Origin: Flavobacteriales bacterium
Lineage (GTDB): Bacteria > Bacteroidota > Bacteroidia > Flavobacteriales_D > Crocinitomicaceae
Length of the DNA: 64,000 nucleotides
NCBI GenBank assembly: GCA_018883325.1
Contig: VEQH01000001.1
Coordinates: forward strand, 1-64,000
Direction: 5' to 3'
Below are positions 1-64,000 of this stretch, one piece after another. Every line of letters begins with the position of its first letter. Within the stretch, counting starts at the first letter, position 1. The notes below the pieces were generated by a model that searched no databases, was not told the DNA's origin, and saw only the letters and a program-made list of their open reading frames with translations. A program made the translations under genes and the position numbers.

Positions 1-1
1 A

Positions 2-139
2 TTGTTCTTATTGGGAAGTGTGGCTATGAATCGAAAAGAATATAATGGTGCGATTTATCAATTCTCATATGAACAAAAATTATTTCATAAATTTGATGTG
101 GAAAATCAAAATTCGGAGGAAGCAGCTTCTATTATTTAG
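2..139 (+). CDS. 3' end of an unidentified gene (partial)
   Basis: An open frame enters from the left edge and ends at TAG 137-139, giving the last 45 residues of a protein. The visible part starts with a short hydrophobic stretch (LFLLGSVAM) and ends in an acidic, Ser/Ala-rich tail (NSEEAASII). The piece is too short to assign a family. It is followed by about 185 bases without a gene before the convergent tRNA. Confidence 0.5.
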   Translation: MFLLGSVAMNRKEYNGAIYQFSYEQKLFHKFDVENQNSEEAASII

Positions 140-204
140 GGCTGTTTCCAAAGAAAATTTAATCAAAATTGATTAAGCTTTACACACTTTTTTGAACACT
201 ACCA

Positions 205-253
205 GAAAATTAATCCTATTCAATTATTTACCCCCAACTTTTTGCTTTGATCC
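205..253 (+). repeat. Dispersed intergenic repeat, copy 1
   Basis: This 49-bp segment begins GAAAATTAATCC and ends near GATCC. It is about 85% identical by eye to 9349-9397, which lies in another gene-free spacer. A second shared motif (AAAAATTGAGC, then TAAAAAA and GG) lies just downstream here at about 275-300 and again at about 8940-8960. No coding potential is visible. Confidence 0.5.
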
Positions 254-327
254 CAAAAATCTCAATTAAATCAAACGGAAAAATTGAGCATAAAAAAAGG
301 CCGAAATAAATCGACCTTTAAAACTGG

Positions 328-402
328 GGAGGGAGACGGGTCTCGAACCCGCGACCTCCGGAACCACAATCCGGCGCTCTAACCAACTGAGCTACAACCT
401 CC
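328..402 (-). tRNA. tRNA-His (GTG anticodon)
   Basis: On the minus strand the segment folds as a cloverleaf: D-arm GCTC/GAGC, anticodon stem CCGGA/TCCGG around loop TTGTGGT (anticodon GTG, His), and T-arm CGGG-TTCGAGA-CCCG. An extra 5' G opposite discriminator C73 is the known tRNA-His identity feature. CCA is encoded at 325-327. The acceptor stem read this way has two internal mismatches (T5-C68 and T6-T67), which is unusual. A TAnnTTTG promoter lies 15 bp upstream. Confidence 0.9.
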
Positions 403-416
403 ATTTTTGGTGGGTG

Positions 417-450
417 CAAATATAATAAAATCTTATTTAATTCTAACAAA
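417..450 (-). promoter_or_regulatory. Promoter of tRNA-His
   Basis: The minus strand reads TATATTTG at 424-417, matching the Bacteroidota -7 consensus TAnnTTTG, with TTTG at 450-447 as a possible -33 box. The spacer is 22 bp, slightly long. Transcription would start a few bases before the tRNA 5' end. Confidence 0.5.
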
Positions 451-460
451 GATTTTTATT

Positions 461-500
461 CAATCAAAAAAAAACTGCCACAATTGCTTGTGACAGTTTT
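461..500 (-). terminator. Rho-independent terminator of hppD
   Basis: An inverted repeat pairs 471-483 with 488-500 (AAAACTG arms, one mismatch). On the minus strand it is followed by a run of about nine T. It lies about 33 bp after the hppD stop codon. Confidence 0.75.
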
Positions 501-532
501 CAATTATTTGAATAATAGGAAATTATAACGCT

Positions 533-1711
533 TTATAAAGTTCCTCTTTTTTCTTGTTCTCTTTCGATTGATTCAAAAAGTGCTTTAAAGTTTCCTGCTC
601 CAAAACCTTTTGCGCCCATTCGTTGAATTATTTCATAGAATAAAGTTGGACGATCTTCAACAGGTTTGGTGAAAATTTGTAACAAATACCCTTCTTCGTC
701 AGCGTCAATCATAATCGATAAGCTTTGAAGAACTTTCAAATCTTCTTTCATCATTTCCATGTGAACACCAAGTCGAGCTGGAATTTCATCGTAATACGCT
801 TGTGGTGGCGCAGATAAAAACTCAACTCCTCTTGCTCTCAATTGTCGAACTGTGCTGATGATATCATCCGTTGCAACAGCGATATGTTGAGCTCCTGGCC
901 CTTCGTAAAAATCAATATACTCTTCAATTTGAGAGCGTTTTTTACCAACAGCAGGTTCGTTGATTGGGAATTTAATTCTTCCATTTCCGTTTGACATTAC
1001 TTTTGACATCAAGGCAGAATATTCTGTATGAATTTGTTTATCGTCGAAAGAAAGGAAGTTTACAAATCCCATTACATCTTCGTACCATTTTACCCATGTA
1101 TTCATTTCTCCCCAACCTACATTACCAACCATGTGATCGATAAATTTTAAACCAACAGGCTCAGGATTGTAGTCAGATTCCCATTTTTGAAATCCTGGAA
1201 GGAAAGTGCCATTGTAGTTTTTGCGTTCTACAAAAACGTGGACAGTTTCACCATACGTGTAAATTCCAGAACGAACAACTTCTCCGTGTTCATCTTTTTC
1301 AAGCGTCGGCTCCATGTAAGAAACAGCGCCTCTCTTCGTTGTTTCTTCCCAAGCTGAAGTAGCATCTTCTACCCAAAGTGCGATAACTTTCACTCCATCG
1401 CCGTGTTTTTTAACGTGCTCACCAATTGGTGAATCGCTTCTTAACGCAGTTGTTAAAACCAATTTGATTTTATCTTGCTTAACGACATAAGAAACGCGAT
1501 CTTTCATACCAGTTTCCAAACCTGCATACGCAAACGATTGAAAACCAAAGGCCGTTTTGTAATAATGAGCTGCTTGTTTAGCATTTCCAACGTAAAATTC
1601 TACGTAATCTGTTCCCAATAATGGAAGGAAATCTTGTGCGCCTTCAAAGATTTTTTCTAATCCGTATTCGACGTTTTTAACTTCTTTTTTTGTTGTGTTT
1701 TCTGATGACAT
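533..1711 (-). CDS. hppD: 4-hydroxyphenylpyruvate dioxygenase
   Basis: This Fe(II) dioxygenase converts 4-hydroxyphenylpyruvate to homogentisate in tyrosine degradation. The 392-residue protein has the expected two vicinal-oxygen-chelate halves. The probable iron ligands are visible: His193 (KFIDHMVGNV), His276 (GPGAQHIAV) and Glu360 (LFYEIIQR). The C-terminal signature LLQIFTKPVEDRPTLFYE is intact. It lies 86 bp downstream of hmgA on the same strand, so the two probably form a tyrosine/homogentisate operon. A strong terminator follows. The start is ATG at 1711, immediately after a 7-bp-period array. Confidence 0.97.
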   Translation of the reverse strand: MSSENTTKKEVKNVEYGLEKIFEGAQDFLPLLGTDYVEFYVGNAKQAAHYYKTAFGFQSFAYAGLETGMKDRVSYVVKQDKIKLVLTTALRSDSPIGEHVKKHGDGVKVIALWVEDATSAWEETTKRGAVSYMEPTLEKDEHGEVVRSGIYTYGETVHVFVERKNYNGTFLPGFQKWESDYNPEPVGLKFIDHMVGNVGWGEMNTWVKWYEDVMGFVNFLSFDDKQIHTEYSALMSKVMSNGNGRIKFPINEPAVGKKRSQIEEYIDFYEGPGAQHIAVATDDIISTVRQLRARGVEFLSAPPQAYYDEIPARLGVHMEMMKEDLKVLQSLSIMIDADEEGYLLQIFTKPVEDRPTLFYEIIQRMGAKGFGAGNFKALFESIEREQEKRGTL

Positions 1712-1760
1712 CTTTTTAATGTTTAATTTTTAATTTTTAATGCTTAATGTTGAATGAATC
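1712..1760. repeat. Heptad array between hmgA and hppD
   Basis: Seven consecutive 7-mers run in one phase: CTTTTTA, ATGTTTA, ATTTTTA, ATTTTTA, ATGCTTA, ATGTTGA, ATGAATC. The array abuts the hppD start codon and fills most of the intercistronic gap. Confidence 0.6.
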
Positions 1761-1797
1761 ATAATTCAACATTAATAATTCAAAATTCAATATTGAT

Positions 1798-2955
1798 TTA
1801 ATGAATCCAAGACTTTTCATAACCTTCTAATTCAATTCCTAAAGCCGATTTTGTAACTTTTAAAGGCTTAAAGGTATCAATCATAACGGCTAATTCCAAA
1901 GTTTCTTTTTTTCCGATGCTTCTTTCGTAAGCTCCCGGGTGCGGACCATGCGGAATTCCAGCTGGATGTAAAGTGATTTGTCCGTGTTCGATATTGTTGC
2001 GACTCATAAAATCACCATCAACGTAATAAAGAACTTCATCTGAATCAATATTGCTATGATTGTAAGGTGCTGGAATTGCATCTGGGTGATAGTCGTATAA
2101 ACGAGGTACAAAAGAGCAAATTACGAATGCTGAAGTCTCAAATGTTTGGTGAATTGGAGGAGGCAAATGCACGCGACCAGTAATTGGTTCAAAATCATGA
2201 ATTGAAAACGCATACGGATAATTATACCCATCCCATCCAACCACATTAAATGGATGATGTGCATAGACATAATCATAAAGAACGTCCTGTTTTTTGATTT
2301 TGATTAAAAATTCGCCAACTTCATTGTGTGTTTCCAATTCCAGCGGTGGACGCATATCTCGCTCACAATAAGGTGAATGTTCTAAAAGTTGACCAAACCA
2401 ATTGCGGTATCTTTTCGGTGTAAATACAGGGTGAAAAGATTGAATGATTAATAAACGGTTATCATCGTTTTCAAATTCCAATTGGTAAATCATGCCACGT
2501 GGAATCACCAAGTAATCTCCATAAGCGAAATCGATATTTCCAAGTTGTGTTCTTAATTTTCCTTTTCCGCGGTGAATAAAAATCACTTCGTCAGCGTCTG
2601 CATTTTTGTAGAAATAGTCCTTCATTGATGCTTGCGGCGCTGCCAATTCAATGTAAACATCGCTATTTACCAAAACTGGATTTCTACTTTCAATGTAATC
2701 TTTGCTTGGCGTAATTTTATAGCCTTTAAAACTCCTTGGCAACATATTTCGCTCCACTGCAATTTCTGGTGCAATGTCTATTTGTCCTCTTACTTCTTTT
2801 ATTACAGTTGGAGGTTGGATGTGATACATCAAAGTTGACATGCCATCAAAACCGGCAGTACCAAAAAGCTGCTCGTGATACAATTCACCATTTTCTTGTC
2901 TGAAAACAGTGTGGCGTTTATGTGGGATTTTCCCTAATTTTTGATAAAAAGGCAT
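1798..2955 (-). CDS. hmgA: Homogentisate 1,2-dioxygenase
   Basis: This enzyme opens the homogentisate ring to maleylacetoacetate, the step after HppD. The 385-residue cupin-type protein has the conserved core around residues 230-340, including GWDGYNYPYAF, the ligand region HLPPPIHQTFE, and the C-terminal PHGPHPG motif. The length suits the shorter Bacteroidota form of the family. The start is ATG at 2955. hppD follows on the same strand. A fumarylacetoacetate hydrolase-family gene that could act further down the pathway is at 54.8 kb, not adjacent. Confidence 0.93.
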   Translation of the reverse strand: MPFYQKLGKIPHKRHTVFRQENGELYHEQLFGTAGFDGMSTLMYHIQPPTVIKEVRGQIDIAPEIAVERNMLPRSFKGYKITPSKDYIESRNPVLVNSDVYIELAAPQASMKDYFYKNADADEVIFIHRGKGKLRTQLGNIDFAYGDYLVIPRGMIYQLEFENDDNRLLIIQSFHPVFTPKRYRNWFGQLLEHSPYCERDMRPPLELETHNEVGEFLIKIKKQDVLYDYVYAHHPFNVVGWDGYNYPYAFSIHDFEPITGRVHLPPPIHQTFETSAFVICSFVPRLYDYHPDAIPAPYNHSNIDSDEVLYYVDGDFMSRNNIEHGQITLHPAGIPHGPHPGAYERSIGKKETLELAVMIDTFKPLKVTKSALGIELEGYEKSWIH

Positions 2956-3072
2956 AGTTTAAAATTTTAAAAATTGAATAAGAAGTTGATTCCAGAAAAC
3001 AAAAGTCATTCTGGATTCCTTTTTAACTTGTTCTTAAAGAGTTCGTTTAGTTTTGACATCTTGATATTAGGG

Positions 3073-3080
3073 CAAATATA
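3073..3080 (-). promoter_or_regulatory. Probable -7 box for hmgA-hppD
   Basis: The minus strand reads TATATTTG, a match to TAnnTTTG, about 118 bp upstream of the hmgA start. A convincing -33 TTTG is not visible at normal spacing. Confidence 0.35.
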
Positions 3081-3173
3081 TCATTTAAGCTTTTCTCAAT
3101 TTATGACGAAAATCAGCTTTTAAAAAACCCATCATTTTTGTTTTCAATACTGATTATGGTTGATTTATTGTAG

Positions 3174-3181
3174 TAAATTTG
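3174..3181 (+). promoter_or_regulatory. Probable -7 box for the threonine dehydrogenase gene
   Basis: TAAATTTG matches TAnnTTTG and lies 19 bp before the ATG at 3201, which implies a short leader of about 12 nt. The -33 region is unclear. Confidence 0.45.
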
Positions 3182-3200
3182 TGTTCATTCAATCAAGAAA

Positions 3201-4157
3201 ATGTCAAAAATACTCGTAATTGGTGCAGGTGGTCAAATTGGTACTGAGCTTGTTCTTGCACTCAGAAAATTGAAGGGAAATCAAGCTGTAATTGCTGCAG
3301 ATGTTAAAGATACTTGCCCTTCATTATTAGCCGAAGGTCCTTATGTGAAAATGGATATTTTAGACCGTGAATTGGTCAGAGGTTACATTATCAATAACGC
3401 AATTACTGAGGTTTATTTATTGGCAGCTTTACTTTCTGCAACTGCTGAAAAAAATCCAGATTTTGCTTGGAAGCTCAACATGGAAGGTTTGTTTACGATT
3501 TTGGATTTAGCGAAAGAAGGACACCTTTCTAAAATCTTTTGGCCAAGTTCTATCGCTGTTTTTGGACCAACTACACCAATGGACAACACGCCTCAACATA
3601 CGATTATGGAACCTTCAACTGTTTATGGAATTTCCAAACAAGCAGGCGAAAGATGGTGCGAATATTATTTCAATAAATTCAGTGTTGACGTGAGAAGTAT
3701 TCGCTATCCTGGTTTGATTTCTTACAAAAGTTTGCCAGGCGGTGGCACAACAGATTACGCGGTTGATATTTTCTACAAAGCAAAAGCGAGAGAGAAATTT
3801 ACTTGCTTCCTGAAAGAAGATACCGCTTTACCAATGATGTTTATGGACGATGCAATCAACGCAACGATTCAGTTGATGGAAGCGCCTTCCGAGAATGTAA
3901 AAATTCGTTCAGCTTATAATTTGGGTGGAATTAGTTTTACACCTAAAACAATTTCAGCGGCAATTAAAAAGGTGATGCCTGATTTTGAAATTGTTTATCA
4001 ACCTGATTTTAGACAAGCAATTGCTGATTCGTGGCCAAATTCAATTGACGATTCTTACGCAGAAAAAGATTGGGGTTGGAAACATCAATTTGATTTAGAC
4101 GCAATGGTGAAAGTGATGTTGGAAAATGTTAATGTTGAGCTAGTCGCAGCAAAGTAA
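3201..4157 (+). CDS. tdh: L-threonine 3-dehydrogenase, SDR (epimerase-like) type
   Basis: The protein is predicted to oxidise L-threonine to 2-amino-3-ketobutyrate with NAD+. It is a 318-residue extended short-chain dehydrogenase: the N-terminal Rossmann motif is GAGGQIG (8-14), the catalytic pair is Tyr142/Lys146 in VYGISKQAG, and RYPGLISYKS followed by PGGGTTDYAVDIF matches the SDR-type bacterial threonine dehydrogenases known from Flavobacterium. The start ATG at 3201 gives the expected N-terminus. A general NAD-dependent epimerase is the alternative, but the substrate-loop motifs favour threonine dehydrogenase. Confidence 0.87.
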   Translation: MSKILVIGAGGQIGTELVLALRKLKGNQAVIAADVKDTCPSLLAEGPYVKMDILDRELVRGYIINNAITEVYLLAALLSATAEKNPDFAWKLNMEGLFTILDLAKEGHLSKIFWPSSIAVFGPTTPMDNTPQHTIMEPSTVYGISKQAGERWCEYYFNKFSVDVRSIRYPGLISYKSLPGGGTTDYAVDIFYKAKAREKFTCFLKEDTALPMMFMDDAINATIQLMEAPSENVKIRSAYNLGGISFTPKTISAAIKKVMPDFEIVYQPDFRQAIADSWPNSIDDSYAEKDWGWKHQFDLDAMVKVMLENVNVELVAAK

Positions 4158-4248
4158 ATCTTGTTACTAAAAAGCGTAAATTAAGTACACGCAATTATTG
4201 CGATAGCTACTTTTAAAACGCCTTTAAAGTCTGTAAGTCGATTTCCTT

Positions 4249-4256
4249 TATCTTTG
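4249..4256 (+). promoter_or_regulatory. Probable -7 box for the Sua5 gene
   Basis: TATCTTTG, a perfect TAnnTTTG match, lies 18 bp before the ATG at 4275. Confidence 0.45.
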
Positions 4257-4274
4257 TTCAAAATAAATTACTGA

Positions 4275-5240
4275 ATGGAAACTGTCGTTGGTATTGACTG
4301 CAATCAAGCACGTCTTTTGTTGGAAAAAGGTGAAGTTGTTGCAATTCCGACAGAAACAGTTTACGGTTTAGCCGCAAATGGTTTGAATGAATCCGCAGTT
4401 CAAAAGATATTTCAAGCAAAAGGTCGACCTTTAAGTAATCCACTCATTTTACATTTTAGTTCAAAAGAATCAACCAAGCCTTACGTTTTGGAATTTCCTC
4501 CAATTTTAGAAAAACTTGCTGACAACTTTTGGCCTGGACCATTGACTTTGTTACTGAAAAAAACACAATTAGTTCCTGCAATTATCACCTCAGGCTTAGA
4601 CCGTGTGGGCGTTCGAGTTCCTGCGCAACCATTGGTTCAAACCCTACTTCAAAGTGTAGATTTTCCATTGGCTGCTCCGAGTGCCAACCTCTATGGAATG
4701 ATCAGTCCAACGCAAGCGAGTCACGTTTACAAGCAATTAAATGGTAAAATACCTTACATTTTAGATGGCGGTGCATGTGAAAATGGCATTGAATCTACGA
4801 TTGTTGGTTTGGAAAATGACCAAGTTGTCGTTTACCGTTTGGGAGGTGTTTCCATGGAACAAGTAGCATCGATCATTGGCTACATGCCCGAATTGAAAAA
4901 TCATTCAGAAAATCAACCGCTGACAAGTGGAATGGTTAAACACCATTATGCGCCAAACACTCCTTTTACTTATTTGGAAAAAACGTTTGTTTTTCAAGAA
5001 GATAAGAATGACGGTTTTATACTTTTAAAAGACAATCGACCAGAAATTCCAGCGGAGCAAAAATATATTCTTAGCGAGAAAGGCGATTTAAAAGAAGCCG
5101 CTCAAAATTTATACGCAGCAATGCATTTCATGGACCAAAAGCACTTTTCAAAATTGTACATTGAACGATTTGAAGAAATTGGCTTAGGAACTTCGATGAA
5201 CGATCGCTTAAACCGTGCGACGAAAAAGTTTGAAGGCTAA
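4275..5240 (+). CDS. tsaC: L-threonylcarbamoyladenylate synthase (Sua5 type)
   Basis: It makes threonylcarbamoyl-AMP from threonine, bicarbonate and ATP for the t6A37 modification of ANN-decoding tRNAs. The 321 residues contain a YrdC domain (about 5-190), with the nucleotide-binding signature PTETVYGLAANG near the N-terminus, VGVRVPAQPL and SAPSAN-like APSANLYG, followed by a linker and a C-terminal Sua5 domain beginning near SGMVKHHYAPNTPF. The extra domain marks it as Sua5 rather than the short TsaC form. Its upstream neighbour, a threonine dehydrogenase, may be coincidental. Confidence 0.92.
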   Translation: METVVGIDCNQARLLLEKGEVVAIPTETVYGLAANGLNESAVQKIFQAKGRPLSNPLILHFSSKESTKPYVLEFPPILEKLADNFWPGPLTLLLKKTQLVPAIITSGLDRVGVRVPAQPLVQTLLQSVDFPLAAPSANLYGMISPTQASHVYKQLNGKIPYILDGGACENGIESTIVGLENDQVVVYRLGGVSMEQVASIIGYMPELKNHSENQPLTSGMVKHHYAPNTPFTYLEKTFVFQEDKNDGFILLKDNRPEIPAEQKYILSEKGDLKEAAQNLYAAMHFMDQKHFSKLYIERFEEIGLGTSMNDRLNRATKKFEG

Positions 5241-5269
5241 AATCTTCAATCGATTTCAAAAACAGCAAA

Positions 5270-5277
5270 TAAATTTG
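5270..5277 (+). promoter_or_regulatory. Possible -7 box for the vWA gene
   Basis: TAAATTTG matches TAnnTTTG, 47 bp before the ATG at 5325. No clear -33 box is seen. Confidence 0.35.
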
Positions 5278-5324
5278 AACCAAATTCAATTGAGGATGTA
5301 CGCTTGTTTTTAAAAACTTGTGTC

Positions 5325-6437
5325 ATGAAAAATTTATTGCTTTCCCTTATTTGTCTTTTTGTTGCTAATCCCGTAATGATAGGACAAATTGCTTCGCCAC
5401 GAAAAATTCAGTTGGTGATTTTATTCGATACGTCAAACAGTATGGATGGACTTATCGACCAAGCGAAATCTAGAATTTGGTCGATTGTAAATGAAACAAC
5501 GGGCTTACGTCACAATGGAATGATTCCAACTTTAGAAATTGCCGTTTATGACTATGGAAACTCGAGTATTTCAGCCGAAAAAAAATTCATTCGTCAACAA
5601 ACGGCCTTCACAACTGATTTGGACTTGATTTCAGGAAAATTGTTTGGTTTGCGAACAAATGGAGGCGATGAATATTGTGGTGCTGTAATTGAACAATCTA
5701 TCAACGATTTGAATTGGTCAAACAATGCTTTAGATTTAAAATTAATCTACATCGCAGGAAATGAGCCATTCAATCAAGGTCCAATCGACTATAAAAAGGC
5801 GTGTGAATTGGCAAGTTCTAAAGGGATTTTCGTGAATACCATTTATTGCGGTAATTACGAACAAGGAATCCGTGAATTTTGGAAAGACGGAGCTGTTTGT
5901 TCTCGCGGCGATTATTTCAATATTAATTCCAACGAACGCGTGGTTCAAATTGCAACACCTTACGACAATCAAATCAATGAGTTGAATTACAAATTGAACG
6001 AAACATACGTGAGTTATGGCAAAAATGGAGCTCAAAAAAAAGAAATGCAAGTTTCTGAAGATCAAAATGCTGTGGGGCAAGGAAGTTTTGTAATTGCAGA
6101 AAGAACAATGGTTAAATCGAAGAGCAATTACAACAATGCAAGTTGGGATTTAGTAGATGCGTCCGCTGCTGATTCAACGACGATTTATAAATTGAAAGAC
6201 GATGAACTTCCCGAAGAATTGCGTGGAAAATCAAAGGAAGAAAAAGAAAAATACCTCGAAGCAAAAACGACTGAACGCAAAATAATTCAAGATGAAATTG
6301 GTAGATTAGGTCAAGAAAGAGAAGCTTACATAAAGGCTGAAAAAGCAAAAGCTAGCGACACAAAAAAAGCGGATGATTTTGGGACAGCACTCTCCAAAAG
6401 TCTAAAAGAAAAAGCAAAAACGATTGGATATGAGTGA
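5325..6437 (+). CDS. Secreted von Willebrand factor A-domain protein
   Basis: A 370-residue protein with an N-terminal signal peptide (MKNLLLSLICLFVANPVMIG, then a Gln/Ile boundary). The vWA domain follows at once: the metal-ion-dependent adhesion motif DTSNSMDG (DxSxS) sits near residue 30, and NGGDEYCG could supply a distal ligand. The C-terminal 100 residues are charged, Lys/Glu-rich and probably coiled-coil. I chose ATG 5325 because the frame upstream opens only with TTG at 5304 and the signal peptide begins at this ATG. Function unknown: such proteins bind ligands or assemble complexes in the periplasm or at the surface. It appears monocistronic. Confidence 0.82.
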   Translation: MKNLLLSLICLFVANPVMIGQIASPRKIQLVILFDTSNSMDGLIDQAKSRIWSIVNETTGLRHNGMIPTLEIAVYDYGNSSISAEKKFIRQQTAFTTDLDLISGKLFGLRTNGGDEYCGAVIEQSINDLNWSNNALDLKLIYIAGNEPFNQGPIDYKKACELASSKGIFVNTIYCGNYEQGIREFWKDGAVCSRGDYFNINSNERVVQIATPYDNQINELNYKLNETYVSYGKNGAQKKEMQVSEDQNAVGQGSFVIAERTMVKSKSNYNNASWDLVDASAADSTTIYKLKDDELPEELRGKSKEEKEKYLEAKTTERKIIQDEIGRLGQEREAYIKAEKAKASDTKKADDFGTALSKSLKEKAKTIGYE

Positions 6438-6731
6438 AATGTGAAGGTGAAATGACAAGCTGGAATTTAATTTTTATGTCATTTCTCTTGAGTTTGAAAT
6501 ATCAAAAAACTATTGAAACCAAACACCAAAAAAGCTGCAATCAATCGCAATTGAAGTAAGGATAAATATGTGTTTCGAGTAGGCAAAATGATTGATTTGG
6601 AAAATAAATATACAGTAAAAAAGACAATTTCACTGAATTTTCCGAACAAAAGTAATTTTAAGAAATGTCCTAAAAACCAAAAAATCTAAGTTTCAACAAA
6701 GTCAGGTCAAAATTCTTTCAACAATGAAAAT
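6438..6731. other. Gene-free spacer between convergent genes
   Basis: 294 bp with no open frame I would defend. It contains an inverted repeat (GAAATGACA 6449-6457 with TGTCATTTC 6477-6485, 19-base loop), which could end the upstream vWA transcript, although no T-run follows. The rest is AT-rich. Confidence 0.4.
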
Positions 6732-8543
6732 TTATCCTTCCATCGATTGTAAAGCAACTAAGTCTGCATACAATCCTTTTTTCTCAATCAATGTTTGATG
6801 TGTTCCCGATTCAAGAATGTCACCATTTTGTAAAACGAGAATGTTATCTGCATTTCTAATAGTTGATAATCGATGTGCGATCACAACAGATGTTCTACCT
6901 TTCATCAATTTATCCAATGCGTCTTGCACCAAACGTTCTGATTCTGAATCTAATGCTGATGTTGCTTCGTCTAAAATCAGAATTTGAGGATTTTTCAAAA
7001 TAGCACGTGCAATCGCAATGCGTTGTTTTTGACCGCCAGATAATTGAATTCCACGGTCACCCACTTCCGTTTGTAATTGCTCTGGAAATGAAGCTATAAA
7101 CTCCCAAGCATTTGCTTTTTTCGCTGCGTCGATAACTTCTTCAACATTTGCCTCCGGTTTTCCGAATCGGATATTTTCTAAAATTGACCCTGAAAATAAA
7201 ATGACGTCCTGCGGCACAATTGCCATGTGTTGACGTAAATGATTCAAGTCGTAATCAGTAATTAATTGATTATCAATTCTAATTTCACCTGAATTGGCAT
7301 GATAAAAATTCAAAAGCAAGTTAGAAATTGTTGATTTTCCAGAACCACTTGGACCTACTAAAGCCAAGGTTTTATTTTTTTCAATTCCAAAACTTACATT
7401 TTTCAGAATTGTCATATCTTTTCGCTGCGGATAAGCAAAACTCACATTTTTAAATTCAATTTCTCCGTGAATAGGTGCTTTACTTGTCCCTGTATTTTCA
7501 GCTTTTTCTGTCTTTTCGTTGATGATATTCATTAAATTTTCGGTTGCACCAATCGACTTTTGAATGCTTGCATACAAATCAGGTAAAGAGCCCACAGAAG
7601 CACCCATCATAATTGTAAACAACACAAATTGATAGAAACCTTCGCTCGATAATTCAGGATTTTTTCCTTGTGTCATCAACATTCCTTGCCAAATAATGAA
7701 AACAATTGCACCAAACAAACAAAAGATGATAAACGAAACAAAAAGTCCACGCCAAACGCCACTTTTCACATTCAAATCGCGTGTTTTTTGCGTTGAATTT
7801 TTAAATCTCGAAAGGGCAAGATATTCATTAGTAAAAGCTTTTACGTTTGTAATTCCAGTCAAGGCTTCTTCAACAATTGAATTTGATTCTGCTGTAAAAT
7901 CCTGCGCTTCTTTACTCAATCGGCGAATGTAACGACCAAAAAACACAGCAATAATTGCCATCACAGGAACGGTAGCCAACATGATTAAAGACAATTTCCA
8001 AGAAATAAATAGCAGGAAGAAAATTCCGCCCACAACAATGATTATTTGTCTGAAAAACTCGGCAATTGTGGTGCGTAAAGTTTCTTGAATTTGAGTAACA
8101 TCCGAAGATAAACGACTTGTCAATTCACCAACTTTGTTGCGATTAAAGAAATCCATTGGCATATAAACCAATTTATCAAAGGCATCATTTCTTAAATCGC
8201 GCAATGCATTTTCGGTCACATTATTAAAAATCACAACGCGAACGAAGGAGAAAAGCGCTTGAAAACCAAATAAGATAAAAAGTGTAAAAGCTACATTATT
8301 GATGTTGGTGGTGGAAATCAGCTCCACGGAATCTTGCATGTTTGAAACATTTGCAGTTCCGAGTAATTTTCCCAATAAGTAAGGAAACACAAGGCCTGCA
8401 GAGGTAGAAAGCACAAGAAAAATCCAACCGATAAAATAAATAAATCCGTAAGGCTTTAAGTAGCGAAAAATTCCCGCAGCCTTTGAATAGCTATCTTTTG
8501 TTAGTTTTACTTTGTCTTCTTTCTTATTTTTAGGTTTAAGCAT
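6732..8543 (-). CDS. ABC exporter, fused membrane and ATPase domains (MsbA/MDR type)
   Basis: A 603-residue half-transporter that would act as a homodimer in the inner membrane. Residues about 40-340 form the six-helix exporter domain. The ATPase follows: Walker A GPSGSGKST near residue 400, signature LSGGQKQRIAIARA near 500, Walker B ILILDEATSALD near 525, and the switch His in VIAHRLST. All key residues are present. The substrate cannot be read from sequence; lipid, lipid A or drug export are all possible. It is convergent with the vWA gene and divergent from rpmH. Confidence 0.93.
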   Translation of the reverse strand: MLKPKNKKEDKVKLTKDSYSKAAGIFRYLKPYGFIYFIGWIFLVLSTSAGLVFPYLLGKLLGTANVSNMQDSVELISTTNINNVAFTLFILFGFQALFSFVRVVIFNNVTENALRDLRNDAFDKLVYMPMDFFNRNKVGELTSRLSSDVTQIQETLRTTIAEFFRQIIIVVGGIFFLLFISWKLSLIMLATVPVMAIIAVFFGRYIRRLSKEAQDFTAESNSIVEEALTGITNVKAFTNEYLALSRFKNSTQKTRDLNVKSGVWRGLFVSFIIFCLFGAIVFIIWQGMLMTQGKNPELSSEGFYQFVLFTIMMGASVGSLPDLYASIQKSIGATENLMNIINEKTEKAENTGTSKAPIHGEIEFKNVSFAYPQRKDMTILKNVSFGIEKNKTLALVGPSGSGKSTISNLLLNFYHANSGEIRIDNQLITDYDLNHLRQHMAIVPQDVILFSGSILENIRFGKPEANVEEVIDAAKKANAWEFIASFPEQLQTEVGDRGIQLSGGQKQRIAIARAILKNPQILILDEATSALDSESERLVQDALDKLMKGRTSVVIAHRLSTIRNADNILVLQNGDILESGTHQTLIEKKGLYADLVALQSMEG

Positions 8544-8563
8544 TGTACGATTTAATTTTGATG

Positions 8564-8571
8564 CAAAAATA
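8564..8571 (-). promoter_or_regulatory. Possible -7 box for the ABC exporter
   Basis: The minus strand reads TATTTTTG (TAnnTTTG) 20 bp upstream of the ATG at 8543. There is no clear -33 partner. Confidence 0.35.
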
Positions 8572-8619
8572 GTTGGTTTATCTTCGATAATGATTTTTTA
8601 AATAATTTTGTTGAAAGAA

Positions 8620-8649
8620 TTTGATATATAGAAAAATGTATTATCTTTG
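8620..8649 (+). promoter_or_regulatory. Promoter of rpmH
   Basis: TTTG at 8620-8623 and TATCTTTG at 8642-8649 fit the Bacteroidota -33/-7 consensus with an 18-bp spacer. Transcription would start about 30 nt before the rpmH ATG. Confidence 0.65.
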
Positions 8650-8686
8650 CACTCCTAATTTTTGATAACATTTACAAGAAATAATC

Positions 8687-8845
8687 ATGAAAAGAACGTT
8701 TCAACCATCGGTAAGAAAGAGAAGAAACAAGCACGGCTTCCGCAGTAGAATGGCTACTAAAAATGGTCGTCGCGTTTTGGCTGCGCGTCGTAGCAAAGGA
8801 AGAAAGAAATTGACTGTTTCTGACGAACCGATGCACAAGCGTTAA
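8687..8845 (+). CDS. rpmH: 50S ribosomal protein L34
   Basis: A 52-residue, strongly basic protein ([18 protein letters not shown] start) with the conserved L34 core [11 protein letters not shown] and RRSKGRKKL. It is part of the large ribosomal subunit. It has its own consensus promoter upstream and a strong intrinsic terminator 19 bp after the stop, so it is probably transcribed alone. The familiar rnpA and dnaA neighbours seen in many other bacteria are absent here. Confidence 0.98.
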
Positions 8846-8864
8846 GATTCTCTGAGAAAAAATT

Positions 8865-8891
8865 AAGCTCCTTTTTGGGGCTTTTTTTTTT
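8865..8891 (+). terminator. Rho-independent terminator of rpmH
   Basis: Stem AAGCTCC / GGGGCTT (one G-T pair) with a T5 loop, followed directly by a run of T. Confidence 0.85.
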
Positions 8892-9411
8892 GCGCACTGT
8901 TTTTATTTTGAGTTGATTTTTAGCACTTAATCAATATAAAAATTGAGCGTAAAAAATGGATAAGGACGCAATGGGTCAATGCAAAATAGTGGAGATTTAG
9001 GCATCATCTGCTTCAATCTGTAACGAAAAGCGACATATATCGACCCACTTTAAATAGAGCTTTAAATACTTTGATTTTAGCATTTAAAGCACACGTTTGA
9101 AAATTAAAGCAAATTAATCTTAATGAATCTTAACTTCTTAATGGTAAAAACTAACCATTAAGGCATTAAGAAAATTAAGGGAGATTACTGGGTTAAATGC
9201 AAAATGTTGGGAATTTAATCTTTAATTTGGGTTAATCTGTAGAGGAAAAACAACACATTTTTTAAGCCTCAAAAAAGTCTATCATAAACGGTGGAAGATA
9301 GGTTTTGATCGTTCTATGAAATTATTGAAGTTCTCTTTTCTCAACAAAGAAAATTAATCCTAATCAATTTTTTATCCCCACGTTTTTGCTATGATCCACG
9401 CAATTCCCTAC
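8892..9411. other. 520-bp gene-free spacer with inverted and dispersed repeats
   Basis: No convincing gene. It contains two perfect 9-bp inverted repeats: GCTTTAAAT 9059-9067 with ATTTAAAGC 9082-9090, and CTTAATGGT 9137-9145 with ACCATTAAG 9154-9162. It also holds pieces of the dispersed repeat found near the left end of the window (about 8940-8960 and 9349-9397). Either hairpin could belong to a small RNA, but no promoter-terminator pair supports one. Confidence 0.5.
9349..9397 (+). repeat. Dispersed intergenic repeat, copy 2
   Basis: Partner of 205-253 (GAAAATTAATCC to GATCC). The companion motif AAAAATTGAGC lies about 400 bp upstream here, but just downstream of copy 1, so the two halves can be separated. 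Confidence 0.5.
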
Positions 9412-10071
9412 CTACTCTATTACGATTTTCTCTCCCAAGAATTTTGGTTGTTTTGAAAAAATGAAATCGAGAAACATATTTGTACGAGCAAGTTTTTCGC
9501 GAAGTTTTGTTCTAAAACCGTAATAAGCAATCACATCTTCAGCGTTATAACCAATTGCATCTAAGCCCAAATATTGAGCTATATAAATTGCTCTTCGCGT
9601 GTGGAAATCTTGAGAAATTATCGTGAATTGTTTTTGACCAAATATTTTATCCGCTCTAAAAATGGAATCAAAAGTTCGAAACCCTGCATAATCAAGAACA
9701 ATTTTATCAGCTGGAATTCCATTTTCTATTAAGGCTTGTTTCATATCTTCTGGTTCGTTGTATTCCTTACGACCATTGTCACCACTAATTAAAATATAGT
9801 CAATCTTTCCAGCTTTGAATAACGCAGTAGCAGCATCAATTCTGTATTGAAAGTAAGAATTAATCCAACCATTCATCAATAATTTTGAAGTTCCCAAAAG
9901 CAAACCAACTTTTCGATGTGGGATTTTTTTGACATCAGTATATACAAGTTCATCTGTTTTGCTTTCTACACGCCAATCAGCGAGGAACACGATTAAAACA
10001 CACGAAATGATAATGGCAAAAAAGGAACGCAACAAGAACTTCCAAGTAAGAAGTCGTTTTAGAATGGACAT
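9412..10071 (-). CDS. SanA/YdcF-family (DUF218) membrane-anchored protein
   Basis: A 219-residue protein with one N-terminal transmembrane helix (about residues 12-30) and a DUF218 domain. Family hallmarks are VGLLLGTSK, DYILISGDNG, the EPEDMKQAL segment and FTIISQDFHTRRA. SanA of enteric bacteria affects envelope barrier function; the chemistry of the family is unresolved. It is convergent with nothing on the left and divergent from the ABC pair on the right. Confidence 0.83.
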   Translation of the reverse strand: MSILKRLLTWKFLLRSFFAIIISCVLIVFLADWRVESKTDELVYTDVKKIPHRKVGLLLGTSKLLMNGWINSYFQYRIDAATALFKAGKIDYILISGDNGRKEYNEPEDMKQALIENGIPADKIVLDYAGFRTFDSIFRADKIFGQKQFTIISQDFHTRRAIYIAQYLGLDAIGYNAEDVIAYYGFRTKLREKLARTNMFLDFIFSKQPKFLGEKIVIE

Positions 10072-10182
10072 AGAAGGTAAGAATTAGTTTGCAAATAAAA
10101 TCAAATTGTTCCGTATATCCATTTAATTTGAAGCTTTCAGAAAAAGTAATTACTTTCATCATCAAATTCATAAAGTCATCAA

Positions 10183-10941
10183 ATGATAAAAGTTAATGCC
10201 TTAACGAAAGACTTTCCTTTGTCGAGACAGCAAAGAAAAGAATTGAATATCGATGAAAAAATTGCTCGCGCTGTTGACAACATCAGTTTTGAATGTCATC
10301 CGGGAAAGGTTTTTTCACTGCTTGGACCAAACGGCGCTGGAAAAACAACTACCTTGCGTATGCTATCAACGATTTTTACTCCAACTTCTGGAACTATCGA
10401 AATTGCGGGAATTGATGCCATAAAATACCCACAAGAAGCGCGTAAAAAAATTGGTTTTCTAACTGGATCAACTGGTTTGTATGCGCGATTGACTCCTGTC
10501 GAATTGATTGATTATTTTGCTTCGCTTTACAGTGTTCCAAAAAATGAACTAGAATCGCGTAAAAAATACTTGTTCGATTTACTTAATATGCACGATTTCT
10601 TAGGAAAAAGAATTGGCAAATTAAGTACGGGAATGAAACAAAAAGTTTCTATTTGTCGCACGATGGTTCACGACCCTGAAGTGGTTGTTTTCGATGAACC
10701 AACAAGTGGTTTGGACGTTATCACTGCTGAAAATATCATCAAATTAATTCGCGATTGCAAAGACCAGAATAAAACTGTTATTTTCTCCAGTCACATTATG
10801 AGTGAAGTTGATTTATTGTGCGACGATTTAGCCATAATCCATAAAGGAAAAATCAAACACGAAGGTTCAATGCTCGATTTCAGAACGAATATGCAAGAAT
10901 CGAATTTGACAGCTGAATTTATCCGAATTGTTCAATCTTAA
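10183..10941 (+). CDS. ABC transporter ATP-binding protein (NatA type)
   Basis: A 252-residue ATPase with Walker A GPNGAGKTT near residue 52, signature LSTGMKQKVSICR near 145, Walker B VVVFDEPTSGLD near 165 and the switch His in FSSHIMSE. It would power the permease encoded immediately downstream, 10 bp away. The pair resembles the NatAB family of ABC-2 exporters. Confidence 0.9.
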   Translation: MIKVNALTKDFPLSRQQRKELNIDEKIARAVDNISFECHPGKVFSLLGPNGAGKTTTLRMLSTIFTPTSGTIEIAGIDAIKYPQEARKKIGFLTGSTGLYARLTPVELIDYFASLYSVPKNELESRKKYLFDLLNMHDFLGKRIGKLSTGMKQKVSICRTMVHDPEVVVFDEPTSGLDVITAENIIKLIRDCKDQNKTVIFSSHIMSEVDLLCDDLAIIHKGKIKHEGSMLDFRTNMQESNLTAEFIRIVQS

Positions 10942-10951
10942 TCCTACAAAA

Positions 10952-12142
10952 ATGATTTACAATATATTTAAAAAAGAATTAATTGACACTTTGCGTGATC
11001 GTCGAACTTTGATGATGATGCTTGTTATTCCTATTTTAGTTTTCCCAATTACGCTCAATGTTTTTGTCGGAATTTCGGCATCATTCCAAGAAGAAGCTGC
11101 TGTTAAAACCTTAAAAGTGGGAATTGTTGGCGACAAAAATTCTTATTTCGCCCAACAGTTGAATGAAATCCCAAGTGAAATGGGAGCAAAAAAGTTGGTG
11201 TTTTTCAAAGATTCAGCTTCTTTAATGACTGAATTAAAAAAAGATAGCATTCAACTTGGAATTATAACTGAAAAGCAATTCAACCAATCGTTGGAGGCGC
11301 AACTACCCGCGCGAGTGACTTGGTACTTTGACGCTACTGAAATCGGAATCAACGAACGGGCAGAACAATATATGAAAATCATTGAAGTCAAGGCTCAACA
11401 AAAACGTTACGATGAACTGGAAGTTGATTTCCGAAAAGTTACGCCTTTTCAAACTTCCTATCAAAACATTGCAAGCGACAAAAAAATGGTTGGACAAATT
11501 GCTGGCGGATTCTTACCATACATTTTCATAGCTTTTGGCTTTATTGGCTGTATGTATCCTGCAATTGATTTGTTTACAGGAGAAAAAGAACGTGGAACGA
11601 TTGAAACACTTTTGACAACACCCGTAGCTCGTTGGCAAATTCTTTTCGGAAAAATGATGGTGGTTGTACTTTCAGGTTTGTTAGCTTCAAGTGCCGCCCT
11701 ACTCGGTTTGTTTATCTCTATTGAATTTCTAAACATTGTTGATAATCAAGAAATAATGAAAATCGTTCACGAAGTTTTAAGTCCACTGTTCATTGCTTCA
11801 ATGTTTAGTTTGTTGTTTCCTTTAACGATTTTCTTTGCCGGCGTTATGATTCCAATTGCGGTTTATGCGAAAACATTTAAAGAAGCGCAAAGTATCATTA
11901 CACCTTTGAATATCGTGATGGTTTTACCTGCGATGGTTGGTTTTTTCCCTGGTATCGAATTGAATTTTATAACGGCTTGTATTCCTGTTGTTAATGTTGT
12001 TTTGGCAACGAAAGAATTGATTTCAGGAACTTTAGAATTTGCTTACTTAGCTTTAAGTTTTGGTGTGATGGTGATGCTTGCGCTCGTTTCTGTTTTTGTT
12101 TCTTACAAGCAGTTTGGAAAAGAGACGAATGTGGTGAGTTGA
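10952..12142 (+). CDS. ABC-2 type permease (NatB type)
   Basis: A 396-residue membrane protein: one N-terminal helix (about 20-42), a roughly 150-residue extracytoplasmic domain, then a cluster of five or six helices with the ABC-2 landmark GEKERGTIETLLTTPV near residue 215. It forms the channel partner of the preceding ATPase. I start it at ATG 10952; the frame is open a little further upstream but only from TTG, and would overlap the ATPase stop. NatB is a sodium exporter in Bacillus; the substrate here is not evident. Confidence 0.87.
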   Translation: MIYNIFKKELIDTLRDRRTLMMMLVIPILVFPITLNVFVGISASFQEEAAVKTLKVGIVGDKNSYFAQQLNEIPSEMGAKKLVFFKDSASLMTELKKDSIQLGIITEKQFNQSLEAQLPARVTWYFDATEIGINERAEQYMKIIEVKAQQKRYDELEVDFRKVTPFQTSYQNIASDKKMVGQIAGGFLPYIFIAFGFIGCMYPAIDLFTGEKERGTIETLLTTPVARWQILFGKMMVVVLSGLLASSAALLGLFISIEFLNIVDNQEIMKIVHEVLSPLFIASMFSLLFPLTIFFAGVMIPIAVYAKTFKEAQSIITPLNIVMVLPAMVGFFPGIELNFITACIPVVNVVLATKELISGTLEFAYLALSFGVMVMLALVSVFVSYKQFGKETNVVS

Positions 12143-12163
12143 GGGATAGGGATTGGGACTGAG

Positions 12164-12231
12164 GATTACGGATTACAGATTGCGGATTACAGATTGCGGA
12201 TTACAGATTGCGGATTACAGATTGCAGATTA
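12164..12231. repeat. Heptad tandem repeat GATTRCR
   Basis: Nine full 7-bp units plus a partial one, alternating GATTACA and GATTGCG, begin 22 bp after the natB-like stop codon. The array lies between convergent genes. An AAAAATTG/CAATTTTT inverted repeat at 12231-12264 follows and may act as a terminator. Confidence 0.85.
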
Positions 12232-12285
12232 AAAATTGAAAGATTAATCTAATCAGCAATTTTTACAATCTGTAATTTTTTATCA

Positions 12286-14292
12286 CTAGCGAACAATATG
12301 GAAGAAACCGTTCTTCTCACCATTTTCATACGTCAATTTGTAGTAATAAACACCATCTTGATGATTTGTGCCATTCGCTGTTTTTCCGTCAAAAGGTTCA
12401 CCACCACTTACTTGCGTATAAATTAAATTTCCCCATCGGTCGAAGATATACATCGTGTATTCTTGGCAAGTTTTGAAATATTCGTCCAACTCTAAAACGT
12501 CATTTGAATTGTCATCATTTGGAGTGAAAACATTTGGAAACTCAAAGTCATCAAGTGTGTAAATTTTCAAAATATCAAGTTCTATTATACTCTCAGGAGA
12601 TTCACACCCATTCACGGTAACTGTTGCATAGTAATCTCCAATCGCTGGGACAGGAGCGGCAAAAGAAAAAGAATCTAATGTTGATGCAAAATTGTTTGGT
12701 CCTGTCCACGAAAAAGTTCCACCCGCCACAGCTTGCGCTTCAAAAACGGCAATATCATTTGGACATAAAAGCGGACTGTTGTTGGATAAAATTGGTGAAG
12801 CAGGAATTGGATAAACTATTAAGTTGTAAATAATAATAGAGTCACATCCTAAAGTCGTTTGTAAATCAAATTGATAAACACCCGTCGTACTAAGTGTTTG
12901 ACCATAATAAACAAATGGTTCGTCTTCGCAAATAGAAGTGTCGCGCGTAAATGAATAAGATGGATTAACGATTAAGGTTAAATCAATAATTGAATCGCAA
13001 CCCGCAACAGTTTGAAGGTTCAAAAAGTAATTTCCAGGTTGATTTAATTGCTGATTACCAAGCGTGTAAAACTCATTGGAGCAAATTGTTTCTGTAATAA
13101 CCAAATTGTAAACAGGATTGACAGTAATTGTTTTTGAAATCGTATCACTGTAACAACCATCAAACATTAAATAAACAGCATAATCACCAGATTGAATGGA
13201 ACTTACATTTGGAATTAGTGTGTCAAAACTATTGCTCACAAATCCATTTGGACCTGTCCAATAGCAAGTTGCACCAGTTAATGTGTCGATTGACAAAGCA
13301 AGTGTGTCACCTGCGCAAAGAGGTGTATTGTAACTAATTGTTGGAGCGGGAACTTGTGCAGGTTGACCGACAATTGTGTCCTTTGAAATAATACAACCTT
13401 CAAGGGATTTAATGTAAACGGTGATATTTCCACCTAAAATATTGCTAAAAGTACTATCGGCATAAAAGTTTGTTCCATTAATAGAATAGCTGATTTGATT
13501 TCCAACGCCAGAAATTGCAATGCTAGCATCTGCATAACCAAAACAACTTGCTTCAACGATTTGAACATCTGTAATTGCTGGTACTGAAATTATTGGTGCT
13601 TCAACATCAAATGTGGGTGTTCCTTGTGGACTTCCATCGTAAGTAGCATTTCCTTGTGCGTTGAGATAATCTCCATTGAATTTATAATAAGCCAAAAGTC
13701 CAGTTTGTGTTGTTGGATTTGGGAGATTATTCATGTTTTGCAAAATTTGAGATTGTGTCCGAACCACATTCCAAACCCTCACCTCATCAATAGATCCTCG
13801 AAAATGATCTGACGCTGGACTCGCTGACCTTGTACCAATCGCACTAATAAAATCATTTGTTACAATTGTTCCTGTGTGCGCACTATCGGCAACTAAACAA
13901 CCATTAATGTAAAGTTTGATAGAAGCACCATCATACGTTGCTGCAACGTGGTACCAAACATTATTTACAACTGGAATTGGACTTGTAACAACCTTAAAAC
14001 CTGAACTTGTCGTTATCTGAAAATTATTAGCTCTCAACAAATAATTTACATTACTCGGGTCTAGGTGTTTTGAAATAATATTTTGAACATTTCCGTTTGC
14101 ACCTCTTTTGTACAATGCCTCCACTGTTAGTTGTGTTCCGCTAACATCCAAATCTCCAATTGCTACCCAACGCAATGAAGGTGCTGGAAAAGTACTCAGT
14201 GAATTTTGTGAAAAAGAGAAATAACTTACAAAAAGAAAAGCGAGGAGAAAGCTAAATTTTGAAAGTATTGGAGAGAATATGTTTGATATCAT
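12286..14292 (-). CDS. LamG-domain surface protein with T9SS type B sorting domain
   Basis: A 668-residue secreted protein. A signal peptide (ending SYFSFSQ) precedes a LamG/concanavalin-like domain (about residues 40-230, with VWYHVAATYDG, LYINGCLVAD and GSIDEVRVWN). Ig-like repeats rich in CDSI-type motifs follow, then a C-terminal gliding-motility/CHU_C domain (FPNVFTPNDDNSNDVLELDE through YIFDRWGNLIY to DGVYYYKL). The last is a T9SS type B export and anchoring signal. Only TTG codons open the frame further upstream, so ATG 14292 is the likely start. It is probably a carbohydrate-binding adhesin. Confidence 0.87.
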   Translation of the reverse strand: MISNIFSPILSKFSFLLAFLFVSYFSFSQNSLSTFPAPSLRWVAIGDLDVSGTQLTVEALYKRGANGNVQNIISKHLDPSNVNYLLRANNFQITTSSGFKVVTSPIPVVNNVWYHVAATYDGASIKLYINGCLVADSAHTGTIVTNDFISAIGTRSASPASDHFRGSIDEVRVWNVVRTQSQILQNMNNLPNPTTQTGLLAYYKFNGDYLNAQGNATYDGSPQGTPTFDVEAPIISVPAITDVQIVEASCFGYADASIAISGVGNQISYSINGTNFYADSTFSNILGGNITVYIKSLEGCIISKDTIVGQPAQVPAPTISYNTPLCAGDTLALSIDTLTGATCYWTGPNGFVSNSFDTLIPNVSSIQSGDYAVYLMFDGCYSDTISKTITVNPVYNLVITETICSNEFYTLGNQQLNQPGNYFLNLQTVAGCDSIIDLTLIVNPSYSFTRDTSICEDEPFVYYGQTLSTTGVYQFDLQTTLGCDSIIIYNLIVYPIPASPILSNNSPLLCPNDIAVFEAQAVAGGTFSWTGPNNFASTLDSFSFAAPVPAIGDYYATVTVNGCESPESIIELDILKIYTLDDFEFPNVFTPNDDNSNDVLELDEYFKTCQEYTMYIFDRWGNLIYTQVSGGEPFDGKTANGTNHQDGVYYYKLTYENGEKNGFFHIVR

Positions 14293-14386
14293 ATAAAAAA
14301 GTGGCGCAAAGATAATTGTTAAAGTCAATAGATGTCAAAAAGACACTAAACAAGCGCAAATGGTTGCTTAATTCATGAAATATTAA

Positions 14387-16498
14387 CTAACGAACAATAT
14401 GGAAATAGCCTGATTTTGAGCCTTCATCGAAAACTAGTTTGTAGAAATACACGCCATCACTCAAATCGGTACCATCTGCCGTTTTTCCTTCAAATGGATC
14501 TTCATTGAATTTGTGAGAGAACACAAGATTTCCCCAACGGTTGTAAATAAATAACTCAAATTCATAACACGTATAGAAATACGATTGGATATCCAATTTA
14601 TCGTTGATTCCGTCATTATCAGGAGTGATTACATTTGGAAAAATGAAATCCTCAAAATTGAAAATATTAGTAATAGTTACAGGAATTGAAGCTGAAGGTG
14701 AAACACATCCATTTACGGATAAGGTTGCGCTGTAATTCCCCATATTGACAGGAAATGCATTAAAGGAATTGTTCTGCTGAGTTGATGTGAAATTGTTTGG
14801 TCCAGTCCAAGAATAAGATGCAAAATCAATAAATTCTGCGTTTAAATTCAATTGATCGCCTGGACAAAGCAACGGACTATTACTAGAAAGAACCGGTGCA
14901 GCTGGAATTGGGTAAATTGTCATTAACAAGGTTACCACTGAATCACAACCATTTGAACCAACTAAGGTTGCTGTGTAAGAACCCGCACTTGTAATCGTTT
15001 GACCGTTAAAATTATAGCTCAAACCGTCGCACATTGCATGCGTGATTGTAGAACTTGTGGTTGGTTTAATTGACAGATTCAAATAAACAATAGAATCACA
15101 ACCTGCTGCATTTTGCAAAGATTGGGAGTAACTTCCCGCGTTTGTAAGTGTTTGACCAAAAAATGTATGAGAACTTCCCGGACAAATTGCAACGTTTTGT
15201 GTCGAGCTTAAAACAGGATTCATCGTTAAATTTAAGGTAACAATTGAATCACAACCTGCTGCATTTTGTAGCGTTTGAGAATAAACCCCTGGATTAGAAA
15301 GCGTTTGACCAAAAAACACATACGAACCACCTTGACATATACTTTGGATAATTGTTCCAGTGAGAACTGGATTGAATGAAAGATTCAGCGTAATTACAGA
15401 ATCACAACCATTTGCAGCAGTAACAGTAGCCTGATGTTGTCCTGCCGTTGAGAAAGTTTGACCTCCAACGGTATAAGAACCACCTTGACAAACAGAAGTG
15501 TTGATTGTGTTATAAATAATTGGTTTTACAGTAACTACAACTTGATCAGAAACAGGACAAGAAGTTGGATTACTTGCTAAAGTTGTTGTAACTGTGAACG
15601 TTTGTGTAATCGGAGTTGTACCTGTGTTGGTTAAAGTAACCGTTGGATTTGAAATATTTGTTTGATTCAAGCCAGCTGAAGGAGACCAAGAATAAACATA
15701 ATTTGGGTTATTTGTAACGCCTATTTGACCTGATGAACCACTACAAATTGAAATATCTGGACCTGCATCTGGCTCAGCAATATCAGCATAAATACGTGCA
15801 TTTTTTATTGAATGTCTATCATTTGAACCTCCAGTACTTGCTGTGAAACCCATATATCCAACAAAAGAAACGGTGTAATTTGTACTCAACCATTGTGTAC
15901 CATTTACAGAAACAGTAATTACTCCATTGTTGTAGTTGATTATAGCGCGATTGTAACCAGATGAGCGAAGAAAATTCAAATTTCCACCTACATTATTAAC
16001 CTTAACAATTCCAGCATTACATTCTCCATAACCAACGCCATTGTAAATTTGAATTTCAGGATTTGCACCACAACCGTTATCATACGTGTCAAAAATCACT
16101 TTAATTCCGTTTGCTGTTTGTGGAATACCAACTCCACCACCACTTACAAAGCCTGTTGGAGGAACGTCTAGAAAACAGAAAGCCAATCCATCAGCGCCGC
16201 TACCATCGTTGATTCTGAAATAAAAATCAACATTCCATTGGTAACACGTAGCCAAATCGATCGGTTGATTGTAAAAAACACCGCCACTTGAACCATTTAC
16301 ATTGTTAGTCAGAATCAACTCATCTGAATTGCTGTCGGTGTCGCCACCCGTATCGCCAACTGCAGCAGCACCAGTTAAATTCCAACCGGTGGTGTTCATT
16401 GTTGGTGTTCCTACTAATTCAGCAAAAACAAGTGACTGAGAAAATAAATTTGGAGAGAGAATAAGGAGAGAAAACAATAGAACTATCGTTTTATACAT
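14387..16498 (-). CDS. Lectin-like surface protein with Ig-like repeats and T9SS type B domain
   Basis: A 703-residue secreted protein with a signal peptide (MYKTIVLLFSLLILSPNLFS). Residues about 25-245 form an L-type lectin-like beta-sandwich (WNVDFYFRINDGSGADGLAFCF and VIFDTYDNGCG). Four or five near-identical repeats of about 47 residues follow (SICQGGSYxFFGQTL ... AAGCDSIVTLNL). The C-terminus is a type B sorting domain (FPNVITPDNDGINDKLDIQ, IYNRWGNLVF). It sits in tandem with the LamG protein and shares its tail, suggesting paralogous adhesins. ATG 16498 is chosen over an upstream TTG. Confidence 0.86.
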   Translation of the reverse strand: MYKTIVLLFSLLILSPNLFSQSLVFAELVGTPTMNTTGWNLTGAAAVGDTGGDTDSNSDELILTNNVNGSSGGVFYNQPIDLATCYQWNVDFYFRINDGSGADGLAFCFLDVPPTGFVSGGGVGIPQTANGIKVIFDTYDNGCGANPEIQIYNGVGYGECNAGIVKVNNVGGNLNFLRSSGYNRAIINYNNGVITVSVNGTQWLSTNYTVSFVGYMGFTASTGGSNDRHSIKNARIYADIAEPDAGPDISICSGSSGQIGVTNNPNYVYSWSPSAGLNQTNISNPTVTLTNTGTTPITQTFTVTTTLASNPTSCPVSDQVVVTVKPIIYNTINTSVCQGGSYTVGGQTFSTAGQHQATVTAANGCDSVITLNLSFNPVLTGTIIQSICQGGSYVFFGQTLSNPGVYSQTLQNAAGCDSIVTLNLTMNPVLSSTQNVAICPGSSHTFFGQTLTNAGSYSQSLQNAAGCDSIVYLNLSIKPTTSSTITHAMCDGLSYNFNGQTITSAGSYTATLVGSNGCDSVVTLLMTIYPIPAAPVLSSNSPLLCPGDQLNLNAEFIDFASYSWTGPNNFTSTQQNNSFNAFPVNMGNYSATLSVNGCVSPSASIPVTITNIFNFEDFIFPNVITPDNDGINDKLDIQSYFYTCYEFELFIYNRWGNLVFSHKFNEDPFEGKTADGTDLSDGVYFYKLVFDEGSKSGYFHIVR

Positions 16499-16564
16499 AA
16501 ATTTAATTTTTATCAAAAATGAGAATTACTTGTAACAAAAACAAAAAGTTAGAATGATTGTTCG

Positions 16565-16957
16565 CTAGGCAAATTCAGCTAATTCCATCCATCTTTCTGT
16601 TTTAGATTCAATGTCTTCGGTTATTTTACCAAGTTTTATTCCTAAATCGTAAACTTCTTTGTTGTTAAGATTACCTGACGAAAGTTGCTCCACAATTGTT
16701 GCTTTTTCGGATTCCAAAGTCTCCAAGTCTTTTTCAATTTTCTTGAATTCTTCTTTCTCTTTGTAGCTTAATTTTCGTTTTTCCACTTCTACTTTTTTCT
16801 CAACAACAACTTGTTTTTCTTGTTGTACTTGAGCTTGTGCCAAGTTATTTTTTTCGTCGCGTTTGTCTTGAATTTGTTTTTTTCTGAAATCGGTATAATT
16901 TCCAACAATGTCTTTGATTTTCCCTTCGCCTTCAAACACAAAAAGGTGATCTACCAT
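16565..16957 (-). CDS. ABC-F ATPase, detached C-terminal part
   Basis: A 130-residue frame starting at an ATG that overlaps the stop of the preceding frame (ATGGTAG). It encodes the end of the second ATPase domain (MVDHLFVFEGEGKIKDIVGNY), a Lys/Glu-rich linker and a coiled-coil tail, as in Uup-like ABC-F proteins. Joined to 16951-18441 by restoring one A, it gives a normal protein of about 625 residues. On its own it lacks any nucleotide-binding motif. Translation by reinitiation at the overlapping ATG is conceivable. Confidence 0.75.
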   Translation of the reverse strand: MVDHLFVFEGEGKIKDIVGNYTDFRKKQIQDKRDEKNNLAQAQVQQEKQVVVEKKVEVEKRKLSYKEKEEFKKIEKDLETLESEKATIVEQLSSGNLNNKEVYDLGIKLGKITEDIESKTERWMELAEFA

Positions 16958-18441
16958 TTATCCATAAAATAGCGGTCGTGAGAAACAACAATCAAACAAC
17001 CTTGAAAATTTCTCAAATAATCTTCCAAAACAGACATCGCGAAAATATCTAAATCATTTGTTGGCTCATCGAGAATCAAGAAATTTGGATTGCTCATCAA
17101 GACACGTAACAATTTCAAACGACGCTTCTCTCCCCCACTTAATTTATGCACGAAATTGTAATGCATATCTCTCGGGAAAAGAAAACGCTCCAGTAGTTGT
17201 GCGGCTGAAAGTTGACGACCTTTTTCCAACGGAATGTATTCTGCAACTTCTTTCACCACGTCAATCACTTTGAAATCGTCTGGTACTTTTATTAAATCTT
17301 GGGAATAGTATCCAAAAACAACTGTTTCACCAATGACGATTTTACCTTTGTCTGTCGGTTCTTCGCCCAACAACATTTTCAAGAAAGTCGTTTTACCTGT
17401 CCCGTTATTTCCAACAATCCCTAAACGTTCTAAACGTTGAACATTGTATGTAAAATCTTCCAAGATTTTTTTATCTCCAAAGCTTTTACCAACTTTATGA
17501 AATTCCACAATTTTAGAACCTAAACGTTCCATTTTTACTGGCAATTCCAATTCGTCCTCGTCTGTATTTTGAAGCGCTGTTTTCTTAATATCTTGGAAAG
17601 CATCTACACGTGCTTTTTGCTTCGTACCACGGGCTTTTGGTTGACGACGAATCCATTCTAATTCTTTTTTGAATGTATTTTTCGCCTTTTCAATTGTGGA
17701 TTGTAATTGGTCTTCCCTTTCTGCTTTTTTCTCTAAATAATAAGAGAAATTTCCTTTGTATCTGTAAATTGTTTGATCTGCTAATTCAAATATTGTATCG
17801 CAAACAACTTCCAAGAAATAACGGTCGTGAGTAACCATCAATATCGTTGATTTTGAAGTCGCCAAATACGATTCCAACCATTCAATCATATCTAAATCAA
17901 GGTGGTTGGTAGGCTCATCTAGGAATAAAAAATCTGCTTCTGATAAAAGCACTTTTGCTAAAGCTACTCGTTTTTTCTGTCCTCCTGAAAGCGAACCTAC
18001 AAGCTGTGAAGTGTCTTGCAATTTAAGCACCGACAAGATTTGCTGCACTTTCACTTCGATGTCCCAAGCGTTCATTTCTGTGATTTCTTGGTACAAATGC
18101 TCCAACGCTTTCTCGTCGTTGCTGTCCATTGCAATGTTGTACTCTTTAATCAATTTTAGTTCGGGCAAATCGTGATCGAAAACGGCCTCCAAGATGGTTT
18201 GTTCAGGATTCATCAATTCAGTTTGCTCCATAAAAGCAACACGAATGTCGTTTCTAAAAACAATTCGACCGCTATCGTATTGCTCAAAGTCCATCAAACA
18301 ACGCAATAAAGTTGTTTTTCCAGAACCATTTTTAGCAATTATAGCCACTTTTTGTCCTTGGTCGATACCAAAAGTTAAGTCAGCAAAAAGTACACGTTCA
18401 CCAAAAGATTTGGTGAGATTTTCAACAGAAAGGTAATTCAT
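16951..18441 (-). CDS. ABC-F family ATPase, N-terminal part (frameshifted gene)
   Basis: ABC-F proteins act on ribosomes rather than in membranes. This 496-residue frame has both ATPase cassettes: Walker A AKNGSGKTT and GNNGTGKTT, signatures LSGGQKKRVALAK and LSGGEKRRLKLLR, and Walker B FLFLDEPTNHLD and FLILDEPTNDLD. The reading ends prematurely at SHDRYFMDKW, where homologues continue FMDKMVDHLF. The missing base lies in an A-run at about 16957-16960. It could be a real frameshift or an assembly/sequencing error. ATG 18441 is preferred over the TTG one codon earlier. Confidence 0.85.
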   Translation of the reverse strand: MNYLSVENLTKSFGERVLFADLTFGIDQGQKVAIIAKNGSGKTTLLRCLMDFEQYDSGRIVFRNDIRVAFMEQTELMNPEQTILEAVFDHDLPELKLIKEYNIAMDSNDEKALEHLYQEITEMNAWDIEVKVQQILSVLKLQDTSQLVGSLSGGQKKRVALAKVLLSEADFLFLDEPTNHLDLDMIEWLESYLATSKSTILMVTHDRYFLEVVCDTIFELADQTIYRYKGNFSYYLEKKAEREDQLQSTIEKAKNTFKKELEWIRRQPKARGTKQKARVDAFQDIKKTALQNTDEDELELPVKMERLGSKIVEFHKVGKSFGDKKILEDFTYNVQRLERLGIVGNNGTGKTTFLKMLLGEEPTDKGKIVIGETVVFGYYSQDLIKVPDDFKVIDVVKEVAEYIPLEKGRQLSAAQLLERFLFPRDMHYNFVHKLSGGEKRRLKLLRVLMSNPNFLILDEPTNDLDIFAMSVLEDYLRNFQGCLIVVSHDRYFMDKW

Positions 18442-18610
18442 CAATGATTATTTATGTCTCAAATTTTGAGAGGTGCAAAGGTAGGGGTTTATTTCTGAAA
18501 GCCGATGACTTAAAAAAGGTTTTGAATATATGCTTTTATACCAGTAGTATAAATTCATTAGCTTTAAAGGATGGTTTGAGCAAATAAGTTTTTTTGCCAT
18601 TCTTTTGCTT

Positions 18611-18640
18611 GATACTTCGACAAGCTCAGTACAAGCAAAA
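18611..18640. repeat. REP-like hairpin element (TCGACAAGCTC core)
   Basis: GCTTG-A-TACT, the core TCGACAAGCTC, then AGTA-CAAGC: complementary arms around a core. The same core flanked by TGGT/ACCA occurs inside coding sequence at 40710 and 42506. Confidence 0.6.
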
Positions 18641-18819
18641 AGAATCAAAAATCAAGGCTCTAAATTTCTATTTTGTTCGCAAATTGTTGTTTTACAATTA
18701 ATTCCAACTCATTGCGAACAATTTTAACTCCTTTCTGAAACTGAAATTTTTGAAGTCCGTCAGCTGACGGAACAGAAATTCTAAAAATTAACAGTTTCAG
18801 CTCAGTAGTTAAAACCATG

Positions 18820-18927
18820 AAATTCAAGGCCAAAATGGTTCGCTGATATTTACAAATTAGTTCCCGCTTCGATGAAATCCTTGATTTTCAGAATTAAGTA
18901 TTTTTACTGTTACGATTTTGGATACTT
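18820..18927. repeat. Dispersed 108-bp intergenic repeat, copy 1
   Basis: Runs from AAATTCAAGGCC through TTCGCTGATATTTACAAA and CTTGATTTTCAGAAT to GGATACT. It is about 80% identical by eye to 45654-45762. No open frame is shared. Confidence 0.6.
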
Positions 18928-18958
18928 AAAAAAGGTTTTGAAAGCTTATATCCTCAAG

Positions 18959-21283
18959 CTATTTAACAATTAACACTTTCCCAACTTTTTTATCTTTTCC
19001 TTCATTCGTTGCCGTCCAAATTAGATAGACACCTGTCGCTGCTTTTTGACCGTCTAACGTTTTGCCATCCCAAGTTGCTGTACCTCCGTTGGAAGTTGTT
19101 TTATAAACTAGATTTCCTGCCACGTCTGTAATTTTGACATCCGAATTATAACGAATTCCTTGCATTGTTATAGGTCCAAAATAATTCGGACGCACAGGAT
19201 TTGGAAATACAACTACATCGCTGTATTCAGGATCTTCATAAGTCGCATTTGTTCGCAATGAAACCAATCCTTTATCTGTAATGATGAATAATTCTCCTGT
19301 GGTTTGATCCAATTTTAAGTCAAAAATCGTGTTTGAAATTAAAGGTGAATTGTCTGTTGTGTATTGTTCTAAAATTTCAGATCCGTCTTGAGAAAGCAAT
19401 AAAATTCCCGCGTTTGCAGTTGCCATCCATTTTCTGTTTCCTCCATCTACTTCGATGTCTGTAATGTGCGTTGAACCTAAGACGTATTCTACATTTCCTT
19501 CAAATTGAACTTTGATTCTTTGCGCATCATAATTTCCAGGAGAAGCATCGAAAGCACCATTGGCATTGTATAAAATCGCAAAACCAGCGTCTGTTCCAAT
19601 CCAAATTTCACCATCAAAATCTGCTGCAATTGCGGTAATATTTTCTGAAGGCAAGTCACCATAATTTTTACCAGATTTCAGATTGATTTTTTTGTCGTCG
19701 CTTATGTCTGTTATCGAACCATTCGTGTTGTAGCCAAACAACCCATCGTTGTCTGTTGCACACCAAACATTGCCTTGAAAATCGACAATCATTTTTTTTG
19801 TGTATTTGTTTTTTGCACTTGTTCCCAAATCAAAATTCAACCATTCGCCTTTGTTTGTTCTCACGTTCAGCGGTTTGTCTGTATATCCATTTAAGCACCA
19901 CAAATTTCCTTTTTCGTCGTAGCAAACATCTGAAACAAAATACCAACCACTTCCCGAAACACTCAGTTGAAGCGTTGAATTAGTGTCGGAATATACAGAA
20001 CAATTTGTACCATCGAAAATAGTTACCGGAACCTCTGAAGGCGTGCAAACAGCATATTCGTTTAAGTTCTTTGGATTAATGGAAATATCAAGAAAATCCC
20101 AAATATTTTGACCTTGCCAACAAGCAACTTCATTTGGGTTTGTAAACGTCCACTCTTCATTTTCGAAAAAATGAACACCATTTTTACTAAACGCTGGAAA
20201 TTTTCCGTTTAAAAAACCTGAAGAAAAAGCAGTTTTACCTTTCTGAGAATCAATTGAATAAAAGAAATTATTGAATGAACCCGAAACTTTGTAATTCTTG
20301 ACATTTACTTCTGTTGGAAGGTAATACAAACAATTTGACAAATCAGACGCCCACATTCCTTTTGAATTTATTCCAGACCTTGAAATTGACATATTTACAA
20401 ATAAATTCGCATTGCTGTAGTTTGCTACCAATTCAAATGAATTTGCATCATAAACGTAAATTCCAGATTCTAAATTAATGGCTATGCGATCCGTTCCAAT
20501 GACATTCATTGAATTAATTTCAAGCGAAAAAGGACTTTGAGAAACTAATGATTTACCGGTATTTGTCAACACATACAAGCTATCTTTTCCGTAGTCTGCG
20601 TGTTGAAAAAGGATAAATTGATTGCCATTTACCTCATCAATTTCCTTGTATTGATTTTGACTTAAAACTTGTAACCTGCTGTCTGTACTCCATTCTGAGG
20701 AAGCCGCGATTGCAGGATTATTCAACAAGCCTTTTAATAATTTAGTTGGTGTCAATGCGAAAATAGTATCGCCAACAAATGAAATATCATTGATTTTTTC
20801 GTTTCCGTTCGTTGGGTAAAAAGTATCTTTTACTTCGTTTTTAATTGGATTCAATTGAATAATCGCAAAATCCGTTGAAACGTAAATGAAATTCTGAAAT
20901 CGATTGAATCCGTTTATGCGTTTTGAAGAGGCAACAGATGCCATTTTAATTGCTGGAATATTGTAAATCCGACCGTTTTTTAATTTGTCAATATTTCCGT
21001 TTTCGTAGCCAATAAATAAAGCAGATTCAACTTCGTCCCAATACAAACAACTTATTGAAATGTCGGAAAGACCATTTAAAATATTCAACAATTCAGTTTC
21101 ATCGTTATTAGAAATATCTAAAATGAGTAAACCATTTTCTAAAGCAGTATAAACTTTATTTTCTGTCACAGCGACATCAATAGCTTTACTTGTGGCCGTA
21201 TGAAATCGCCATTCTCCTGTGCCTATTTGAGAAAAAACGAAAGAATTAACTATTAAAAATAAAAAAACGAAAAGATAATTCAT
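18959..21283 (-). CDS. porZ: T9SS component PorZ-like beta-propeller protein
   Basis: A 774-residue exported protein. After a signal peptide (ending NSFVFSQ), IGTGEWRFHTATSKAIDVA opens the first of two beta-propellers typical of PorZ. The second propeller includes the two-component-regulator-type repeats GNVWCATDNDGLFGYN and GEIWIGTDAGFAILYN. The C-terminal type A sorting domain begins at VVVFPNPVRPNYFGP and ends KKVGKVLIVK. In Porphyromonas PorZ belongs to the surface attachment complex that adds anionic LPS to T9SS cargo. That fits the four T9SS substrates in this window. It appears to be transcribed alone. Confidence 0.86.
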   Translation of the reverse strand: MNYLFVFLFLIVNSFVFSQIGTGEWRFHTATSKAIDVAVTENKVYTALENGLLILDISNNDETELLNILNGLSDISISCLYWDEVESALFIGYENGNIDKLKNGRIYNIPAIKMASVASSKRINGFNRFQNFIYVSTDFAIIQLNPIKNEVKDTFYPTNGNEKINDISFVGDTIFALTPTKLLKGLLNNPAIAASSEWSTDSRLQVLSQNQYKEIDEVNGNQFILFQHADYGKDSLYVLTNTGKSLVSQSPFSLEINSMNVIGTDRIAINLESGIYVYDANSFELVANYSNANLFVNMSISRSGINSKGMWASDLSNCLYYLPTEVNVKNYKVSGSFNNFFYSIDSQKGKTAFSSGFLNGKFPAFSKNGVHFFENEEWTFTNPNEVACWQGQNIWDFLDISINPKNLNEYAVCTPSEVPVTIFDGTNCSVYSDTNSTLQLSVSGSGWYFVSDVCYDEKGNLWCLNGYTDKPLNVRTNKGEWLNFDLGTSAKNKYTKKMIVDFQGNVWCATDNDGLFGYNTNGSITDISDDKKINLKSGKNYGDLPSENITAIAADFDGEIWIGTDAGFAILYNANGAFDASPGNYDAQRIKVQFEGNVEYVLGSTHITDIEVDGGNRKWMATANAGILLLSQDGSEILEQYTTDNSPLISNTIFDLKLDQTTGELFIITDKGLVSLRTNATYEDPEYSDVVVFPNPVRPNYFGPITMQGIRYNSDVKITDVAGNLVYKTTSNGGTATWDGKTLDGQKAATGVYLIWTATNEGKDKKVGKVLIVK

Positions 21284-21538
21284 GAAAGAAATAAATTGAA
21301 TGAATCAAAAACGCTCAAAACTTAGATTTGTTGTTTTTGTTAAAGAATTTGAAAAATATACATTAAAAATCGCAACTGTTTTAGTCAAAAAATCATTTTG
21401 GATAGTCCTTTCCAAATTATTAAAATTAAGTTTGCTGATTAAAAAGGAATAGACCTACAATAAAAAAGAGAATCAGTCGATTTACTTTGAGGTAATTAAA
21501 GTTTGGAAATCGAACTAAAAAAACAGTGAATTATTGGT
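21284..21538. other. Divergent promoter region between porZ and the YfhO-like gene
   Basis: 255 bp of AT-rich DNA between divergent genes. TTACTTTG near 21481-21489 is one base off the -7 consensus and could serve the YfhO-like gene. Nothing else is recognisable. Confidence 0.3.
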
Positions 21539-24208
21539 ATGACAAATCTTAAATTTAAATACTCAAATTGGATTTTTATTCCGTTGATAATTCTTGTTTA
21601 TTGGCAAATCGCATTTTGTACTGCGGCTTTAAAATGGGATTTATTGGACGTTGTATTTCCTTTTAGGTATCATTTTTCTGAAGCCTTCAATGCGGGACAT
21701 TTTCCTTTGTGGAATCCATATATTCAAACAGGAGTTCCTTTTTACGCTGATTTACAAGCTCCAACCTATTATCCTGAACTTATTTTCGTTAGTTCATTTG
21801 GCGGATACACCATTTATTGGATGCACTTTTTGATTATTTGCTATTTAATTGTAGGATTTTTAGGCTTGAGGCGCTTACTTCATTTTTTTCAATATTCTAA
21901 TTGGACTGCGTCGATTGCAGCTTTCATTTACATTTGTTCGGGTTATTTCATCGGACATGGGCAGCATTTTTTCTTGTTAGTCGGTTCTGCTTGGTTGCCT
22001 TGGGTTATTTGGGCCTACCTGAATTTTACTGAAAATCGCGATAAAAAAGCTGCTGTAACTTTTATTTTGCTGACTTTCCTAATGCTAACTGGTGGTTATC
22101 AAGCATTAAGCATTTGTCTTTTCTACTTATTGTTGATTTTATTTTTGGTAAAATCTTACAAACTCTTTTCAGAAAATCGAAAAGAATTGTTCCAATTTTT
22201 CACCTGGAATTTGGTCGCAGGATTGATTTTATTGCTCATGTTGAGTCCTTTGCTTTTGGCAACAATGGAGGCATCTTCACAAGTTTCTAGATTAAAAGAA
22301 GGTGTAAACTGGGAGAAAACAGCTGCATATGGCGAAAATTTCAAAAGCCTAATTTCATTAATTGCCCCGCTTGCAACAGCTCGATCCAATGACTTTTTCG
22401 GCAAAATTGATGCTTCAATGCTCAATCATTTTATTGGAGTTATTGGTTTATTTTTTGGAATTTATGGCTGGGATTCCAAACGCTCTAAAATTGAATGGTT
22501 GCTAATTGTTTTCGGATTATTAATTGGTGCGATGTCCTTTTCGGGTTTGCCAATCCGAAAAATTGCCTTCGACTTTGTTCCACTGATGAATTTATTTTTA
22601 CAAGGTCCGTATCTGCGCGTTTTCATGGTATTGGCATTGGTGATTTTTATTGCTCGCGGCATTGAAAAATGGAACCTTCAACAATCAATTTCTTTCAAAA
22701 GTATTTTGCTGCCAATGGTTGTAATTAGCGCTTTTATCCTTCTAATTTCAATGCAATGGGCTTCATTTGATTTCAATAATTTCTTACGCGATTGGTTAAA
22801 TACCAAAGACTGGATTTCAGGATGGAACAAATTCGATTTCAAGCAATTACTTGGTTTTCAATTAATTATTTCCTTATTTACATTAATTTGCCTGGTGCTT
22901 GTTTTACTTTTCTCTACTAAACTCAAATACCCTAAATTCTGGATTGGCACTTTGCTATTTCTAGAAATTTTCTTTGCAGCCCAGTGGAATCAAGCCGAAA
23001 CGTATGTTGACCGCAATTTCAAACCTGCTTATCTCCACAAAAACATCGCCTTAACTCCAAAAGGATTTCCAATTCCACATTCAGTTCCAATTGCTTACAA
23101 TGACGAACAGCATGCTTTTATTATTCCTTTTTGGAGAAATACTTCTATTTTTAACAAGCAAATTTCCTTCAACGCCTTTTCATCGTTTGAACTTGATAAT
23201 TTCAGCTATTTGGATGATCAAAATGCTGAATTGAAAAACTGGGCATTGAAAAATCCTTTGGTTTACTTCAGTGATAAAGTTGTGCCACTTTCCGAGTTTC
23301 AATCGGCGCTCAAAAACGACACTTTAAGCCCAACGACTGTTTTTGTTGAATCCTCAGAACTTTATTATTTTGAAGGATTTAAGTTTAACTCGGATAAAAA
23401 AGATAAACTAAAAATTATAGGTTTTTCGCCGAATGAAATAGCAATCAAAACGCAAACTAAAAAACAGCAATTACTTATTCTTCAACAATCTTTTCAAACC
23501 GATTGGCAAGCTAGAATCGATGGAAAAACAACAAAAATAATTCGCGTAAACAAGAATTATCAAGCAATTATTTTACCTAGCGGGAATCATGTTGTTTCCT
23601 TTAAATTCGAGAAAAAAAGTAGTATAACGCTTTATTTATTGTCGCAGTTTACATTTTGGTTTTTAAGCGTTTACCTCATCTACCTTGGATTAAATGAAAA
23701 TCAAAAATCTAAATGGTTTGCTAAAATTATCTTTGTTTTCCCTTTTGTATTTATTGCTTTTTGGACTTTCAAACTTCAAAATGGAACTTTAAATAAATTG
23801 ACAAGTAATCAACAATTAATTTCGGATTGGTCGCAAAGAACGCTTGTGAAAAAAGTGAATACCTCCTCTCCTATCGCATTGACTCCAAACGAAGAATTTT
23901 ACAATTTGGGAAAATGGAAAATGAAAGATTTAGCGAATGCAAGCACTTTGAGGCTACAAACTTTATGTAAAATGGACAGTATTCAACCAACTTTGTTTAC
24001 TTACCAAGTCATAAGAAATGGCAAACAACTCAAATGGGAAGCATTTAAAATAGAACGACAATTGGAAGAAAAAGGGAAATTTAACTCGCTTGTATTTATG
24101 CGAAATCTATCAGATTTACAAGCGGATGATGAACTTATTTTAGATTGCTGGAATTTATCAAAAGCATCAATTGAGTTCAAGAATATGCAAATTGAATTTT
24201 TGAAATGA
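21539..24208 (+). CDS. YfhO-like multi-pass membrane protein
   Basis: An 889-residue integral membrane protein of the YfhO/GT-C-like type. It has about 12 hydrophobic helices, the FPFRYHFSEAFNAGHFPLWNPY loop after the first helix that characterises the family, long periplasmic loops, and a soluble C-terminal region of beta character. YfhO of Bacillus helps glycosylate lipoteichoic acid; related GT-C proteins transfer sugars from polyprenyl phosphate. Asp/Glu residues near helix 1 (KWDLLDVVFP) could be catalytic. The exact activity is inferred. No operon partner is obvious, although the Mpo1-like gene follows 72 bp downstream. Confidence 0.75.
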   Translation: MTNLKFKYSNWIFIPLIILVYWQIAFCTAALKWDLLDVVFPFRYHFSEAFNAGHFPLWNPYIQTGVPFYADLQAPTYYPELIFVSSFGGYTIYWMHFLIICYLIVGFLGLRRLLHFFQYSNWTASIAAFIYICSGYFIGHGQHFFLLVGSAWLPWVIWAYLNFTENRDKKAAVTFILLTFLMLTGGYQALSICLFYLLLILFLVKSYKLFSENRKELFQFFTWNLVAGLILLLMLSPLLLATMEASSQVSRLKEGVNWEKTAAYGENFKSLISLIAPLATARSNDFFGKIDASMLNHFIGVIGLFFGIYGWDSKRSKIEWLLIVFGLLIGAMSFSGLPIRKIAFDFVPLMNLFLQGPYLRVFMVLALVIFIARGIEKWNLQQSISFKSILLPMVVISAFILLISMQWASFDFNNFLRDWLNTKDWISGWNKFDFKQLLGFQLIISLFTLICLVLVLLFSTKLKYPKFWIGTLLFLEIFFAAQWNQAETYVDRNFKPAYLHKNIALTPKGFPIPHSVPIAYNDEQHAFIIPFWRNTSIFNKQISFNAFSSFELDNFSYLDDQNAELKNWALKNPLVYFSDKVVPLSEFQSALKNDTLSPTTVFVESSELYYFEGFKFNSDKKDKLKIIGFSPNEIAIKTQTKKQQLLILQQSFQTDWQARIDGKTTKIIRVNKNYQAIILPSGNHVVSFKFEKKSSITLYLLSQFTFWFLSVYLIYLGLNENQKSKWFAKIIFVFPFVFIAFWTFKLQNGTLNKLTSNQQLISDWSQRTLVKKVNTSSPIALTPNEEFYNLGKWKMKDLANASTLRLQTLCKMDSIQPTLFTYQVIRNGKQLKWEAFKIERQLEEKGKFNSLVFMRNLSDLQADDELILDCWNLSKASIEFKNMQIEFLK

Positions 24209-24280
24209 CAAATCCTTAACGATTCACTTTACTGAAAATCAAAATAATCATTAAATTAGTTTCCATTTTAAACTCAAACC

Positions 24281-24760
24281 ATGCGCACAATTGACAAATT
24301 ACTAAGTGAATACGGCGAAAGTCACCAAAACGCAACGAATAAATTAATCCATTGGATCTGTGTTCCAATCATTTTTTGGACGATTGTTGCACTTTTATGG
24401 AGTGTTAAATTAGGTGTTGAAATCCCAAGTACAACCTATCATTTGAATCTTGCTTTGGTTGCTTTAATTGCAGTGATTTTCTACTACATTCGACTTTCAC
24501 TTCGCTTGACAATTGGCATGTTGCTGTTTTCGTTTGCTTGTATTGCTATTACAGATCGTTTGGAAGAAAATCTTTCTTTGATTCATTTTCCACTTTGGGG
24601 ATTAGCTCTGATTTTGTTTATTATCGCGTGGATTTTTCAATTTGTAGGCCACAACATCGAAGGTAAAAAACCATCGTTTTTAAAGGATCTTCAATTTTTA
24701 CTTATTGGTCCTGCGTGGTTAATGCACTTTATTTATAAGAAAATTGGAGTGAAATACTAA
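24281..24760 (+). CDS. Mpo1/DUF962-family membrane protein
   Basis: A 159-residue protein with four predicted transmembrane helices. The N-terminal signature LLSEYGESHQNATNKLIHW and the later QFVGHNIEGKKPSFLKDL match the DUF962 family, whose yeast member Mpo1 is an Fe(II)-dependent dioxygenase acting on 2-hydroxy fatty acids. The conserved His residues (SH, IHW, GHNIEG) that bind iron in Mpo1 are present. The substrate in this organism is unknown. Confidence 0.82.
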   Translation: MRTIDKLLSEYGESHQNATNKLIHWICVPIIFWTIVALLWSVKLGVEIPSTTYHLNLALVALIAVIFYYIRLSLRLTIGMLLFSFACIAITDRLEENLSLIHFPLWGLALILFIIAWIFQFVGHNIEGKKPSFLKDLQFLLIGPAWLMHFIYKKIGVKY

Positions 24761-24763
24761 TTA

Positions 24764-24798
24764 ATTTTTAATGCTTAATTTTTAATGTTTAATTAGGA
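24764..24798. repeat. Heptad array after the Mpo1-like gene
   Basis: Five in-phase 7-mers, ATTTTTA, ATGCTTA, ATTTTTA, ATGTTTA, ATTAGGA, start 3 bp after the stop codon. Confidence 0.55.
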
Positions 24799-25046
24799 TT
24801 TCAACTCGAAGGAAATTTGAATAATTTATAACTCGAAGTAAGGATTTTTAGTTTTAAATTATCACATTTCTTCATTAACACATTAAATGTTGAATGCTTA
24901 ATTTTTAATTAGGATTTCAACTCGAAGAAATGATTTTTGGTTTTTAAATTCTCTAATTAGCACATTTCTTCATTAGCAGATTATTAATTAGCACATTATT
25001 CATTAACACATTATTCATTAACACATTAGCACATTAAAAATTAATT
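24786..25046. repeat. Direct repeats in the Mpo1-like/DUF4293 spacer
   Basis: Two copies of a roughly 75-bp unit (TAATTAGGATTTCAACTCGA onward, to CACATTTCTTCATTA) begin near 24790 and 24906. A short heptad run (ATGTTGA, ATGCTTA, ATTTTTA, ATTAGGA at 24887-24914) precedes the second. Further short CACATTATTCATTAA tandem copies run to about 25035. No gene is present in this convergent spacer. Confidence 0.55.
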
Positions 25047-25529
25047 CTATCTCAATCGATTCAAGGAATCCAGTAATTTTTTGTCGCGTTTAATTCCCAA
25101 TTGAGCTAAGAAACTAAAAGGAAAACCTAAAACGAAGAGTAAAAATCCTAATCCAAGTTCTCTTTTCGTTGGTTCGTTTGTTAAAACTCCACCGCCGATT
25201 ACTGCGAAAACAATTACAGCAATCAAGAGCAACAAATAAATAAAAAAGATTCCTCTAGCAAGTTTGAATTGACGATTCAAGTTTTTGTAGCCCATCAAAG
25301 TGATGAAGATGAAAAGAATAAAACTAATTACCGACAAATAGAAAGGCATCGAAGTTATGGCTTCCATTTTTCCATTTGGAGCACCAACTTTTTCGGACTG
25401 AACTCCATAAACACTAAAAACGTAAATGGTTTTCTCCCCAACAAATCTAAAAAACTCCATGCCGCTTAATAAAACAGCAAGTAAAATCATTGTTATGGCG
25501 TAGTATAAAGTTTGAACGCGTTGTATCAT
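25047..25529 (-). CDS. DUF4293-family membrane protein
   Basis: A 160-residue protein beginning MIQRVQTLYYAITMILLAV, typical of DUF4293. Four transmembrane helices are predicted (about 7-25, 62-82, 95-115, 127-150), with a basic C-terminus. This family occurs mainly in Bacteroidota and has no assigned function. It starts 13 bp after the aroC stop and is probably co-transcribed with it. Confidence 0.8.
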   Translation of the reverse strand: MIQRVQTLYYAITMILLAVLLSGMEFFRFVGEKTIYVFSVYGVQSEKVGAPNGKMEAITSMPFYLSVISFILFIFITLMGYKNLNRQFKLARGIFFIYLLLLIAVIVFAVIGGGVLTNEPTKRELGLGFLLFVLGFPFSFLAQLGIKRDKKLLDSLNRLR

Positions 25530-25542
25530 TTTTATTTATTTT

Positions 25543-26610
25543 TTACAAATGTATTGACTTATTTCTAAGATGGAAATCTAAAATTGTGATTGCTGCCATT
25601 GCTTCCACTATTGGAACGGCTCTTGGAACAACACATGCATCATGGCGACCTTTTCCAGAAACAGTAACTTCCTCTCCTTCAGTATTTATCGATAATTGAT
25701 CTTGCATTATGGTTGCAACTGGTTTAAATGCAACTCGAAAACTAATCGGCATTCCATTAGAAATTCCGCCTTGAATTCCCCCTGAATGATTGGTTTTCGT
25801 AGTTCCATCAGCATTAAAAAGGTCATTGTGTTGAGAACCGCGCATTGAAATTGAATCAAATCCACTGCCAATTTCAAAACCTTTTACGGCATTAATCGAC
25901 AGCATTGCTTTACCTAAATCGGCATGTAATTTATCGAAAACGGGTTCACCTAAACCAATAGGAACATACTCAATTACACAACGAATTGCCCCACCAATTG
26001 TATCTCCTTCTTTGCGAATTTCACGCACAAGATTTTCCATTTCAACAGCAATTTTCTCATCGGGACAGCGCACAAGGTTTGCCTCAATAGCAGTTGGCTC
26101 AAAGAAATCCGTTGACTGAAACCGAATTTCTCCAATTTGATCGACATAAGTTGAAAATCGAATTCCTATTGACGCAAGAAGTTGTTTTGCAATTGCACCT
26201 GCAACAACTCGACAAGCAGTTTCGCGAGCACTACTTCTTCCTCCTCCATTAAAATCGCGAATACCAAATTTTTTCTGGTAAGTAAAATCAGCATGTGAAG
26301 GTCGAAAAGTGTCTTTCAAATGGTCATAATCTTTCGATTTTTGATTCTCATTTGGAATTATAAATCCGATTGGCGCACCTGTTGTTTTTCCTTCAAAAAT
26401 GCCAGATAGAAATTGGACGGTGTCGCTTTCTTTTCGCTGTGTCACAATCGATGATTGCCCTGGTTTTCTTCTATCAAGTTCTTTCTGAATCGCCTCAATG
26501 TCCAATTCAAAATTAGCTGGAACACCATCAATTACACCACCAATAGCAAATTCATGCGATTCGCCAAAAGTGCTTAATTTAAAAATTGTTCCAAAACTTG
26601 AACCTGCCAT
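25543..26610 (-). CDS. aroC: Chorismate synthase
   Basis: It catalyses the last shikimate-pathway step, 5-enolpyruvylshikimate 3-phosphate to chorismate, using reduced FMN. The 355 residues show the three family signatures: [16 protein letters not shown] near the N-terminus, [14 protein letters not shown] then [10 protein letters not shown] near residues 105-135, and [17 protein letters not shown] near the C-terminus. Start ATG 26610. DUF4293 follows on the same strand. Confidence 0.96.
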
Positions 26611-26673
26611 AATTAAAAATTAGAATGTAAAATTAACAGCATTGGAAAAACAAATTACAAAGCTGAAAAAATA

Positions 26674-26781
26674 TTAAGCAATCCTTTCCCAATTCGGTTT
26701 CTTCTTCAAAATTGATCGGATTGCTTCTTTCAAGGATTGATTTGCAAATAGCGAGAAAAAAGGAGCATCCTCAAAGAGTTT
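26674..26781 (-). pseudogene. Displaced copy of the recG 3' end
   Basis: Segment 26674-26746 is 71/73 identical to 27347-27419, the end of recG. It still reads ANQSLKEAIRSILKKK, then PNWERIA and a stop. Upstream, 26747-26781 reads KLFEDAPFFSLF, weakly like the matching RecG region (KLLEEDPNLTLP). It begins right after the YoeB-type toxin stop, so the toxin-antitoxin genes lie between two recG ends. Confidence 0.8.
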
Positions 26782-26796
26782 ATTTGAGGGGTAAGT

Positions 26797-27078
26797 TTAT
26801 TTGTCTGAATAATGTCCCATCGCTGAAAGTACATCAACAGTTACAATATCTTCATGTACTTCGTAAATAATTCGATCCTTTTGATTTAATCTTCGTGACC
26901 ATTTACCTGTAAGTTCATATTTCAGCGGCTCTGGTTGACCTGTTCCAACAAATGGATGTATTTCAAGCTCTTTTAAAATGACTTCAATTCTTTTAATTGT
27001 TGCTTTGTCACCCGACTTAAAATGCCTTTTTAAATCTTTTTGAGCTTCAATTTTTATTTCAACCCTAAACTTCCCCAT
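26797..27078 (-). CDS. YoeB/Txe-family mRNA interferase toxin
   Basis: A 93-residue RelE-superfamily toxin expected to cut mRNA on the ribosome. Motifs typical of YoeB/Txe are present: GTGQPEPLKYELTGKWSRR, LNQKDRIIYEV and the C-terminal MGHYSD, where the His-Tyr pair is catalytic in the family. Its ATG at 27078 lies inside the antitoxin gene (25-nt overlap), so the pair is translationally coupled with the antitoxin first, as usual. Confidence 0.92.
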   Translation of the reverse strand: MGKFRVEIKIEAQKDLKRHFKSGDKATIKRIEVILKELEIHPFVGTGQPEPLKYELTGKWSRRLNQKDRIIYEVHEDIVTVDVLSAMGHYSDK

Positions 27079-27272
27079 ATATCATTTGTGTCAATTACGA
27101 TTCCTTTTTGCTTTTCAGCAGTTTTAATTTTTTTTACAAATTTCGGATTGTAAGGACTTTTGTCTTGCTCCACAATTTCAATACCAGGCTGTGTTTCCAA
27201 AATTTCTAACATTTTTTGAAAAGCAATTCCTGCTTTACTTCGCTCGTTAATTTTGATTGTGAATGTTTGCAT
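27054..27272 (-). CDS. Antitoxin of the YoeB-type pair
   Basis: A 72-residue protein (MQTFTIKINERSKAGIAFQK start). The N-terminal ribbon-helix-like segment would bind DNA, and the polar C-terminus (IDTNDIWGSLGLK) would wrap the toxin. I chose ATG 27272: the longer open frame begins with improbable sequence overlapping the recG 3' region. A TATCTTTG -7 box 18 bp upstream supports this start. The family (DUF2683-like) is inferred from size and position. Confidence 0.82.
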   Translation of the reverse strand: MQTFTIKINERSKAGIAFQKMLEILETQPGIEIVEQDKSPYNPKFVKKIKTAEKQKGIVIDTNDIWGSLGLK

Positions 27273-27289
27273 AACTTTGAGATATGTTA

Positions 27290-27297
27290 CAAAGATA
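27290..27297 (-). promoter_or_regulatory. -7 box of the toxin-antitoxin operon
   Basis: The minus strand reads TATCTTTG, a perfect TAnnTTTG match, 18 bp before the antitoxin ATG. It lies within the cassette, so the pair carries its own promoter. Confidence 0.5.
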
Positions 27298-27346
27298 TAA
27301 CTTTTGAAAATGGTTTTTCTTACAATTTTGTCCTTAAAAAGAAAAC

Positions 27347-29443
27347 TTAAGCAATCCTTCCCCAATTCGGTTTCTTCTTCAAAATTGTTCGGATTGCTTC
27401 TTTCAAGGATTGATTTGCAGGAAGTGTTAAATTGGGATCTTCTTCCAACAGTTTTTTCGCTGCTTCTCTAGCTAAAGTAACAATTTGTCCGTCGCGAGCT
27501 AGGTTAGAAATTTTCAAATCCAACACACCGCTTTGTTGTGTTCCCATTAAATCTCCAGGTCCGCGCAATTGCAAGTCAACTTCCGAAATTTCAAATCCAT
27601 CGTTGCTATGCACCATTGTTTCCATGCGTTTCATCGATTCTTTAGAAATCTTGTCGCCAGTCATTAAAATGCAATAAGATTTTTCTGCGCCACGTCCTAC
27701 ACGTCCGCGTAATTGATGCAATTGAGACAATCCAAATCGTTCAGCACTTTCGATTACCATAACTGATGCGTTCGGTACATTTACACCAACTTCAATCACC
27801 GTTGTGGCAACCATAATATGTGTTTCACCTTTGATAAAACGTTGCATTTCAAAATCTTTATCCTCTGGACGCATTTGACCATGAACGATACTTACTTGAT
27901 ATTGTGGCTTTGGAAAAGAACGAGAAATCGCTTCGTAACCATCCATCAAATTATTAAAATCCAAAGATTCTGATTCCTTGATTAGTGGATAAACGACATA
28001 AATCTGCCTGCCAAGTGCAATTTGCTCTTTCATAAATCCAAACAATCGAACGCGGTAACTTTCAAATTTATGGATCGTTGAAATTGGTTTTCTTCCCGGA
28101 GGTAATTCATCAATAACGGAAACGTCTAAATCTCCATAAAAAGTCATTGCAAGTGTTCGAGGAATCGGCGTTGCAGTCATTATCAACACATGCGGTGGAT
28201 TTACGTTTTTGCGCCACATTTTTGCACGTTGCGCTACGCCAAAACGATGTTGCTCGTCGATTACAACAATTCCAAGATTTTTGAATTGAACTACGTCTTC
28301 CAACAAAGCGTGTGTTCCAACTAAAATATCCATTTCGCCATTCAACAATTGCTCATGAATGATTGCACGCTCTTTCTTTTTCGTTGATCCGGTAAGTAAA
28401 CCAACATTAATGTTCATTTTACTCAGGAAATCTTTGATGGCAATAAAATGCTGATTAGCAAGTATTTCTGTTGGTGCCATAATCGCTGCTTGAAAACCAT
28501 TTCCGATTCCAATAAGCATTGTCAAAAGTGCTACCAATGTTTTTCCACTTCCAACATCACCTTGCAACAAACGATTCATGTGTTTGCCCGTTAAGAAATC
28601 TTTGCGGATCTCTTTAATCACTCGTTTTTGCGCGTTTGTCAACGGAAAAGGCAAGTGTTTTTCATAAAATTCGGTAAATTGATTTCCTACTTCATTGAAC
28701 ACGTAGCCTTTCAATTTTTTACCCGTACTTTCTTTTCGAAGCAGCATTTCCAATTGAAGGAAAAATAATTCTTCAAACTTCAATCGAAAGCGTGCTTTGG
28801 AAGCAATTTGCTCTGAATCTGGTAAATGAATTGCAAACAGCGCCTTTTCTCTCGAAAATAAATGCTGTTCTTGAATCATCCAATCAGGTAAGTTTTCACT
28901 TAGTTTCCCTTGTAATTGTGGCAATAAAGTGCCTACAAGTTTTTCAATTCCTTTTGAATGTAATCCTTTTGCGTTAAGTTTTTCTGTGCTGTTATAAAAA
29001 GCTTGAAGTCCAGATTTATTGGTGATTTCGGATAATAAAGTCAATTCAGGATGTGGGATATTCCACGAACTCCCATAGATTTTAGCACGTCCAAAAACTT
29101 GATATTCCGTGTTTAACTTCAAATTCGGTTTAATCCATTGAAAACCTTGAAACCAAACTAAGTCAATCGAACCGGTCTCATCTGAAAAACGAGCAAACAT
29201 TTTTTTTCCACGCCCTGTTCCTATTTCTTTAATTGATTGGATAACACCTTTTATTTGAACGTAATTATCAACGTAAGGTAAGTCTTTGATTTTGTGATAA
29301 GTCGAACGGTCTAAATACCGAAAAGGATAATGTTGTAATAAGTCGTTAAAAGTAAAAATCCCCAATTCTGTCTGCAACAATGCCGCCCTCTGAGGTCCAA
29401 CGCCTTTTAAAAATTCTATTGGAGTATCGAGGAGTTGGTTCAT
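27347..29443 (-). CDS. recG: ATP-dependent DNA helicase RecG
   Basis: RecG remodels stalled replication forks and Holliday junctions. The 698 residues comprise the N-terminal wedge/OB domain (about 60-165) and two helicase lobes: Walker A QGDVGSGKT near 293, motif II VIDEQHRFG near 395, TATPIPRTL, and in lobe two HGQMRPEDKD, TTVIEVGVNVPNA and QLRGRVGRG. It ends KKPNWGRIA. The final 73 bp are duplicated beyond the toxin-antitoxin pair, so the present 3' end may have been exchanged while the protein stayed intact. Confidence 0.97.
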   Translation of the reverse strand: MNQLLDTPIEFLKGVGPQRAALLQTELGIFTFNDLLQHYPFRYLDRSTYHKIKDLPYVDNYVQIKGVIQSIKEIGTGRGKKMFARFSDETGSIDLVWFQGFQWIKPNLKLNTEYQVFGRAKIYGSSWNIPHPELTLLSEITNKSGLQAFYNSTEKLNAKGLHSKGIEKLVGTLLPQLQGKLSENLPDWMIQEQHLFSREKALFAIHLPDSEQIASKARFRLKFEELFFLQLEMLLRKESTGKKLKGYVFNEVGNQFTEFYEKHLPFPLTNAQKRVIKEIRKDFLTGKHMNRLLQGDVGSGKTLVALLTMLIGIGNGFQAAIMAPTEILANQHFIAIKDFLSKMNINVGLLTGSTKKKERAIIHEQLLNGEMDILVGTHALLEDVVQFKNLGIVVIDEQHRFGVAQRAKMWRKNVNPPHVLIMTATPIPRTLAMTFYGDLDVSVIDELPPGRKPISTIHKFESYRVRLFGFMKEQIALGRQIYVVYPLIKESESLDFNNLMDGYEAISRSFPKPQYQVSIVHGQMRPEDKDFEMQRFIKGETHIMVATTVIEVGVNVPNASVMVIESAERFGLSQLHQLRGRVGRGAEKSYCILMTGDKISKESMKRMETMVHSNDGFEISEVDLQLRGPGDLMGTQQSGVLDLKISNLARDGQIVTLAREAAKKLLEEDPNLTLPANQSLKEAIRTILKKKPNWGRIA

Positions 29444-29664
29444 TTTGGATGTTAGGACTTTAGGATGTTAGGACTTTATGAGAGAATGAGAGAAAGAGAG
29501 AATGATAGAAGGACTTTATGAGGGAATGAGAGAATTAGTCTCGAAGTGATATTTAAATCTCCACCGTTAGCTAACAAAAACTAAACGGTGTTTTTTTGTC
29601 AACCTTACTCGCCTTGTCGAACTCCCTCAAGGAAGGAAACTAAAATCTTACCATCAGCTGTCAG
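29444..29664. other. Low-complexity spacer between accA and recG
   Basis: Contains GATGTTAGGACTTTA repeated twice and a purine-rich GAGAGAAT/GAGAGAAA octamer tract (about 29480-29535). CCTTGTCGAACTCCCTCAAGG at about 29612-29633 forms a CCTT/AAGG hairpin. No gene seen. Confidence 0.4.
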
Positions 29665-29720
29665 TTTTCAACTCTCCACTTTCAACTTTTCACTCTTAAC
29701 TCTTAACTTTCAACTTTCAA
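29665..29720. repeat. Heptad array at the accA 3' end
   Basis: Eight uninterrupted 7-mers: TTTTCAA, CTCTCCA, CTTTCAA, CTTTTCA, CTCTTAA, CTCTTAA, CTTTCAA, CTTTCAA. The array ends at the accA stop codon. Confidence 0.7.
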
Positions 29721-29721
29721 C

Positions 29722-30675
29722 TTATTCCCAAACTCCCATTTTATTAAACTTCTCAATGCGTTGATTGACACGTTCGTTTGGTTCAATTTCGTTTAGTTCC
29801 TTGATATAAGATTTAATTTTCTTTTTCAAGATTTTAAACATTTCCTCTTGACTTCTATGCGCTCCATTTACAGGTTCTGCCACAACATCATCCACCAAGT
29901 GGTTTCTTTTCATATCAGATGAAGTAAGTTTCAATGCTTCGGCAGCTTTTTCTTTGTAATCCCAAGAACGCCATAAAATCGACGAACAAGATTCTGGAGA
30001 AATTACGGAATACCATGTATTCTCAAGCATCACCACTTTGTCGCCAACACCAATTCCAAGCGCTCCACCTGATGCACCTTCACCAATGATGATACAAATT
30101 ACAGGAACTTTCAAACGCATCATTTCGTAGATATTTCTTGCAATTGCTTCACCCTGACCTCTTTCTTCTGCTTCCAAACCAGGATAAGCTCCGGGAGTAT
30201 CAATAAAAGTAACAATTGGTTTGTTAAATTTCTCAGCCAATTTCATCAATCTCAATGCTTTTCTATATCCTTCAGGATTTGCCATCCCAAAGTTTCTGTA
30301 CTGACGCATTTTAGTATTGATTCCTTTCTGTTGACCGATAAACATTACGCTTTTTCCATCAATCAGTCCAAAACCACCAACCATTGCTTTATCATCTTTA
30401 ACACTTCTATCGCCGTGCAATTCGATAAAGTTTCCATCAGTGATTGCGTTGATATAAGCTAAGGTATAAGGTCTGTCTGGATGTCTTGATAACTGAACAC
30501 GTTGCCAAGGAGTAAGGTTTGAAAATACTTCTTTTGTCTTCTCACTCAATTTTCGTTGTAACTCAGTGATTTTGTCACTCATATCGATTTCTGTCGTTTC
30601 TCCGATTTCAATCGTTTGCGCAATTTGGTCTTCTAACGCTTTTAAAGGTTCTTCAAAATCTAAATAAGTTGCCAT
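29722..30675 (-). CDS. accA: Acetyl-CoA carboxylase carboxyltransferase alpha subunit
   Basis: With AccD it transfers carboxyl from biotin to acetyl-CoA, forming malonyl-CoA for fatty acid synthesis. The 317 residues match the family length. Markers are [49 protein letters not shown] and [16 protein letters not shown], the oxyanion-hole region. The start is ATG 30675; a TAAATTTG -7 box lies about 21 bp upstream. Confidence 0.96.
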
Positions 30676-30695
30676 ATTTTCTTTTATTGGGATTG

Positions 30696-30703
30696 CAAAT
30701 TTA
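30696..30703 (-). promoter_or_regulatory. Probable -7 box for accA
   Basis: The minus strand reads TAAATTTG (TAnnTTTG), 21 bp before the ATG. The -33 box is unclear. Confidence 0.4.
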
Positions 30704-30875
30704 TTAAAATTGGTGGATTTAAGAAGCTACTCTAAGCTGATACTTAAATTCGGCAATTCAATGTTCAATTTAATCGTTGCTTTCATCGCTGTAAACACTC
30801 TTAACAACGTTTCAATTGTAATGTTTCCAGCATTATTTTCAGTTAATTAAATTATGAAAATTTTACCTTTGTTCA

Positions 30876-31691
30876 ATGATATTATTTCCTCCAGCAAAAA
30901 TCAACCTTGGATTGAGTATTCTTGAAAAAAGAAGCGATGGTTTCCATGAGTTAGAAACATGTATGCTTCCGATTCCATTTTATGATATTCTTGAAATTTT
31001 ACCTGCAAATGAATTTTCATTTCTTCAAACTGGCTTGAAAATTCCTGGGGCAGCAGGCGACAATTTATGTGAAAAGGCTTTTCGATTATTGCAACAAAAG
31101 TATGCGATTCCAAATGTGATGATGCACCTGCGTAAACAAATTCCAATGGGTGCAGGTTTAGGTGGAGGTTCGTCTGATGCAGCCTATGTTTTAAGCGGTT
31201 TAAATGATTTGTTTGAACTTCAACTTTCATCGGAAAATTTAGAGAATCTAGCAGCAGAATTAGGTAGCGATTGTCCTTTTTTCATAAAAAATGAAGCCCA
31301 AATGGCAAGAGGAAGAGGAGAAAAATTAACACCAATGAACCTTACTTTAATGGGTTATTACCTAATCCTTTTAAATCCTGGAATTCACGTTGGAACGAAA
31401 GAAGCGTATGCTGGTGTTAGTCCTTGTTATAAAGAAAAATCCTTGGAAGTTTTACTTGAAAATCCAATTTCTGCTTGGCAAGATTTAATTATTAATGATT
31501 TTGAAACTTCAATTTTTGCGAATCACCCTAAAATTGCAACGCTGAAAAATGAATTGATTCATCGCGGTGCCATTTATGCTTCAATGTCGGGAAGTGGTTC
31601 ATCAGTTTTTGGAATATTTAAGCAAGAAATTGAATTAATTTCCTGTTCTGAAGACTTCAAAAATAGCCTCATTTTCAACGGATACATTTAA
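30876..31691 (+). CDS. ispE: 4-diphosphocytidyl-2-C-methyl-D-erythritol kinase
   Basis: A GHMP kinase of the non-mevalonate isoprenoid pathway that phosphorylates CDP-methylerythritol. The 271 residues have the family start FPPAKINLGLSI with the catalytic Lys, the ATP-binding PMGAGLGGGSSDAA near residue 95, LGSDCPFF, and the C-terminal MSGSGSSVFG. The N-terminal motif fixes ATG 30876. A perfect -7-like TACCTTTG lies only 5 bp before that ATG, so either the message is leaderless or the match is accidental. Confidence 0.95.
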   Translation: MILFPPAKINLGLSILEKRSDGFHELETCMLPIPFYDILEILPANEFSFLQTGLKIPGAAGDNLCEKAFRLLQQKYAIPNVMMHLRKQIPMGAGLGGGSSDAAYVLSGLNDLFELQLSSENLENLAAELGSDCPFFIKNEAQMARGRGEKLTPMNLTLMGYYLILLNPGIHVGTKEAYAGVSPCYKEKSLEVLLENPISAWQDLIINDFETSIFANHPKIATLKNELIHRGAIYASMSGSGSSVFGIFKQEIELISCSEDFKNSLIFNGYI

Positions 31692-31922
31692 AATCTACTG
31701 AATATCAACAAAATAAACAATAAAATCAATCTTACTACTTAGTAAGTTACTACTTGGTAAGTTACCATCTAGAAAGATTTTGACCATTTGTAGAAAATTT
31801 AAGAATGAAAAAAGTCAATTTAGGTCAACTAGCATTGATTTATTTTCATTTTTAAGCAAGTAAGAATTGTTTAATTTTAATCGTGATTTTTGAATCCAAT
31901 CTTTTCTCTCGAAATTTGCGAA
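31692..31922. other. Spacer between ispE and the ORF6N pseudogene
   Basis: 231 bp of AT-rich DNA. Short direct repeats of TACTACTTRGTAAGTTAC type occur near 31732-31763. No gene recognised. Confidence 0.35.
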
Positions 31923-32648
31923 TTAGCTTTTATCTTTTTCCAAGAGGTAATTCAATGCTTGATGAATGTCACTAAACTTTTGGTTGTATTTAAGTTCTAA
32001 TTCATTAAGTTTTTCTGTCAATTCATTGTTTGTTAATGCAAATTGAAGGATTTCAACAAATGCGCGCATGATGGAAATATTGACTTGAATGGCTTGTTTA
32101 CTATTTAGGGCCTGCTGAAAAACACAAAACCTTTATTATATCTTGTGTTTAGGTGATAAATATTCTTTAATATGCAAGGTTTTTGAGTTGTTTTTATAAA
32201 TTTCCTTGCATCAAAGATGATTTTATTTTGTTAGACAGAAATAAACCATCTTCTTCGTTGCAGTCACCACGGAGTAGCACCGAAGGTAAATCGAAGTATT
32301 AATATACATCTTTATTGACTGCGTCTAGAATCTGGCTCATTTCTGACTTTTTCAGCAGACCCTATTTAATATTGATGATAACATAGCTACTCCTTGTTCT
32401 GTAAATGCAAAAAGTTTAGCTCCTCCAAAATAGCTTTTTGATGGTATCACAAAATGTGATACCAATAATTCAATTTCAGCTTCATTTAAAACAAAAAGAA
32501 AATCTTTTGGAAATCGCTCTATATTTCTTTTAACCGCTTGTTTTAAAACTCTTGTTTCCACTTCATACAAGGCTGCTAAATCTCTATCCATCATTACCTT
32601 AACCCCTCTTAAAGTATAAATCTTTTGATTAATTAATTCCAATTCCAT
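31923..32648 (-). pseudogene. ORF6N-domain gene interrupted by a MITE
   Basis: The 5' part (32648 to 32364) encodes an ORF6N DNA-binding domain (MELELINQKIYTLRG start, EQGVAMLSSILN end). The 3' part (32106 to 31923) encodes the continuation SKQAIQVNISIMRAFVEI through to LNYLLEKDKS and a stop. Removing the 257-bp insert plus one ATTT copy rejoins the reading frame exactly, giving 154 residues. The join aligns with the intact ORF6N protein at 41.5-42.4 kb (EQGVAMLSAILKSDLAIQIS). As it stands, translation stops 3 codons into the insert, so the gene is probably dead. ORF6N proteins are phage- and element-associated regulators. Confidence 0.88.
32107..32363. mobile_element. 257-bp MITE inserted in an ORF6N gene
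   Basis: The ends are near-perfect 16-bp terminal inverted repeats, AGGGCCTGCTGAAAAA and the complement of AGGGTCTGCTGAAAAA. ATTT flanks both sides (32103-32106 and 32364-32367) as a 4-bp target duplication. It has no transposase frame, so it must be moved in trans. The interior has a further inverted stretch (TTGCAAGG-like motifs at about 32173 and 32205). The parent insertion sequence family is not identified. Confidence 0.85.
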
Positions 32649-32788
32649 AATGTGTTATTTATATTAAGTTTATGAAATAGTTGATTTAGCACAAGAAAAA
32701 TGATGAGGATTTTAGAGTGTTCTCGTTTAATTTTTAATCAAAAAGAGGTTGAAAATTGTGATTACATGTTCTTGAATTTTAAATTCAT

Positions 32789-35389
32789 TTACAACCAACT
32801 CGCCTTTTTCTTACCCCAAAATTTCCACCATTTTCTTTTAGTTGGAGTACTGGGAACAATAGTAGGTTTCTGAGGAGGAAGTAATGCACCTTCTAAAACT
32901 TCGCCTTTGCCATTGATTTTGGTAACAGTACTTCCATCTATCAATAAGATTTCTTCTTTCTTTTGATTTGGAATTTGATAGCGTTCGTAACTCGGTTCAA
33001 TAATAATTTTACCTGTTAAATCCATGAAACCATATTTCATTTCGTCGTGAACATATTCCTTGCTTTCTGAAAAATGATAATTCGGATGATTCCTAAATGG
33101 AATAAGTCCAAAAACAGGTTTTTCAAAACCGCCATAAAGTGTATCTGCTAATCTATTTCCTGAGCAATCATATAAGCCCCAACCGCCATAATGCCTTCCA
33201 ACTTGAATCAAATCAATGTCGCTACCCAACTCATAAACATACTTGTAAACAGGTGGAATAAGTTCTTTTCCTGTGGTATCAATTAAACCGCCTCCTTTAA
33301 TTGTATAAACAGTAAAAGTATTGTTTTTCAATGGTTTAATTTGTCCATAAATGAAAGGAACAACTTGTTTACCTGACCAATCGTTTATGCCATAACAAAA
33401 TTTTGTTCCAGGTTGCGGGTTAAAGCCACACATTCCTTGCACGATTTTAAATCCTTTCGATTGATTTTCTTGACTTTTAAATTGATTTTTAGAAATATCA
33501 AAATTCAAATAATAGTAATCAATTTCGTTCCTTTTTTCAATTTGAGCAAAGGCATAAAAACCATCCGAACGTTTTTGCTCAATGCTCGCATGGACGCTTA
33601 GTTCAACACAATTATCATAAATAAATGGATGCACAATTTCATTAAATTGATTCACAATCCCATATTTTCCTGAGCCTTTGGTTTTACGAACACTTAAGTA
33701 ATAATTTCCTTTGTGATTCACTAAAAAATTATTCTCCTCATAAACCAATGGGATTGTGAAAACTCCCTTTTTGTTCAATAATCCATATTTACCATCTCGT
33801 CCAACACGGCAATATCCGTTTTTAACATTTTCAGCATAGTCAAAATATTCAGGTGCTAAAAGACTCCCTGTTGAGTCCATTATATAATATTGTTTGTTGA
33901 TTTCTATTGTAGCAATTCCATCTTCAAAACAGGTTACTTTGTTCGCTTTTATGGGGCAAATCTCTTTAAAATTATAGTCGATAAATCCCCACAAACCTTC
34001 TTTTTGAACTGAGATTCTATTTTCTCTGGCGCACATTAGATTGTCATAATAATTCGAACGCCTTTCTGGATGTTTCAAATCTATAAATAAATGTTTGCCG
34101 TCAACAACTAATTTGTAAACACCATCGGCATATTTATAAGCATCTGTAACTTTTAAATTAACAACCTCATTTCCAAAATCATCGACTAAATGAAAATTAT
34201 TTTTGTTATCCCAAACTTTTAAAAAACGATCGTCTAGTATTTGAATGGATTTATAGGTATCATTATTTTTTAGCTTAAAATCCATATCATACAGTTGCCA
34301 TTTTGAACTTTTTACCAATTCAGAAGCATCTATTTTTCCTGGTTCTGAGCCAACCATTAAGGTGTTTTCATTGATTTTCCAAATATCGTGGTAGTATTTA
34401 TCCGCAATCATCACGTTTTTTGCATCTACAAGTGTGCGTTCTAAATAATTTGGTCCTACTACAAAGCGATTTTTATTAAGGATATTAAAAACTTGAAAAT
34501 TGCTTTTTAATAGATTTTTGCCAGTTGAATCAATAACATTCCAATCTGAAGCACTTTTATAAATAAAATAACCATCTCGCGCAACGATTTCAGCAGCAGG
34601 TGAAAATGGAGCTAAAAAACGCTTTGTATCCCAAGAAATGAATCCATAAAAATTACCTTCTAAAAACTCATAATATCCTGTCATATAACGCGATTTACGT
34701 ATGACTTTATATTTTAAAGGAAGCAGTACTTTCCCAAAACGATTTATCATTCCAAATTGACCATTTTTCTTGACAATCAATTGATTATTTACAAAATCCG
34801 AATATAAAACAGAATCATAAGCAATGTTATTTATGGGTTTAAAAGTAACATCATACAAAAAATAGGATTTGTTCTTTTTTAAAATAAATGTAGAATCAAT
34901 GTATTGAATGTGATCAAATTCTATTGGAAAAATGACTTGCCCCAAGGTGTCCATCAGTCCAACTTTATAAGAAGTACAAACGTTATTATCGTTAAATTGA
35001 CAATTATAAATCGGGTATAATTGATTGTAACCTGAGTCGTCATTTCCAATATTACCCGACGTGTTTTTCGTTTTAATTCTATGAGAAATTGGGGCTTCAA
35101 CGTGTAATTCATCCCTGTTAAAAAGGCGTTTATCTGTCTTATTATTATCGTTGTAAGTCTTTGTTACTTCGCCTAAATCATTTCGAAAAATGTAAATGGG
35201 GATGCTTTTTAGTTCTTCCATTGATGTTACACTTTGGATAAACGCTTTTGTTTCTGGATACAACTGTTTCGGCTTCACAACTAGTAATTGAGTTTTTCCA
35301 TAAATAGGATAAAAAACAGTATCTAAAGCTTGCTGCGCTTTACTTTTGAAACTGGCAACCAATACAATTAGAAAGAATAATTTTTTCAT
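32789..35389 (-). CDS. Exported WG-repeat protein
   Basis: An 866-residue protein with a signal peptide (MKKLFFLIVLVASFKSKAQ). It has many WG-type repeats of about 35-50 residues (examples: NGQFGMINRFGKVLLPLKY, KEGLWGFIDYNFKEICP, DGKYGLLNKKGVFTIPLVY, MKYGFMDLTGKIIIEPSYE). These beta-repeat proteins are probably periplasmic or surface-exposed and of unknown function. The very C-terminus is basic and Trp-rich (KRKWWKFWGKKKASWL), which is unusual for an exported protein. It is divergent from the MORN-repeat gene. Confidence 0.82.
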   Translation of the reverse strand: MKKLFFLIVLVASFKSKAQQALDTVFYPIYGKTQLLVVKPKQLYPETKAFIQSVTSMEELKSIPIYIFRNDLGEVTKTYNDNNKTDKRLFNRDELHVEAPISHRIKTKNTSGNIGNDDSGYNQLYPIYNCQFNDNNVCTSYKVGLMDTLGQVIFPIEFDHIQYIDSTFILKKNKSYFLYDVTFKPINNIAYDSVLYSDFVNNQLIVKKNGQFGMINRFGKVLLPLKYKVIRKSRYMTGYYEFLEGNFYGFISWDTKRFLAPFSPAAEIVARDGYFIYKSASDWNVIDSTGKNLLKSNFQVFNILNKNRFVVGPNYLERTLVDAKNVMIADKYYHDIWKINENTLMVGSEPGKIDASELVKSSKWQLYDMDFKLKNNDTYKSIQILDDRFLKVWDNKNNFHLVDDFGNEVVNLKVTDAYKYADGVYKLVVDGKHLFIDLKHPERRSNYYDNLMCARENRISVQKEGLWGFIDYNFKEICPIKANKVTCFEDGIATIEINKQYYIMDSTGSLLAPEYFDYAENVKNGYCRVGRDGKYGLLNKKGVFTIPLVYEENNFLVNHKGNYYLSVRKTKGSGKYGIVNQFNEIVHPFIYDNCVELSVHASIEQKRSDGFYAFAQIEKRNEIDYYYLNFDISKNQFKSQENQSKGFKIVQGMCGFNPQPGTKFCYGINDWSGKQVVPFIYGQIKPLKNNTFTVYTIKGGGLIDTTGKELIPPVYKYVYELGSDIDLIQVGRHYGGWGLYDCSGNRLADTLYGGFEKPVFGLIPFRNHPNYHFSESKEYVHDEMKYGFMDLTGKIIIEPSYERYQIPNQKKEEILLIDGSTVTKINGKGEVLEGALLPPQKPTIVPSTPTKRKWWKFWGKKKASWL

Positions 35390-35520
35390 AAATTATTTTT
35401 TAACAGTAAAGTACAAGATGATTTCATTAAAGTTCAAGAAAACTTCAAAGGATAAAAAATGAACCTTATTCAAAAGTAGGTGTAATTTTGAATAAGTATT
35501 GTTCCTAAACTACTTGGTTT

Positions 35521-37728
35521 ATGTATTTTTTTAGATTACTGATTTTATTCTTCCCACTATTCGCTTTTGCTCAAGAAAACTGCGAATTCAAACACCACAA
35601 TAGAAAAGGAGGCAGTTATCTTTTTTCAATTTACTATGAATCGGATTTGCAAACACCGCTGAATGGAACATGTGAATCCAGATACCGCGACAATCGAATT
35701 TATGAAAAACGCACCTTTATCGATGGAAAACTTCAGTTGGAGGAATTGAACTATGAGAGCGGCAAAACGATTTTTAAACTCAATAATTCATTGAATAAAA
35801 AAGATTCGATCATCGGCACTTTAGAAATGTTCTGGCCAAATGGAAATCGCAAACAAACAAATATTTATTATTGGGACAAAAACCACAGACGTTGTGAAAA
35901 ATACACTGATTATCATATAAATGGAAAAGTGCGCTTCGAGAATTTTATTGCTTTTGCACGCATTTCTGAAATCGATGAATATCAACTGAAAGATTATCCA
36001 CCACATACGATTGATTACGACGGCTACACTACTTTACGTGTTCCATTTGGCACTGCGCTCGAGTACGATGATGCTGGCGTTTTAAAATCAAAAACCAACC
36101 ATAAAATGATCTTAAATGGTGGTCACCAACATTCCTCGAAAGATGGGGTTTATGAAGAATATCATCACAATGGAAAATTGAAAACAATAGGGTTTTATAA
36201 AGAAGGAAATCCTGACGGAAATTGGGTAATTTACAACTTCTTAGGAACGAAAATCGAGGAACAATTTTACCAACGAAATATGAAAATAGGTACTTGGAAA
36301 GGTTGGTATGACAATGGAAAACCGCGTTTCGAATATGTTTATGATACCCTTTCAAATTTTATTTTCAACCCCAATAAAAAAGAATGGAACGAAGCAGGAA
36401 TTTTGACTTTCCAACGTGAAATTGACCGAAAAGGTACTGGTTTTGAGAAAAAATGGAACGATAAAGGTGTCTTAATTCAGTACATTGAGTTGACCAATAA
36501 TTCAAAAGAATTAGGACTAGAAAAAAACTGGTATCCTTCAGGACAATTGAAATCTTTTTTAAATAATCAACGAAATTCAGATACGACATACGTGAGTTAT
36601 TTTCCTAACGGAAAGATGGAAGAAATACATTTGAAATCAAAAAATAATGAAGAAGAATTGATTTCCAATATGAAATGGAACGAGGCTGGTGTACTCATTT
36701 CATCGGTTAGCAAAAAAACAAATTCTGAATGTTGGATTTTTGAGAGCTTTGATTATTGGACGAATGGAAAAAAGAAAAAACACATTCATCAGTTGAAAGA
36801 AACGCGCTTAGAGGAAAACTATTTTCAAAATGGAACTTTAAAAAACACCTTCCGAACCATAAACGGAAAATATGACGGAAAATCAGAACAGTTTGACAGC
36901 TTAGGAACTTTAATTCAAGCGTATAATTTCAAGGAAAATCTTAGAAATGGTTGGTGCAAACGCTATGATAAAACTGGGAAATTGATTTTTGCGCAGTACT
37001 ACGAAATGGGCTGTCTGAAAAAAATGCCCGAAGAAATCCCTGCTAAAAAACGTACGTTTTCAGAACTGTCAAAAGCAGAACAAGACCAATTTAGAAGTTT
37101 GGTTTACAATAATTTAATGCGTCACTTTCATCCAGATTCACTGCAATTAATTTACACAAAACAACAAATAGATTCGCTTGCTACAAACTATATGTATGTT
37201 TACGATTTTTGGTCAAAAAATGCGGCTTTTTTACCATCAAGTCCCGATGTAATTACAGGACAAATAATCAGTTTTCGTTTGCCAGCAGTGTATTTGACTG
37301 AGCTCAACCAAAAAGATACGAGCAACAAATACGTGAAAGAAATTCTGAAAGCATTTGAAAAAAACGGATGGAATGTAACCAATTTAAAACTTGAAAATGG
37401 TTATTTCAATTGGGATTTAGAAGTCAATGGTTTTTATACTCAAAAATTTATTCAGACTCATTTTCCACTGTTAAAAACCTTTATTTATATTTTACCTAAC
37501 TCTAAAAACGTACAACCTTTAGAAACCACCTTCAGAAAAAGAAATCGAGATCGACCATTAACCATTTATCGTTTTTCGGACTGCGTTTATCAAGCTTCGA
37601 TTAGTAGTTACGACAATACGTTTCATTTTCTGATTTATCCTGACGGCGAAGTAGATTTATTGAATGGCGCAACTTTGGAAGATTTGAATGAAGTAAACGA
37701 TTTTTCAAGGGAATTGCCGTATGATTAA
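35521..37728 (+). CDS. Exported MORN/YwqK-type repeat protein
   Basis: A 735-residue protein with a signal peptide (FRLLILFFPLFAFAQ). Residues about 60-500 are repeats of the MORN_2/YwqK kind with W/YxNGxxK motifs (MFWPNGNRKQTNIYYWD, YEEYHHNGKLKTIGFYKEG, GWYDNGKPRFEYVYD). The C-terminal 220 residues carry no recognised domain. The resemblance to YwqK antitoxin is only in the repeat; nothing here suggests a toxin pair. It may belong to an envelope group with the WG-repeat protein and the next gene. Confidence 0.78.
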   Translation: MYFFRLLILFFPLFAFAQENCEFKHHNRKGGSYLFSIYYESDLQTPLNGTCESRYRDNRIYEKRTFIDGKLQLEELNYESGKTIFKLNNSLNKKDSIIGTLEMFWPNGNRKQTNIYYWDKNHRRCEKYTDYHINGKVRFENFIAFARISEIDEYQLKDYPPHTIDYDGYTTLRVPFGTALEYDDAGVLKSKTNHKMILNGGHQHSSKDGVYEEYHHNGKLKTIGFYKEGNPDGNWVIYNFLGTKIEEQFYQRNMKIGTWKGWYDNGKPRFEYVYDTLSNFIFNPNKKEWNEAGILTFQREIDRKGTGFEKKWNDKGVLIQYIELTNNSKELGLEKNWYPSGQLKSFLNNQRNSDTTYVSYFPNGKMEEIHLKSKNNEEELISNMKWNEAGVLISSVSKKTNSECWIFESFDYWTNGKKKKHIHQLKETRLEENYFQNGTLKNTFRTINGKYDGKSEQFDSLGTLIQAYNFKENLRNGWCKRYDKTGKLIFAQYYEMGCLKKMPEEIPAKKRTFSELSKAEQDQFRSLVYNNLMRHFHPDSLQLIYTKQQIDSLATNYMYVYDFWSKNAAFLPSSPDVITGQIISFRLPAVYLTELNQKDTSNKYVKEILKAFEKNGWNVTNLKLENGYFNWDLEVNGFYTQKFIQTHFPLLKTFIYILPNSKNVQPLETTFRKRNRDRPLTIYRFSDCVYQASISSYDNTFHFLIYPDGEVDLLNGATLEDLNEVNDFSRELPYD

Positions 37729-37822
37729 GGTTGTAGTTTGGGCGATAGTTGGGGCGAATTTCTGATTATATTCGAAACAATTCCAAAAATTGGAAAGAAG
37801 ATAAATTTCACGATTAAAAAAA

Positions 37823-38854
37823 ATGACCTTAAAACACCTATTTCTTATGTTGATTTCTTTGGTTAGTTTTCTAGCAAAAGCTGATCTTAGACCTTGTTAT
37901 TTGACCATGAATTTAAGCGCTTCAAAAACGCAATTTACAACTTCAGAAATTGTTCAAATAAATGTTACGCTGACCAATATCGATTTCAATTCGCATTCGA
38001 TTTTGACTCCGGGGAATCAATCAAAAGGACTGAAATTAATTTATTTTACATGGTACAAAGTCGATGAAAAGAATTTTTACACGGAAGTCCACCGCGATTC
38101 AAGAGTTATTTCTATGGACACAAGTATAAAAGGATATGTTAGTTTCAACCGTTTGGAAACCAATGAATCTACAACAATTCCGTTTTTCTTTAATGACCTA
38201 CAAAACGCAAGAAGACATATTAACTCCAGTTATGAAATTCCGAAATTAGCGCCAGGGAAGTACAAAATCATTGCTTGGTATTACCCTTGGGATGAAGAAC
38301 TTTCCAAATACGCTTTCAATAAATTCGATTGGAAAGGAAAAGACATCGACTCGATTAATAATCCAGAATTTCTTGACTTGCCAGATGCTGGAATACAAAG
38401 CACGTATTTTGATGTGGAAATTGTAGCGCAAAAAGTGGAAAATGAGAAAACCTTAGCAAATAGTTGTTCTAAAAATTGTCGATTATGCAAGTCAATAAAA
38501 CATGAAAATTGGTCCACAACAAAACGTATCATCCGACGTGATTCGAAGCAATACAACGAATACAATTTGGGTAAAAACACAGATGGAGATTGGCAAAAAG
38601 CACATCGAAATATTGCTTTTCTAGGTGATAATCCAGATGCTATTTTGGCTTCTTTACCGAGTTTTTTATCGAGAGAAATTATTTTTCAAAACAAAAATGG
38701 AATACACTATTTTTACCTCACTTGGCAATTAGGCAAAGTCAGTAGAATTGGAGGAAGATTGAATACATTCTTTTATTTAATCAAACTTAGAAAAGTTCGC
38801 GTAAGAGATTCAAAAATAAATTATTCAAAATTGAAATGGATGAAAGAATGGTAA
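37823..38854 (+). CDS. Exported hypothetical protein
   Basis: A 343-residue protein with an N-terminal signal peptide (about 1-20). Residues 25-190 look like an Ig/NPCBM-type beta-sandwich (SASKTQFTTSEIVQINVTLTN is typical of such folds). The remainder contains a CSKNCRLCKS cysteine cluster and a basic C-terminal section. I do not recognise a family. It lies 94 bp after the MORN-repeat gene on the same strand and may be co-expressed with it. Confidence 0.68.
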   Translation: MTLKHLFLMLISLVSFLAKADLRPCYLTMNLSASKTQFTTSEIVQINVTLTNIDFNSHSILTPGNQSKGLKLIYFTWYKVDEKNFYTEVHRDSRVISMDTSIKGYVSFNRLETNESTTIPFFFNDLQNARRHINSSYEIPKLAPGKYKIIAWYYPWDEELSKYAFNKFDWKGKDIDSINNPEFLDLPDAGIQSTYFDVEIVAQKVENEKTLANSCSKNCRLCKSIKHENWSTTKRIIRRDSKQYNEYNLGKNTDGDWQKAHRNIAFLGDNPDAILASLPSFLSREIIFQNKNGIHYFYLTWQLGKVSRIGGRLNTFFYLIKLRKVRVRDSKINYSKLKWMKEW

Positions 38855-38918
38855 TCTTGAAAATTCAGAAATTTACTTAACTTAGGTTTTCCTTCACAGT
38901 TCAAAACCTTAAAACAGT

Positions 38919-40625
38919 ATGTCAGAAAACGATTCAAAAAGAAGAAATTTCATAAAATCACTAGGACTAGCAGGAATTGGCGCTGCGTTTTCAGGACCAT
39001 TACTCGCACTCGGAAAACAAAACAAATCTGTTGAAGAACAAACGCTTTCCCAAGAAAAAAATAAAACTGAAAAGAAAGTCATCACACTTTTGCAAACGAC
39101 AGATGTTCACTGTCAAATTCATCCGCACGATGAACTGTTTTGGGAAAATAATCAAACCGTTTTCAGAAAAACAGGAGGTTACGCCCACATTGCGACTTAT
39201 TTGAAACAGTTGAGGAAACAAAATCCAAATTCCTATTTAATTGACACAGGAGATATGTTTCAAGGAAGTGAATTGAGTGTCAAAACCAACGGAAAAGCAT
39301 TTGTTCCCATTTTAAATGCACTCAATTATGATTTGTATTTGCCTGGAAATTGGGAGGTAATTTATGGTAAAAAGTCGATGCAACAATTGATGGGAGCTTT
39401 GAATGCACCAAAGATTTGCACAAATATGTACCACGATTTAGGAGAAGGAAAAAAAGGAGAATTGATTTTTCAACCCTACACAATTTGGCACGTTGAGGGA
39501 GCGAAAATTGGAATTTTAGGCTATACAGATCCTTTGGTTCCTATTCGCCAAAGTCCGAATTACAGCAAGGGAATTATTTACACTAAACCAGAAGAAAACT
39601 TAGCGCATTATGTGGATGTTCTCCGCAATCAAGAACAATGTGCTTACGTAATAATGATAGCTCATTTAGGTTTATCGCAACAAATTGCATTGGCAAATAT
39701 GCCTGAATGTGAGGGAGTAAACTATATTTTTGGTGGAGATACACACGAGCGAGTTAGAAAACCAATTGTTGCAAAATATGCGAAAGTGGTCGAACCTGGC
39801 GCTTTTGGTTCTTTTATTGGAAAACTAGATTTAACGATTGAAAATGGAAAAGTTGTTGCAGATTCCTATGAATTATTAGAGGTTTCAAGCGCTAAGTTTA
39901 AAGCCGACAAAGAAATGACTGATTTGTTACAAGCAAATGAGGCTACTTTCAAAGCAGATATTGAAAAAGTAATTGGCTACAGCAAAATTCCGCTTTATCG
40001 CTATTTTGTAGTAGAAAACCCAATCGACACTATGATTTTGGATGCTTTACATTGGAAATTCCCAAGTATTGACATTGTGCTTTCCAATGGATTCCGTTTT
40101 TGTCCACCGAGAACTACACCCGATTCCACTGGAAATATTCCAATCACGAATGGTTTTATTTACGATATGTTACCCGTTGACAGTACGGTTCGAACGGCAA
40201 AAGTTACAGGAAAACAAATTTCTGAATGGCTGGAAAAAGAATTGAATAACGTTTTTGCGAAAGATGCTTCCAAACGATTTGGTGGTTGGGTAATCAAATT
40301 TCAAGGAATGAAAGTTAGCTTCAACGCTTTTGGGGAAGCAGGAAAAAGAGTTCAATCTGTGACTGTGAAAGGCGAAAATCTTAAAATGGATGTGTACTAT
40401 TCTATTCTAGCTTGCGAACGCGATGGCGACCCAAGTGATATGCTGTGCAGAATGAAAGGTGTGTCGGATGCGCAAAACACAGATTCAACTTTACACAAAG
40501 TTATGATTGAATATTTGGCAAAAAACTCGCCTGTAAATCCTATTCCACAGAAAAATGCAATTATTTTAGATGGACCTGAAACCTTGCTATCACAAGTAAC
40601 AGGAGTCGATTATGAGTTTCGTTGA
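38919..40625 (+). CDS. Tat-exported metallophosphoesterase (5'-nucleotidase/SoxB-like)
   Basis: A 568-residue protein with a twin-arginine signal (KRRNFIKSLGLAG, Arg8-Arg9). The calcineurin-like domain has DVH (TTDVHCQIHP), LIDTGDMFQGSE, GNWE in place of the usual GNHE, IAHLG and GGDTHE. The C-terminal nucleotidase domain has LSNGFRF and ITNGFIYDMLPVD. The GNWEVIYG form and overall order resemble SoxB thiosulfohydrolases more than UshA, but no other sox genes are nearby. The substrate is therefore open: a nucleotide, phosphate ester or thiosulfate-like compound. Confidence 0.82.
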   Translation: MSENDSKRRNFIKSLGLAGIGAAFSGPLLALGKQNKSVEEQTLSQEKNKTEKKVITLLQTTDVHCQIHPHDELFWENNQTVFRKTGGYAHIATYLKQLRKQNPNSYLIDTGDMFQGSELSVKTNGKAFVPILNALNYDLYLPGNWEVIYGKKSMQQLMGALNAPKICTNMYHDLGEGKKGELIFQPYTIWHVEGAKIGILGYTDPLVPIRQSPNYSKGIIYTKPEENLAHYVDVLRNQEQCAYVIMIAHLGLSQQIALANMPECEGVNYIFGGDTHERVRKPIVAKYAKVVEPGAFGSFIGKLDLTIENGKVVADSYELLEVSSAKFKADKEMTDLLQANEATFKADIEKVIGYSKIPLYRYFVVENPIDTMILDALHWKFPSIDIVLSNGFRFCPPRTTPDSTGNIPITNGFIYDMLPVDSTVRTAKVTGKQISEWLEKELNNVFAKDASKRFGGWVIKFQGMKVSFNAFGEAGKRVQSVTVKGENLKMDVYYSILACERDGDPSDMLCRMKGVSDAQNTDSTLHKVMIEYLAKNSPVNPIPQKNAIILDGPETLLSQVTGVDYEFR

Positions 40626-40639
40626 GAAAAAAAGAAATC

Positions 40640-41509
40640 CTATTCATCTTCCAATTGCCTTAAGAATATACTCCACCGACTCTTTTTCCATTTTCGTGAA
40701 AGCAAACCATGGTTCGACAAGCTCACCACAGGTTTCTTCCCTAAATCCTTCAAGGAAGCGCCGATGTGATATACCGTTTCTCCATCGATGATTAAAAAAC
40801 GATCGTGACTTTTTGCGAAAGCGTGCGCTTCGAAGCCACCGTATTGTTCGTTTGCTTTGTTGATGTCGAGTGTTAATTGTTGACTAGTAGATTTGGTGTA
40901 TAAAATGACCTTCACTTGATTTTCTTTTTTGGACAAATGCGTGAGGGTATTTTCATCTATGTAGTTATCAATCAGAATGATTTCTTTTTTTGCTCTTTTG
41001 ATGATACTTGAGAAAAACGCATACGCATCAAAGACTTGACCATCGAAGAAAATACCTTGATTGGGAACAAGTTGTGTGTTGATTTGGAGATCCAATTGGC
41101 CTAATTTTCTATTAATACTTTCTATATTGTCTTCTATTCGGTTCATTCGGTTGTTGATGGAATAACCTTTTAGTAAATAATCTTTTAGGACATTATTCGC
41201 CCATATTCTAAACTGAATACCTTTTTGAGATTTTACTCGGTATCCAATAGAAATAATCATATCTAAATTATAGTGTTCTGTTTGATAAACTTTGCCGTCA
41301 GAAGCAGTTGTCGCAAAATTTGCGACAACTGAAAGTCCAGCTAACTCTTCATTCAAAACGTTGTTAATATGCTTCCCAATTGTTTTTACATCTCTTTCAA
41401 ATAATAAGGACAATTGTTGTCTATTCAACCAAACCGTATCTCCATCTAACCTAACCTCAATATGTTCAGCCAATTCCCCTGATTGGTAAATTATAATTTC
41501 ATTTTTCAT
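40640..41509 (-). CDS. RhuM-family protein with PLD-like C-terminal module (frameshifted tail)
   Basis: A 289-residue protein. Residues 1-120 are RhuM/Fic-neighbour-like (KNEIIIYQSGELAEHIEV, VWLNRQQLSLLFERDVKT, the TEHYNLDMIISIGYRVKSQ signature). Then come a helical linker and a module beginning QGIFFDGQVFDAYAFFSSII, with SHDRFLIIDGETVYHIGAS resembling the HxK-like half of PLD nucleases. A 23-nt hairpin element at 40710-40732 shifts the frame, so the tail reads KKPVVSLSNHG instead of KKWFAFTKMEKES. ATG 41509 is chosen because translation further upstream is just the duplicated module out of context. Confidence 0.75.
   Translation of the reverse strand: MKNEIIIYQSGELAEHIEVRLDGDTVWLNRQQLSLLFERDVKTIGKHINNVLNEELAGLSVVANFATTASDGKVYQTEHYNLDMIISIGYRVKSQKGIQFRIWANNVLKDYLLKGYSINNRMNRIEDNIESINRKLGQLDLQINTQLVPNQGIFFDGQVFDAYAFFSSIIKRAKKEIILIDNYIDENTLTHLSKKENQVKVILYTKSTSQQLTLDINKANEQYGGFEAHAFAKSHDRFLIIDGETVYHIGASLKDLGKKPVVSLSNHGLLSRKWKKSRWSIFLRQLEDE
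40643..41060 (-). repeat. PLD-like module repeat, copy 1 (carries 23-nt insert)
   Basis: 418 bp matching 41537-41931 at roughly 90% identity by eye. The whole length difference of 23 nt is the hairpin insert at 40710-40732. It encodes the shared C-terminal module. Confidence 0.8.
40710..40732. repeat. 23-nt hairpin element inside a coding region
   Basis: TGGT, the core TCGACAAGCTC, ACCA, then CAGG. It is absent from copy 2 of the module, where AAACCA joins TTTCTTCC directly. An identical insert sits at the same place in copy 3 (42506-42528). Confidence 0.75.
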
Positions 41510-41536
41510 TATGTTCTTGTTTTTTTCAAATTCTTG

Positions 41537-41931
41537 TTCATCTTCCAATTGCCTTAAGAATATACTCCACCGACTCTTTTTCCATTTTGGTAAATGCAAA
41601 CCATTTCTTCCCTAAATCTTTCAAGGAAGCGCCAATGTGATATACCGTTTCTCCGTCAACAATTAAAAAACGATCGTGACTTTTTGCGAAGGTGTGAACT
41701 TCAAAGCCGCCGTATTGTTCATTTGCTTTGTTGATGTCGAGTGTTAATTGTTGACTAGTAGTTTTGGTGTATAAAAAGACCTTCACTTTATTTTCTTTTT
41801 TGGACAAATGCGTGAGTGTACTTTCATCAATATAATTGTCAATCAGAATTAATTCTTTTTTAGCCTTTTTGATGATACTTGAGAAAAACGCATACGCATC
41901 AAAGACTTGCCCATCGAAGAAAATACCTTGA
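41537..41931 (-). repeat. PLD-like module repeat, copy 2 (intact)
   Basis: The uninterrupted version of the module, encoding the C-terminal two thirds of the ORF6N-PLD protein. It is used here as the reference for the other two copies. Confidence 0.8.
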
Positions 41932-42404
41932 GTTGATTCAGGTATGCCTGCCTCAAGTGCCTTAAAAATTTGCTCTAATTTCTCATCTGTTTTCAATTGT
42001 TTTAATTCAACTTGATCTAGGCGTTGAAAAACACTCGCATTTTTGGTTAGAAAATGCCTCATTGCGACGAAAGCATGCATTATTTGAATACTAATTTGAA
42101 TGGCTAAATCACTTTTTAATATAGCAGAGAGCATTGCAACACCTTGTTCAGTAAATACATACGGATTTGATGAGCTATGTTTAAGTATTTCGAACCGGTC
42201 ACAATTTGTGACCAGTTTAATTTTCTCTTCTTCAGTTAATTGGAAACGAAATGCTTCAGGAAAGCGATTTACATTTCTTTTCACAGACTGATTCAACACT
42301 TTTGTTTCAACTAGATAAAGGTCTGCTAAATCACGGTCAATCATAACCTGAATACCCCTTATGGTAAAAATTCTATTTTCGATTTCAATTTTACTCAACT
42401 CCAT
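41538..42404 (-). CDS. ORF6N-domain protein with PLD-like C-terminal module
   Basis: A 288-residue protein. Residues 1-100 are an ORF6N DNA-binding domain (IFTIRGIQVMIDRDLADLY, VKRNVNRFPEAFRFQLT, YVFTEQGVAMLSAIL). A coiled-coil linker (125-150) follows, then the module shared with the RhuM protein (QGIFFDGQVFDAYAFFSSII ... SHDRFLIVDGETVYHIGAS, WFAFTKMEKESVEYIL). The same C-terminal unit joined to two different DNA-binding heads suggests modular exchange. It probably binds DNA; whether the PLD-like half is catalytic is uncertain because only one candidate motif is visible. Confidence 0.82.
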   Translation of the reverse strand: MELSKIEIENRIFTIRGIQVMIDRDLADLYLVETKVLNQSVKRNVNRFPEAFRFQLTEEEKIKLVTNCDRFEILKHSSSNPYVFTEQGVAMLSAILKSDLAIQISIQIMHAFVAMRHFLTKNASVFQRLDQVELKQLKTDEKLEQIFKALEAGIPESTQGIFFDGQVFDAYAFFSSIIKKAKKELILIDNYIDESTLTHLSKKENKVKVFLYTKTTSQQLTLDINKANEQYGGFEVHTFAKSHDRFLIVDGETVYHIGASLKDLGKKWFAFTKMEKESVEYILKAIGR

Positions 42405-42438
42405 TTTTTATCAATTTATCTTATTTTTCAAATTCCTG

Positions 42439-42596
42439 TTCATCTTCCAATTGCCTTAAGAATATACTCCACCGACTCTTTTTCCATTTTGGTAAATGCA
42501 AACCATGGTTCGACAAGCTCACCACAGGTTTCTTCCCTAAATCCTTCAAGGAAGCACCGATGTGATACACCATTTCTCCATCGATGATTAAAAAAC
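42439..42596 (-). pseudogene. Remnant of a third PLD-like module (3' end only)
   Basis: 158 bp matching the ends of the two neighbouring genes (final residues WFAFTKMEKESVEYILKAIG in one frame), with the same 23-nt hairpin insert. The match stops abruptly at about 42597, just before the DUF1016 gene end, so only the last 40 or so codons survive and the frame is broken. Confidence 0.78.
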
Positions 42597-42644
42597 CGAA
42601 ACTTTGTCCTTTCGTTTTGAATGTAGGTTAAAATAAAAATGGGT

Positions 42645-43769
42645 TTATTTTTCAAGTTTTTGTTCCTTTTCAATGGTTTTTAATGCTTCTGTTAGTTCCT
42701 CGAGTGCAGGCAACTCTGCTTTAATTTTTTCAGGTAACTCTTTATATCTGTATTCGCTCACGCCAATAGGCTTGTTTAAGTCTTTCAGAGCAAATTCTAC
42801 TTCAAAATTGTCTTTATTTTTGCAAAGTAATATGCCTATCGTTGCTTGATCGCTCTCGTCTTTTTCTAATTCGTTAATCGCGGAAACATAAAAGTTGAGC
42901 TTTCCAATAAATTCGGGTTGAAAATCCGTGAGCTTCAATTCAATAACGATGTAGCATTTTAGCTTCGTGTGGTAAAACAGCAAATCTGTTCTGTATTCTT
43001 TGTTACCAACTTTCAACAAGAATTGTCTTCCCATATAAGCAAAACCTTTTCCTAATTCTAATAAAAATTCAGAAATATGTTGCACTAACTTTTTCTCTAA
43101 ATCCTTTTCATGTGCTTTTTCCGAGAGCGCAATAAATTCAAAATTGTATGGGTCTTTTAGCAGTGCCTTTGCTAAATCACTTTGTGTTTCAGGAAGTGCC
43201 TGTTTAAAATTAGTGATTGCTCTTCCTTGTCTATTGTAGAGTTTTGTTTCGATTTGGTATTCTAGAACGGCTCTACTCCAATTGTTTTCTACCGTTTTTA
43301 AGACATAAAAAAGTGCTTCTTCGGTGTTTTTTATTTTTTGAACGATCAAAATGTGATGTCCCCATGGAATACTGGTAAATAATTCAAAATCAACTTGCCA
43401 CATTTGCGAAGCAACTTGTTTCGTAATTACAAATGGCTGTTCTTTATTTTGCGAAACAACTTGTTTCGCAATTGAATCAAAAGTTGTGGAATAAAATAAA
43501 CTCCATTGTCTAATCAATTCCAAATTGCGCTTAGAAAATCCTGAAATTGTTGGAAAATCGACCATTAAATCCTTACTTAATTGCCCTATGAAATTACTTC
43601 CCCACGTGGTGTTTTGTTGTTTGTTTATTATTTGAACGCCCAGCCCAAAGTAAAATGTTATCAATTCCTTATTGACATGTAAGGCTGCTTTAATTTGCGT
43701 GCTTCTAAAATTTTCTTTTAGTTGAGAAAGCCATTTGATATACTGTTCATCACGGATTAATTGACTCAT
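42645..43769 (-). CDS. DUF1016/YhcG-family PDDEXK nuclease
   Basis: A 374-residue protein. The N-terminal DUF1016 helical domain (to about residue 170) includes YFGLGVQI, WGSNFIGQLSKDL and FPTISGFSKRNLELIRQW. The C-terminal nuclease domain holds FIALSEKAHEKDLEKKLVQHI, YRTDLLFYHTKLKCYIVIELK (D...ExK core) and PEFIGKLNFYVSAI. Family members are predicted or shown to act in nucleic acid cleavage and phage-related conflicts. The gene lies exactly between an N-terminal RhuM remnant (43836-43921) and a C-terminal PLD-module remnant, as if it replaced the middle of that gene. Confidence 0.88.
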   Translation of the reverse strand: MSQLIRDEQYIKWLSQLKENFRSTQIKAALHVNKELITFYFGLGVQIINKQQNTTWGSNFIGQLSKDLMVDFPTISGFSKRNLELIRQWSLFYSTTFDSIAKQVVSQNKEQPFVITKQVASQMWQVDFELFTSIPWGHHILIVQKIKNTEEALFYVLKTVENNWSRAVLEYQIETKLYNRQGRAITNFKQALPETQSDLAKALLKDPYNFEFIALSEKAHEKDLEKKLVQHISEFLLELGKGFAYMGRQFLLKVGNKEYRTDLLFYHTKLKCYIVIELKLTDFQPEFIGKLNFYVSAINELEKDESDQATIGILLCKNKDNFEVEFALKDLNKPIGVSEYRYKELPEKIKAELPALEELTEALKTIEKEQKLEK

Positions 43770-43835
43770 ATTATTTATGTTTTTTATCTACAAAAATGTT
43801 ACTGCGAACTCCTTTCAGAAAATCAATTACATTCT

Positions 43836-43921
43836 ATTCAACCAAACCGTATCTCCATCTAACCTAACCTCAATATGTTCTGCCAATTCGCTTGATTGGT
43901 AAATTATAATTTCATTTTTTC
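43836..43921 (-). pseudogene. Remnant of a RhuM-family gene 5' end
   Basis: 86 bp nearly identical to 41419-41505. Read in frame it gives KNEIIIYQSSELAEHIEVRL then DGDTVWLNRM and a stop. The original ATG is lost. It sits between the broken KilA-N gene and the DUF1016 gene. Confidence 0.75.
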
Positions 43922-43940
43922 CTCCAGAGGCGGACAAGCA

Positions 43941-44327
43941 TTATGTTATTTTTTTTTTAGTTCTTTTGGAACCAAATTCAAAAGCGATGTCTTTATGAGC
44001 ATAAGTACCGCCATATTTCCCTTTTCTCACAAAAATTCCAATTGCATTCGTTTTTTCGACCCATTCTGAAATGCTTAAAACAACACTTGACAACCCAGCT
44101 TGCGTTTTAAAGTGGTCAAATTCCACCACTTTAAAACTTTGGTTATGTATTTGCTCCCAAGTTCCTAAAAATTCTAATGTATATCGTGTTCGTAACCAGT
44201 TTTTTATAATATCAGCAGCTCTACTTTCGCCCTCTTTTGCGTTTGCCATATCTGTCAGTGAAATGTAATCTTGGTTGTTTTCAGAGATTATCGTTATTTC
44301 TGAATTTTAAACTTTAAATTTTGCCAT
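43941..44327 (-). pseudogene. KilA-N domain gene, broken at both ends
   Basis: The central 102-residue frame (MANAKEGESRAADIIKNWL ... GGTYAHKDIAFEFGS) is the KilA-N DNA-binding domain. The natural start appears to be ATG 44325-44327 (MAKFKV), but codon 7 is TAA; beyond it the frame continues NSEITIISEN to the ATG at 44249. Homologues normally run about 270 residues, whereas this one diverges after AFEFGS into KRTKKKIT and stops, followed directly by the RhuM remnant. Translation from 44249 could still yield a short domain, so loss of function is likely but not certain. Confidence 0.8.
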
Positions 44328-44559
44328 AGCGTTATATTTTTTCGATAATAAATCGAACTCAGTTTCATAAGTTCGTCAGCGTTTTATGTTAAATCGTTGC
44401 TGTTCTTTTACCCTAAGTTAAAAAATAAACTTCTATTTGACAAAATTATAATCACTTATTTGATTAATAAAACAGCATTATTGGTTTGGATTTTTGTCTT
44501 TTTTACTTCAATATTGGTTTGGATTTTTGGAAATTAGACCGCATTATTGATTTGTATTT
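44328..44559. other. Spacer with three iteron-like direct repeats
   Basis: Three imperfect direct repeats of about 22-29 bp (RCATTATTGGTTTGGATTTTTG type) start at 44475, 44509 and 44541, spaced 34 and 32 bp. They run into the DUF4143 remnant. No complete gene. Confidence 0.5.
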
Positions 44560-44841
44560 TTGGAAATTATCGTCTCAATACCAATAGAATCTACGGATTT
44601 GCAACGTAAGGCAAAAAACAGCCAAGCGGAACTGGATTATGTGATTCAAATTCAAGAAATCATTGTACCGATTGAGGTGAAAGCAGGCACAAAAGGAAGT
44701 ATGCAAAGTCTGTATCTTTTTATGCAAGAAAATAACATTCAAAAAGGCATTCGCATTTCAATGGAAAATTTTTCAAACTTGGAGAAAATCGCCATTTTTC
44801 CTTTGTATGGAGCGCATTTGGTGAGGGGGGGAATATACTAA
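44560..44841 (+). pseudogene. DUF4143/AAA ATPase 3' remnant
   Basis: The frame encodes the C-terminal end typical of DUF4143 ATPases: RKAKNSQAELDYVIQIQE, PIEVKAGTKGSMQSLYLFM, then IRISMENFSNLEKIAIFPLY and a stop. The AAA domain and the start are missing, leaving under a quarter of the usual length. The final 55 bp are repeated at 45594-45651, so the MntA/HepT pair is bracketed. Confidence 0.72.
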
Positions 44842-44845
44842 AATC
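44786..44845. repeat. Direct repeat flanking MntA/HepT, left copy
   Basis: GCCATT through TGGAGCGCATTTGGTGAGGG to ACTAAAATC. It matches 45591-45651 with about 6 differences in 56 positions. Confidence 0.72.
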
Positions 44846-44891
44846 AGATTCGACTATAAATTGAAATGACTTACTATGCTACTCCTCGCTA

Positions 44892-45242
44892 TCAGTTTGA
44901 CATAAAATCAGTATTCAATAATTCTTCGACTTGGATTTTAAGATCTGGTAGTTCCCTACAGATTATTGTCCAGATTACTTCGTCAGAAATATTGTCATAG
45001 CTATGAATAATTCTATTTCTTGTTCCAATAATGTTTTTTGCGTTCTTTAACTGAAAAGTTTCATCAGTTTTTAGAATTCGATTGACAGCTTCTCCTATTA
45101 TTTCAAGATTTCTTTCAACTGCTTTTTTAGTTTTTATGTCGGTTTGATAGGCTGCAAAGTCTCTTTGCTCTCCGAGAAAAAAAAATATTTCATCGATGCA
45201 TTGCTTGATGTCTAGCAACCAAGTTTTGATTTTAATATCCAT
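44892..45242 (-). CDS. hepT: HEPN-domain RNase toxin HepT
   Basis: A 116-residue DUF86/HEPN protein. The catalytic RNase motif Rx4H is visible in GTRNRIIHSYDN, and the conserved RNLEIIGEAVNRI helix precedes it. In the type VII toxin-antitoxin system, HepT cleaves RNA until it is AMPylated by its partner MntA. Start ATG 45242 is chosen because the preceding frame overlaps the nucleotidyltransferase gene out of context; with this start the genes overlap by 11 nt. The operon order, antitoxin then toxin, is standard. Confidence 0.9.
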   Translation of the reverse strand: MDIKIKTWLLDIKQCIDEIFFFLGEQRDFAAYQTDIKTKKAVERNLEIIGEAVNRILKTDETFQLKNAKNIIGTRNRIIHSYDNISDEVIWTIICRELPDLKIQVEELLNTDFMSN

Positions 45243-45534
45243 AAATCTTAATCTTGGTGTTTTCGAGTTGTTGTCGAAATAAATTATTTCTAATTGCTCT
45301 CTCTTCCAAAAGGTCAACGTGACGTTTCAAAATTTCTTCGAGTTTAGACTTCAATCCGAAATAAAGGTCTGTGTATTTGAAAGGATCTTTTTCGTCAAAG
45401 TCAACGATTAAGTCAATGTCAGAATTTTCATTAAAATCGTCTCTTGTAACTGAACCAAATGCAAAAAGTGATTTGACATTGTTGGTTTTACAAAGTTCTT
45501 GAATTTGCTTTAGTTTAGATTCCTCAATATTCAT
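45232..45534 (-). CDS. mntA: Minimal nucleotidyltransferase antitoxin MntA
   Basis: A 100-residue nucleotidyltransferase with the full active-site signature FAFGSVTRDDFNENSDIDLI (GSxxR, SDxDL) and a later VDF strand. It would neutralise HepT by adding AMP to a Tyr near its RNase site. ATG 45534 is preferred over a TTG two codons upstream. The gene is divergent from the upstream DUF4143 remnant. Confidence 0.9.
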   Translation of the reverse strand: MNIEESKLKQIQELCKTNNVKSLFAFGSVTRDDFNENSDIDLIVDFDEKDPFKYTDLYFGLKSKLEEILKRHVDLLEERAIRNNLFRQQLENTKIKIYGY

Positions 45535-45590
45535 ACTCAAAGGTAATTTATTTACTTGAATTTTAAAAAAGTGGTGATTGAATGAATTCC

Positions 45591-45651
45591 CAAATTGCCA
45601 TTGTTCCTTTGTAAGGAGCGCATTTGGTGAGGGGGGAAATAAACTAAAATC
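45591..45651 (+). pseudogene. Second DUF4143 3' remnant / right-hand direct repeat
   Basis: It reads IAIVPL-stop-GAHLVRGE, the counterpart of IAIFPLYGAHLVRGG in the left copy; TAT has become TAA. It directly precedes the dispersed repeat at 45654-45762. Confidence 0.72.
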
Positions 45652-45653
45652 CT

Positions 45654-45762
45654 AAAATTCAAGACCGAAATGCTTCGCTGATATTTACAAAATAGTTCTC
45701 ACTTCGTTGAAATTCTTGATTTTCAGAATAAAGGTTTTTTTACAGGAACGATTGAGGATACT
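45654..45762. repeat. Dispersed intergenic repeat, copy 2
   Basis: Partner of 18820-18927, sharing TTCGCTGATATTTACAAA, CTTGATTTTCAGAAT and GAGGATACT. It is located at the edge of the toxin-antitoxin cassette. Confidence 0.6.
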
Positions 45763-45825
45763 CAATTATTGGTGAAAGCAACTTCATTGTTTGGAAGACA
45801 TGAAACATACAGTTATTAATCAATT

Positions 45826-46128
45826 TTAGAACATTGTAGAAAGATCAAATAAGTCTCCGTAATACCATAACCAATCCAATCCTTTGTTTCCATTTTCATA
45901 AACAAAAAATACTTTTTTTCTTCCTTGTTCATATGTTAGAAGTAATTCATTAACATCAAAAACTGCATCAATCTGAACTGAAAAATGTATTATTTTCAAC
46001 AAATTATCATTGTTATCATATATTTCAACAATTCTTTTTTCAAAGTCCAAATTTATTCTTGATCCTTTGGTTTTTTCATAAAACTCAATAAAAGGAATTG
46101 ATTGATATTCGTTATTTTCATTGTTCAT
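45826..46128 (-). CDS. Hypothetical protein
   Basis: A 100-residue acidic protein (IPFIEFYEKTKGSRINLDFE, VFFVYENGNKGLDWLWYYG). It has no signal peptide, helix bundle or recognised motif. It lies 68 bp downstream of the PLD-DnaJ gene on the same strand and so may be the last member of that operon or an independent immunity-type small protein. Codon use and composition match its neighbours. Real expression is uncertain. Confidence 0.55.
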   Translation of the reverse strand: MNNENNEYQSIPFIEFYEKTKGSRINLDFEKRIVEIYDNNDNLLKIIHFSVQIDAVFDVNELLLTYEQGRKKVFFVYENGNKGLDWLWYYGDLFDLSTMF

Positions 46129-46196
46129 GGTAATTCTTTTAAAGTTCTCAAAAATGAAGTTATTTATTCATTACCTTTTATTTTTTTTCATTAATC

Positions 46197-47555
46197 TCAC
46201 ATTTCAAGTTGCAATTCTTGAAGTTCTTGTTTTAATTTTTCTTTTATATTCATAAAGTAGTCTCCCCAATCGGTTATTTCAATTATTGTGTTGAACGTCT
46301 CACTTTCCTTAATGGCAATAATTTCTGCTTCAAGAATTTTAATTTGTTTTTTTAATTTAGCAATTGCAGCTTTCAATAAGTCTTTCTCTTGAACAGTTTC
46401 AGATTTAGTTTTGAAGTAATTTCCAATTCCAAGTTCATCTAGTATATCTGATACCTTTTTTAAGTTATTTGCATCATAAGCTTGTTTTAACTCAATAAAA
46501 ATTCTTTGGGCTGCTTCTTTAAATTCATCATCTACTTTGTCAGGATGGCATAAAACAGTTGCCTTCCTAAATTTCTTTTTCAATTCTAATTTTTGCTCTT
46601 CCGTTAATTCATAGATTTCTTTTTCCATTTCGATGTCAATCTGTTCACGATACTGCTTTTCATCATTTTCAGCTTCTTCAAACTTTGATTTGTCTGATTT
46701 GAATTTTAGTTTTCGTAACTTCAAGATGTCAAGAATAATCTCCCCTAATTCGATCGAATGTCGATGATGAAATTCCGAAAGCAATTTTTCAAGTTCTATC
46801 TTTTCATTGTCAAAGCCGTTAAGTTGGTTTTCTAAATTCTTAATTTCTAATTTAAGGGCTGCGATTTCGGGGTCAATCCAAATTGATAGCTGTTGATTTT
46901 TGGAAATAAAAATTTGAATTTTATTGATTGCTGAACTAAATTCTTCTTTTATAATATCTTCAATAATATCTTGTAAATCAGAATTGAAATCATACTCCTT
47001 TAGTTTCGAGCTTTCTTTGTTTAATTCTTCAATATCTTCAAGTAGTATGTAGTTTTTGAGAATTTCAAGACGTTTAATTATTTTGTTTAATGGAAATACA
47101 ATTTCTTCATTTACTGTATCTGGATAGTATTGTCTTCGAATATTATTGAATTCAAAAATGAATTGTTCTGCTAATGTCGTGTCATTAGTTGTAATAATTA
47201 CATTTTCAAAATTGCTTTCAGCTTTATAGCTCCAATTGTATGAGCCAGTAATAACTGTGCTGTAATCAATGACGCAAAATTTGTTATGCATTAATTCTGT
47301 ATCACCGTTGCCAATTTTATAAATTTTTGATTTGTCCGTAAGCAACTGCTCAAAATCAATTGATGAGTTAAGGTTAATGTTGTCATTTGAAATAATGAGA
47401 GAAACAGTGCAGCCATTTCTTGCTTTATTTACTAATTCATTAAAAAGATTTTTGTTAGTAAACCAAGCCACGGCAATAAAAATAGATTTCTCTGCTTTAC
47501 TTATTTCTTGCTGAATTCTTTCCGCTATATTTTCAAATACTGCATCTGTTTGCAT
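46197..47555 (-). CDS. PLD-like nuclease fused to a DnaJ-like domain
   Basis: A 452-residue protein. Residues 1-150 are a PLD-type domain: the HxK motif is degenerate but present (LMHNKFCVIDYSTVITGSYN, His90/Lys92/Asp97). Residues 150-300 are helical, with coiled coil about 230-265. Residues about 315-375 resemble a J domain, with His337-Pro338-Asp339 in ATVLCHPDK followed by AAQRIFIELKQAYD. The tail (390-452) is coiled coil. A PLD nuclease carrying its own J domain is unusual and suggests recruitment of Hsp70/DnaK. The start ATG overlaps the TPR stop by one base (TAATG), which indicates coupling. Confidence 0.83.
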   Translation of the reverse strand: MQTDAVFENIAERIQQEISKAEKSIFIAVAWFTNKNLFNELVNKARNGCTVSLIISNDNINLNSSIDFEQLLTDKSKIYKIGNGDTELMHNKFCVIDYSTVITGSYNWSYKAESNFENVIITTNDTTLAEQFIFEFNNIRRQYYPDTVNEEIVFPLNKIIKRLEILKNYILLEDIEELNKESSKLKEYDFNSDLQDIIEDIIKEEFSSAINKIQIFISKNQQLSIWIDPEIAALKLEIKNLENQLNGFDNEKIELEKLLSEFHHRHSIELGEIILDILKLRKLKFKSDKSKFEEAENDEKQYREQIDIEMEKEIYELTEEQKLELKKKFRKATVLCHPDKVDDEFKEAAQRIFIELKQAYDANNLKKVSDILDELGIGNYFKTKSETVQEKDLLKAAIAKLKKQIKILEAEIIAIKESETFNTIIEITDWGDYFMNIKEKLKQELQELQLEM

Positions 47556-48691
47556 TATTTTTTATTTAAAAAATTTATAAGTAACTTCAAATTAAGTTTT
47601 GAACTTGTGTTTGTAGTAAAATTCTTTAATTTAGAATTTGTATTTTCTAAATTATCATTAAAAGAAGTATTTTCAGGATCAATAATTATGGCAATAGAAT
47701 AATCATTTTTTGCGCCTAAAAAGTCACTTAAGTAAAATTTAGCACAACCTCTTCCATTATAACTTTCAGCTAATTGGGGATTAAGTTCAATTGCTTTAGA
47801 ATGATCTTCAATTGCACCTATAAAATCATTCATAAACAATTTAACATTACCTCTTCCATTATAACTTTCAGCTAATTGGGGATTAAGTTCAATTGCTTTG
47901 GAATAATCTTCAATTGCACCTGTAAAATCATTCATAAAAAATTTAGCATAACCTCTTCTATTATAACTTTCAGCTAATTGGGGATTAAGTTCAATTGCTT
48001 TGGAATAATCTTCAATTGCACCTTGATAATCTTTCAAGATAGATTTAACTTTTCCTCGTGCTGAGTAAGCATCTATATAAAAGGGATCAAGTTCAATTGC
48101 TTTTGAAAAATCTTCAATTGCTCCGAAGTAATCTTTTAGGTAATATTTCACTTTACCCCGTCCTTTAAATGCATGTGAATATTCTGAATCAAGTTCGATT
48201 GCTTTTGAAAAATCATTTATAGCACCAAAGTAATCTTTCAATCTTGTTTTAACATTTCCTCTACCGTTATATGCAAATTTGTATCTAGGGTCAATATCTA
48301 TTGCTTTGCTATAATATTCAATAGCCCCATTATAATCTTTGAGTTTATTTTTACAAATACCGAGCATTTCAATTGTTATAATATGGTTTGGATTTATTTT
48401 TAAAACTTCAAAAAACAAGTCTATTGCCTCTAAATAATCACTTTGCTTTTTAACTTTAAAAGAAAATTTCGATTTTTTTCGATAACAAGATACACTCTCA
48501 AGTAAGTATAAATGATTTTTATTTGAATTTGTTATTTGCTTACTATTTATTAAATTAAAAGCATTATTAAAAATATCGCTTATTCTACCAAATAAAATTT
48601 TATTAGTTGTTGAAAATGATTTTTTTACGAGCGTTAGGCTTGTTGAGTCAATTGTTATTATTGAACAATTATTTTCATTCTTATTTTCCAT
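47555..48691 (-). CDS. TPR-repeat protein
   Basis: A 378-residue protein. After a 90-residue N-terminal region without clear homology, about eight tetratricopeptide repeats of 34 residues run from roughly 85 to 350 (DYxGAIEDYSKAIELxPxxAxSYNGRGxAK type). It has no signal peptide and is probably a cytoplasmic scaffold. Three repeats are almost identical at DNA level (102-bp period, 47730-48040), a sign of recent expansion. ATG 48691 lies 2 bp after the upstream gene stop; the frame also opens with TTG at 48697. It forms the middle of a three-gene operon. Confidence 0.85.
   Translation of the reverse strand: MENKNENNCSIITIDSTSLTLVKKSFSTTNKILFGRISDIFNNAFNLINSKQITNSNKNHLYLLESVSCYRKKSKFSFKVKKQSDYLEAIDLFFEVLKINPNHIITIEMLGICKNKLKDYNGAIEYYSKAIDIDPRYKFAYNGRGNVKTRLKDYFGAINDFSKAIELDSEYSHAFKGRGKVKYYLKDYFGAIEDFSKAIELDPFYIDAYSARGKVKSILKDYQGAIEDYSKAIELNPQLAESYNRRGYAKFFMNDFTGAIEDYSKAIELNPQLAESYNGRGNVKLFMNDFIGAIEDHSKAIELNPQLAESYNGRGCAKFYLSDFLGAKNDYSIAIIIDPENTSFNDNLENTNSKLKNFTTNTSSKLNLKLLINFLNKK
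47730..48040 (-). repeat. 102-bp tandem repeats in the TPR gene
   Basis: The segment containing AACTTTCAGCTAATTGGGGA begins at 47761, 47863 and 47965, exactly 102 bp apart, with only a few differences between copies. Each unit encodes one 34-residue TPR. Confidence 0.8.
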
Positions 48692-48693
48692 AT

Positions 48694-49425
48694 TCAATGT
48701 GAAAGTAAAAAGCGGTAAAAAGTATTTGTAAAATTGAAAATAAATTCGATTTCAGAGTGCTTTACTTTGTCGTGATGTTTGACATAGTTATTCTGATATT
48801 TCCCAAATATTTCGATTAGACGTAGAAAGATGTTGCTTATTTCTGAAGAAATACCTTTATCTTTTTGAAATTTCCCTAATAATGGAATTTGATTTTCTAA
48901 TGTTTTTTCATTTCCTAGTAATGAACGAAGAAAATACTCAACTGATAACCTAAGGTCATCTAAAATATGTCGTTCATTGTTTCCGCTATTAAAATCTTTT
49001 AACGCCCTATTGTAAAGTTTATAAGCTTCGGGAAATACTTCTAGCCCTTTTAAAGTGTCTGCAATTAGGCTTTCATCTATTTCTTTAGATGCAATTGCTT
49101 TTGCATAATTGGGATTCATAATATCAACTTTTCCCCCACCGATTATTGTTCTAATATCTTTTACTTCGTTAGGAAATGTTTCTTCTGCCGACTTTAGAAA
49201 AATTTCAAATAAATGGTGTTTTATATCATCGGGGTATGAAAGAAGAATGTCTTTGAAGTAATCTTTTTTTGTTGTGCTTTTTTCTTCGTTTCGCCTTTTT
49301 TCAATATAGTCATTATAGTCAAGTAAGTCAGGGTCAACTTGCTGAACTGTCTTAATAAATTGTGAACCTTTATAACCATCAAGGAATTTATAAAGTCTTC
49401 TGTATGCTGCTGTCCAGTCTGTCAT
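48694..49425 (-). CDS. Abi/HEPN-like helical protein, first gene of a three-gene operon
   Basis: A 243-residue, almost entirely helical protein. The C-terminal 100 residues (RHILDDLRLSVEYFLRSLLG, LLGKFQKDKGISSEI, KYQNNYVKHHDKVKHSEIEF) resemble the abortive-infection C-terminal/HEPN-type helical domain in which an N-x-KH-like motif is conserved. The N-terminal half has no recognised family. No membrane segment. It starts the cluster that continues with the TPR and PLD-DnaJ genes without gaps. The HEPN relationship is a visual judgement and needs a profile search. Confidence 0.7.
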   Translation of the reverse strand: MTDWTAAYRRLYKFLDGYKGSQFIKTVQQVDPDLLDYNDYIEKRRNEEKSTTKKDYFKDILLSYPDDIKHHLFEIFLKSAEETFPNEVKDIRTIIGGGKVDIMNPNYAKAIASKEIDESLIADTLKGLEVFPEAYKLYNRALKDFNSGNNERHILDDLRLSVEYFLRSLLGNEKTLENQIPLLGKFQKDKGISSEISNIFLRLIEIFGKYQNNYVKHHDKVKHSEIEFIFNFTNTFYRFLLSH

Positions 49426-49597
49426 ATTTTTCTGTGATGTGTCGGTTTTTAAAATGGCTAAAGTGGATTACTAGCAGATAAATAGCCAGTTTTTAGTAAA
49501 AACCTTCTTATCAAAGTTACAACTTTGTTTGTTATAAAAAGTCATTGCTAGTATTATTACCTTGACTGGTACTTGCATAATGTTAGTTGCATTCTAG
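49426..49597. other. Spacer upstream of the three-gene operon
   Basis: 172 bp. It must contain the operon promoter, but no perfect TAnnTTTG is visible on the minus strand. No gene. Confidence 0.3.
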
Positions 49598-50653
49598 TTA
49601 TTCCAAATAAATTGACAATTCATTGTCCAATTTTATTTTTTCTGATAATTCAATTTTATTTATAAAGCGATGTGCATTTGGGTTTTCAGATTCAATAGTA
49701 AAAAATGTTTTTAATATTATCTTGGTTTTGTCGTATTTGTCCACATCGAAAAATAGCACATATTTTGTTTCTTTATAATTAATTATTAGAGACTCACCCT
49801 TTTTGATTTCAATTCTTTTTACGCAATAATTTTGATTAAGTAAACTGAACAATTTTTCAATAAACAAATTTATTCTACTTGGATCAATTTTTGAATCATG
49901 AAAGCTTTTAGTGCTAATCAAATCATCAGATGATAAAATTTCTGCGTAATGACGATTAAATATGTGAACTAAAGAGTAAAAAGTAATTTCTATTTTTTTA
50001 CTATTTACTATAAAGGAAATAGGCTCGTTATTTTTTTTAATTTTTCTAAGTATCTTTTTTACCTCGTGAAATATAAAATATGTTTTTAATAATCCTTTAA
50101 AGACATTTGTTATTTCTATATAGTTTAATTTATCTTCCAAATAACTTTCAATATTTTTCTTCTTTAAGGTAAATCTTGTTTCTTTGGAAATAACCTTTAA
50201 TTCTTCATCTGAATGTTTTTCATTTAAACATATTAAAGCCCATTTTTTGGTGATTTCTTTGAAGTATTGCTTGTTTTTTTCAACTTCTTGTAAATCTATA
50301 GGAATATAATATTGATATTTAATTAAATACTCCTTTATTCGGATAGCTTCATCGTGATTGTATTCTTTGCGATTTAATTCTTGTAGTTTCTTGTAATCTT
50401 CGAATTCACTTATTTTTTTATTTACATTTCTTTTGTAGAATGTTGATTTAAACTCTAAATCATGCCCATAAATAATGTAAAGTTGACGAAAATACTGGTA
50501 TTCGAATCTTGGGTCTGATAACAACGATTCGTAATTATCAACTTGAAAAAAAAGAAACAATTTGTCTAATTCATCCAAATCTAATAATTCATTTTCATCA
50601 AATTTTTGTTTGAGTGATTGTAATTCATTTATCAAGTCAATTACTTCTTTCAT
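49598..50653 (-). CDS. Hypothetical protein, island edge
   Basis: A 351-residue Lys/Ile/Glu-rich cytoplasmic protein. The N-terminal 60 residues are coiled-coil-like; the middle is helical (LKTYFIFHEVKKILRKIKKN); the C-terminal 100 residues are probably mixed alpha/beta (YCVKRIEIKKGESLIINYKE). I recognise no family. It is on the same strand as the three-gene operon, 172 bp upstream, and has the same AT-rich composition, so it may belong to the same accessory unit. Confidence 0.62.
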   Translation of the reverse strand: MKEVIDLINELQSLKQKFDENELLDLDELDKLFLFFQVDNYESLLSDPRFEYQYFRQLYIIYGHDLEFKSTFYKRNVNKKISEFEDYKKLQELNRKEYNHDEAIRIKEYLIKYQYYIPIDLQEVEKNKQYFKEITKKWALICLNEKHSDEELKVISKETRFTLKKKNIESYLEDKLNYIEITNVFKGLLKTYFIFHEVKKILRKIKKNNEPISFIVNSKKIEITFYSLVHIFNRHYAEILSSDDLISTKSFHDSKIDPSRINLFIEKLFSLLNQNYCVKRIEIKKGESLIINYKETKYVLFFDVDKYDKTKIILKTFFTIESENPNAHRFINKIELSEKIKLDNELSIYLE

Positions 50654-50933
50654 ATCAGGTTTCTCATTCTTGCCACCAACTTATACATCATAGAAATAAA
50701 CCTCCACTAAGCATTCACCTTTATACGCACTCAGCAAAACCTCATCTCGCGTTTCTACCCCCCAAATATACCCAATCCTCAAGGGAAATCCCTTTCTTTT
50801 TATCCACATTTGAAGCATTGTTTAAAAAATTATTCTCCAAGCTGAATTGTTGGGTGTTTTTTTCAATCCAAATTTGAAAGCGCCAAGTACGGAATAAATT
50901 TTTAGATGAGCGTTAGGGGAAAACCCCAATTTT
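50654..50933. other. Spacer between the island and fmt
   Basis: 280 bp without a supported gene. A GGGGAAAACCCC inverted repeat lies at about 50916-50927. A C-rich stretch follows at 50755-50765. Confidence 0.4.
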
Positions 50934-50982
50934 AACTGAAAGTTGAGAACTGTAAGAGAAAAGTTAAGAGTTAAGAGTGACA
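50934..50982. repeat. Heptad array at the fmt 3' end
   Basis: Seven in-phase 7-mers: AACTGAA, AGTTGAG, AACTGTA, AGAGAAA, AGTTAAG, AGTTAAG, AGTGACA. The array ends 2 bp before the fmt stop codon. Confidence 0.65.
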
Positions 50983-50984
50983 AA

Positions 50985-51947
50985 TCAAACCTCCAACTTA
51001 AAGTCTTCCAATTTATTTCCAGCTAAAAATTCTTTGAAGTTCATTCTGCGCTTGCCTTCGGGTTGTAATTCGGAGATACAAATGAATGCGTCTTGGCACG
51101 GGAAGAGAATGCCTTCGGCGTGTTTGAGTAAAGCAGGAGAATTTGGTTTTTCTTCAACGATGTGGGAACGGTAAAGCTTGAAAGAAAGGGTTTCGTTTTT
51201 CTTTTCATTGTGAAGGGTGCACCACGCTGCTGGGTAGGGCGAGAGTCCACGGATTTTGTTGTGAATTTCCTGTGCGGTTTGCGACCAATCTATTTTGCAA
51301 TCTTGCTTGAAAATCTTGGGAGCGTGGGGTAATTCTTTGGCTAAATTTTCGTCTTGTGGCAAAGATTGAACGCAGTTATTGGCTATGTCGTTTAAGGTTT
51401 TAACGGTCAATTGTGCGCCCAAATGCATCAAGGTGTCGTGCAATTCTTCAGCATTCGTGCTTTCGGAAATTTCAACCGTTTCTTGAGCAATCACCGCGCC
51501 TGTGTCAATGACTTGATTGATGAAAAACGTGGTGACACCTGTTGTTTTTTCGCCATTGATGATTGCCCAATTGATGGGAGCAGCACCTCGGTATTTTGGC
51601 AACAACGAAGCGTGAAGGTTAATCGTTCCTTTTGGAGGCATCGCCCAAACGATTTCAGGCAACATACGAAAAGCAACCACCACAAATAAGTCGGCATTCA
51701 AGGCTTTTAAGTCGGCGTGAAATGCTTCGTCTTTCAGTTTTTCGGGTTGTAAAATTGGAAATCCTTTGTCTTTCGCATAGATTTTCACGGCACTTTCGCG
51801 CAATTGTTGTCCACGACCTGCGGGTTTATCGGCAACGGTTACCACTCCAACTACTTCGTGCTGACTTTGCACAATCGCATCTAAAATAGTAACTGCAAAC
51901 TCGGGCGTACCCATAAAAACCACTCGTAATTTCGAATTTTGACTCAT
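50985..51947 (-). CDS. fmt: Methionyl-tRNA formyltransferase
   Basis: It formylates initiator Met-tRNA using 10-formyl-tetrahydrofolate. The 320 residues have RVVFMGTPEFAV at the N-terminus, the folate-site signature INLHASLLPKYRGAAPI, and VIDTGAVIAQE. The C-terminal domain is normal. ATG 51947 gives the canonical start; upstream codons belong to the overlapping MATE gene. The ATG overlaps the MATE stop (ATGA), so the two are translationally coupled. Confidence 0.96.
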   Translation of the reverse strand: MSQNSKLRVVFMGTPEFAVTILDAIVQSQHEVVGVVTVADKPAGRGQQLRESAVKIYAKDKGFPILQPEKLKDEAFHADLKALNADLFVVVAFRMLPEIVWAMPPKGTINLHASLLPKYRGAAPINWAIINGEKTTGVTTFFINQVIDTGAVIAQETVEISESTNAEELHDTLMHLGAQLTVKTLNDIANNCVQSLPQDENLAKELPHAPKIFKQDCKIDWSQTAQEIHNKIRGLSPYPAAWCTLHNEKKNETLSFKLYRSHIVEEKPNSPALLKHAEGILFPCQDAFICISELQPEGKRRMNFKEFLAGNKLEDFKLEV

Positions 51948-53272
51948 ACAATTTTCTTTTTCCAATCGTAAAAACGTAAATAAAGCAGGGAGAAAATTCC
52001 CAGTAAAATGAAGTAAATGTATTCCACTGTCCAAATCCAGAACACATCGAAATTCCAAACTTTGATGAATAAATAACAGCAAATGGAATAAATGAAAACG
52101 CAGGTAAATTCAATCAGCATCGAATGCAAGGTGTTTCCGCTACCATGAATGGTTTGAAAATACACCGAACTGAATCCAAAAACGAACACAGAAACGGTAA
52201 TCAAACGCAGAATTTCGGCACTTTTTTGAACGTATATTTCTTCTGGATTGATCATACGAACCATGGCTTCTGGATAGAAAATCGCACCGTGAAAAGTGAA
52301 TAGTAAAAACAATACCGTCATGATTTGAATCTTGCGCTGAATGATGGGGATTTTATCTATTTCGTTGGCACCAATGTACTGCGAAATGTAGGTTTTTGTC
52401 GTTCCTGCAAAGCCCCAAATTGGCACAAAAGCAAGGAAATAAATCGAGCGAATGTTTTGAGAAACCGCCACGTCGAATTGACCTTTTTGTTCGAGCCAAG
52501 TGAAGAAAAGTGTCCACGTTGCTAGCGCAGAAAAACCTTGTAGCATCAGCGGACTTCCAACTTTCAGCAACTCAATCATCGAAGCAATGTTGAAACTGAA
52601 GTACTGAAAAAGCTTGTAAGCACGTCGTTCTTCCGAAAAGAAAAGGTAAACAACTAAAAACAACATTCCCAATCCATCAGCAATTGTAGAAGCCAAAGCT
52701 GCGCCTTCCAATCCCATTTCTGGCATTCCAAGTTCACCGAAAATTAGTCCGTAATCAAGCACAACGTTACTCAAAGCGGTAATGATGGAAGCTACGAGCA
52801 CGACCCACGTTTTTCCTTTGGCTAAAAACAAAGCTTGAATGGAAATCGTCACCATTGCGAAAAAGAGCGCGTAACTTCTAATTTGCACGTATTGTCCTTG
52901 TAACATTGCAATTTTAGCATCCTTGGAATAACTCAAAACAGCGCCGGGCATAATCCAAAACAGCACTGCAAAAAGCAAAATCGCCAGTAAAAAATGAGTG
53001 ATTAGTGAAGTGCCAAATACGCGACCAATTGCGCTAGTGTTTTCTTCCCCAATGCGCCGAGCCATGATGATTTGTGCGCCGTCACCCATTCCGATTAGTG
53101 CCATGTACATCGTTACGTAGAGCAAGCCACCATTTCCAACAGCAACAAAAGCATCCGTCGAATAACGCGCGATAAAAGAAGCATCCGTCAGCAACACAAT
53201 GGACTGAATGAATCCAGAAACCATCATGGGAAGCGCTACTCCAAGAATCGTTTTGTATCGTAAATCAAGCAT
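51944..53272 (-). CDS. MATE-family multidrug efflux transporter
   Basis: A 442-residue protein with about 12 transmembrane helices in two bundles. The N-terminal pattern GVALPMMVSGFIQSIVLLTD and the GMGDGAQIIMARRIGEENT loop are typical of MATE exporters, which expel cationic compounds against sodium or proton gradients. It is encoded between RlmI-like methyltransferase (1-nt TAATG overlap) and fmt (4-nt overlap), a tight three-gene operon. The substrate is not deducible. Confidence 0.9.
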   Translation of the reverse strand: MLDLRYKTILGVALPMMVSGFIQSIVLLTDASFIARYSTDAFVAVGNGGLLYVTMYMALIGMGDGAQIIMARRIGEENTSAIGRVFGTSLITHFLLAILLFAVLFWIMPGAVLSYSKDAKIAMLQGQYVQIRSYALFFAMVTISIQALFLAKGKTWVVLVASIITALSNVVLDYGLIFGELGMPEMGLEGAALASTIADGLGMLFLVVYLFFSEERRAYKLFQYFSFNIASMIELLKVGSPLMLQGFSALATWTLFFTWLEQKGQFDVAVSQNIRSIYFLAFVPIWGFAGTTKTYISQYIGANEIDKIPIIQRKIQIMTVLFLLFTFHGAIFYPEAMVRMINPEEIYVQKSAEILRLITVSVFVFGFSSVYFQTIHGSGNTLHSMLIEFTCVFIYSICCYLFIKVWNFDVFWIWTVEYIYFILLGIFSLLYLRFYDWKKKIV

Positions 53273-54447
53273 TAGTCAACTTGTATAACGAGACCTTTCA
53301 AATATTCGCCTTCTGGGTGAAAAGCATTGATGGGATGATCTGCTGGCTGGTGCAATTGCTCCAAAATACGAACGTTTCTTCCCGATTCAATCGCAGCGGC
53401 AATAACGGTATTCGTAAACAAATATTTATCAACCACTTGCGAGCAAGAGAAGGTAAAAATCAATCCTCCTGGTTTTATTTGTCGAATCGCGTGTGCGTTC
53501 AAACGTTTGTATCCTTGAATCGCTTGGTGGCGTTTTTCGCGGTGTTTTGCAAAAGCAGGCGGATCCAAAACGATGATATCGTAATCTTCTTTCAATTCTT
53601 TCATGTAGTCCATCGCATCGGCAACAATCGAAGCATGCGCCCCTTTGAAGGAATTGATGGCTACGTTCGCTTCGGTCAATTCAATGGCTTTTTTCGAGCT
53701 GTCTAATGAATGGACCAAATCAGCACCTTTGTTCAATGCCTGCAAGCTGAAACCACCTGAATAACAGAAGGTATTCAAGACTTTTTTACCAAAAGCGTAT
53801 TTTCCTAAAAGTGCTCTGTTTTCGCGTTGGTCAATGAAGAAACCTGTTTTTTGTCCTTTCACCCAATCGATTTGGTAATGCACACCATTTTCCATTGCAG
53901 GATGAGGTATTTCGCACGTTCCTAAAATGTATTTGTCTTCTGGCGCAATGCGTTCAGGCAAAGTGTCAGAAGATTTAGAATAAACAGCAGTTAATTTTTC
54001 ACCTAAAACTTTTTTCAGCGCATGGGCAATGAATTCGATTGCGTTGTACATTCCAATTGAATGGCACTGAATCACAGCGACACCATTGTAAAAATCAATG
54101 ATTAATCCTGGCAAACTATCGCCTTCACCGTGACAAATTCTAAAAATGTTATTGTTTTCGTTCAAGAAACCCAACTTCAATCTCAGTTTTACGGCATTTC
54201 CAATTTTTTCATTGAAGAAATCTGCGTCGATGTTTGTTTCTTTAAAACTCAAAATACGCACCGAAATCGTTGCATGTTGAAAGTGTCCAATGGCTAAAAA
54301 TCGACCTTTAAAATCGTGTACTTCTACCACTTCACCATCTTGCAATGCAGTTACATCTGTAAAAATGGCACCTGAAAAAACCCACGGATGATTTCTCAAG
54401 ATGGATTGTTCTTTTCCTTTTCGTATTTGAACGCTTTTGTTATTCAT
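53272..54447 (-). CDS. RlmI-like 23S rRNA methyltransferase
   Basis: A 391-residue SAM-dependent enzyme. The N-terminal PUA domain (about 1-75, including HPWVFSGAIF) is followed by an EEHEY-like strand region and the Rossmann methyltransferase: FCYSGGFSLQALNKGA (motif I), IVLDPPAFAKHR (DPPxF, motif IV). The order matches RlmI, which methylates C1962 of 23S rRNA. First gene of an operon with the MATE pump and fmt. Confidence 0.9.
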   Translation of the reverse strand: MNNKSVQIRKGKEQSILRNHPWVFSGAIFTDVTALQDGEVVEVHDFKGRFLAIGHFQHATISVRILSFKETNIDADFFNEKIGNAVKLRLKLGFLNENNNIFRICHGEGDSLPGLIIDFYNGVAVIQCHSIGMYNAIEFIAHALKKVLGEKLTAVYSKSSDTLPERIAPEDKYILGTCEIPHPAMENGVHYQIDWVKGQKTGFFIDQRENRALLGKYAFGKKVLNTFCYSGGFSLQALNKGADLVHSLDSSKKAIELTEANVAINSFKGAHASIVADAMDYMKELKEDYDIIVLDPPAFAKHREKRHQAIQGYKRLNAHAIRQIKPGGLIFTFSCSQVVDKYLFTNTVIAAAIESGRNVRILEQLHQPADHPINAFHPEGEYLKGLVIQVD

Positions 54448-54471
54448 GTTGCAAAGGTAGTGTTTAGTTGA

Positions 54472-54506
54472 AGTTAAGAGGTAAAAGTTAAAAGATAAAA
54501 GTATAC
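54472..54506. repeat. Heptad array 1 upstream of the RlmI-like gene
   Basis: AGTTAAG, AGGTAAA, AGTTAAA, AGATAAA, AGTATAC in one phase, 25 bp from the start codon. Confidence 0.55.
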
Positions 54507-54534
54507 TGAAACATCGACGAGCTCAGTGTGAAAA

Positions 54535-54597
54535 ATGTAAAATTGAGAATGTAAAATTAAAAGTGAAAAGTTAAGAATTGAGAGTGAAAAGTTGATT
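54535..54597. repeat. Heptad array 2
   Basis: Nine in-phase 7-mers: ATGTAAA, ATTGAGA, ATGTAAA, ATTAAAA, GTGAAAA, GTTAAGA, ATTGAGA, GTGAAAA, GTTGATT. Confidence 0.65.
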
Positions 54598-54795
54598 TCA
54601 CTATGAACAGATCCTAATCTCTCTTCGAAAGAGATTTTATAATTCATGTCTTCGAACCATTATCCTAATCAAAAATTAAGAATTTAGCATCAAAATCCTT
54701 TAAGATTTCTTCGAAAAATTGATTTTACTGTTGATTTTCTTCGGCCCGAAAGTCTAACCAAAAATCAAGCATCCAAAATCAAAAATCACTTTTAT

Positions 54796-55404
54796 TTATT
54801 TCACCTTAAATTCAAACATTTTTTCTCCATTCAAGGTTGCTGTTAAAACATCACCAATTGCAACAGCACCAACGCCTGACGGAGTTCCTGTATAGATTAA
54901 ATCGCCCGTTTTTAAGGTCACGAATTTAGAAACGTAAGCAATCAATTGATCAATCGAAAAAATCATATCAGAAGTTTTACCAACTTGGCGAACTTTACCA
55001 TTTTGAGAGAAGATAAATTCCGTATTTTCAAAATCTATATCTGAAATTTTAACCCACTTCGACGAAATCGGCGCACTGTTGTCGAATGCTTTTGCTTTTT
55101 CCCAAGGTAAGCCCTTTTCTTTGCATTGACTTTGTAAATCCCTTGCTGTGAAATCAATTCCTAACGTGATTTCAGAATAATATTTAGAAGCAAATTTCTC
55201 TTCAATATTTTTTCCAACTTTATCAATTTTCACTACAATTTCACATTCAAAATGAAGGTCTTGAGTGAAGTTTGGATAGTAAAAATCACCTTCTTTTAAT
55301 AAAGCAACATCTGGCTTCATGAAAAAAATAGGTTCAGTTGGAACAGCGCTTTTCATCTCTTTTGCGTGTTCAGCGTAATTTCTTCCGATGCAAATTATCT
55401 TCAT
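54796..55404 (-). CDS. Fumarylacetoacetate hydrolase-family protein
   Basis: A 202-residue FAH-fold enzyme. It has the family start KIICIGRNYAEHAKE, metal ligands in LHFECEIVVKI (two Glu) and GIDFTARDLQ (Asp), and the C-terminal GDLIYTGTPSGVG. Family members hydrolyse or decarboxylate beta-dicarbonyl acids such as fumarylpyruvate, acylpyruvate or oxaloacetate. It may support the homogentisate pathway at the left of the window, but it is the short bacterial form and is not linked to it. The start overlaps the exonuclease stop (ATGA). Confidence 0.88.
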   Translation of the reverse strand: MKIICIGRNYAEHAKEMKSAVPTEPIFFMKPDVALLKEGDFYYPNFTQDLHFECEIVVKIDKVGKNIEEKFASKYYSEITLGIDFTARDLQSQCKEKGLPWEKAKAFDNSAPISSKWVKISDIDFENTEFIFSQNGKVRQVGKTSDMIFSIDQLIAYVSKFVTLKTGDLIYTGTPSGVGAVAIGDVLTATLNGEKMFEFKVK

Positions 55405-56261
55405 TTGGAATTGAATTTATTTTTTAAACTTTCTAAACTGTTTTCTGTGATAGGAGTGTCTTTTTTCTCGGCTTCTTTGATTTTTTCCATTTCTCGACGC
55501 AAACATTCTTTGGTGTATCGTGGAAAATCTGTTTGATCAGAAGTCATCCAACCAAAATAACCAGGTTCAATTTTACTAACTTCTTTGATGGTTTTGCCCT
55601 TGTGTTTCCCGAAATTATAAACAGCTTCTCCTTTTTCATTTTTCGCCAATCGACCCGCTAAGTCAATCAATTCAAAAGTTCCAGCGCGCGAAAACTCAGC
55701 TAAACTCATTACGTCTGTTTTACTTTTTAACTCAGGTGTTTCTTTGTAACGTTCCAATTGCGCAAGAAAAACATCCAAAGTTGCTTGCGTATCATACAAA
55801 GCATCGTGTGCATTTTTCATTTCTTCTCCACAATAAAATTTGTAAGCCGCAGCAAGTGTTCTTTGCTCCATTTTGTGAAAAATGTTTTGAATATCTATGA
55901 ATTTACGAAAGGAAAAATCGAAGTTGATTCCAACTCTCAAAAACTCTTCTGCTAAAACAGGAATGTCAAACTTATTGGAATTATAACCAGCCAAATCTGC
56001 ATCGCCAATAAATTCAATCAACTCAGGAGCAAACTGACTAAAAGTAGGTTTGTCTTGGATTAATTCATTTGAAACTCCATGAATATCAATCACTTCTTGA
56101 GGAATAATCATTTCTGGATTTATCAGTTGATTTAATTCCGTTCGCTCACCTGAAGGATTCAATTTAATTATCGCGATTTGAACGATTCTGTCGGTATTTA
56201 TTTGAAGTCCTGTGGTTTCCAAATCAAATACACACAGCGATTTTGTAAGTTGTAAATTCAT
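55401..56261 (-). CDS. DnaQ-like 3'-5' exonuclease
   Basis: A 286-residue DEDDh exonuclease. Motif Exo I is FDLETTGL (D, E near residues 13-15), Exo II GYNSNKFDIPVL, Exo III HDALYDTQAT. The C-terminal 80 residues contain FGKHKGKTIKEVSKIEPGYF, a short domain that often follows such exonucleases in Bacteroidota. It could proofread or trim nucleic acids; it is not the polymerase III epsilon subunit by context alone. First gene of a pair with the FAH-family gene. Confidence 0.87.
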   Translation of the reverse strand: MNLQLTKSLCVFDLETTGLQINTDRIVQIAIIKLNPSGERTELNQLINPEMIIPQEVIDIHGVSNELIQDKPTFSQFAPELIEFIGDADLAGYNSNKFDIPVLAEEFLRVGINFDFSFRKFIDIQNIFHKMEQRTLAAAYKFYCGEEMKNAHDALYDTQATLDVFLAQLERYKETPELKSKTDVMSLAEFSRAGTFELIDLAGRLAKNEKGEAVYNFGKHKGKTIKEVSKIEPGYFGWMTSDQTDFPRYTKECLRREMEKIKEAEKKDTPITENSLESLKNKFNSK

Positions 56262-56552
56262 AGTTTAAAAGTAATAAATACTTTGATTTTGGTGGGGAAT
56301 AATTTATTAAAAGTTGAGGTTTGGTTGGAGCAATACGGTTAAGGTTAAGAATGTTATTGTGAAATAGTTTGCAAGCTTTTCTTTTGTATTCTAGAAAATT
56401 AGAATTGGCTTTGATTGCGATTTTTAGCTTAATTCAATTTTTGAATTCCAAAATCAAGTAATATTACCTATTGCACAGCATGTTAAAAGTCCTTAAATTG
56501 CACTTTATTTAAACCTCAACGGAGGAAGTTTCTTACTTAATCTATCTACAAC
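56262..56552. other. Divergent promoter region
   Basis: 291 bp between the exonuclease gene and the large secreted protein. GGAGGAAG at 56521-56528 is a rare Shine-Dalgarno-like stretch but lies 25 bp from the ATG. Nothing else is clear. Confidence 0.3.
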
Positions 56553-59500
56553 ATGAGAACTATTTTTGTTTATTTCGCATTGCTTACCTCCTTTTTAGGG
56601 TTTTCTCAGACTCCTTTTCCTCAACAAGAAATTCAATATTCACCTGGTGGGATATTTGATACGGTTTTTGATAATTATGGGAATAAATTTCTTCTTAAAG
56701 ACCTTAAAATTAATACAGACCCATCATCTGCTACAAAAACAGTAACTTTTAATGATTGTAATAGTGGTTATTTTAAATTGTATTACGAAGAAGATTCTGG
56801 TTTCGATTTAGAATTTGATTCAGATCATATTCAAAGAAGAGCTGTTTTATGTCAGTTATTTTATGATATGTCTCAATTTGTAGTACCTGTAAATCCAAGT
56901 ACTTCTGTTAATATATGGATTAGAAAATTCGATAATAGCGATGTTCCACCTTCAGTAGCTTTAGCTTATGCATCATCCTTAAATTTAATAGCTCCTATAT
57001 CAAATACATCATTAGGGGGCGGAATTACAGATAATACAATGTGGCAAACAATAAATTCAGGAACAGATCCTTTTCTTGATTATACGAATCCAATTTCTGC
57101 ACAAGGTTCGGCTCCATTCTACCATGGTGTTATCGCATTTAATTTTAATTATTCATGGTTAACAGATTTAACAATATCAAATACTGGTAACTTATATGAT
57201 TTATATACAGTTGGTTTACATGAAGTAACTCATGCTTTAGGTTTGGGAACTTTAATCAATCAAAATGGTCAATCAAATTTTGGGGGGGGTTATTCTTATT
57301 ATTCACGTTATGACAAATTTTTACAAACTACATCTGGAACAAATGTAATATCAAATTCAGGAGCATGTGGTAGCATGTATGGTTTTAGTTTTAATCCATT
57401 CCTCAATTTGTCGGTTTTAACAAGTAATGGAGTTAATTGTTCAACATCTAATTTAATTAAATTCGGAGGTAATGTAAACCAAAATGTTTATACTAGTTCA
57501 AGTTTTCAGGATGGCACTTCTTTAAGTCATTTAGAAGATCAATGCCATTTACCTAACGCTCAGGCCGATGATTCTTATTATGTTATGTCTAATTCAAGTG
57601 GTTTGTTTATTAAACGATTTCTCAAACCTGAGGAAAGGCAATTACTTTGTGATCTCGGATATAAGTTGAATTTTGTTTACGGAAATACTACAAACTCAAC
57701 TTATAAGGATTATGGCTCCAGTATTTGTGGTGGTAATCAGATAGTAGGCGTTAATGATGGCATTACACTTAATGTTTCAGGAAATTCTTACACATATATT
57801 GTAAATACCAATAGTAATGTGCCAGTAAGTATTTCAACATTTCTAGATAATGACTATAACCCAAATTCTCAATCATTAACTTACGAATGTCCACAAAGTG
57901 TTTATGGATTAGGGACAGTAACAAGTATTAATGCAACAACAATTGAATACTTACCAAATAATACTGGAAGTGGAGTAGATTTAATAAGATATATCCCTAT
58001 TGTAAATGGTCAAAAAGGTAACATCACTTATATTTATATATATGTTAAAAATGGTAACTGTTCGCCTCTCGATGCTTGTAATGAATACGTTAACAATGGT
58101 GGTTTTGAAAATTCTAGTGGTAGTTCATGTTTGTGGACTGTAAATTGTTGGAGTAGTTATTCACAAACACCAGATTTATTTGGTGCTAATTCTTGTCCAT
58201 TTCCTGAACAAATCTTGCCTACTTCGTACTCTATTCCCTCGTCGTATACATGGAATCCTTTAAATGGAAACAATAAGTTTGTTGGATTGTATGGTGAAGC
58301 GATTCAACAGTTTGGTGTTGAAGGAATTCAGAACAATTTAAAAACGCCGTTAATTCCTGGAGAAAACTACATTTTATCTTTCAGAGCAAAGGTTGCAAAT
58401 AATTATTTTGCATCTTTTAATTATGCCTCTAAGATTATCTTTTATGGCTCAAACAACTCGATGATAAGTTCCTCTCCAGTAATTAGTGCATTACCGCCAC
58501 CATTTGTTCAATTAGCCCCCCCCCAATTGGTCCCATTTAATAACGATTGGAATTATTTTCAGATTCCTTTTAATTTTTCTTCAAATAATAATAACAACCC
58601 ATCCAATTTTATTAATTATCTAACCATTTTAAATGGAGCTTTTTTAACAAACGAAAATTCCTATGTATATATAGATGATATATCAATTGTTAAAGCAAAT
58701 GATCAAATTACATTTACCCCTCCATCAACTGTCTGTATTTCTCAAAATTTGAATTTACAGGACTATACAAATATACAAGGGGGAATATTCAGTGGTTCAG
58801 GAGTAAGCGGAACAACTTTTAATCCAGGAATAGCAGGACTAGGGACACATCAGATTACTTATTCATATTCAGATAATATGAATTGTGTTACAAATATTTC
58901 TGCTATTATAACCGTAAATATTTTACCAATAGCTAGTATCACCGGTAATAATACAGTTTGTGTCGGTTCAAATTCAACATTAACTGCTTCAGGAGGTGGA
59001 ACTTATTCTTGGTCGAACGGAGCAACTTCTTCAGTAATAACTATTTCACCAACTACTACTACAAACTATATTGTTACAGTTACAAATTGCGGTTCTACAG
59101 TTATAAGTAGCATCACAATAAACTGCGACCAAAATACTGCATGCTGTTCTACTCCTGATATTACTATACCAAGTAATTCTTTTAGTATATCCTATGGGTC
59201 AAATATTTCTAATTCAACAATTAAAATACAAGGTGATTTTACAATAAATTCAAATATATCATTATCTAATTGCATGCTTCGGATGGCACCAAATGCTAGA
59301 ATCATTGTAAATCAAGGTAAAACACTTAATTTAACTTCTTGTAAACTTTATTCATGCACTGAAATGTGGCAAGGAATTATTGTATTGCCTGGTGGAATAT
59401 TAAATATGTCAGGAACCCGAATTGAAGATGCACTTGAAGCCGTATCATCCTCTCATGTTGGTGGTTTAACAACATCGATAATTATAAATAGTTGTACTTT

Positions 59501-61829
59501 CAATAAAAATAAAACAGGAATTTATCTCCAAGGTTTTACAAACATGCCAAACATTTTGAATGGAACAAACTCTACATTTGACTGTACTGCAGCAGGTTCT
59601 CTAACCTCAAATACTAATTTCTTAAAAGCTCCTCACTTAGGTCAAAAATCACACTATGGTATATATCTATTTAAAGTTAATGGACTAACAGTTGGTGGTG
59701 CAACATTACCAAATATATTTCAAAATCTAGAAGTAGGTATATATGTTAAAAGTGGAGACAATATTAGCATTGTCAAAAATAACTTTATGAACATTAATTC
59801 TGTCTGTCCAGTTTCAGGCGCTTGTACATCTACAACAATAAAAGGGTGGGGGATTTATGCTGATAATGTTGACAATATAACAATTGGAAATCCTACAAGC
59901 ACTGTATTAGGAAATTCTTTTACAAATTCTTACAATGGGATTGGAATAGAGGGTTGTCCAAAATTCGCGATTCATCGAAACACATTTAGTAACATCACCA
60001 CTCCTGCCGTTCAAAGTGGGATGATTCCAATAGATTTTAGTACTGCTTACTGTATTTCAGTTAAAAATTATGCAGGAAGTACTTTAGCAAATAACGTGAT
60101 TCAAAATAATACTTTTACAACTTTTGAAAATGGTTTGTTATACAAGAACAATTTATCTAATAGTTTAAATATCAATAATAATATTTGGTCATCCTTTAAT
60201 TCTCTTGATGCCACAGCTATCAACATATTAGATAATCCAATACAAACGATTTCTATTTTAAAAAATGTATTTAATAACTTAACTACACAAACTGGTAAAA
60301 ATGCAATTAAAGTTGAAAATGTAAGCGTAGGTATTGGTATTGGTCAATCGCTTTTGATTTCTCAAAACACCATCAGAAATGTAAATAAAGGAATATGGAT
60401 AACAAACTATAACAGTCCTCAAATTATTGACCATAATTCAAATTTGTATAGTATTGGTTCAGCACCTACAGGTACTCGTGCTGGAATTTATTTCCCTGCT
60501 ACTTTAACAGGTGCTACTGTGCTTAATGCAAACGCTGGAATACACATAAATAACTGTCCAAGTGCAACAATTAGCAATAATACGATTGAACGGACTAATT
60601 ATACAGCAATCGCTCCAGCACCATTAGCGGCAAACCAATTCAATTTACAGTTTGGAATTTCGGTTGGTACTTCTTGTACTGGAACACAAGTTTCAAATAA
60701 TGTTATAAAACTAATGGGTTCTGGTATTTACTACTTTGGAAATACACCTATTTCTCTTAAATGTAACAATATGGTGAACAACTCAACTGGTTTATGGCTA
60801 AACGGACAAATTGGACAGCAAGGTACAGTTAGTGCACCTCAAGATAATAAATGGACAATTCCAACGGGATATATAGGTGTTAGAAGAAATGGAAATCCAA
60901 ACATTACATCCTCACCAGTATTTTTCACAAGGGCGCTTTTCAATTCTTCTCCAACTGTTACGTCTCAATTTATGCCAAATACCAATACTCAAATGATACC
61001 TCCATTTGCAGCCAATCCTCCTGCTCCCCAACTTTCTACAATAAATGCTGCAAACTTATGTTTTATCAGTGCTCCTCCTCCTGCAGGTTTGGTGCAAATA
61101 GTAAATGAAGAAGGTGAATATAGCTATTTACCTGAGGAAGAATTAAAAACCTTAGATGTAGATTTGTATAAAACTTTAAAAATAAATCCTGATTTCTACG
61201 ACCAAAGCACCTTTGAAGGACTAGAAATTCAAGAATTTATTGACAGTGTAGAACTAAGTAATTCCGCAAAAATCTACCAATACGAAGAAAAACTAAGCGA
61301 AAAAGATACATTAGGCGCAAAAGAATTGATGGCATTATTTGAAGCGTATTCCGATGTCGAATTGAATTATAAAAGAGTTTATGAAATTTATAACCGCTCG
61401 TGGTTGGAAAAAGAAATTGAATTCACCGCAGAGGATAGTTTGGTTTTGAGCGAAATAGCGTACCTTTCTCCAAGAGTTGCAGGGAATGCAGTTTATACAG
61501 CTCGTGTTTTACTTGGTCTTATGATAATTGATACAGAAACTTATTCCGCAAAATCTTCTCAAATCAATACATCAAATGAAAACTCTGATTTGAGAATTTA
61601 TCCAAATCCTAGTAGTGATTTTTTTAATTACTTCTTACCTTTGAAAGAAGAGGATAAAGGAACTATTTCAATAATAGATATTAGTGGAAAAGAAATTCAA
61701 ACTTGGTCTGCTGATTACTCAACAGATGAAGGCACTTTGGATATCCAAAGGTATGCTAAGGGAGTATACTTCTTCGAATTAACCATCAATGGCAATCAAA
61801 AATTGGTCAAAAAATTAATAGTTAAATAA
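56553..61829 (+). CDS. Giant T9SS cargo: metalloprotease-like, adhesive and beta-helix domains
   Basis: A 1758-residue secreted protein with a signal peptide (ending LTSFLGFSQ). Residues about 20-400 hold a zinc-metalloprotease-like signature, HEVTHALGLG (His223, Glu224, His227). About 520-720 looks like a carbohydrate-binding domain opening CNEYVNNGGFENSSG. An Ig-like/PKD-type stretch with SGGGTYSWSNGATSS follows (about 800-850). Then come roughly 450 residues of right-handed beta-helix repeats rich in Asn (NNTFTTFENG, SNNVIKLMGSGIYY). The tail is a type A sorting domain (LRIYPNPSSDFFN ... NGNQKLVKKLIVK). The third zinc ligand is not obvious, so protease activity is uncertain. Confidence 0.85.
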   Translation: MRTIFVYFALLTSFLGFSQTPFPQQEIQYSPGGIFDTVFDNYGNKFLLKDLKINTDPSSATKTVTFNDCNSGYFKLYYEEDSGFDLEFDSDHIQRRAVLCQLFYDMSQFVVPVNPSTSVNIWIRKFDNSDVPPSVALAYASSLNLIAPISNTSLGGGITDNTMWQTINSGTDPFLDYTNPISAQGSAPFYHGVIAFNFNYSWLTDLTISNTGNLYDLYTVGLHEVTHALGLGTLINQNGQSNFGGGYSYYSRYDKFLQTTSGTNVISNSGACGSMYGFSFNPFLNLSVLTSNGVNCSTSNLIKFGGNVNQNVYTSSSFQDGTSLSHLEDQCHLPNAQADDSYYVMSNSSGLFIKRFLKPEERQLLCDLGYKLNFVYGNTTNSTYKDYGSSICGGNQIVGVNDGITLNVSGNSYTYIVNTNSNVPVSISTFLDNDYNPNSQSLTYECPQSVYGLGTVTSINATTIEYLPNNTGSGVDLIRYIPIVNGQKGNITYIYIYVKNGNCSPLDACNEYVNNGGFENSSGSSCLWTVNCWSSYSQTPDLFGANSCPFPEQILPTSYSIPSSYTWNPLNGNNKFVGLYGEAIQQFGVEGIQNNLKTPLIPGENYILSFRAKVANNYFASFNYASKIIFYGSNNSMISSSPVISALPPPFVQLAPPQLVPFNNDWNYFQIPFNFSSNNNNNPSNFINYLTILNGAFLTNENSYVYIDDISIVKANDQITFTPPSTVCISQNLNLQDYTNIQGGIFSGSGVSGTTFNPGIAGLGTHQITYSYSDNMNCVTNISAIITVNILPIASITGNNTVCVGSNSTLTASGGGTYSWSNGATSSVITISPTTTTNYIVTVTNCGSTVISSITINCDQNTACCSTPDITIPSNSFSISYGSNISNSTIKIQGDFTINSNISLSNCMLRMAPNARIIVNQGKTLNLTSCKLYSCTEMWQGIIVLPGGILNMSGTRIEDALEAVSSSHVGGLTTSIIINSCTFNKNKTGIYLQGFTNMPNILNGTNSTFDCTAAGSLTSNTNFLKAPHLGQKSHYGIYLFKVNGLTVGGATLPNIFQNLEVGIYVKSGDNISIVKNNFMNINSVCPVSGACTSTTIKGWGIYADNVDNITIGNPTSTVLGNSFTNSYNGIGIEGCPKFAIHRNTFSNITTPAVQSGMIPIDFSTAYCISVKNYAGSTLANNVIQNNTFTTFENGLLYKNNLSNSLNINNNIWSSFNSLDATAINILDNPIQTISILKNVFNNLTTQTGKNAIKVENVSVGIGIGQSLLISQNTIRNVNKGIWITNYNSPQIIDHNSNLYSIGSAPTGTRAGIYFPATLTGATVLNANAGIHINNCPSATISNNTIERTNYTAIAPAPLAANQFNLQFGISVGTSCTGTQVSNNVIKLMGSGIYYFGNTPISLKCNNMVNNSTGLWLNGQIGQQGTVSAPQDNKWTIPTGYIGVRRNGNPNITSSPVFFTRALFNSSPTVTSQFMPNTNTQMIPPFAANPPAPQLSTINAANLCFISAPPPAGLVQIVNEEGEYSYLPEEELKTLDVDLYKTLKINPDFYDQSTFEGLEIQEFIDSVELSNSAKIYQYEEKLSEKDTLGAKELMALFEAYSDVELNYKRVYEIYNRSWLEKEIEFTAEDSLVLSEIAYLSPRVAGNAVYTARVLLGLMIIDTETYSAKSSQINTSNENSDLRIYPNPSSDFFNYFLPLKEEDKGTISIIDISGKEIQTWSADYSTDEGTLDIQRYAKGVYFFELTINGNQKLVKKLIVK

Positions 61830-61831
61830 AA

Positions 61832-63082
61832 ATGAGGAAAATTATCTGTTTTCTTTTTTTTATAATTTTTAATTGGCTGTGTTTTGCACAGCCAATTAAT
61901 TTGGTTCCAAACTCAGGTTTTGAAGACTTTTCAAGTTGCCCATATTACCCTACTGATCCTCTTTTTTCAGGCGCAGGTCAAATTTGTTGGGCAACACCAT
62001 GGTTTCAACCACTTAATCCTGCATCTGTTGAAGAAGCTTGTGGAGAAAGTTCAAGTGATTTTTATCACATGTGTGCTGGAACACTCCCTCTTGGAATCTA
62101 CGGTATAGGTTTTCAATATCCTAACTCAGGTGATGGTTTTTGTGGCATAGGATTATTTTATCCTTTGAATACAATAGAGGCAAGGGAAACTATAGAAGTG
62201 CGGTTAAAAGAAGCTTTAAAAAGAAAAAGATATTGTGTTTCATGGTCAGCAAATTTGGCAGATATATCAGGTAGAGGTGCGAATGGTGTAGGGGCGTATT
62301 TTTCGCAAGACACGGTATTTCAATCAGGTTTTTGGGAGAGAATTCCAGTAACCCCCCAAATAGAAAATTTAGCAATTGTAACAGATACTCAAAATTGGGT
62401 ACCTTTTCATCAAAGCTTTTATGCACAAGGAGGTGAGCGATTTATGACAATTAGTAATTTTAGGGAAGGAGATTTAATTGAATCGATTATTGTTGATACA
62501 ACTTTACTTTGGCCCTACTACTACTTCGACGATTTCGGCGTTTATGAACTCCCCGAAATTTCGGCAGGGCTTGGTGGAGAGATTGATACTTTGGGAGAGA
62601 ATGTAAGTTTACAAGCCAATTGTGAGGGTTGTTGGGACGATTTGGTGTATCGTTGGTGGCCAAGTGCAGGTTTGAGTGATACCACGATTCTCAACCCCAT
62701 TGCCACGCCAGAAGTTACCACCACGTATTATTTTGGTTTAATCGACACTTCAGAAACCGTTCCTTGCATTGTCGATTTAGTGGATAGTGTTACGGTTTTT
62801 GTTACCATTCCGCAAGATACAGTCGCGCCACCGCCAACGAGTTTTTCGTGGTTGGTTTATCCTTCACCAACGAGTGGTAATTTAACGCTTCAATTCAGCG
62901 CACTTATCAATGATAGTCAATTATTGATTATTGATGCACGTGGGCGTTTGGTCAGAAAAATATTTGTCCCAAAACAAACCGAAAGTTTGCCATTGGATAT
63001 TAGCGCACTTGCGGCTGGAGAGTATTTTTTGCAGATGGAGAATGAAAGTTTGAAGGAGAAGAGGAAGATTGTGAAATTTTGA
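61832..63082 (+). CDS. Secreted T9SS type A cargo protein
   Basis: A 416-residue protein with a signal peptide (ending NWLCFAQ). Its N-terminal domain (PINLVPNSGFEDFSSCP, IEVRLKEALKRKRYCVSWS) resembles the carbohydrate-binding domain of the giant protein just upstream, 2 bp away, so the two are probably co-expressed and related. An Ig-like region follows (YRWWPSAGLSDTTILNP), then a type A C-terminal sorting domain (WLVYPSPTSGNLTLQF ... LKEKRKIVKF). Confidence 0.85.
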   Translation: MRKIICFLFFIIFNWLCFAQPINLVPNSGFEDFSSCPYYPTDPLFSGAGQICWATPWFQPLNPASVEEACGESSSDFYHMCAGTLPLGIYGIGFQYPNSGDGFCGIGLFYPLNTIEARETIEVRLKEALKRKRYCVSWSANLADISGRGANGVGAYFSQDTVFQSGFWERIPVTPQIENLAIVTDTQNWVPFHQSFYAQGGERFMTISNFREGDLIESIIVDTTLLWPYYYFDDFGVYELPEISAGLGGEIDTLGENVSLQANCEGCWDDLVYRWWPSAGLSDTTILNPIATPEVTTTYYFGLIDTSETVPCIVDLVDSVTVFVTIPQDTVAPPPTSFSWLVYPSPTSGNLTLQFSALINDSQLLIIDARGRLVRKIFVPKQTESLPLDISALAAGEYFLQMENESLKEKRKIVKF

Positions 63083-63086
63083 AAAA

Positions 63087-63121
63087 ATTGCGAATTAAAA
63101 ATTGCGAATTGCAAACGAATT
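63087..63121. repeat. Heptad array after the T9SS gene
   Basis: ATTGCGA, ATTAAAA, ATTGCGA, ATTGCAA, ACGAATT, starting 4 bp after the stop codon. Confidence 0.55.
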
Positions 63122-63181
63122 TTTCGTAAGCGCTCTGCGCAAACTATTCGTTGGCAAATTTTTAAGCACTATGGGAATGCG

Positions 63182-63385
63182 TTCGCATTTCCTAAGCATT
63201 CTGTACTTCCGTTTGCAATTCGTAATTCTGTGGTTCGCAATTCCTAAGCAGTCTGTACTTCCGTTTGCAATTCTATCGTTCGCAATTCCTAAGCAGTCTG
63301 TACTTCCATTTTCAAATTTTCAAATCATCTAATTTTCAAATTGTTTATTCGCAATTACTAAGCAGTCTTTACTTCCTTTTTCAAT
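63182..63385. repeat. Four imperfect tandem copies of a 35-40-bp unit
   Basis: Unit TTCGCAATTCCTAAGCAGTC then TGTACTTCC and TTTGCAATTC, starting at 63182, 63234, 63279 and 63348 (spacing 52, 45, 69). Copies 1-3 are close; copy 4 is diverged. Confidence 0.75.
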
Positions 63386-63399
63386 AATAAATCCCCAAC

Positions 63400-63431
63400 A
63401 AAAAAGCCTTCTCGAAATCGAAAAGGCTTTT
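63400..63431 (-). terminator. Rho-independent terminator of the L31 gene
   Basis: Stem AAAAGCCTT (63402-63410) with AAGGCTTTT (63423-63431) and an inner TCGA/TCGA pairing. On the minus strand a T-run follows. It may also stop transcripts from the left. Confidence 0.8.
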
Positions 63432-63450
63432 AATATTTTGATGAAATTAA

Positions 63451-63705
63451 TTATTTCATGTGACGACCATAACGGTTTTTGAATTTATCAATACGTCCTG
63501 CAGTATCAACGAACTGTGCAATACCTGTAAAGAACGGGTGAGATTTGTGAGAGATATCCAATTTCACTAATGGATATTCGTTTCCGTCTTCCCAAGTGAT
63601 TGTTTCTTTTGTTGTTGTACAAGATGGGCAAAGAAATGCATAATCGTTAGACATGTCTTTGAAAACAACTAGTCTATAATCAGATGGGTGTATATCGTTT
63701 TTCAT
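63451..63705 (-). CDS. rpmE2: 50S ribosomal protein L31, type B
   Basis: An 84-residue ribosomal protein starting [19 protein letters not shown], with [19 protein letters not shown] and the C-terminal [10 protein letters not shown] typical of type B L31. A CPSC pair remains, but the four-Cys zinc site of type A is missing, as usual for this form, which in other bacteria replaces the zinc-binding L31 under zinc limitation. It has its own promoter and terminator. Confidence 0.96.
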
Positions 63706-63738
63706 TATAAATGTATTTTATGTGCTAAAAATGGATTG

Positions 63739-63769
63739 CAAATTTAGACAAATCTTTTTAAATCACAAG
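63739..63769 (-). promoter_or_regulatory. Promoter of the L31 gene
   Basis: The minus strand has TAAATTTG at 63746-63739 (TAnnTTTG) and TTG at 63768-63766, separated by 19 bp. This is the best-spaced promoter in the window along with that of rpmH. No zinc-uptake-regulator operator is visible. Confidence 0.65.
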
Positions 63770-63889
63770 TGTTTTTATTTTTTCTAATCTATTTTTTGAA
63801 CAATTTGAACATTTCTAAGATGATAACTCCATCGAAAGTGGCGATTTGATGTATTTTCAATGCTTATTTTTGATTTTACGAATACTATT

Positions 63890-64000
63890 ATGAAGTTACC
63901 AAAAGCTTATACACTAGAAGAAATAAGTGCCTTGTTAGCCTGTGATTTTATTGGAAATCCATCGCATTCAGTGACTGGCATCAACGAAATCCACATGGTT
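63890..64000 (+). CDS. lpxD: LpxD-like acyltransferase (5' end, partial)
   Basis: The first 37 codons reach the window edge: MKLPKAYTLEEISALLACDF, then IGNPSHSVTGINEIHMV. This matches the N-terminal uridine-binding domain of UDP-3-O-acylglucosamine N-acyltransferase (lipid A synthesis). The hexapeptide-repeat domain would follow outside the window. Assignment rests on this short stretch only. Confidence 0.6.
   Translation, partial: MKLPKAYTLEEISALLACDFIGNPSHSVTGINEIHMV

Follow-up and report, generated by a model that had tools for sequence, protein, structure and literature searches.

A two-gene module that couples a PLD-J protein to adaptor-bearing repeat proteins: a candidate NTPase-free sensor-nuclease system

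The window analysed here, a 64,000-nucleotide stretch from a Flavobacteriales bacterium, contains a core two-gene module, in which a gene for a protein with fused PLD and J-like domains (PLD-J) lies next to a gene for a repeat protein with a short N-terminal adaptor. Given its domain architecture, its conservation, the pairing of the two genes and the exchange of the repeat bodies, we favour, with a probability of roughly 0.58, a modular NTPase-free sensor-nuclease conflict system. Its two products would dock on each other, PLD-J would act as a nuclease, perhaps gated by DnaK, and the system would serve defence. An earlier note on this DNA had proposed a regulated nuclease, perhaps chaperone-gated, and we keep this as the best reading, with both nuclease activity and gating as putative properties. 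Among the matches listed from the open-licence literature, we found no description of the PLD-J/adaptor pairing.

Gene layout and accessory genes

The features of the locus are listed in Table 1. Three same-strand genes without gaps had been described, and the ORF coordinates bear this out: as read from the sequence, the stop codon of the repeat gene overlaps the PLD-J start in TAATG, and the stop codon of the 243-aa gene lies two bases before the repeat-gene ATG. Promoter-like matches (33 versus a shuffle mean of 31.7) and terminator-like matches (1 versus 1.6) stayed at chance level, so it is the gene spacing that suggests a single transcript. A Pfam and PADLOC scan of ten window genes (41.5-50.7 kb) confirmed surroundings with toxin-antitoxin and phage-type regulators, since Pfam placed NTP_transf_2, HepT-like, KilA-N, ORF6N and YhcG/DUF1016 among the neighbours.

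Table 1. Features of the module and its flanks in the window
Feature	Coordinates	Strand	Basis or remark
PLD-J protein (putative effector), 452 aa	46197..47555	minus	ORF list, Pfam, alignment, structure model
PLD (HKD) domain	47121..47555	minus	~residues 1-145; His90, Lys92, Asp97
J-like domain with HPD (residues 337-339)	46416..46622	minus	~residues 312-380
Adaptor + TPR protein (putative sensor)	47555..48691	minus	ATG 48691; mechanical ORF, 380 aa, from TTG 48697
N-terminal adaptor	48572..48682	minus	profile A5
Tandem 102-bp repeats coding TPR units	47734..48261	minus	
Accessory 243-aa helical protein, PDC-S32 family	48694..49425	minus	PADLOC; not core
100-aa gene	45826..46128	minus	68 nt after PLD-J

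The proposed three-gene operon held for the repeat gene and PLD-J, which are conserved together, but not for the 243-aa gene. This gene lies beside PLD-J at only 3 of 58 loci (the window, L077 and L175; 3 of 55 distinct loci), and its family also occurs away from PLD-J elsewhere; a fixed three-gene operon was therefore rejected. PADLOC assigned the 243-aa protein to PDC-S32 (E 1.7e-39), Pfam gave no match at E<=1, and the best Foldseek match had an E of 2.2. For its structural model (mean pLDDT 63.5), the VIA table, which spans residues 104-243, gave Z 9.4 for HEPN 2hsb and 7.0 for the HEPN toxin 7ae8, values within the helical-bundle warning range. A check for the Rx4-6H motif found the segment YQNNYVKH, which has no R and whose H is kept in 5 of 5 rows. 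The C-terminal half is possibly HEPN-like. Plasmid and phage collections each yielded one partial hit to this protein, and a viral scan with it alone found nothing. Comparing the 243-aa gene with the kinase that lies upstream in L074 gave no match.

Pfam placed no family above cut-off for the flanking 351-aa and 100-aa genes, both of which had been suggested as possible members. For the former, no relative was found at any of the 57 other loci, and it was dropped. The latter, which may belong to the module, resembles residues 194-272 of a 335-aa gene (33% over 80 aa), its only hit among the 58 loci, which adjoins the PLD-less J protein of L180.

Domains of the PLD-J protein

The domain map of PLD-J draws on Pfam, a 31-sequence alignment, a PDB profile, an AlphaFold2 model and structure matches. 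Besides the two domains in Table 1, it comprises a helical region (residues 146-228), a coiled coil (229-311) and C-terminal helices (381-452). Profiles, alignment and structural model uphold the PLD motif, the J-like domain with HPD and the coiled coil that had been read from the sequence, and both motifs hold in the structural model. The model (pTM 0.49) does not fix how the domains are arranged relative to each other.

PLDc_2 covers residues 15-139 (Pfam, E 1e-23), and the protein shows the HxKx4D motif and the fold of the PLD superfamily. Across the 31 aligned proteins, H is kept in 31, K in 30 and D in 31. In the VIA table, which spans residues 1-149, the domain matched Nuc (1byr, Z 19.9), NucT (19.1) and Zucchini/MitoPLD (18.5), and FAM83B ranked first in Foldseek. 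In single-HKD domains of the Nuc/NucT/Zucchini type, two subunits build one active site; PLD folds exist as non-nucleases too.

The J-like region matched Pfam DnaJ over residues 322-361 with E 8.4e-6, its 26.2 bits lying just below the curated cut-off of 27.8, and the auxilin J domain in the PDB profile search (E 3.5e-4). HPD, K326 and R330 are each present in 31/31 sequences; outside this alignment, L192 has SPN in place of HPD. In the AlphaFold2 model, helices 319-336 and 343-361 flank HPD, which thus sits between helices II and III as in J domains, and helix II follows the J consensus. The HPD motif suggests that DnaK/Hsp70 may be recruited.

Pairing with the adaptor and exchange of sensor bodies

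The TPR gene of the earlier note proved real (TPR_1, E 8.4e-54, 8 stretches), but both the shared N-terminal adaptor and its likely role as an exchangeable sensor had been missed. The 102-bp repeats show 94% matches in the best 2.8 copies and 72-84% in wider rows; a match to TPR-S was sub-threshold (E 0.033, 15.2 versus 27.6 bits). The adaptor comprises about 35 residues and falls outside every listed Pfam family. It matched profile A5, of which the window row is part, with E 1.1e-12, and a profile without that row with E 2e-5. Behind it stand bodies from seven Pfam families, of at least five kinds (TPR, LRR, WD40 and others). On the 31 PLD-J proteins, the adaptor profile reached at best E 0.011 (6.5 bits); the adaptor was not found in the effector, so the pairing is not homotypic.

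The conserved order of the last two genes held up in the neighbourhood survey. Using leave-one-locus-out profiles, which for some loci kept near-identical siblings (L075 for L076, L094 for L101), we found the adaptor gene adjoining PLD-J on the same strand in 29/38 loci at E<=0.01, with weak matches in L107 (E 0.013) and L053 (E 0.16). Among further loci, it lies beside PLD-J in 11/15, or in 11/17 when the weaker PLD-J-family hits G306/L059 and G794/L193 are counted; five of the six adaptor-negative loci among these 17 sit by vWA-type genes. Chance adjacency was rejected. The A5 row L105 lies on the opposite strand, not adjacent to PLD-J, and was missed once its own locus was left out. In L098, PLD-J is paired with a Prim-Pol/exonuclease-like protein, and the profile did not detect an adaptor there.

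Genome searches gave the same picture, partly by construction since most searched loci are rows of A5. Two credible adaptors were found in the genome that the window comes from, each next to one of its 2 full-length PLD-J genes. In 395 genomes of the phylum, credible adaptor genes are confined to the 3 genomes in which full-length PLD-J was found; hits in G436, G086 and G402 were discarded because none begins a plausible ORF. In 15 further genomes, comparing coordinates by hand placed 18/18 adaptor hits on sensor genes of the PLD-J locus. No credible adaptor turned up away from PLD-J in any genome that the profile was run against. Two full-length copies of PLD-J lie on contigs from IMG/VR, which fits the favoured reading too.

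Adaptor and PLD-J distances correlate (0.52 over 22 loci, 0/2000 permutations), as neighbouring genes that share history may, and this does not single out a docking segment. Twenty positions are kept in 40 supposed adaptor-type proteins, which take in three where the adaptor was not seen (L086, L087, L102), and lost in 3 triad-type proteins. Nine of the 20 fall within residues 229-311, no more than a hint. The PLD-less forms L179-L182 keep adaptor genes, and docking, if it occurs, would therefore lie outside the PLD domain.

Other family members deviate from this layout. L185, L188 and L192 and the PLD-less L059 and L193 lack an adaptor and stand upstream of vWA, PP2C-like and kinase-like genes; Pfam backs VWA in L192 and a kinase plus DUF4407 in L185, and the remaining assignments are below cut-off or by eye. 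L055 is a PLD-only relative amid kinase-like and vWA genes (by eye). L089 is an orphan, L092 contains in-frame stops and L189 occupies another setting.

The locus in the window itself shows cassette exchange. The 243-aa gene, the adaptor start and PLD-J are common to it, L077 and L175 (79-87% identity in the DNA comparison), but the bodies (TPR in the window, WD40 in L077, LRR-like in L175) gave no alignment with one another. L074 and L075 form a second clean swap. No sensor match was found in 76/104 locus pairs with PLD-J at least 60% identical and in 9/11 pairs at least 80% identical. Such exchange between close relatives suggests diversifying recognition of foreign molecules.

Mechanism, alternatives and related systems

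In the favoured sensor-nuclease reading, the variable body (TPR in the window) would recognise a foreign or damaged molecule, and the conserved adaptor would dock on the helical, coiled-coil or J part of PLD-J. The effector would act through its single-HKD domain, akin to Nuc, NucT and Zucchini, and its coiled coil would keep it as a dimer or oligomer. Once a ligand binds, the complex may change its arrangement and bring PLD domains together in pairs that cut nucleic acid, and this would restrict the invader or kill the host cell. DnaK/Hsp70 may be recruited and may then keep the complex inactive or reset it, doing the job that falls to an NTPase switch in NLR-like systems.

A bolder version, which we put forward tentatively and with some doubt, is an NTPase-free immune receptor in which one ~35-residue segment plugs seven sensor families into one nuclease, recombination between adaptor and effector gene trades whole sensor cassettes, and DnaK, by way of the effector's own J domain, serves as the ATP-driven switch. 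If true, this would be a natural plug-and-play receptor in which swapping one gene segment alters specificity and leaves effector and docking site untouched, working without the NACHT/STAND or MoxR/GTPase switch of other modular bacterial immune systems. The invariance of HPD in the alignment offers a direct route to asking whether a general chaperone gates immunity, and the adaptor profile gives a means of locating sensors with as yet unassigned specificity across many genomes.

It is unlikely that the pair is a toxin-antitoxin or addiction module, with PLD-J as toxin, the adaptor protein as dedicated inhibitor, and sensor variety reflecting release triggers or drift. The overlapping, tightly packed genes, the TA-type genes nearby and the two full-length PLD-J copies on IMG/VR viral contigs would fit; however, PLD-less J proteins retain adaptor partners, and L191 has up to four consecutive adaptor genes for one effector gene. 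To our knowledge, known antitoxins seldom combine a single segment with such a range of recognition families.

We consider similarly improbable a Ter-like signalling or stress complex outside defence, in which PLD-J would carry out the response for adaptor proteins or for vWA/PP2C/kinase triads. The five adaptor-less loci tie the family to such triad genes, and DUF6804-like small membrane proteins recur in adaptor and vWA settings alike. Against this stand the exchange of cassettes between close relatives and the patchy presence of PLD-J: a search of 36 genomes of the same genus, not all of them complete, gave no full-length match. Moreover, TerY-P-like modules with an OB-fold kinase are themselves described as antiphage systems in the available part of PMC11090510.

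Least probable is a chaperone or scaffold machine in which a non-catalytic, FAM83-like PLD fold accompanies a J domain that remodels, with DnaK, clients brought by the repeat protein: HPD is invariant in the 31 aligned proteins while some members lack the PLD domain, L187 aligns with KPD in place of HKD and so loses the H, and FAM83B leads the Foldseek matches, but the HKD residues are kept almost throughout in the 31 proteins and the Nuc endonuclease is the top VIA match.

Among known systems, DISARM DrmC, Nuc/NucT and Zucchini have the single-HKD PLD domain in common with PLD-J, which differs by its fused coiled coil and J domain; DrmC models in PADLOC match over the PLD part only. DISARM itself was rejected, as the DrmA helicase and DrmB (DUF1998) are absent from the ten genes scanned. 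The five adaptor-less family members named above stand directly upstream of genes like those of the TerY-P triad (vWA, PP2C, Ser/Thr kinase), whereas the ten window genes contain no kinase, phosphatase or vWA and have the adaptor sensor instead. NLR/Avs-type immune receptors resemble the module in their exchangeable recognition domains, but no NACHT/STAND is listed in the ten window genes. Pfam placed no NTPase family above cut-off in these genes and, among the matches listed, none in 24 adaptor-linked sensors plus L098.

The likeness to EAD-linked conflict systems, as far as the accessible parts of PMC7159879 and PMC8195603 describe them, lies in a small non-catalytic segment that links variable parts to effectors; the main texts of both contain no occurrence of 'PLD'. 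There, the same small domain sits on sensor and effector (Kaur 2020, in the part available), unlike in the window. Those systems also have a central NTPase/GTPase switch, which has no counterpart among the ten window genes. According to the accessible part of PMC12169576, bNACHT25, of the NLR-like kind, needs DnaJ, so that a J protein takes part in sensing, whereas the J domain in the window is built into the putative effector.

The putative effector PLD-J and its neighbours in the window

The three minus-strand open reading frames, their overlaps and their motifs agree, on re-reading of the sequence, with the description in the earlier note. According to Pfam, the middle gene contains eight TPR_1 stretches, and the last gene, encoding the putative effector PLD-J, a PLDc_2 domain and a DnaJ domain close to threshold. 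The TPR array consists of 102-bp units with 94% matches across the best 2.8 copies, which suggests that they were duplicated recently. Surrounding genes include HepT-like, nucleotidyltransferase, KilA-N, ORF6N, and DUF1016/YhcG members (Pfam); by eye, ORF6N-type genes form tandem partial duplicates with a near-identical C-terminal segment in common.

H90, D97, the HPD motif, K326, and R330 are invariant in 31 aligned PLD-J proteins, and K92 is present in 30. The structural model (mean pLDDT 84.3, pTM 0.49) has, in this order, an N-terminal PLD domain, a helical region, a long coiled coil and helices either side of HPD. Its PLD domain matches Nuc (VIA Z 19.9, rmsd 2.2 over 141), and the J part matches the auxilin J domain by profile (E 3.5e-4). 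Loci L179-L182 encode versions of 299-311 aa that lack the PLD domain and retain genes starting with the adaptor, an N-terminal segment of ~35 residues. On the basis of these four loci, any docking of the adaptor on this protein should involve its helical region, coiled coil or J domain.

The 243-aa gene, previously proposed as one of three operon members, adjoins PLD-J only in the window, L077, and L175 (3 of 58 loci, 55 distinct), which speaks against this assignment. Elsewhere its family occurs alone, with matches in 7 of 296 phylum genomes, own genome included, and the fetched neighbourhoods of its relatives L066-L071 contained no PLD-J. The protein matches no Pfam family but the PADLOC phage-defence candidate PDC-S32 (E 1.7e-39). 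For its low-confidence model (mean pLDDT 63.5), HEPN chains ranked first and third in the VIA comparison (Z 9.4 and 7.0), scores that helical bundles often reach by chance; an Abi/HEPN-like nature is plausible, not established. On the viral contig L132, the gene after a relative begins with what looks, by eye, like a SEFIR/TIR domain. Two flanking genes had also been suggested as possible members. None of the other 57 loci contains a relative of the upstream 351-aa gene. Among the compared loci, the downstream 100-aa gene shows similarity only to a stretch of a 335-aa gene in L180 (33% over 80 aa). That gene adjoins one for a PLD-less J protein, so the 100-aa gene could be an occasional accessory.

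Pairing of PLD-J with adaptor genes

The own genome encodes a second full-length PLD-J, 56% identical to the window protein. This paralogue is preceded by a leucine-rich repeat gene that nevertheless begins with ~40 residues similar to the start of the window TPR protein. An LRR gene also precedes PLD-J on an IMG/VR contig, and in another genome the gene after PLD-J encodes a gyrase-C-type propeller and begins similarly. A survey of genome contigs revealed at least 33 PLD-J loci, mostly from Bacteroidota, with other records from Ignavibacteria, Moraxella, Proteobacteria, Desulfuromonadales, Deltaproteobacteria, and Anaerolineaceae. These 33 plus the window, L053, L054, L056, and L107 make up a set of 38, partly non-independent (L075/L076 and L100/L101 DNA about 98% identical).

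Using a profile made from 29 segments, with the tested locus's own rows removed each time, we detected an adaptor gene adjoining PLD-J on the same strand in 29 of the 38 loci (E<=0.01). Among the remaining nine, L107 (E 0.013) and L053 (E 0.16) show weak matches. By eye, L087 and L102 carry a TPR or LRR gene truncated at the contig start, and L086 a TPR fragment, preceded by stops, within the 429 bases remaining upstream. L100 retains 119 bases downstream, L092 has in-frame stops in PLD-J, and L089 is an orphan PLD-J. In L098, the partner is Prim-Pol/DEDD-exonuclease-like with a 4-nt overlap, and the profile finds no adaptor.

Searching 395 class and 299 order genomes at E<=1e-20, we retrieved 18 regions, three of them earlier loci (L176=L089, L177=L088, L190=L099) and 15 new. 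An adjacent adaptor gene was found in 11 of the 15 (E<=1e-3), or 11/17 including two weaker matches, G306 (=L059) and G794 (=L193). L185, L188, and L192 lack one, and L189 is a partial match in a different setting.

Conversely, the own genome contains only two credible adaptors (E 6.7e-13 and 1.1e-12; next 0.23), both adjoining full-length PLD-J. With at most 19 candidates scored per genome, six of 395 phylum genomes had a match at E<=0.01. Three of these (own, G255, G211) are those where full-length PLD-J was found; in the other three, no match coincides with the beginning of a plausible ORF. Of 18 further records, 16 were genomes and 2 viral; 15 of these genomes yielded 18 matches, all agreeing in coordinates with sensor genes of PLD-J loci (matched by hand, contig identity assumed). 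Most of these are profile rows, which leaves the lack of matches elsewhere as the informative result. The profile found nothing in the L098 genome or the L053 contig, and only its own match on the L107 contig.

Exchange of sensor bodies

Behind the adaptor, Pfam recognized TPR, LRR, WD40, PQQ-type propeller, gyrase-C propeller, WG repeat, and Fib_succ_major families, and none in L094, L095, and L103. By eye, these three, L128, and L180 have helical sensors with W-rich repeats. For PLD-J proteins at least 60% identical, 76 of 104 locus pairs had no sensor match (25 loci, 300 non-independent pairs); at 80% or more, 9 of 11.

DNA comparison shows clean sensor cassettes. The window, L077, and L175 are alike in two stretches: one covers the 243-aa gene and the initial ~50-100 nt of the sensor gene (84.6-87.4% identity), the other PLD-J (79.4-81.1%). 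By contrast, their TPR, WD40, and LRR-like bodies (the last scoring under Pfam cut-offs) do not align. In L074 and L075, the common parts are a kinase gene plus adaptor start (96.9%) and PLD-J (93.2%); the bodies belong to Fib_succ_major and WD40, respectively. L074, L075, and L077 stem from metagenome assemblies; the L075 form also occurs in an isolate record, L076 (98% over 3.9 kb). The L074 kinase has a sub-threshold Ribonuc_2-5A match (RNase L/Ire1 type) at 265-337 (E 0.0041, 17.7 vs cut-off 23.3 bits).

A second wiring and the proposed mechanism

In five loci, vWA, PP2C-like, and kinase-like genes come after PLD-J or a version of it that lacks the PLD domain, a second wiring of the same effector without adaptor sensors. 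By eye, a PLD-only relative in the own genome (L055, contig C99) lies amid similar genes, one unsupported as PP2C by Pfam; two L055 proteins have alike short C-terminal motifs, SKANSIFDKF and SKAKNIFDKF. A small membrane protein recurs near family genes of both adaptor and triad loci.

Coordinates of features in the window and compared loci
Feature	Locus	Coordinates	Remark
ORF6N-type genes	window	40640-42673	
100-aa gene	window	45826-46128	minus strand
335-aa gene	L180	8223-9230	
PLD-J partner	L098	6927-8348	
243-aa relative and next gene	L132	3683-5964	
Kinase upstream of sensor	L074	361-1740	
Family gene and triad	L185	6872-13128	DUF4407 confirmed by Pfam
Family gene and triad	L188	6821-13066	by eye only
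Family gene and triad	L192	6294-12540	SPN instead of HPD
Family gene and triad	L059 (=G306)	9489-12072	no adaptor; by eye
Family gene and triad	L193 (=G794)	6697-11252	no adaptor; by eye
PLD-only relative and neighbours	L055	6086-13887	
Gene unsupported as PP2C	L055	11563-12834	
Small membrane protein	L079	7112-7417	DUF6804 by Pfam
Small membrane protein	L078	4589-4921	
Small membrane protein	L080	7518-7850	
Small membrane protein	L185	13314-13604	
Small membrane protein	L188	6482-6805	
Small membrane protein	L192	5738-6064	
Small membrane protein	L055	5793-6089	

While architecture, pairing and sensor exchange are directly observed, they are best explained by a sensor that would dock through its adaptor and switch the putative PLD nuclease, with DnaK presumably recruited through HPD. 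Indirectly, sensor exchange, viral contigs, patchiness, the PDC-S32 neighbour and the alternative vWA/PP2C/kinase coupling point to a possible role in defence; among 36 same-genus genomes, no full-length PLD-J match was found. An antiphage function is reported for TerY-P-like modules that include an OB-fold kinase (PMC11090510), and phage sensing by bNACHT25 involves DnaJ (PMC12169576).

The available portions of PMC7159879, PMC8195603, PMC11090510, and PMC12839542 do not describe the module, and no description was among the matches listed from an open-licence library. Effectors served by exchangeable sensors are already known in general; the PLD-J module is set apart from such systems by the apparent absence of an NTPase and by its built-in J domain.
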